Program-made: the position numbers and the translations under genes
Shown: positions 1-21,734 of the stretch, piece after piece
How positions within the stretch are numbered: the first letter of the stretch is position 1
How the letters are laid out: the number at the start of each line of letters is the position of its first letter
Origin: a virus
Reading direction: 5' to 3' (one strand)
DNA: 21,734 nt
IMG/VR virus record: IMGVR_UViG_3300031902_000060
Coordinates: 1-21,734 of that record
Notes under the pieces: generated by a model
Told to the model about the DNA's origin: nothing
The model's input: only the letters and a program-made list of their open reading frames with translations
The model's database searches: none

Positions 1-215
1 CGCACGGCGAGCCGGGCAAAAATCTCGCCGCGATTGCGGCGATGTGGGGCCCGATATTTGGCACCGCGGTAACCCCGCAACAAGTTTGCTTGGCCATGAT
101 CGCGCTTAAGGTTGCGCGCGCCGTCAACAATCCAGATCATCGCGACCATTGGACGGACATTGTTGGGTATTGCGCGCTGGCCGAACGCGTTGGATTTGTC
201 AAGGCCGCGGAATAA
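1..215 (+). CDS. DUF6378-like phage protein, 3' end only
   Basis: The reading frame is open from the window edge and ends in TAA at 213-215, giving about 70 visible residues. The visible part begins HGEPGKNLAAIAAMWG, continues with TPQQVCLAMIALKVARAV and ends with HRDHWTDIVGYCALAERVG. This order (HG-x-P-x-N near the start, a middle helix LMIALK-ARA, then H-R-D-x-W-x-DIVGY) is the pattern I associate with the DUF6378 family of phage proteins, which is of unknown biochemical function. The start codon lies outside the window. The stop overlaps the next ATG by one base (TAATG), so the two genes are probably translationally coupled. Family assignment is by pattern recall, not by search. Confidence 0.72.
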   Translation, partial: HGEPGKNLAAIAAMWGPIFGTAVTPQQVCLAMIALKVARAVNNPDHRDHWTDIVGYCALAERVGFVKAAE

Positions 216-424
216 TGCCCGCGCCGATTGATCCGTTTTGGGTGAACTATTGCGCGCCTCGAGTGGTGCACATGCGCGAGTACGTTGACGCATTCGAGCG
301 CGCCATCGCCGCGGACAATTTCACCGCGGCCGGTGATGCGCTCACCTCTTTGCAGTTGGCAGCGCGCGGCCTGCGCGACAACTTGCCGGCCGGTGATCCC
401 GCCACCGACACTATGCTCGGGTGA
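215..424 (+). CDS. small phage protein of unknown function (69 aa)
   Basis: The ATG at 215-217 overlaps the preceding stop by one base, and the TGA at 422-424 overlaps a following ATG by one base. I chose this start over an earlier in-frame codon at 149 because of that coupling and because the earlier start would overlap the DUF6378-like gene. The protein opens MPAPIDPFWVNYCAPR and then forms a predicted helical segment (EYVDAFERAIAADNFTAAGDAL, then a Leu/Ala-rich helix). No motif that I recognise is present. Its function is unknown. It is probably an early accessory gene in the same transcript as its neighbours. Confidence 0.6.
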   Translation: MPAPIDPFWVNYCAPRVVHMREYVDAFERAIAADNFTAAGDALTSLQLAARGLRDNLPAGDPATDTMLG

Positions 425-497
425 TGCCGTGGGCCGCCATGCGTTTTTTCTATTCGCCATGATCGTCGGCGCCTCGCTCGTGCTTTGGTTTGCGTGA
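424..497 (+). pseudogene. tiny membrane protein gene split by a one-base frame problem at a T6 run
   Basis: An ATG at 424-426 overlaps the stop of the previous gene, but its frame ends after 12 codons at 460-462 (MPWAAMRFFYSP). If the ribosome slips back one base in the T6-C run at 444-450, the frame continues LFAMIVGASLVLWFA to a TGA at 495-497. That TGA again overlaps the next ATG (497-499). The joined product would be 24 residues with a single hydrophobic helix, as for a small membrane peptide. In the 12-codon frame the site reads T TTT TTC, a classical -1 slippery heptamer. Either programmed slippage, a real one-base deletion or a homopolymer sequencing error would explain it. An alternative is a GTG start at 429 in the downstream frame. 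Confidence 0.4.
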
Positions 498-616
498 TGT
501 TTCTCACCCCTGCCGAGCTCGAGCACCTCACCGGCCGCAAGCGCCCAAAAGCGCAGGCCGGCGAGCCATCCGCCCGGGCCGTTCCAAACTTTACAGGATT
601 GCGAGGTATTGCATGA
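497..616 (+). CDS. short DUF4224-like protein (39 aa)
   Basis: The ATG at 497-499 overlaps the preceding TGA by one base, and the TGA at 614-616 overlaps the next ATG (ATGA). The N-terminus MFLTPAELEHLTGRKRPKAQ is the typical opening of DUF4224 proteins, small phage proteins often found in early regions. The C-terminus VPNFTGLRGIA also resembles their usual end. The usual middle part of about 30 residues (a W-L-x-x-x-G-I turn and a V-L-R/P-V-V-x-R strand) is absent, so this looks like an internally deleted family member that kept its reading frame. Whether it is functional is unknown. The start is well supported by the overlaps. Confidence 0.62.
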   Translation: MFLTPAELEHLTGRKRPKAQAGEPSARAVPNFTGLRGIA

Positions 617-1089
617 GTAACACAAACGCCGCAGCGCCCGCCCCCGCGCAGCCCGTAGCGCAGCCCGTGGATGATCTGGTCGCACTGCCATCGTTCATCC
701 GCGATCCAATCGAACGCGCAATTGAGGCCGCGATCCACCCGAAAGGCATGAGCGTTCACGATGGGAAGATGCGGATAGGCAGCGACAAGATCGCATTTCT
801 GCTTCACCGATACGACGCAGCCGCAGCCCGCATCGTGGAGCTGGAAGCGGATGTAGCGCGAATCACTGACGACCGCAACGCCAAGAGCAAGCGTATGTGG
901 GAACTTGGACAAGAAGCCGAGCGTGCCGAGTCCGACCTTGCCGCAGCGCAGGCGGTGATTGTGGCGGCGGATCAATGGCAGCGCAAGGCTCCAGCGAACG
1001 CGAAGATGCAACCGGAAGAATCCAATCTCGTGCGAGCCATAGGCGTATACGCTGAATATCAACATGCCGCACGGAGCGCGAAGCCATGA
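613..1089 (+). CDS. coiled-coil phage accessory protein (158 aa)
   Basis: The ATG at 613 overlaps the upstream stop (ATGA) and is preceded by GAGGT at 603-607 with 5-base spacing, which fixes the start. Residues 5-20 are a Pro/Ala-rich lead (AAAPAPAQPVAQPV). Residues of about 55-115 contain a helical, charged stretch with coiled-coil character (AAARIVELEADVARITDDR, then ELGQEAERAESDLAAAQAV). No enzymatic motif is seen. A 16-base identical stretch is shared with the next gene (936-951 and 1262-1277), within their Leu-Ala-Ala-Ala-Gln helices. Function is unknown. The position suggests an early, non-essential phage gene. Confidence 0.7.
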   Translation: MSNTNAAAPAPAQPVAQPVDDLVALPSFIRDPIERAIEAAIHPKGMSVHDGKMRIGSDKIAFLLHRYDAAAARIVELEADVARITDDRNAKSKRMWELGQEAERAESDLAAAQAVIVAADQWQRKAPANAKMQPEESNLVRAIGVYAEYQHAARSAKP

Positions 1090-1715
1090 CCGCCCCCGCG
1101 CAGGATGATCTTGTGCGATTGCTGCGTTGTTTGGCGTCGCGCAACTCTTCCACGGTCATAGACAAAGCCGCCGACCGCATCGAGGCGCTGGAAGCCGCCC
1201 TTGCGTCGGAGTCACGGGCAGCAGGTAGGGCATACGCGAAGCAATTGAAGGCCGAAGCCGCCCTTGCCGCAGCGCAGACCGAATTGCAGAACATCGCCAA
1301 CGCTAACCCTCGTGAATGGGGCGAGACATCAGACCAGTTCCAGCAGTGGGCACAGAACCGAGCACGCCGCCCGCAAGGTGACGACATGACCCTGACCGAA
1401 CTGATCGCAGTTGCGACGCCGGGACCGTGGATGCTGCGACTAACAAAGGGCAGCGATGCACCGAACACCATCGAGGGGGACTTAGCGACCGCTGATGATG
1501 GAGAGTGTTACGGAAAATGGATTGCCACATTCCCTGAACTGGTAGCCGCGCACGCTGAACAGCAGAAGGTGGACGCCGCACTGATCGTCGCCGCCGTCAA
1601 CAAGATGCCCGCACTGATCGCTGCGCTCAAGGCGGCGGACCACATGCGCAACACTGGCGAGGCAGATGACTGCTTCGCGTATGACCGTGCGCGTGCCGCA
1701 GTGGGGGAACTATGA
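1086..1715 (+). CDS. coiled-coil protein possibly fused to an Ea22-like domain (209 aa)
   Basis: The ATG at 1086 overlaps the preceding stop and has GGAG at 1073-1076. The N-terminal half (residues 1-100) is a helical protein with AADRIEALEAALASES and a closing WAQNRAR motif, a common end for standalone phage accessory proteins. The C-terminal half starts MTLTELIAVATPGPW at an in-frame ATG (1386-1388) preceded by AAGGTG at 1375-1380, and ends with DAALIVAAVNKMPALIAAL. The ATPGPW...A-x-x-IVAAVN-x-x-P signature resembles Ea22/Ead-like phage proteins. So the ORF may make one fused protein, two proteins from nested starts, or be two ancestral genes that lost the stop between them. Function is unknown. 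Confidence 0.7.
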   Translation: MTAPAQDDLVRLLRCLASRNSSTVIDKAADRIEALEAALASESRAAGRAYAKQLKAEAALAAAQTELQNIANANPREWGETSDQFQQWAQNRARRPQGDDMTLTELIAVATPGPWMLRLTKGSDAPNTIEGDLATADDGECYGKWIATFPELVAAHAEQQKVDAALIVAAVNKMPALIAALKAADHMRNTGEADDCFAYDRARAAVGEL

Positions 1716-1894
1716 ATCTAGGAGACGCTATTCTCGGCGTGACACTACGCAAGAAGATGTGCCGTAACGGACACGAGCGCACCAAACAGAACACCACGCG
1801 CAGACCTAACGGCGCGCTCGTCTGCATTCCGTGCCGTACTGCGCAGCGGGAGAGGGAGTACCGGATAGCCAAAGAGAAAAGGAGCAGCAAATGA
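1712..1894 (+). CDS. small Cys/His zinc-finger-like phage protein (60 aa)
   Basis: The ATG at 1712 overlaps the previous TGA and follows a GGGGGA stretch. The protein holds C17-x3-H21 (MCRNGHERT) and C38-x2-C41 (VCIPCRTAQRE), followed by a strongly basic tail (REREYRIAKEKRSSK). This C-x-NGH ... C-x-x-C-R arrangement is common in small phage proteins related to the zinc-binding part of HNH-type nucleases. No catalytic HNH core is present here. A nucleic-acid-binding role is inferred from the putative zinc site and the basic tail. The 3' end overlaps the next ATG by four bases. Confidence 0.68.
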   Translation: MNLGDAILGVTLRKKMCRNGHERTKQNTTRRPNGALVCIPCRTAQREREYRIAKEKRSSK

Positions 1895-2031
1895 AAGACA
1901 AATACGAAGAAGATGATCTGCGCCCGGCTAGAGGTGTGCTGTTCGGGTCGATCTGCGGTGTGTGCATCTGGACCGTGCTGTTCCTGTTCGTTGATGCTGC
2001 GTGGCACTTGTACAAGGGGCTGTTTCCTTGA
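1891..2031 (+). CDS. small single-pass membrane protein (46 aa)
   Basis: The ATG at 1891 overlaps the previous stop (ATGA) and is preceded by AAGGAGC at 1879-1885, a good ribosome binding site. The first 13 residues are highly charged (MKDKYEEDDLRPA). They are followed by a hydrophobic segment of about 20 residues (VLFGSICGVCIWTVLFLFV) and a short tail ending YKGLFP. This predicts one membrane helix with a cytoplasmic acidic N-terminus. Function is unknown. It sits directly before the nuclease-helicase pair, whose TTG start overlaps its stop codon, so it is co-translated with them. Confidence 0.62.
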   Translation: MKDKYEEDDLRPARGVLFGSICGVCIWTVLFLFVDAAWHLYKGLFP

Positions 2032-2315
2032 CCCCTGAAGGCAAGGTGAAAGAGGGCATCAAAAAAGAACTCAAGCGGATCGGTGCTTACTACCACATGC
2101 CAGTACAGAACGGCATGGGGAAACCAACCGTGGACTTCCAGTGCTGTTACCGGGGCCGGGCATTCCTGATCGAAGCCAAGGCTCCCGGTGGCAAGCTCAC
2201 GGTACGGCAGGAGATGACGTTCGCAGAGTTTCGCGCTGCGGGGGGCGCTACGTTCTTAATGGACGGTAGCGATTTGTCTTACACGGAGTTCAGGTTCTGG
2301 TTGTTATCCCTATGA
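2028..2315 (+). CDS. VRR-NUC domain nuclease (95 aa, TTG start)
   Basis: This is a small standalone VRR-NUC nuclease of the PD-(D/E)XK superfamily, predicted to cut structured or branched DNA. Counting from the TTG, the core is YYHMPVQNGMGKPTVDF with D36, then AFLIEAKAPGG with E49 and K51, then Q61. This gives the D...E-x-K signature and a near full-length domain. I chose TTG 2028-2030 over an earlier GTG at 2001 for three reasons: the family typically starts (M)TPEGKVK, AAGGGG at 2014-2019 lies 8 bases upstream, and TTGA overlaps the previous stop. The stop overlaps the helicase start by four bases. Standalone VRR-NUC genes are often paired with SNF2 helicases in phages, as here. Confidence 0.9.
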   Translation: MTPEGKVKEGIKKELKRIGAYYHMPVQNGMGKPTVDFQCCYRGRAFLIEAKAPGGKLTVRQEMTFAEFRAAGGATFLMDGSDLSYTEFRFWLLSL

Positions 2316-3871
2316 TCGTACACACAGAGTCACGTTCGCTGCTGTTGCGGGTGCAGGACACTAACAAGATCAAGGCAGTCATCCCCCGGTGGAAGGACAT
2401 CGACTTCCAAGGGCACAACATCGCAGTACCGCATCGTCTCGATGAGGTGCGCATCCTGCGGAACATCGGGGTCAAGGCTCCGATGCCCATCCTCTATTAC
2501 TACGACTGGCCCCGGCCCGCGCACATCACGCCGTTCGCACACCAGAAGGAGACTGCGGCGTTCTGTACGTTGCATCCGCGCTGCTTCGTGCTCAACGATC
2601 CGGGTACGGCCAAGACGGCAGCCGTGCTGTGGGCCGCCGACTACATGATGAAAACGGGGCAGGTGCGCAAGGTCGTGATCGATGCGCCACTGTCCACGCT
2701 CGATCTGGTTTGGAAGAACGAGATCTTCGGCTACCTGATGCATCGCCGGGCTGCCGTCCTGCATGGCAGCAAGGAGCGCAGGCTGGAGTTGTTGAACCGG
2801 GACTTCGATTTCTACATCGTGAACCATGACGGTGTGGCTACCATCGCCGACGAGATCCGCGCCCGCAACGACATCGATCTCATCATCGTGGACGAGTCGG
2901 CCGAGTACCGCAACGCCGAGACGAACAAGTACGAAGATCTCACCAAGATCATCGGCAAGCGCAGGCTGTGGATGGTGACGGGTACGCCCTGTCCGAAGTA
3001 CCCGACCGATGCGTGGGCGCAGGCCCGGCTGGTGAACAAGGCGCGTGTCCCGGTGTACTTCTCGCAGTGGAAAGACCAGACGATGATGCGCGTGTCCACG
3101 CACAAGTGGGTGCCGCGTGCCGAGAGTTACGAGATGGCATACGAGGTGCTGCAGCCTGCCATTAGATTCAAGAAAGCAGACTGTCTCGACTTGCCACCAG
3201 TTCTGTATGAGAAGCGGCATACCGAACTAACCAAAGCGCAGAAGCAGGCGTACAGCACCATGAAGAACCAGATGGTGATGCAGGGAGATGCCAGCACGAT
3301 CACTGCAGTCAATGCAGCAGATCGGATCTCGAAGCTGCGCCAGATCCTGTGCGGTGTCATCAAGAACACAGCCACTGGTAACTACGAAGAGATCGACCAC
3401 GGCCCACGCGTGAAGCTACTGCTTGAGTGCATCCAGCAGGCAGCGGCCAAGGTCATTGTGATCGTGCCGTTCAAGGGGATCATTCAGGCACTCGAACGGG
3501 AGGTGTCGAAGGAATACTCCTGCGCAGTTATCAATGGAGATGTGAGCAAGGCGCAGCGGGACAAGATCATCACAGCGTTCAAGCACACACCAGATCCCCA
3601 CGTGCTGCTCTGCCATCCGCGAGTAATGGCCCACGGTCTGAACCTGACCGAAGCCGACATGACCATCTTCTACGGACCAATCTATTCTAACAACGAGGAC
3701 CAGCAGGTGATAGAGAGGTTCAATCGACCGGGGCAGACGAGGAAGATGACGATAGTACAGATTGGCGCTATGCCGTTAGAGTGGGGCGTGTATCAGATCG
3801 TAGGTCAGCAGAAGATCGGACAGGAGAATATCTTGTCTCTTTACAGGAACGAAGTATTAGGGGTAAAATGA
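2312..3871 (+). CDS. SNF2-family DEAD/DEAH-type helicase/ATPase (519 aa)
   Basis: This is a superfamily 2 ATPase expected to translocate on duplex DNA. Motif I is LNDPGTAKTA (about 94-103), motif II IIVDESAEYR (about 191-200), motif III VTGTPCP (about 222-228), motif V HGLNLTEAD (about 441-449) and motif VI QQVIERFNRPGQT (about 464-476). The IERFNRPGQT form is typical of SNF2 proteins. Two motifs deviate: the P-loop reads GTAKT rather than GxGKT, and DEAH is DESA. The length is normal for phage members. The start ATG overlaps the VRR-NUC stop (ATGA) and has no strong ribosome binding site, so translational coupling is likely. It probably acts with the nuclease in phage DNA replication or recombination; the exact role is inferred. 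Confidence 0.92.
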   Translation: MIVHTESRSLLLRVQDTNKIKAVIPRWKDIDFQGHNIAVPHRLDEVRILRNIGVKAPMPILYYYDWPRPAHITPFAHQKETAAFCTLHPRCFVLNDPGTAKTAAVLWAADYMMKTGQVRKVVIDAPLSTLDLVWKNEIFGYLMHRRAAVLHGSKERRLELLNRDFDFYIVNHDGVATIADEIRARNDIDLIIVDESAEYRNAETNKYEDLTKIIGKRRLWMVTGTPCPKYPTDAWAQARLVNKARVPVYFSQWKDQTMMRVSTHKWVPRAESYEMAYEVLQPAIRFKKADCLDLPPVLYEKRHTELTKAQKQAYSTMKNQMVMQGDASTITAVNAADRISKLRQILCGVIKNTATGNYEEIDHGPRVKLLLECIQQAAAKVIVIVPFKGIIQALEREVSKEYSCAVINGDVSKAQRDKIITAFKHTPDPHVLLCHPRVMAHGLNLTEADMTIFYGPIYSNNEDQQVIERFNRPGQTRKMTIVQIGAMPLEWGVYQIVGQQKIGQENILSLYRNEVLGVK

Positions 3872-3886
3872 CCGGAAGGGAACCTA

Positions 3887-4111
3887 ATGGGCATACCGGA
3901 GGTGAAGCTGGAAGAGATCGAGTTCAACGTCGGGCAGGTAGAACTGATGTTGAATGGAGTGAAGGTGATAGCGGTGGAGGAACTGGAAGGCAAGTTGCAG
4001 GAGTTCCCCCCGTTCAACGGTAAGCACTCACGGCAGTTGTTGTGCTACGTGGACGGCAAGCTGTGCAGGGTTACAACTGTCACTGGTAACAAAGATCAAT
4101 TCGGCAATTAA
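3887..4111 (+). CDS. conserved-looking small phage protein, unknown (74 aa)
   Basis: The ATG at 3887 has GGAAGGG at 3874-3880 with 6-base spacing. The protein starts MGIPEVKLEEIEFNVGQVEL and contains a middle stretch VEELEGKLQEFPPFNG, then LLCYVDGKLCRVTTVTG. It looks like a small alpha/beta fold. I recognise no family. An ATG at 3868 overlaps the helicase stop, but its frame gives a low-complexity Gly/Arg-rich peptide and is a shadow of this gene. Location between the helicase and the DNA-metabolism genes suggests a related role, by inference only. Confidence 0.65.
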   Translation: MGIPEVKLEEIEFNVGQVELMLNGVKVIAVEELEGKLQEFPPFNGKHSRQLLCYVDGKLCRVTTVTGNKDQFGN

Positions 4112-4127
4112 CTTAATGGGAGCAATG

Positions 4128-4592
4128 ATGACCACCGAGATTACAGACGAGAAGCTGGTGAAGGTGTACGTGAAGATGCGCGCAGAGCGCAGTCGCTTGG
4201 CCAAGGAGTACAAGGCGGCCGACGAAGCGCTCAAGGAACAGCAGGGCAGGATCACAGGCGAATTGCTGCGCCGCCTGAACGACCGTGGGTCAACGCAAAC
4301 CAAGACCGAAGCAGGGACGGCGTTCATTGGCGAGGACATGCAGGTGAGCATCGCCGACGAGGAGATCTTCCGCACGTTCGTGCTGGATGCGAAGGATCTG
4401 AACTGGTATCAGAAGCGCGTGAAGATCGAGCACTTGCGCGAGTACATGAAGGTCAATGGCGGTCGGCTCCCGCCCGGCCTGAGTGTCTTTAGGGAGAGGA
4501 CGATTCTGGTCCGCGCCCCGAAGAAGGATGGATCTGGAGCAGCAGTAGAGATGCAGGAGTTTGAAGAACCTAACGCCGCTGCAGCGGCATAA
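4128..4592 (+). CDS. conserved phage replication-region protein, unknown function (154 aa)
   Basis: The N-terminal half is helical and charged (TDEKLVKVYVKMRAERSRLAKEY, then EQQGRITGELLRRLNDRG). It is followed by TQTKTEAGTAF, an acidic IADEEIFRTFVL, and VNGGRLPPGLSVFRERTILVR near the end. The ordering (VYVKMRAER...LNDRGSTQTKTEAGT...GGRLPPGL) matches a common phage family usually left as hypothetical and often found next to a putative ssDNA-binding protein, as here. I chose the ATG at 4128 because GGAG at 4119-4122 lies 5 bases upstream; ATGs at 4125 and 4116 are possible. It ends with an Ala run and is 16 bases from the next gene. Confidence 0.75.
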   Translation: MTTEITDEKLVKVYVKMRAERSRLAKEYKAADEALKEQQGRITGELLRRLNDRGSTQTKTEAGTAFIGEDMQVSIADEEIFRTFVLDAKDLNWYQKRVKIEHLREYMKVNGGRLPPGLSVFRERTILVRAPKKDGSGAAVEMQEFEEPNAAAAA

Positions 4593-4608
4593 CAATCGGA
4601 GCAATGAA

Positions 4609-5739
4609 ATGACAGCAACCAACGCAGTGACCCTGTTCGACGCAACCGCAGGGATGCCCGCTCACCTCGTGGACATCAACGAGCAGAGCAACATCGAGAT
4701 CCGCGACATCGTTGACACTCTGTCCTTCCGGGGCAAGGTGTGGCGCATCAATCGCGGCGGCATCGAAACGATTGCCCGCAACAAGGAAGGCGAGCCGGTG
4801 TCCACGTTGCAGATGGTGGTGCTGGACTACAACAAGTCTCGCAGCCGGGCGCTCTACCCGAAGTATGTCGAGGGCCAAAGCAAGCCGCCAATCTGCTGGA
4901 GCAACGACGGCGTTACTCCTGACAACGACGTGCAACAGAAGCAGGGCGCGGCCTGCGCTTCGTGCCCGCAGTCGCAGAAGGGTTCCAAGATCAACGACGA
5001 CGGCCAGCCGGGCGTTGCCTGCGCCAGCTTCAAGCGTGCGGTCGTGGTGCCCATCGTGCAGCCTGACTTCCCGCCGCTGCTCCTGAAGGTCCCGCAAACG
5101 TCGATGTACGATAAGGACAACAAGGAGAACGAGAACCTTGGCAACTACGCGTTCGATCAGTACATGGAGATGCTGAAGGCTCGTGGTGTGAACAACACCG
5201 CATCAGTCGTCACCAAGCTCTCGTTCGACGCGCGCACGTCGTACCCGAAGCTGCTGTTCAAGGCGGCAGCGTGGCTCCCGGTCGAGAAGGCCGAAGCCGT
5301 GCGGGCGCAACTGGCGAACAAGGATCTGCTGGAGAAGATGCTGAAGATAGTGGACGTGTCCACGCCATCGGCGCAAGCCCCGGCTCCGGAAGAGTTCGAG
5401 CAAGCCGCACCTGCCGCTGTCACCAAGGCACCCCCGGCACCAGCCCCGGCTCCTGCGGCACCCCCGCCCGCACCGAAGCCCGCTGCGCCTGCCCCGGCCG
5501 CACCCGCGACTCCGCGCCCGGCCAAGAAGGCGGCTCCTGCACCCGCACCGACGCCCGCACCGACGCCTGCGGCTCCCCCTGCGGATGACGACGAGCCGGT
5601 GTTCATCGCGGCCGGTGAAGCGGCTCCTGCGGTCGCTGCAGCCAAGCCGGTCAATGCTCCTGCGGCTCCTGCTGCTGCGCCTGCGCAAGCCGGTGATGCG
5701 CTCGCATCGCTGGTCAGCGGCTGGGACGACGGCGAGTAG
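4609..5739 (+). CDS. candidate phage ssDNA-binding protein with Cys4 site and Pro/Ala linker (376 aa)
   Basis: Residues 1-250 form a globular domain (DIVDTLSFRGKVWRINRGG, then LDYNKSRSRALY and FPPLLLKVPQTSMYD) resembling phage proteins I have seen in the place of single-strand DNA-binding proteins. Four cysteines are spaced C96-x19-C116-x2-C119-x18-C138, suggesting one zinc. Residues 255-360 are a Pro/Ala/Lys-rich linker, and the protein ends LASLVSGWDDGE. A flexible linker plus an acidic, Trp-containing tip is the general design of SSB proteins that recruit partners. The ATG at 4609 has CGGAGC at 4597-4602. The SSB role is inference from architecture and position between the helicase and primase genes. 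A terminator follows the gene. Confidence 0.72.
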   Translation: MTATNAVTLFDATAGMPAHLVDINEQSNIEIRDIVDTLSFRGKVWRINRGGIETIARNKEGEPVSTLQMVVLDYNKSRSRALYPKYVEGQSKPPICWSNDGVTPDNDVQQKQGAACASCPQSQKGSKINDDGQPGVACASFKRAVVVPIVQPDFPPLLLKVPQTSMYDKDNKENENLGNYAFDQYMEMLKARGVNNTASVVTKLSFDARTSYPKLLFKAAAWLPVEKAEAVRAQLANKDLLEKMLKIVDVSTPSAQAPAPEEFEQAAPAAVTKAPPAPAPAPAAPPPAPKPAAPAPAAPATPRPAKKAAPAPAPTPAPTPAAPPADDDEPVFIAAGEAAPAVAAAKPVNAPAAPAAAPAQAGDALASLVSGWDDGE

Positions 5740-5804
5740 AACTGGTAATGGGGTGTCGCTGAGACTTAATGCGCCGTGCAGCGTGCGCGCCCCGATAGTT
5801 CTTT

Positions 5805-5829
5805 GGCCGGTCATCACGACGGCCTTTTT
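5805..5829 (+). terminator. rho-independent terminator after the candidate SSB gene
   Basis: GGCC-G-GTC at 5805-5812 pairs with GACGGCC at 5818-5824 across the 5-base loop ATCAC, with one bulged G, and is followed by TTTTT at 5825-5829. It lies between the stop at 5739 and the regulator start at 5850. It would partly or fully separate the helicase/SSB transcript from the regulator and primase. Confidence 0.75.
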
Positions 5830-5849
5830 CTTTCTACTCAGGAGTAGTC

Positions 5850-6215
5850 ATGTCACGTGGACTTCGTAAGGACACCATTGATCGCATCGTACTTGCACGC
5901 GAACAAAAGCCACTATCGCTAGGCCCGTACTTGGGTGAGCTTACAGTGCGCGCCAACATCACTGCTGCCACCGTTGCATCAGTCGTCGGTGCCCACGAGC
6001 AGACGGTGTTCCGTTGGTTCTTTGGGCAAGGAGAAGTGCAACCTGTGTGGGGTAACAAGGTGGCAAAGTTCATGGCGCTTCTCGCTTGGATGCATGCTAC
6101 AAAACGTGTACCACTAGAAGGAACCTTGCGCGAACGGGAGACACAACTGCAGCTTCATGCCGCAGAATATGCGAACATTGCGAAGGGGGGAGTCAAGCTC
6201 CCGCTGGATGCATGA
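5850..6215 (+). CDS. helix-turn-helix phage regulator (121 aa)
   Basis: The ATG at 5850 has CAGGAGTAG just upstream. Residues of about 34-60 form a helix-turn-helix (RANITAATVASVVGAHEQTVFRWF), followed by FGQGEVQPVWGNKVAKFMALL. That arrangement, T-x-x-x-VA-x-x-x-G-x-x-x-x-TV-x-x-WF-x-G followed by V-x-P, is common in small phage DNA-binding proteins. The C-terminus (residues 85-121) is helical and has no recognised domain. It sits between a terminator and the primase-helicase gene and may regulate this module. The target is not visible from the sequence. No promoter is evident in the 20 bases after the terminator, so its transcription may depend on read-through. Confidence 0.78.
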   Translation: MSRGLRKDTIDRIVLAREQKPLSLGPYLGELTVRANITAATVASVVGAHEQTVFRWFFGQGEVQPVWGNKVAKFMALLAWMHATKRVPLEGTLRERETQLQLHAAEYANIAKGGVKLPLDA

Positions 6216-6252
6216 GTCGCTGTTCCTCGTTCAAATAACAGGGAGAACCTAG

Positions 6253-9210
6253 TTGGACACAAGGGCGTTCTTGCGTCACGTTTTGCCCGACACTGGTCCC
6301 TACTGCATCGTCAAGCAAATCGAATTCGAGGGGGGCCATAAGGCTCCTCAACATTTTCCGGCGCACACCATTGACGAAGCTGCAGCAATAGCCAGCCGCA
6401 TCAACCATGAGGGATACAACACATTCTTTGCCGTCGGCGCACTGGTCAAGGATCAGCATTGGGTGCCGAAACTCGACCGCGACAAGAAGCCGATATTCCT
6501 CAAATCAGGAGAGCAGGTCTATCGTTGGAAAACACTGCGCACCGCCGAGAACATCCGTGGGCTGCGCAGCTACATCATCGACCTAGACGTAGGTTTCAAA
6601 AAGGATGGTTCCCCACGCGGCTACGAGACTGAGGACGATGCTATTGCAGGGCTTGTCGCTTTTTGCAAGTGGGGGCATCTCCCCAAGCCCACTGTCATCA
6701 GCAGTGGAAATGGTCTGCACGTCTACTTCACGCTCGAATCGGAAGTCCCGGCGCTCACATGGAAAAATCATGGAGAATCCCTCAAGGAGATGGCGTTATC
6801 GTTCGGGCTGAAATTGGACACTGGCCGCACTGCCGATGCAGCGAGTGTCTTACGGGTAGTTGGTTGCCACAACTTCAAATATGATCCGCCCCCACTTGTC
6901 AAGTGTCTGTGCGTTGGCACTCATACCCCTAACGATATGTTCCACGGCCTGCTGCGACTGCACGACAACGCGGCCGGGCTGGATCTGCCGGGCGAACAGC
7001 AGGTGTTTTTTCGGAGCGACAACACCGGCAAGCAGGAGAAAGAAAGGGCGTGCCTAGACTTCCCCACGCTCGTGGACGTGTGTCAGGTAGTACGTCGTGC
7101 TGTCGATCCTGCGACGCGTGACCAGACCCCGGAGCCGGTGTGGCACAAGGTCATGATGCTGCTGCGACTGGTGCAGACACCGGAGAAGGGACGCAAGCTG
7201 TGCCACGTAGTTTCCAAGGGAGATCCGCGCTATTCGGAAGAGTATCTGAACGCCAAGCTGTCCGATCTCGAAAACAAAAACATGGGGCCGTCCACGTGCA
7301 AGACGGTCCACGAGACGATGCTGCCAGCACAGGATGTCTGCGCAGACTGCCCGCATTGGGGCAAGATCACTTCACCCGCGCAGCTTGCGCGCTATCTGCC
7401 ACCGACCGAGACACTGGTCGTTGCGGTGGCGAATGATGACGGCGAGGTAGTAGAGGTGGAAGTGCCCGAGCCACCGGAGCCGTTCGTACGTCGGCACGGT
7501 CGCATTGCAATCCAGAAGGGCAGCACATCGGGCACCACTGAGATCGAGTTCTGTAACGACATGTACCCGATCCGGCTGCAGTACGATGAAGTCACCAAGC
7601 TGGAAGAGGAAGTGCTGTGGCGCATCAACATGCCACACGAGGGGTGGGTGGAGCTTGGCATTCCCCACTGTTCAAAAAATCAGTTGGCGACGATCCTGCA
7701 CAAGCGTGGCGTGCGCGTTCGTACAGCCGACATCGAGACAATGGAGTGGTTCATGACGGCATACGTACGCAAGCTGCAGGCCGACACGCCGCGCGAGATG
7801 ACGTACACCAAACAAGGATGGAGGAAGGATGGCAGCTTCATCGTCGGGGACACTGTTTACCGTCGCAACGGCGACATCGAGAAACATGCGATGGGTACCA
7901 AGCTCCAGAATGACACTCAGCACGGCATGTATGTCGAAGGCACGCTGGACGGTTGGCGTAACGCCACGCAGATTTACACTCGCCCCGGCATGCACCGCTC
8001 GCGGCTTTACCTATACGCATCCCTTGGCAGTCCTTTATTCTGTTTCACCAATCAGGTAGCAACGTTCCTCAGTGCCACGGGCGAAGGCGGCGTGGGCAAG
8101 TCAACGTTGATGGAAGTGGCTGCCGCGATATGGGGCGATCCCCGCAGGCTTATAGCTCGTGGCAGCAACGATGGGTCCACGCGCGCTGCGGCTGAAGCGA
8201 TGGCCAATGGCATGAACAACCTGCCGATCTTCCTTGACGAGATCACTGACCGCGATGCGGAAGAAATGAACTCGTTCATCCTCAACTACAGCGGTGGCAA
8301 GGGCAAGCTGCGCAGTCAGGTGTCGGGCGGCATTCGTCCAGACACGGCGACGTGGAGCAACCTCGCTCTGGTCAACGCGAACGCCGACGAGTATGCCCGC
8401 ATGGCATCGGTGTTCAAGGACAGCGGCCCATCGCAGATGCGCTTGGTGCAGATCGAGTTCCCTTCCACCAGTGACATCGTGAGCAAGACCGAAGGGGACG
8501 CGACCAAGGCGGCGGTGTTCGAGAACTTCGGGCACGCCGGGCATCTCATCGGTGGCTACTACGCAACGCATGCCACGGCGATGAAGGCGAAGGTGCAGAA
8601 GTATGTGATCGAAGCCGACAAGCAAACCGGGGGACTGAGCACCGAGCGCTTCTGGATTGCCACGGCGGCGAGCATGCGCGCTGCGGCGGAAGCTGCGTAT
8701 GACTTGGGGCTGCTGCCGAACTTCCCGGTCGAGAAGGACATCGAGGGGTTGTACGAACTCATCATTAACCTACGTGAACAGGTGGCACGCAACACCACGT
8801 CACCGGATGAAATGCTGTCCGAGTTCCTTGACTTCGCGCTGCCGCGCACGCTGACGATTCAATCGAAGAACTCAGGCAATATCGACAACGTTCGCGGCGA
8901 ACCTCACGGTGGCCTGACCGTGCGGCATGAGGTGGACACCGACCGGGCCTACATCAGCCGGGCGATCTTCCAGCAGTATTGCGTCGAGCGCCACATCAAC
9001 CTGAACCGGCACATCAAGGCGCTCTATGCCAAAGGCGTCGTGCTGCACGAGAACATGCGCAAGGTGCTGGGTGCCGGGACGATGTTCGCCAAGGGCAACG
9101 TGCGATGTATCGAAGTCGATCTGAGCAAGCTGCAGGGCCGACTGCATTCTGTGCCATCATCCGCTTCCTCTGCTCCTACCCAAATGCCGCAGCGGAAAAC
9201 GGGTCCGTGA
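6253..9210 (+). CDS. primase-helicase: AEP primase plus DUF927/SF3-like ATPase (985 aa)
   Basis: This is a bifunctional replication protein. The N-terminal archaeo-eukaryotic primase part has D110-L-D112 (YIIDLDVG), SSGNGLHVYF at about 150-159 and LDTGRTADAASVLRVVG at about 188-204, the three standard metal and nucleotide motifs. A Cys cluster follows (C349 ... C363-x2-C366, then PHWGKITSPAQL), as in many phage primases. The C-terminal ATPase has Walker A GEGGVGKST at about 610-618, Walker B LPIFLDEI at about 657-664 and a sensor-like LALVNANAD at about 704-712, matching DUF927-type helicase domains. The start is TTG 6253-6255, supported by GGGAGA at 6241-6246. It should prime and unwind phage DNA; no polymerase is in the window. 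Confidence 0.93.
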   Translation: MDTRAFLRHVLPDTGPYCIVKQIEFEGGHKAPQHFPAHTIDEAAAIASRINHEGYNTFFAVGALVKDQHWVPKLDRDKKPIFLKSGEQVYRWKTLRTAENIRGLRSYIIDLDVGFKKDGSPRGYETEDDAIAGLVAFCKWGHLPKPTVISSGNGLHVYFTLESEVPALTWKNHGESLKEMALSFGLKLDTGRTADAASVLRVVGCHNFKYDPPPLVKCLCVGTHTPNDMFHGLLRLHDNAAGLDLPGEQQVFFRSDNTGKQEKERACLDFPTLVDVCQVVRRAVDPATRDQTPEPVWHKVMMLLRLVQTPEKGRKLCHVVSKGDPRYSEEYLNAKLSDLENKNMGPSTCKTVHETMLPAQDVCADCPHWGKITSPAQLARYLPPTETLVVAVANDDGEVVEVEVPEPPEPFVRRHGRIAIQKGSTSGTTEIEFCNDMYPIRLQYDEVTKLEEEVLWRINMPHEGWVELGIPHCSKNQLATILHKRGVRVRTADIETMEWFMTAYVRKLQADTPREMTYTKQGWRKDGSFIVGDTVYRRNGDIEKHAMGTKLQNDTQHGMYVEGTLDGWRNATQIYTRPGMHRSRLYLYASLGSPLFCFTNQVATFLSATGEGGVGKSTLMEVAAAIWGDPRRLIARGSNDGSTRAAAEAMANGMNNLPIFLDEITDRDAEEMNSFILNYSGGKGKLRSQVSGGIRPDTATWSNLALVNANADEYARMASVFKDSGPSQMRLVQIEFPSTSDIVSKTEGDATKAAVFENFGHAGHLIGGYYATHATAMKAKVQKYVIEADKQTGGLSTERFWIATAASMRAAAEAAYDLGLLPNFPVEKDIEGLYELIINLREQVARNTTSPDEMLSEFLDFALPRTLTIQSKNSGNIDNVRGEPHGGLTVRHEVDTDRAYISRAIFQQYCVERHINLNRHIKALYAKGVVLHENMRKVLGAGTMFAKGNVRCIEVDLSKLQGRLHSVPSSASSAPTQMPQRKTGP

Positions 9211-9218
9211 TTTAGAAG

Positions 9219-9246
9219 TTGCAATCCACAGCTAGGGGTATACAAT
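9219..9246 (+). promoter_or_regulatory. sigma70-like promoter for the 9275 gene
   Basis: TTGCAA at 9219-9224 and TACAAT at 9241-9246 are spaced by 16 bases; they match the -35 and -10 consensus at 4 and 5 of 6 positions. They lie just upstream of a gene with a near-perfect ribosome binding site, after the end of the primase-helicase gene. The start point would fall near 9253. Expression is predicted, not shown. Confidence 0.55.
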
Positions 9247-9260
9247 CTTCTGGCTGTGGA
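9225..9260. repeat. 8-bp inverted repeat flanking the -10 box (operator-like)
   Basis: TCCACAGC at 9225-9232 and its exact reverse complement GCTGTGGA at 9253-9260 are separated by 20 bases. The left arm sits in the promoter spacer and the right arm at the expected transcription start. The arm centres are 28 bases apart, close to but not exactly three helical turns. It may be a binding site for a dimeric or looped regulator, for example the helix-turn-helix protein encoded upstream, or it may form a hairpin. Both are inference. Confidence 0.55.
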
Positions 9261-9274
9261 CTCTAGGAGGTGAA

Positions 9275-9664
9275 ATGCGTATTAACCACCACGTGTACTT
9301 CCATGAAGATCCGGAAGAGATGAGTCTGCTACACAAGCTCGTTACCCTCGTTACCAACCAAGGAGCACAATTCATGTCCGCATTCGATGACGTTGTTGCA
9401 TCACTGTCCACTCTCGAAACCAGCGTCACCGGCACCGTTGTGCCCCTGCTGACCGCAGTCGGCACGGAACTCGACGCCCTGTCCACGGCGCTGACCAATG
9501 CGCTGGCCGCTGGCTCGACTGCCTCGCTCGCCCCGATCAAGGAGCGCATCGATGCGGTCAACAAGGCGATCTCGGACGGCGCTGCCGCTCTGGCCGCCAT
9601 TGCCACCAAGGACGCGCCGCCTGCTCCCCCGGCTCCCGCAGATCCCGGCCTGCCCCCGGCCTAA
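9275..9664 (+). CDS. small Ala/Thr-rich coiled-coil phage protein with two possible starts (129 or 96 aa)
   Basis: The ATG at 9275 follows TAGGAGGT (9264-9271), one of the best ribosome binding sites in the window. The N-terminus MRINHHVYFHEDPEEM is followed by LLHKLVTLVTNQGAQFMSAFDD and a heptad-like helical stretch (SLSTLETSVTGTVVPLLTAV, ALSTALTNALAAG, IKERIDAVNKAI) ending in a Pro/Ala tail. A second in-frame ATG at 9374 follows CAAGGAG (9359-9365) with 8-base spacing and would give a 96-residue product. Similar short coiled-coil proteins are widespread near phage structural genes, without known function. It has its own promoter candidate, so it is probably expressed separately from the replication genes. 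Confidence 0.75.
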   Translation: MRINHHVYFHEDPEEMSLLHKLVTLVTNQGAQFMSAFDDVVASLSTLETSVTGTVVPLLTAVGTELDALSTALTNALAAGSTASLAPIKERIDAVNKAISDGAAALAAIATKDAPPAPPAPADPGLPPA

Positions 9665-9671
9665 GCAGTTG

Positions 9672-9701
9672 AAAAAAAGCCCCCGGCGCAATGCCGGGGG
9701 C
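9672..9701 (-). terminator. strong rho-independent terminator of the virion operon
   Basis: GCCCCCGGC at 9679-9687 and GCCGGGGGC at 9693-9701 form a perfect 9-bp stem with a 5-base loop. Reading the minus strand, it is followed by seven T residues (the A tract at 9672-9678). It lies 60 bases beyond the stop of the last minus-strand gene. On the plus strand no T tract follows, so it should act mainly on the virion operon. Confidence 0.88.
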
Positions 9702-9707
9702 AAGGAA

Positions 9708-9748
9708 CGTCGGAAGGGAGGAAGCATCCGACGACGCTGGAGCAGCGT
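9708..9748. other. two further hairpins in the convergent junction
   Basis: CGTCGGA at 9708-9714 pairs with TCCGACG at 9727-9733 (7 bp, 12-base loop), and immediately next ACGCT at 9734-9738 pairs with AGCGT at 9744-9748 (5 bp, 5-base loop). Neither has a T tract. They may protect 3' ends or weakly attenuate plus-strand read-through. No gene is seen between 9665 and 9760. Confidence 0.45.
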
Positions 9749-9760
9749 AGGCTTATCCTA

Positions 9761-11671
9761 TCATGATGCGGCCACCTGCTCAGTCATCGCCGCCAAGCTC
9801 GTTACTCCTGACATCACCGATCCTGCAGTCGCGGCATACACCGCGCCCACCTGCTGCAGCCCCTGCGCCGCGCGTACGGCACTCTCCAGCCGCACCGTCC
9901 ACTGCGACAGGTTCTCCCGCCCCATCTCCATCTGCTGTTGCGTCTGCGTCGAGTTGAAGGAGCGAATCTGCTCCATGCTCGTGGCCCAATACGTTGCCTG
10001 AATCCGCAACTGCTCGACCGCCGCTGACCATTCCGTCTTGTACGCTTCCATGTTGTACCCGAACGCCTTGAGCAGTCCTTCGGCCTTGGCCGTCCACGTG
10101 TTGAGCAGTGACTTGTTACTGGTAGCCACTGCTTCCGTGCGCGCCGCCAGCCCACGCACGCGCGCCTCGTAGGCCGTCGCTTCGGCGGTGTACGCCTGCA
10201 CCGATCCGAGGTAGCCGCGCACCTGCTCCGCGTACACCTGCGCCTTGGCTTCCTGCCCCTTGACCTGTGCCGTGTATCCTTCCCAGCGCGCCCGGTAGGC
10301 ATCGACCGTGGCTGTGAAGCCGCGCGTCTGCGACTCGTACACCGTCGCCCGCACCCGGTCCACTTCCAGTTTGGCCGTCTCCGCTTCGATCTGCGTCTTG
10401 TACAGATTCACCGATGCCTGATTGGCATTGATGAGCGCTTCAAGGAACTTGACCTTGGAGTTGTTGATCTCGACCTTGGCCATCTCGGCATCGATCTGCG
10501 CCTTGTACATGCTGATGCGCATCATCTGCGCCTCGATCTGCGCCTTGTACACCTCGACGTTCGCCTTGTATCCTTCCCAGCGTGCTAGGTAGATCTGGAT
10601 GATCGCCTTGTTAACTTCGATCATGCCAGTGAGCACCGTCTTGGTAAGCTCTACTGCTTGCCCATTGAGTTCAGCATTGACCTTGGCGATGTCCATCGAC
10701 GTTTGACACAGCAGTGTCTCCAGTCCTTTGCCGAAGTCGAGCATGAACTTCATGTGGTCATGCTCAAGCGTGATGTTGTTGATCGCCACATCCGTGACCA
10801 CCTTGGAGACAGCACTGCTCTCCAACTGCGCTGCTTCCTTCAACCCTGCCATGAGCGCACCGCTGGGCATCCACAGCCCACGCTTGGCCATCTCCCCCCA
10901 TACCTTCTGCGAAGCGCGGCGCTGCTCTGCCGTCACCCGGTCCTGCGCCCGCGCTACGGTCGCGTCCTCGATAGTCGTTGGCACCCCGGAGCCGCCAGTG
11001 CTCAGGTAACTCGTGGTCACGGCCAGCATCGCCGGGAGCAACGGATGGTCAGCCATCAGGTTCGCGTACCACTGCCGCCAGTTCGCCTGCACCAGTGCTG
11101 GGATCGAGTTCGAGTAGGTGGCATACGTGCTGGTAAGAAGTGCCAAATAGTCGTTCAGCGAGATCGAGGAGATCGGATCGGGGGCCACTCCTGAGAACAC
11201 AGCATCCACAATTACAGGCGCTGTGGGCAGGTTCAGCGTGGGGTAGGGCACCGACGTGTCGCCGAGAGGCAGGAGCGAGGGCGCATACGGCAGGTTGATG
11301 GATGCTGAGAGGCCCGGCGCGACCGGAGCCGAGCCGATAGACGGGGACGGATCGCCGGGGATCGTGATGACCGGCACCACGGGTGGCGTGATGGTCAGGG
11401 TCTTGGTGAAATCGGGCAGGTCGATGGGCACCACCTGCACGTCAGGCAGGTTGTCCAGATTGGGCGTGCCCGGTCGCCCCGGCCGACTGAACGTGATGTC
11501 AGGCGAACCGAACGCCATAACCGGGAACTCGAAGTTGTATGGTGTGTACTCAACACCAGCAACATCCTGCAGCGCGGAAGCGGCAGCCGACAATGCCGTG
11601 GACGCATCCGTCACCAACTGCTGTGCGATGATGTCGTGTTCTTCAAGGATTGCCAGCGGATCGGAAGCCAT
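9761..11671 (-). CDS. virion structural protein with long coiled-coil core (636 aa)
   Basis: Residues of about 1-40 are helical (MASDPLAILEEHDIIAQQLV). Residues of about 55-180 are Pro-rich with little helix (PGTPNLDNLPDVQVVPIDLP, then VPVITIPGDPSPSIGSAPV). Residues of about 250-290 hold RRASQKVWGEMAKRGLWMPS. Residues of about 290-580 are a long helical region with recurring VYKAQIEA / MYKAQIDAEMAKVE / LYKTQIEAETAKLE units. This order, Pro-rich head, A-x-RGL-x-P-SGAL, then a repeated YKAQIEA coiled coil, is a common phage family annotated as virion structural or hypothetical. The exact place in the particle is unknown to me. The start has AGGAA just upstream and lies 9 bases after the previous stop. 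It is the last gene of the operon. Confidence 0.85.
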   Translation of the reverse strand: MASDPLAILEEHDIIAQQLVTDASTALSAAASALQDVAGVEYTPYNFEFPVMAFGSPDITFSRPGRPGTPNLDNLPDVQVVPIDLPDFTKTLTITPPVVPVITIPGDPSPSIGSAPVAPGLSASINLPYAPSLLPLGDTSVPYPTLNLPTAPVIVDAVFSGVAPDPISSISLNDYLALLTSTYATYSNSIPALVQANWRQWYANLMADHPLLPAMLAVTTSYLSTGGSGVPTTIEDATVARAQDRVTAEQRRASQKVWGEMAKRGLWMPSGALMAGLKEAAQLESSAVSKVVTDVAINNITLEHDHMKFMLDFGKGLETLLCQTSMDIAKVNAELNGQAVELTKTVLTGMIEVNKAIIQIYLARWEGYKANVEVYKAQIEAQMMRISMYKAQIDAEMAKVEINNSKVKFLEALINANQASVNLYKTQIEAETAKLEVDRVRATVYESQTRGFTATVDAYRARWEGYTAQVKGQEAKAQVYAEQVRGYLGSVQAYTAEATAYEARVRGLAARTEAVATSNKSLLNTWTAKAEGLLKAFGYNMEAYKTEWSAAVEQLRIQATYWATSMEQIRSFNSTQTQQQMEMGRENLSQWTVRLESAVRAAQGLQQVGAVYAATAGSVMSGVTSLAAMTEQVAAS

Positions 11672-11680
11672 GATGTTCCT

Positions 11681-12817
11681 TTAGATGTTGCGTTTCGAGA
11701 CGACGTACTTAGGCGAAACCGAGTTGATCTCGACGTAGCCACCGATAAGGCTGGACATGGCAAAGCCGAAGTTGCTACTGCGGATACCCTTGCCAGTTAC
11801 CACACGATAGCGCTGGCGATCTGACCCTGATGTCACTGCATGCGTAGGGTACACGTACCGTTGCTTCTTGTCGTTGATGATGGTGACATCGGCACCCGGC
11901 TCGATGGTGCCCTCGATGTACACACCAGAGCAGCCCTTCTCGGCATTGCTCCCCATGTCGTCCAGACCAGTCTCCCACGACCACGGGATGACGGTGCCCG
12001 CGTCGGTGTCGCCTTCGAGCAGGTACAGGCCGCCACTCATCCCCACGCCATAGTAGTGGTCCCGCCAGCGTACGAACGCGCGGAACGGGAAGTTGCTGAA
12101 CTGCGTCACTGCCTTATTCTCCAGATTCATGACCCAGCCTTGGTACGTGACCACAGCATTGTTGGTCATCGACGCAGCGACGATCAAACGGGGCAGTACG
12201 AGGTTGTTGAAGCGCGACTGCTGCCCGGTGCGCAACTTGGGCAGGATGATCGTCGCCGCTATCGTGTCCTGCGAGCGGTGCCCCACCGCCACGAGCTTGA
12301 CCTTGGGCAGCAGGATCGCCGCCGTCATGTGCTCGCCCACTGTGACCTTGGCGGAACCGATCACCCGTGGCAGGACGATGGAGATCTTGTTGCCGAAGTA
12401 CGCAACGCCAGTGACCTTCGGCAAGACGATGGGGAACTCTGCCAGCCCACCCGTGGTGCCGGTCGCCGAGCCGGTTACTGACGGCAGGACGATGGTCGCA
12501 CGCAGGATGTTCGGGATCGTCATCCCCATCGTCAGCTTGACCGATGGCAACTTGAACGCGATCTTGTTGCCGAAGTATGCGATTCCAGTAACAGACGGCA
12601 GCTTCAGCTTGGCGTTCATGCCGGGATGCGCGTGCATCGTCGCATTCATGCTGAGCTTCGGCAAGACGAGGGCCGCGCTCATGTGGTTGTTACCCATCGC
12701 CGCGCCGGTCGCGGGCAGCAGTTGATTCGTCTGCCCGGTCGAGATGTGGTTGCCGCCCGTGGTGCGACTGGCGGTGCTCTCGAAGAACAGGGTCTGCGTG
12801 TTGCTGGAGATACCCAT
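11681..12817 (-). CDS. virion-associated protein with LP-V/L repeats and a conserved C-terminal domain (378 aa)
   Basis: Residues of about 50-215 contain nine copies of a short strand motif LP[KSR][VL], spaced about 17-22 residues, often with TG-x-A after it. Two copies carry GIAYFGNKI / GVAYFGNKI and are encoded by an identical 18-base stretch (12383-12400 and 12560-12577) 177 bases apart. The array predicts a repetitive beta structure. The C-terminal part (about 225-378) is different and aromatic-rich (FRAFVRWRDHYYGVGMSGG, then SWETGLDDMGS, KGCSGVYIEG and QRYVYPTHA). It resembles a domain found in phage tail or head-to-tail proteins, by recall. The start follows AGGATAG, 8 bases after the previous stop. 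Exact function is unknown. Confidence 0.75.
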   Translation of the reverse strand: MGISSNTQTLFFESTASRTTGGNHISTGQTNQLLPATGAAMGNNHMSAALVLPKLSMNATMHAHPGMNAKLKLPSVTGIAYFGNKIAFKLPSVKLTMGMTIPNILRATIVLPSVTGSATGTTGGLAEFPIVLPKVTGVAYFGNKISIVLPRVIGSAKVTVGEHMTAAILLPKVKLVAVGHRSQDTIAATIILPKLRTGQQSRFNNLVLPRLIVAASMTNNAVVTYQGWVMNLENKAVTQFSNFPFRAFVRWRDHYYGVGMSGGLYLLEGDTDAGTVIPWSWETGLDDMGSNAEKGCSGVYIEGTIEPGADVTIINDKKQRYVYPTHAVTSGSDRQRYRVVTGKGIRSSNFGFAMSSLIGGYVEINSVSPKYVVSKRNI

Positions 12818-12825
12818 GATCTATC

Positions 12826-15639
12826 CTATGGCGTGATGAGCATGCAGGTGGAAAATGTCAGCGCCTGCCAGTTGTCAATGATTGGCATGATTTGCGACAG
12901 CACAGGTGGGATTGTAGTCCAGCGAGCGCACAGCGTAGTAGCCACCAAGGAACCATCTGATGTGGAGTCGAACGTATTGGCCCACACTTTCTCCCCATCA
13001 AAGTACCCGGTATCGCGCATGGTGAAGGTGTATCCTTTGTACCAGTCACCCTGCACCTTGGCGTAGCTCACCCGATAGTCGAACACGTCGTTGACGGGTG
13101 TCACCGAGAACTTGATCCGCATATCGGAGTAGTCCTTGGCCATCGTGGTCGTGTCGTCGGTGATCGCTCCAGTGCGCGTGTCCCGCACGACCGCATTGTT
13201 GTACTGCTCCAGAAACGAGGTGTCCTTCTTCTGGTCGCCGCCCATGCCGCCAGCGAGCACGAAATGGATGCGGTCAAAGATGCAGTGCTCGAACTTGTCC
13301 AGATTAAGATCTGCGATGGTGGACCCACGAATGTTGCCGCCCGGCGCAGTCCACGAGGCGCGCACACCGTTCGCGTTATAAATGAACTCCTGATTGAAGT
13401 AGGCCCACGTGCCGTTGGGGTGCGTGAAGAAGCAGTTCGCACTTGGCGAGATGTACAGCTTCGACATGATCTGGTAAGCGTATAGATACCAACCGGGGCG
13501 CGGTTCCGTCACATCGAACATGGGGAACGGCCGGAAGTTATCTTGCGCCATGCAACTGTTGTACCAGTTCAATGTGGTGGCTGAAGGAAACGGATGATCG
13601 CGTGCGCCGAGCTTGTAGTATTTGTTGCCAAACGTCTCCATCTGCGACCAGTTCTCGAACGGGTCAAAGCCCGGCGTATACGTCTGGTGCGTGAAGGCGC
13701 GGCAATACCACTCACGCAGCGAGTCGAGATCGGCATCCCCCCATGTGCGCAGGTCGTTCAGAGGCATAAGAGACATCACGCCGAACTGCGCGAACAGCAG
13801 CGCACGCGCATCTTCCCAACGTGCGTTGGCGGTGATGATCGAGCGCCACTCAGGTGCCAGAATTGTCGGGAAGAACGTTTCCTTGTACGCCCCCATCACG
13901 CGCACCGATACTCCAAAGTGCTGCGTCATCTTCATGATTGGCTGCGAGGCCGCGTCGATGCCATCAATCTCCCGCACGATGATCTGATCCTTGGTCACGA
14001 ACGAGAGCGTCTGCATACAGTAAGCCAGCAGCAGACAGGAGCCAGTGAGCGGATTGTCGGCAGCGACGATAGCTGACGTGTGCTGGGTCGCCGCGCCAAA
14101 AGTGCGGATCTCCTTGCCAGTGGTCAAGTTCTTCACCGAATACAATTGCCCGTTATAACCCGTGGTCGTGTCGCCGTAGCACTCGATGTCAAGCACACAC
14201 ATGTCACCACGCGCAGCGTCCTTGGGGATCGTGCCATCATCCTTGCGTTTGCCGAACACATCGTGGAACACATACCCAGCAACAAAGCTGCAGTAAGGCG
14301 TTGTCGTCGGTCGCCGTACTTCCGTAGTAGTCAGCGTCACCGTGAAATCTCCGGGGTTGAGGCCCGTAAGTACGATGTCAATGCTTACCTTGAGCAAGCC
14401 GGGCGCGACGTGATACCACTTGTCTCCCATCACCGATGCGGTGCTAGAACGCGCCATAGCTTCCACACCCATGCCGCGCGAATTCAGTTGGTAGAACGAA
14501 GTCGCGGTCGGATAGAAATCGCCGGGGCCAAGCGTGCCGGTGTCGGTGGCGAACGCGCCAAAAAACGTAGTGTCAAGTTGCGCTTCCACGCGCTCGTGCA
14601 CCACGGCGCACATCTCCATGCAATCTGGATGCAGGTGCCAGTCGATCTCCGGAAACGTAAGATTGCCTGTACCTAACGAGTCCCCGGCATCCGGCGCTGC
14701 GAAGTAGTCGCTGAAGCGCTGCGTCTTGGCAAACGTCCAGCCGGGGAACGACACACGATGCATCTGCACATCTGCTTGTGTTACGTTTTGGATGCCAGTT
14801 CCAAGTGGCTGCGTGATGCTGCTCTTGGGGAACACACTGACCTGATCGAAGGCATCGACACTGACCGCGAAGTCGCGCGTGCCCCACGTGGAACTGACCA
14901 CCGTGCGCTGTCCCGCCCGGCGTGGCCAGTCCGCGCCATTTGCCAATGACTGATAAACCGGGGACCACATACCGCGCGTGGTGACAGGCGTAGCTGTGCC
15001 GCGCCAGTGATTGCGATTGCTGTTGTCCGCCCACGGCTCATCGTAGCCCACGTCACGGCTCTCGTGCGCCCACACATTCGGCGTGGTGTTGTTGAAATGG
15101 TACGGCAAGTAAGCGCACTGATACGCACGCATGTAGAGTCCCGTGTGCGAGTGCTGCGGCGCGTAGGATTCGAACATCACGTTCGGATACGTCTTGCGCG
15201 GACCCACCGGGCCGGGATAGCGCACCGGCTCATCGACCAACTGCACCTGCTGCGGCCTACCGATGGGAGAGATCGTGAATGCGTTGGCGTTCTTCGCGCC
15301 ACCTGCAATGTGTGAAACGGCCTGTACCCCTACCCCTGCAGTCAGATCAACCGTGACCACGTTGACCAGCGGAACGCTGACTCCGAACGTCGGTGGAAAG
15401 TCAGGGTTTTGCTCGAACGGCATCCCGGTCGTCTGGAACTCAAAGTAGCCGGTGCCAAGTCCCAGCAGCGTGACGTACACGTCCTCGCCGGTAATGCGCA
15501 TCTGCACGTTGAATGTGCCATCGCCAGTCCAGTGGTCGTAGTGCCGAACACCGGAGTTGTAGATAGCGATGACGCGCCGCTTGAATACCTCGAAGTAGGG
15601 CGCGAAGGAAGGGTCCGTCAGTCGGCCGTGGAACCGCAT
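12826..15639 (-). CDS. large virion protein of unknown family (937 aa)
   Basis: The ATG at 15639 follows GGAGGGTC, a good ribosome binding site, 15 bases after the previous stop. The protein begins MRFHGRLTDPSFAPYFEVFK, then VRHYDHWTGDGTFNVQMRIT. It is rich in Tyr, Trp, Phe and His, with aromatic clusters such as LYMRAYQCAYLPYHFNNTT and WYLYAYQIMSKLYI. No transmembrane segment, signal peptide, coiled coil or catalytic motif is evident. A beta-rich secreted or particle-surface fold is the best guess. Its position among structural genes makes a tail or virion role likely. I do not recognise the family, and it is the largest gene here without any hint of mechanism. Confidence 0.8.
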   Translation of the reverse strand: MRFHGRLTDPSFAPYFEVFKRRVIAIYNSGVRHYDHWTGDGTFNVQMRITGEDVYVTLLGLGTGYFEFQTTGMPFEQNPDFPPTFGVSVPLVNVVTVDLTAGVGVQAVSHIAGGAKNANAFTISPIGRPQQVQLVDEPVRYPGPVGPRKTYPNVMFESYAPQHSHTGLYMRAYQCAYLPYHFNNTTPNVWAHESRDVGYDEPWADNSNRNHWRGTATPVTTRGMWSPVYQSLANGADWPRRAGQRTVVSSTWGTRDFAVSVDAFDQVSVFPKSSITQPLGTGIQNVTQADVQMHRVSFPGWTFAKTQRFSDYFAAPDAGDSLGTGNLTFPEIDWHLHPDCMEMCAVVHERVEAQLDTTFFGAFATDTGTLGPGDFYPTATSFYQLNSRGMGVEAMARSSTASVMGDKWYHVAPGLLKVSIDIVLTGLNPGDFTVTLTTTEVRRPTTTPYCSFVAGYVFHDVFGKRKDDGTIPKDAARGDMCVLDIECYGDTTTGYNGQLYSVKNLTTGKEIRTFGAATQHTSAIVAADNPLTGSCLLLAYCMQTLSFVTKDQIIVREIDGIDAASQPIMKMTQHFGVSVRVMGAYKETFFPTILAPEWRSIITANARWEDARALLFAQFGVMSLMPLNDLRTWGDADLDSLREWYCRAFTHQTYTPGFDPFENWSQMETFGNKYYKLGARDHPFPSATTLNWYNSCMAQDNFRPFPMFDVTEPRPGWYLYAYQIMSKLYISPSANCFFTHPNGTWAYFNQEFIYNANGVRASWTAPGGNIRGSTIADLNLDKFEHCIFDRIHFVLAGGMGGDQKKDTSFLEQYNNAVVRDTRTGAITDDTTTMAKDYSDMRIKFSVTPVNDVFDYRVSYAKVQGDWYKGYTFTMRDTGYFDGEKVWANTFDSTSDGSLVATTLCARWTTIPPVLSQIMPIIDNWQALTFSTCMLITP

Positions 15640-15654
15640 GCGGACCCTCCAAGG

Positions 15655-16095
15655 CTACAAGGTCGGCAGGCCGATGGAGAACGTGTCAACGGGATACAAC
15701 GTAGTGTTCACCAACGCGACCACGGGCAGGATCATCTCTGCGGCCGACAGTCCCACCAGCCCCTGCACCCGCGCATCCGTGGTGCTGAGCACACCTGAGT
15801 CAGTCGATGTCACCAAGCGGTAGTGCGTCACCGTGGCTGTGGCTACTGCGTTCCCACTCCACACTTCGGCCAGCGTCTTGGTAATCACACCACCGGCCGC
15901 CGCCGAAGCAAACGTCAGCCCCGTAGCCGTGGCGTTATTCGAGAGCGTCAGTACCAACGATCCCGTCAGTGTGGCATCCGCCGACGCGGGCACCGTTCCC
16001 GAATACAGCTTGACGAACCCGAGATTGAAGATTGTCCGGAACGCTGCTGTATCGAGCAGCTTGTTGCGCAGCCCGGTCGAAAGTTGCAGGGCCAT
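15655..16095 (-). CDS. small virion-associated protein, paralogue of the upstream gene (146 aa)
   Basis: The protein starts MALQLSTGLRNKLLDTAAF, then FVKLYSGTVPASADATLTG, followed by ATGLTFASAAAGGVITKTLA, EVWSGNAVATATVTHYRLV and VDTFSIGLPTL. The layout (LSTG-x-x-NK-LLD, Y/F-SG-x-P-x-x-AD, GLTF/ITF, V-x-x-K, W, then a terminal D-x-x-x-I-x-LP) is shared with the 150-residue protein encoded immediately upstream, so the two are tandem duplicates. This layout is common among small phage tail-region proteins of unknown role. The ATG lies two bases after the stop of the paralogue, showing tight coupling. Confidence 0.8.
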   Translation of the reverse strand: MALQLSTGLRNKLLDTAAFRTIFNLGFVKLYSGTVPASADATLTGSLVLTLSNNATATGLTFASAAAGGVITKTLAEVWSGNAVATATVTHYRLVTSTDSGVLSTTDARVQGLVGLSAAEMILPVVALVNTTLYPVDTFSIGLPTL

Positions 16096-16097
16096 CG

Positions 16098-16550
16098 TTA
16101 CGCCTTCGGCAGTTGGATGGTGAGTGAGTCAACGGACGTGACCGCAGACGTGACGATGTTGGTGTTGCTGATGTTGGCGTCCGCGCCCGCCGTGCCGATG
16201 GTGCCGGTGATCCGTGCGAACGTGGCCGATGCGCCCGTGTACGTGTCGCCGGTCTGGTAGATCATGAACCAGCCTGCCACGCCAGTTGCTAGGCCGTGGA
16301 ACTTCCAGTTCTGCGAAGCGGCCTTGCTGGAGACACCGGCCACGGCAGCATCGAACGTGATCGCCGTTACCCCGTCATCGTTGTTGGTCACGGTGCCCAG
16401 CAGAGTGGCCGAGCCAGATCCGCTGTCCGCGTCCGCAGGTTGTGATCCGGCGAAGATCGCCATGAAGCCACCGAAGGCACCCTTGATGCCGCCCGTGGTG
16501 CCGCCGTCCAACATCTTGTTGACCATTCCGGTAGACAGACGAATTGTCAT
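16098..16550 (-). CDS. small virion-associated protein, first of a tandem paralogue pair (150 aa)
   Basis: The ATG overlaps the stop of the upstream 426-residue gene by four bases (ATGA on the minus strand), and AGAGGATC lies upstream. The sequence starts MTIRLSTGMVNKMLDGGTTGG, then FMAIFAGSQPADADSGSGS and ITFDAAVAGVSSKAASQNW, and ends VDSLTIQLPKA. It resembles a recurrent phage protein pattern (LSTGL-x-NA ... IFSG-x-QP-x-x-AD ... LTFDAP-x-x-GV-x-SK) whose function I do not know. The Ala/Gly/Thr-rich beta-type composition fits a small virion or tail component. It forms a duplicate pair with the next gene. Confidence 0.8.
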   Translation of the reverse strand: MTIRLSTGMVNKMLDGGTTGGIKGAFGGFMAIFAGSQPADADSGSGSATLLGTVTNNDDGVTAITFDAAVAGVSSKAASQNWKFHGLATGVAGWFMIYQTGDTYTGASATFARITGTIGTAGADANISNTNIVTSAVTSVDSLTIQLPKA

Positions 16551-17827
16551 CGCTCGATCCTCTGGTTGAATGCAGGGTTGCCGCTTACGGTGGAAGCCAG
16601 TAGCTTACCGTAGCCGCGAGAGTAAAACAGACGTGCATGATTGAACACGCCGGGGTCGCCAGAAAAAGTCTTTTCGGTGAGTAGTTCGTACGGCATTGCT
16701 TTGGCAATTCCCCGCACCGTCCAGAAATACGCCGTGCCATCAGGAGCCACGTCGCCACAACTGCCCAGCACTACACCATACTGAGTAAGCTCTGTCAACG
16801 TAGTGCCGTCCCAATGGTAGATCTGGTTGTCAGTGCCAATGATGAGTCCCTTTGGGGTATCAAGCATCAGCACCACTTCCCCTATCACCGTCAGGAAGTC
16901 CTCTGCTTTGTTGAACAGGTGATACTGCAGTGGCAAGCTAATCCACACCACGCTCATGCCAACCTGTTCCACATACTCAGCCGCGTACAACTGGCCGTTG
17001 TAATGCTTGATCGTGCGGCAAGCGCTGGGGTACGCTTCGACGGCAACAGTGTAGGGATAGACCACACCACCCTTCGCATATAGCTGATCGACCGTTATGG
17101 TGACAGTCTGCGTGGTAAACGTGCCCACCAGCATGTACTCATCACCACCGGGCGGGCAGGCGTAGATGTTGGTGTACTTGTACTTCACCGGCACATCCAC
17201 CTGCACTATCGCTGATTCCGGAGGGGCGGTCACGGGGATGATCGCCGAAGGCGCGGACTCCCGGCCATCGGCCGCGACGTAGGTAGCAAAGACGCGGAAG
17301 GTATTTGAGACGTAGCGCCCGCCGATGTTGAAGGCCAGCACCTGTCGCGTACCGGAACTCAGGAGCGTAGCGGAGTTGATGACCGGCGTGTCGATGCCCA
17401 GCGGCACCCAATCGGTCCCCTGCCGCACGATCCCCATGTCGATCCCGTCCGTGTAGTAGATAAAGTTGCTTGGATCTTCAGTCCAGTAGAAGCCGCCCGG
17501 TGGCCCCAGCAGGGACAGGCCGCTAGCCAGTGTCGTGGTCGAGCCATCCGGATTCACGCGCACACAAAGTCCGTCCTTGATGGCGATCAAGAAGTTCTGG
17601 CTGTTGTTGGCGTATGCGCCGCGATAATTACCTGCTGCAAATAGCGTGTAGCCACTGCGCCGTACGATCTGCTTCTCGTTGTCGATCTCGACGTTGACCG
17701 CAGACTTGAGGCCAGTCCAGCCGATCTCCTTGGGCGACTTGGTGTTGATGATGCCATCGAACTTGCCAAACGATGCGTCATCGACGCCGACTGCGGCCGG
17801 GCGTGGGCGGGATTCCGGAATGGCCAT
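16547..17827 (-). CDS. phage virion protein, predicted beta-propeller-like (426 aa)
   Basis: The ATG follows AGGAGGTC with close spacing. The N-terminal part has INTKSPKEIGWTGLKSAVNV, then IDNEKQIVRRSGYTLFAAG, followed by short strand motifs (FLIAIKDGLCVRV, FIYYTDGIDMGIVR, FATYVAADGRESAPS) and later CRTIKHYNGQLYAAEYV and GLIIGTDNQIYHWDG. The A-x-N-V-x-I-D-x-x-x-x-x-x-RR-GY opening and repeated four-stranded blade-like segments are typical of a widespread phage structural family whose members lie in the head-tail or tail region. I infer a propeller fold. The stop overlaps the next gene by four bases and it is co-translated with the paralogue pair. Confidence 0.8.
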   Translation of the reverse strand: MAIPESRPRPAAVGVDDASFGKFDGIINTKSPKEIGWTGLKSAVNVEIDNEKQIVRRSGYTLFAAGNYRGAYANNSQNFLIAIKDGLCVRVNPDGSTTTLASGLSLLGPPGGFYWTEDPSNFIYYTDGIDMGIVRQGTDWVPLGIDTPVINSATLLSSGTRQVLAFNIGGRYVSNTFRVFATYVAADGRESAPSAIIPVTAPPESAIVQVDVPVKYKYTNIYACPPGGDEYMLVGTFTTQTVTITVDQLYAKGGVVYPYTVAVEAYPSACRTIKHYNGQLYAAEYVEQVGMSVVWISLPLQYHLFNKAEDFLTVIGEVVLMLDTPKGLIIGTDNQIYHWDGTTLTELTQYGVVLGSCGDVAPDGTAYFWTVRGIAKAMPYELLTEKTFSGDPGVFNHARLFYSRGYGKLLASTVSGNPAFNQRIER

Positions 17828-17844
17828 GCTGACCTCCTGTATGC

Positions 17845-20800
17845 CTACGAAGTTACCACGAATAGATCAGGTGGAGTAGTCTGCAATTTGCCACTGGTAT
17901 CCCCAGCCGCAGCCCACAGATCGTTCTTGGCTTTCTCGGCCGGAAAGGCGCTCGCCACATCCCCAACGTATCCGGTAGCCTGCACGCCTGTGACCACGAC
18001 CGAACTGTCGTAGGTAAACCCAAGCGCACCGGCCGCTGTGGTCGCACGTAACCCGGTTAGCGCCCTGTCTACAGCCACGGAGAGGGCACCCTGCGCCGTG
18101 GTGCCGCGCAGCCCCGACAGCACTACCGCCAGTAGCGGCGTGAGCACGCCCGCAGCCGTGGTCGCCATCCCACCGGCAAACGCTTTATCTATCGTCTGCT
18201 GCATGACCCCCTGCGCCATCGTCGCCAATCGCCCCGAGAGCGTTGCCCCGGCCGGGACAGATGCCAGCAGGACGCCCTGCGCGCTCGTGGCCAGTAGCCC
18301 GCTCGGCGCTGTCGTGTTGGCAATGCTGGGGGTCAGAACTCCAGCGCTGGTGGTCGCCAGTCCCCCGGTCAGCAAGCGCGCGATCTGCGCCCCGAGCGCG
18401 CCCTGTCCAGTGGTCGCCGGTTGCCCGGTAAGCGCCTTGTCGATGGTTTTCTGCAGCGCCCCTTGCGCAATCGTAGCGCGCAGCCCGGACAGAGTTACCG
18501 CCCCGGCATCCGTGGTCACGATCAGCGTGCCGGGGACCAGCGTGGCCCGCAGGTACGGCATGACAATCGATCCCAGCCCCGGCGGGTTGGTGGTAAGCGT
18601 CAACCGCATTCCCTGCAGGATGACCGGGAACTGCATCGCACCTTGGAACGTGTTGATCCGCTGCCCGGTAAGATGCCCCTCGTAGGTGTAGAGAATCCCC
18701 TGCGCCGTCGTCGCCACCTGCCCGGTGAGCAACGAGTACATGTCGCCCAACCCAAGCACACCTTGCGCCGTCGTCGCCACCTGCCCGGTGAGACGAATGA
18801 AAAACTCTGGAGTGATCGAGCCTTGCGAGGTGGTGGCGCGCAGTCCGGTTAGCGCTTGGAACACCGGATTGGAGACAATCGTGCCGACCCGACCGACACG
18901 CCCTTCTGCCGCCACCGACATGAGCTTCGGCTGCGCATTCCAATAGTCCACCCACACCGCTGCCGTATCTTCCCGCGTGGTCGAGAAAAACTCAGACCAG
19001 CGTTGCGTGTAGAGGAACGACTGCTGCCCGCTGCCCGAACCGGAATAGTGGTCGTTGTTGTATTCGAACGACCCACCAAATGAACCGATTGGCTGCAGGA
19101 ACGTGGTGGAAGAACCATCGACGGTAGCCGTGGAACTTACCGTCGTCCACGTCGAAGAAGTGCTGGTGGCGTCATTGACGTAGACGCGCCCGAGATCTTC
19201 TTTGATATGCGAGAACGAAATCTTGGTGCCATACAGCACATGCACCACTTCATCGCCGCGCGTCTCCAGATGCTCGAAGCCGGGGATCAGGTAGTCGCTG
19301 ATCGAAGGACCGGACTTAATGGTCAACGTCGGCGCAGTGGCAGTCGCAGCAGTCCACGACAGGTTGACGATGTTGCGGTCAAACAGGAACTGCGTGACGC
19401 TGCTGCCGCTGGAGATCTTGACTACCTGCGCTACGATACGCTCTTGCGTAACGTTACGGGTTGTCTCTTGACTTGGATACCAAGTACCCGCAGTAGCCCA
19501 TGGCGTTGCCGTCGTCACTGTGTTCGAGATGACGTTTCCGGTGTAGGCGTTCATCACCAGTACACCGATGGACTCCGTGCGCTGTGCATCCGGTTGCGAG
19601 TGCAGGTAGATGACGTACACCACGTCGCCGTAACCGGACGGCACCACCGTCAGATGTTCGGGCAGTGTCCAGATCGCATCCGTGCCGCTGACCGTCGTGA
19701 CCAGCGTTTCATTACCCCAGCGATACCCGGCAGGATCAGCGTTGAGCGTGGGATCGACAATCTGCAAACGACGGAACGCAACCCCTACACCTTGCTGTGG
19801 ATTGTGCGGGACGATAGAGAACTGCGGAGATGCGGTGGTTGCCTGCAGCCCCAGCAGCGGAACACTGACTGAACCGACGAAGAACGACGGAGAAGAGAAA
19901 TCCTTGGGCCAGCCAATCGCCTGCAGTCCGGTCAACGGCTGATAGATGGTGCTCGATGCATCTACCGGAGTTACCGTCCCTGCTGCTGTGGTAGCGCGCA
20001 GTCCGACTAGCGTTGCCCCACCGTTATCTACCAGCGGTGTAATCACACCTGACGTGAGTGTGACTTTGCAGAACGTCAGTCCGATCTGATCGCCAACCAC
20101 GGACAGATCCACCGGACGCGTGTAGAACGCCAGCGTGTCGTACTGGCTTACAGCATAAATCCCCATCGGCGCGAAGTTAGACGCTGTGGTGGGTACGGTG
20201 CGCGTGACTGAAGGCTGTACATTGCGGCCAAGAAACAACTCAGGACCGTTATAGTTGCCAGCACCGAGATCGCCTGCCTGCCACGCCATGAACTCCGTGT
20301 ACCCAGCGCCACGTTGGTTCTGAATCGTTGGATTGACAGTAGTGAAGCCTGTGGTCTGGATCAGTGTGCGCGAATACGCTGACTGGATGTTGCCGTCGGG
20401 GTCGAGCGAGAGCCAACCGCCTTGATACGTGGCAGTCGTGTACACCGGCCAGCCAATGCCGGGACCGGATGGCAGTGCGCCTAAACGCGGGAATAGCTGA
20501 TCGGTAACGGCTGGGTTAGCCGCCAGATCCAACTGGTTGGCCGACGACAACGCACTGCCGCTCTCCGTCCACGTAAACGTCTCGTGCGTTTTCTGATCGA
20601 CAATCATCGTCCCCGTGCGGCGAGAATTCAGCGCAAGGTTGGTGATGTTGATCCACTCTGCAGTGCCGTACAGCTTGCCGTTGGCACTCAGGAATTGCGT
20701 GCGCATGATGCGCGGATCTGGCGTGCCACTCGACAGCAACCGCACGCCGGTAAGCACCGGCACCTGTGGAACTACCGAAGTGCTGCTGGCCGTGCCAACA

Positions 20801-21258
20801 CTGATAACCGGAGTCAGTGCACCTTGTGCGGTAGTAGCACGCAGTCCACCCAGCACATTAAGTGTGCCCTGCGCAGTGGTAACACCGAGTCCCGTCAGTA
20901 CGACCGCAATTTCCGGAGTGATCGTGCCCTGCGCGGAAGTGGCGATCTGCCCGATAGGGGCGGCGCTGATTGCTCCAGTAATCGTACCTTGTGCGGTGGA
21001 GATGCGCCCCGGCATTAACGCCAAGTTACCGGCGATAGCGGTCGCCGATAGCCCGGTCAACCTCTGCGAAATAGGAGCACCCCCACCCGCAGTTACGGTA
21101 GGCGTGACGAGCTTGACGGTTGTGTTGGGAGACTGTACCGGAGTCAGTACAATCTGAACTGCTGGATCGAGCGCAGGTAGAGTAGGCGGCCCGAGTTGAA
21201 TATTCGCTCCCGCTTGCGCAGGGAGCAGGACAATTATTTCACTGCCGCGAGTAGGCAC
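17845..21258 (-). CDS. large repeat-array virion protein, probable tail/adhesion component (1137 aa, GTG start)
   Basis: About 18 units of roughly 20 residues with the consensus LTGLRATTAQGALTP-x-I occur in two clusters: residues of about 67-155 and 800-1110. Two or three degenerate copies lie near 410-480. The last unit reads VTGVQATGYVGDVA, close to the VTGV-x-ATG-x-VG repeats seen in many phage tail proteins. Between the arrays lies a unique aromatic-rich region (for example FLGRNVQPSVTRTVP, then FEYNNDHYSGSGSGQQSF and QRWSEFFSTTREDTAAV). The array should form a beta structure, perhaps fibrous. The GTG at 21256-21258 lies three bases after the previous stop with a weak binding site. Role in host contact is inference from repeats, size and position. 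Confidence 0.8.
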   Translation of the reverse strand: MPTRGSEIIVLLPAQAGANIQLGPPTLPALDPAVQIVLTPVQSPNTTVKLVTPTVTAGGGAPISQRLTGLSATAIAGNLALMPGRISTAQGTITGAISAAPIGQIATSAQGTITPEIAVVLTGLGVTTAQGTLNVLGGLRATTAQGALTPVISVGTASSTSVVPQVPVLTGVRLLSSGTPDPRIMRTQFLSANGKLYGTAEWINITNLALNSRRTGTMIVDQKTHETFTWTESGSALSSANQLDLAANPAVTDQLFPRLGALPSGPGIGWPVYTTATYQGGWLSLDPDGNIQSAYSRTLIQTTGFTTVNPTIQNQRGAGYTEFMAWQAGDLGAGNYNGPELFLGRNVQPSVTRTVPTTASNFAPMGIYAVSQYDTLAFYTRPVDLSVVGDQIGLTFCKVTLTSGVITPLVDNGGATLVGLRATTAAGTVTPVDASSTIYQPLTGLQAIGWPKDFSSPSFFVGSVSVPLLGLQATTASPQFSIVPHNPQQGVGVAFRRLQIVDPTLNADPAGYRWGNETLVTTVSGTDAIWTLPEHLTVVPSGYGDVVYVIYLHSQPDAQRTESIGVLVMNAYTGNVISNTVTTATPWATAGTWYPSQETTRNVTQERIVAQVVKISSGSSVTQFLFDRNIVNLSWTAATATAPTLTIKSGPSISDYLIPGFEHLETRGDEVVHVLYGTKISFSHIKEDLGRVYVNDATSTSSTWTTVSSTATVDGSSTTFLQPIGSFGGSFEYNNDHYSGSGSGQQSFLYTQRWSEFFSTTREDTAAVWVDYWNAQPKLMSVAAEGRVGRVGTIVSNPVFQALTGLRATTSQGSITPEFFIRLTGQVATTAQGVLGLGDMYSLLTGQVATTAQGILYTYEGHLTGQRINTFQGAMQFPVILQGMRLTLTTNPPGLGSIVMPYLRATLVPGTLIVTTDAGAVTLSGLRATIAQGALQKTIDKALTGQPATTGQGALGAQIARLLTGGLATTSAGVLTPSIANTTAPSGLLATSAQGVLLASVPAGATLSGRLATMAQGVMQQTIDKAFAGGMATTAAGVLTPLLAVVLSGLRGTTAQGALSVAVDRALTGLRATTAAGALGFTYDSSVVVTGVQATGYVGDVASAFPAEKAKNDLWAAAGDTSGKLQTTPPDLFVVTS
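17957..18860 (-). repeat. C-terminal coding repeat array (about 13 units, 19-22 codons)
   Basis: On the minus strand these bases encode successive LTG-x-x-ATTAQG-type units, for example LTGQVATTAQGVLGLG, LSGLRATIAQGALQKTIDKA, LTGGLATTSAGVLTP and LTGLRATTAAGALGF. Units ending TIDKA recur (QKTIDKA and QQTIDKA), suggesting longer blocks have been duplicated. One pair is identical over 29 bases (18701-18729 and 18764-18792, 63 bases apart, 21 codons). The array is coding, in phase and without uniform spacers. Confidence 0.85.
19820..20025 (-). repeat. degenerate copies of the same repeat inside the central region
   Basis: The encoded segments LVGLRATTAAGTVTP, LTGLQAIGWPKDF and LLGLQATTASPQFSI keep the L-x-GL-x-A-T core. 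They show that the repeat once extended, or was inserted, between the two main arrays. Confidence 0.55.
20794..21060 (-). repeat. N-terminal coding repeat array (about 5 units)
   Basis: This stretch encodes residues of about 67-155 of the large repeat protein, with units LTGLSATAIAGNLAL, RISTAQGTITGAI, GQIATSAQGTITPEI, LTGLGVTTAQGTLNV and LGGLRATTAQGALTP. They match the C-terminal array, so the array is split by the unique central region or was copied to both ends. Confidence 0.75.
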
Positions 21259-21261
21259 GAC

Positions 21262-21734
21262 CTACCACGGGGATGACACAGGCACGAGAGTGTCCACCGA
21301 GCCACCGAGATATGTGTCAGGGCCGTAGTTGGCATACGCGAAATGCTGCTGCCCAACGTACGGGGTGCCCATTGAATAGACGCCATTGGAATCTGTGGTG
21401 CAGGTGCCAACAAGCTGCTTCGTGGATGTTAGATAAAACACCAGCGTAGCCCCTGCGAGTGGGTTGCTGGACCCATCCACACATATCCCGTGAATGAAGT
21501 AGTTGCGCATCGCGCCAGTGTCGCCATTGGAAGGATCGTCATATCCACCACTGACGGAATCTACGTCGTTGCCCCCAAACATGTGCGTAGTCTGCGACGG
21601 ATCGCCGCACAGAAAGCCCGGCCTAGACCAGCCGTTCAAGTATGAGAACTGACCTGCCGAACGCAGCCCACGACTTTGATAGATGAACGCATGCCGTGGC
21701 AGCCAATAGTCGCTCTTGTCCTCATCCTGCAGCG
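21262..21734 (-). CDS. virion-associated protein with Ig/CarboxypepD_reg-like domain, partial (156 aa visible)
   Basis: The frame is open to the right window edge; a TTG at 21637-21639 is an internal codon, not a clear start. The visible part reads YWLPRHAFIYQSRGLRSAGQFSYL, continues GDPSQTTHMFGGNDVD, and ends with a domain IHGICVDGSSNPLAGATLVFY followed by LVGTCTTDSNGVYSM. The G-x-V/C-x-D-x-x-x-x-PLAGA-T-V-x-x-Y ... G-x-x-x-TDSNG-x-Y pattern is typical of carboxypeptidase-regulatory-like or Ig-like beta-sandwich domains, which occur in many virion and surface proteins. The stop is TAG at 21262-21264 (minus strand), three bases before the next GTG. The upstream gene continues beyond the window. 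Confidence 0.7.
   Translation of the reverse strand, partial: LQDEDKSDYWLPRHAFIYQSRGLRSAGQFSYLNGWSRPGFLCGDPSQTTHMFGGNDVDSVSGGYDDPSNGDTGAMRNYFIHGICVDGSSNPLAGATLVFYLTSTKQLVGTCTTDSNGVYSMGTPYVGQQHFAYANYGPDTYLGGSVDTLVPVSSPW

Follow-up and report, generated by a model that had tools for sequence, protein, structure and literature searches.

The virus record analyzed here is a phage fragment of 21,734 bases, and this whole stretch, at its full length, is referred to below as the window. Judging from the protein matches, the + strand genes look like a replication module, at the end of which lies a small gene facing a group of oppositely oriented genes:

2312-3871, + strand: SNF2-like helicase gene, with PHROGs and Pfam matches
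4609-5739, + strand: SSB-like gene, assigned from the C-terminus of its product and matching a PHROG without a function
5850-6215, + strand: small gene with a weak helix-turn-helix (HTH) match
6253-9210, + strand: DUF927 primase/helicase-like gene (below, the primase gene), with PHROGs and Pfam matches, its end separated by 14 nt from the stem described below
9275-9664, + strand: gene for a 129-aa protein, the last of the replication cluster, following the primase gene after a 64-nt gap
9374-9664, + strand: possible shorter in-frame product of 96 aa, starting at ATG 9374 with AAGGAG at 9360-9365 before it
9679-9701, - strand: intrinsic-terminator-like site, a 9-bp stem plus TTTTTTT, after the opposing genes
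9761, - strand: end of the last gene of the opposing group

PHROGs matches were obtained for 5 of the 8 - strand proteins scanned, mostly of the head, connector or tail kind. Two adjacent - strand genes, 15655-16095 and 16098-16550, gave matches to one and the same virion structural protein, phrog_3758, and are probably a tandem duplication. No tRNA was found in the window, and a search of the window against Rfam gave 0 matches. Among annotated phages, seven records in all matched the primase, the best relative being that of Pseudomonas phage Rollin, which is 28.5% identical across 99% of the query; the literature looked up under phage Rollin contained no paper on this phage lineage. Of the 13 related loci in genome contigs, 11 are in MAGs, and five carry names that we take to be betaproteobacterial.

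The SSB-like protein encoded at 4609-5739 contains a linker rich in Pro and Ala and ends in SGWDDGE, and its relatives in the compared loci L002, L004 and L009 end in EDWDDD or AGWDD; this C-terminus resembles the acidic tip of single-strand DNA-binding proteins. Between this gene and the small gene at 5850-6215, the + strand carries a terminator-like stem (5805-5824) followed by UUUUUCUUU (to 5833), which is missing from our list of terminators; the stretch 5800-5836 folds at -10.2 kcal/mol (z -3.05). Given this stem, the small gene may constitute a separate unit with the primase gene, and transcription of this unit would continue into the last gene.

A sequence-only reading of the gap between the primase gene and the last gene had described a promoter, an inverted repeat around its -10 box and a strong ribosome binding site, and these elements are present at the positions given: a -35-like TTGCAA (9219-9224) separated by a 16-nt spacer from a -10-like TACAAT (9241-9246), an exact 8-bp inverted repeat formed by TCCACAGC at 9225-9232 and GCTGTGGA at 9253-9260, and the binding site TAGGAGGT at 9264-9271. 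That reading overlooked a longer structure: once G·U pairs are included, the arms extend to 14 uninterrupted bp, 9225-9238 with 9247-9260. The site is thus composed as follows:

9219-9224, + strand: -35-like hexamer TTGCAA, 4/6 match
9225-9238, + strand: 5' arm, UCCACAGCUAGGGG, of the stem, beginning with the 8-nt arm of the exact repeat
9239-9246, + strand: 8-nt loop UAUACAAU, which holds the -10-like hexamer
9241-9246, + strand: -10-like hexamer TACAAT, within the loop, 5/6 match
9247-9260, + strand: 3' arm of the stem, CUUCUGGCUGUGGA
9264-9273, + strand: Shine-Dalgarno sequence TAGGAGGTGA, its AGGAGG starting 4 nt past the stem

The promoter-like site is sigma-70-like and matches at 9 of 12 positions overall. 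Scanning both strands of 1-10000 yielded three such sites, all on the + strand, with 3.6 ± 2.2 expected, so that the match is at chance level for the region scanned; within the 64-nt gap itself, a promoter-like site arises in 68 of 5,000 dinucleotide shuffles. Only this one of the three is accompanied by both a strong binding site and a stem that reaches 11 bp or more, in agreement with the earlier claim that the combination is unique in this region. Exact 8-bp inverted repeats are not enriched and stand at chance level in the window: with 3-40 nt allowed between arms, we counted 16 arm positions, several of which belong to one repeat, versus 20.3 on average when the same count was applied to 20 shuffles. 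Taken singly, the promoter and the repeat are each weak evidence.

The stem is considerably more distinctive as RNA. The + strand RNA of 9225-9260 folds at -22.5 kcal/mol (z -6.6), with none of 200 shuffles as stable, versus a much weaker -12.6 kcal/mol for the - strand RNA and -8.4 and -6.5 for the two strands folded as DNA. The symmetry of the DNA is broken at three positions of the 14-nt arms (T/C, G/A and G/A), all of which become G·U pairs in the + strand RNA. With an equal chance of about one in six for each, three G·U pairs at three non-Watson-Crick positions would occur about once in 200 cases, a figure to be read knowing that the extent of the stem was chosen by the same pairing; the pattern is suggestive of RNA. 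Neither strand of the window yielded another uninterrupted stem of at least 14 bp with a loop of 3-12 nt. In 40 whole-window shuffles, the + strand contained a mean of 0.275 stems of at least 14 bp; for stems that have such energy and at least 11 bp, the mean was 0.15. This puts the chance expectation at about 0.15-0.28 such stems per window for a site that was picked after the fact. The stem has an equal in energy within the window, the - strand terminator stretch, which folds at -22.7 kcal/mol, and 3 of 1,000 shuffles of the 64-nt gap fold as stably as the gap does.

Two established classes of structure were considered for this stem and rejected. It is not an intrinsic terminator, because no U tract follows it (CUCUAGGAGG comes after the stem), and it is absent from the terminator list, in which loops of 3-8 are allowed. 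Nor does it belong to a known RNA family: the best local Rfam match, mir-7180, had an E value of 0.45 and 15.8 bits versus a gathering score of 78. Searching for the stem pattern with fixed bases retrieved 0 viral contigs. Overall, the feature is real and probably non-random, albeit of an ordinary kind, and the repeat flanking the -10 box appears better read as an mRNA hairpin than as a protein-binding DNA site.

The opposite view, in which each arm serves as a half-site of an operator in the DNA and a repressor, perhaps the 5850-6215 protein, sits over the -10 box of an independent promoter, seems unlikely to us. The arms are exact, present and flank the -10 box, as had been noted, and the 5850-6215 protein weakly matches phage repressor and CII-like profiles (E 0.0065 and 0.0079). 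Words resembling the arm are also somewhat frequent in the window: allowing at most one mismatch to TCCACAGC, we found 35 versus 25.4 expected, a count reached in 1 of 100 shuffles, but only five are exact, and two of these are the site itself. An operator nevertheless fits poorly with the chance-level frequency of exact 8-bp repeats, with the distance of 28 bp between the symmetric 8-bp arms, about 2.7 helical turns and hence no integral number of them, which is wide for one ordinary dimer operator (looping or two dimers could still fit), and with a symmetry that extends solely as G·U pairs on one strand. A further objection comes from the relatives, in which a small gene occupies the equivalent place without the site. 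A gene of 101-106 aa precedes the primase in L004, L006, L005 and L009, though not in L002 or L003; none of these four loci has the stem, so the small gene there is independent of this site. Any HTH kinship of these small proteins is tentative: the three that were aligned share 15-18% identity with the 5850-6215 protein, and the L005 protein gave a weak regulator match (E 0.0096), with none for L004 and L009. With one of three relatives' proteins having such a match, the argument from synteny against 5850-6215 as the regulator is weakened; the operator becomes no likelier for that, since the case against it rests on the arm spacing and on the G·U pairs. Thus, of the operator-like repeat, the exact arms hold, and the operator itself is disfavored.

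Downstream of the stem, AGGAGGTGA at 9265-9273 matches the Shine-Dalgarno consensus word over nine bases, the longest such match among the 21 listed starts (one of which, at 4122, is misplaced); the next-longest, before the gene at 16547-17827, has 7 bases. Among the same 21 starts, the fold of the leader falls below a z of -1 only here (-3.64), the next value being -0.95. The predicted free fraction of this Shine-Dalgarno sequence is 0.16-0.40 for RNAs starting at 9100-9211, versus 0.11-0.39 for RNAs starting at 9253-9254. In both RNA forms, it is predicted to be mostly paired with the nearby coding sequence, in a structure that scores no better than chance (z +0.65 for 9261-9330 and -1.18 for 9253-9330). 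Since accessibility is similar with and without the 5' arm, the stem does not appear to hide the Shine-Dalgarno sequence; we accordingly rejected direct sequestration of the T4 type, and these predictions count against a simple open/closed switch. A leader peptide was likewise rejected: TTG 9219 opens a frame of 15 codons that ends on the Shine-Dalgarno sequence, but no ribosome binding site is seen before this TTG, and open runs of such length are common.

Our best reading of these data is that the site represents a + strand intercistronic mRNA hairpin with an embedded promoter-like sequence, located between the primase gene and the last gene. RNA reading through from the HTH and primase genes would fold the stem. 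With 14 nt between the primase stop and the beginning of the stem, a ribosome terminating there should leave the stem unmelted. The base of the stem reaches to -15 from ATG 9275, a position that falls inside the usual 30S footprint. A stem that is left unmelted and lies within this footprint would uncouple the last gene from the primase and lower its translation, by slowing 30S loading on the read-through RNA; in addition, it may serve as a boundary for processing or stability. Transcription from the embedded promoter would start 6-8 nt past the -10 box, at about 9252-9254, within the 3' arm, and the resulting RNA, lacking the 5' arm, could not form the stem and would escape this control.

These components merit different degrees of belief. 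That the locus exerts local expression control of an ordinary kind is probable, and so is the proposal that the last gene has control of its own. The independent control of this gene claimed earlier is plausible given the 64-nt gap, the promoter-like site, of a kind that arises in 68 of 5,000 gap shuffles, and the strongest Shine-Dalgarno sequence among the listed starts; its weaker part is control through an operator. As to whether the stem has an RNA-level function of any kind, we consider the balance even, and as this particular uncoupling switch it is a tentative proposal that we rather doubt. Somewhat further down, the notion that the promoter embedded in the loop acts as a timing switch, with the read-through RNA poorly translated and the promoter RNA free of the stem, looks improbable. 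Against the best reading itself, the promoter RNA is predicted to be no more open at the Shine-Dalgarno sequence, and an AU-rich loop favors a chance -10 box.

Two other explanations have to be set against the hairpin with an embedded promoter. The stem could be an mRNA processing or stability element, either an RNase III site or an end-protecting hairpin, independent of promoter use. T7-type intercistronic RNase III sites are longer, irregular stems, with which the present stem shares a position between phage genes and a strong Shine-Dalgarno sequence a short way downstream. Its intercistronic position and strength, together with this downstream sequence, suit such an element, whereas 14 bp is short for RNase III and the -10 box in the loop is left to chance. 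We give a low probability to this possibility, which is contained within the even chance assigned to RNA-level function as a whole. The last explanation, in which a stem arose at random in a short, lower-GC gap together with a chance promoter match, draws on the 0.275 stems of at least 14 bp that shuffles yield per window, on a number of promoter-like sites that matches expectation and on the lack of conservation among relatives. Coincidence would also have to account for the placement of the stem in a 64-nt gap right before the longest Shine-Dalgarno match, and for stabilities reached by 3 of 1,000 shuffles of the gap and none of 200 shuffles of the 36-mer, and we regard it as a poor bet.

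Among the literature covered, the nearest published logic appears to be that of T4 gene e, one of the phage genes with a leader stem, along with soc, 49 and I-TevI (PMC3014915). In gene e, RNA from upstream folds an inhibitory stem, and the late-promoter RNA lacks the 5' portion of this stem (PMC3014915). The -10-like box here lies in the loop and is itself a chance-level promoter match; RNA started from it would miss the 5' strand. The differences are substantial. T4 leaders have the Shine-Dalgarno sequence and/or the AUG in the helix (PMC3014915), whereas here both are outside, with the stem ending at 9260 and the Shine-Dalgarno sequence beginning at 9264-9265, and predicted accessibility is unchanged. 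Moreover, T4 gene e uses late promoters, TATAAATA (PMC3014915), in contrast to the sigma-70-like match here. We see little likelihood that the site implements a gene e-like timing logic, acting through the stretch just upstream of the Shine-Dalgarno sequence and not by hiding it, in an unrelated phage lineage. The RNA operator of T4 gene 43 is likewise a hairpin upstream of a phage gene start and lies about 40 bases upstream, with the operator running to the ribosome binding site and bound by the gene's own product (PMC3014915); the 129-aa protein here, by contrast, has no relatives that we could find.

Comparison of the region following the primase gene indicates that the site is a single instance. 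In L004, L006, L009 and L021, the next + strand frame overlaps the primase stop by 4 nt, and the encoded proteins differ among these loci; L020 and L032 have long - strand frames after the primase stop. On this sequence comparison, the primase gene is followed by a variable cargo position. We examined 87 relative rows, one of which ran off the contig, leaving 86 that represent 82 distinct contexts, five with less than 120 nt remaining. Within 120 nt of the primase stop, an uninterrupted stem of at least 9 bp is present in 24 of the 86 rows, a 12-bp stem in six and a longer one in none; the post-primase stems of two relatives reach -20 kcal/mol, and that of L032 is terminator-like, because a T run follows it. 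Of the 13 genome loci, three were checked, and none of these three had a stem of 9 bp. A wider screen for leader stems (at least 10 bp, at -16 kcal/mol or below, within 15 nt), covering 849,544 bases of loci, unrelated and overlapping ones included, in which 763 start sites matched a Shine-Dalgarno pattern, was passed by two distinct leaders, those of the window and of L086. Since neither the gene nor the stem occurs in any relative found, there is no covariation to draw on, and since the relatives lack the stem after the primase, it belongs with the 129-aa gene and not with the primase.

Phage accessory ("moron") loci typically comprise a gene that is missing from relatives, in a variable position, with its own promoter and its own terminator. 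The 129-aa gene is absent from the relatives, with other genes occupying the slot in L004, L006, L009 and L021, and a promoter-like site precedes it. The likeness ends downstream, where no + strand terminator is listed after the gene up to 10000 and the strong terminator beside it serves the - strand. If the stem works as we infer, it illustrates how a phage could append a gene to its replication cluster while keeping the expression of this gene apart from that of the cluster. More generally, inverted repeats found at promoters deserve testing at the RNA level as well as the DNA level, and G·U pairs confined to one strand help to distinguish the two.

For the 129-aa gene (9275-9664) itself, GC is lowest at codon position 2, which fits a coding sequence, and a protein model made without an alignment predicts three helices (mean pLDDT 68.3). 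The protein matched no family in PHROGs or Pfam at E 0.001; at looser limits, the best hits were a tape measure family in PHROGs (E 0.029) and a Pfam match at E 0.0024 with 18.4 bits, under the cut-off of 38. Further searches with limits from E 1e-3 to 1, one of them without a positive control, retrieved no relative; matches beyond these were one at E 7 in phages, one at E 0.46 in PDB and, by tblastn against the compared loci, weak ones at E 0.11 and 0.53. None was found in plasmids at E 1, nor in viral contigs and genome contigs by a search reaching close relatives only, and the back-translated motif NHHVYFH occurs in 10 stretches of viral contigs, none of which could be taken for the beginning of a protein like this one. 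Finally, the terminator arm at 9679-9687, GCCCCCGGC, recurs at the end of the gene (9652-9660), which gives the other arm, 9693-9701, two possible pairing partners on the + strand.
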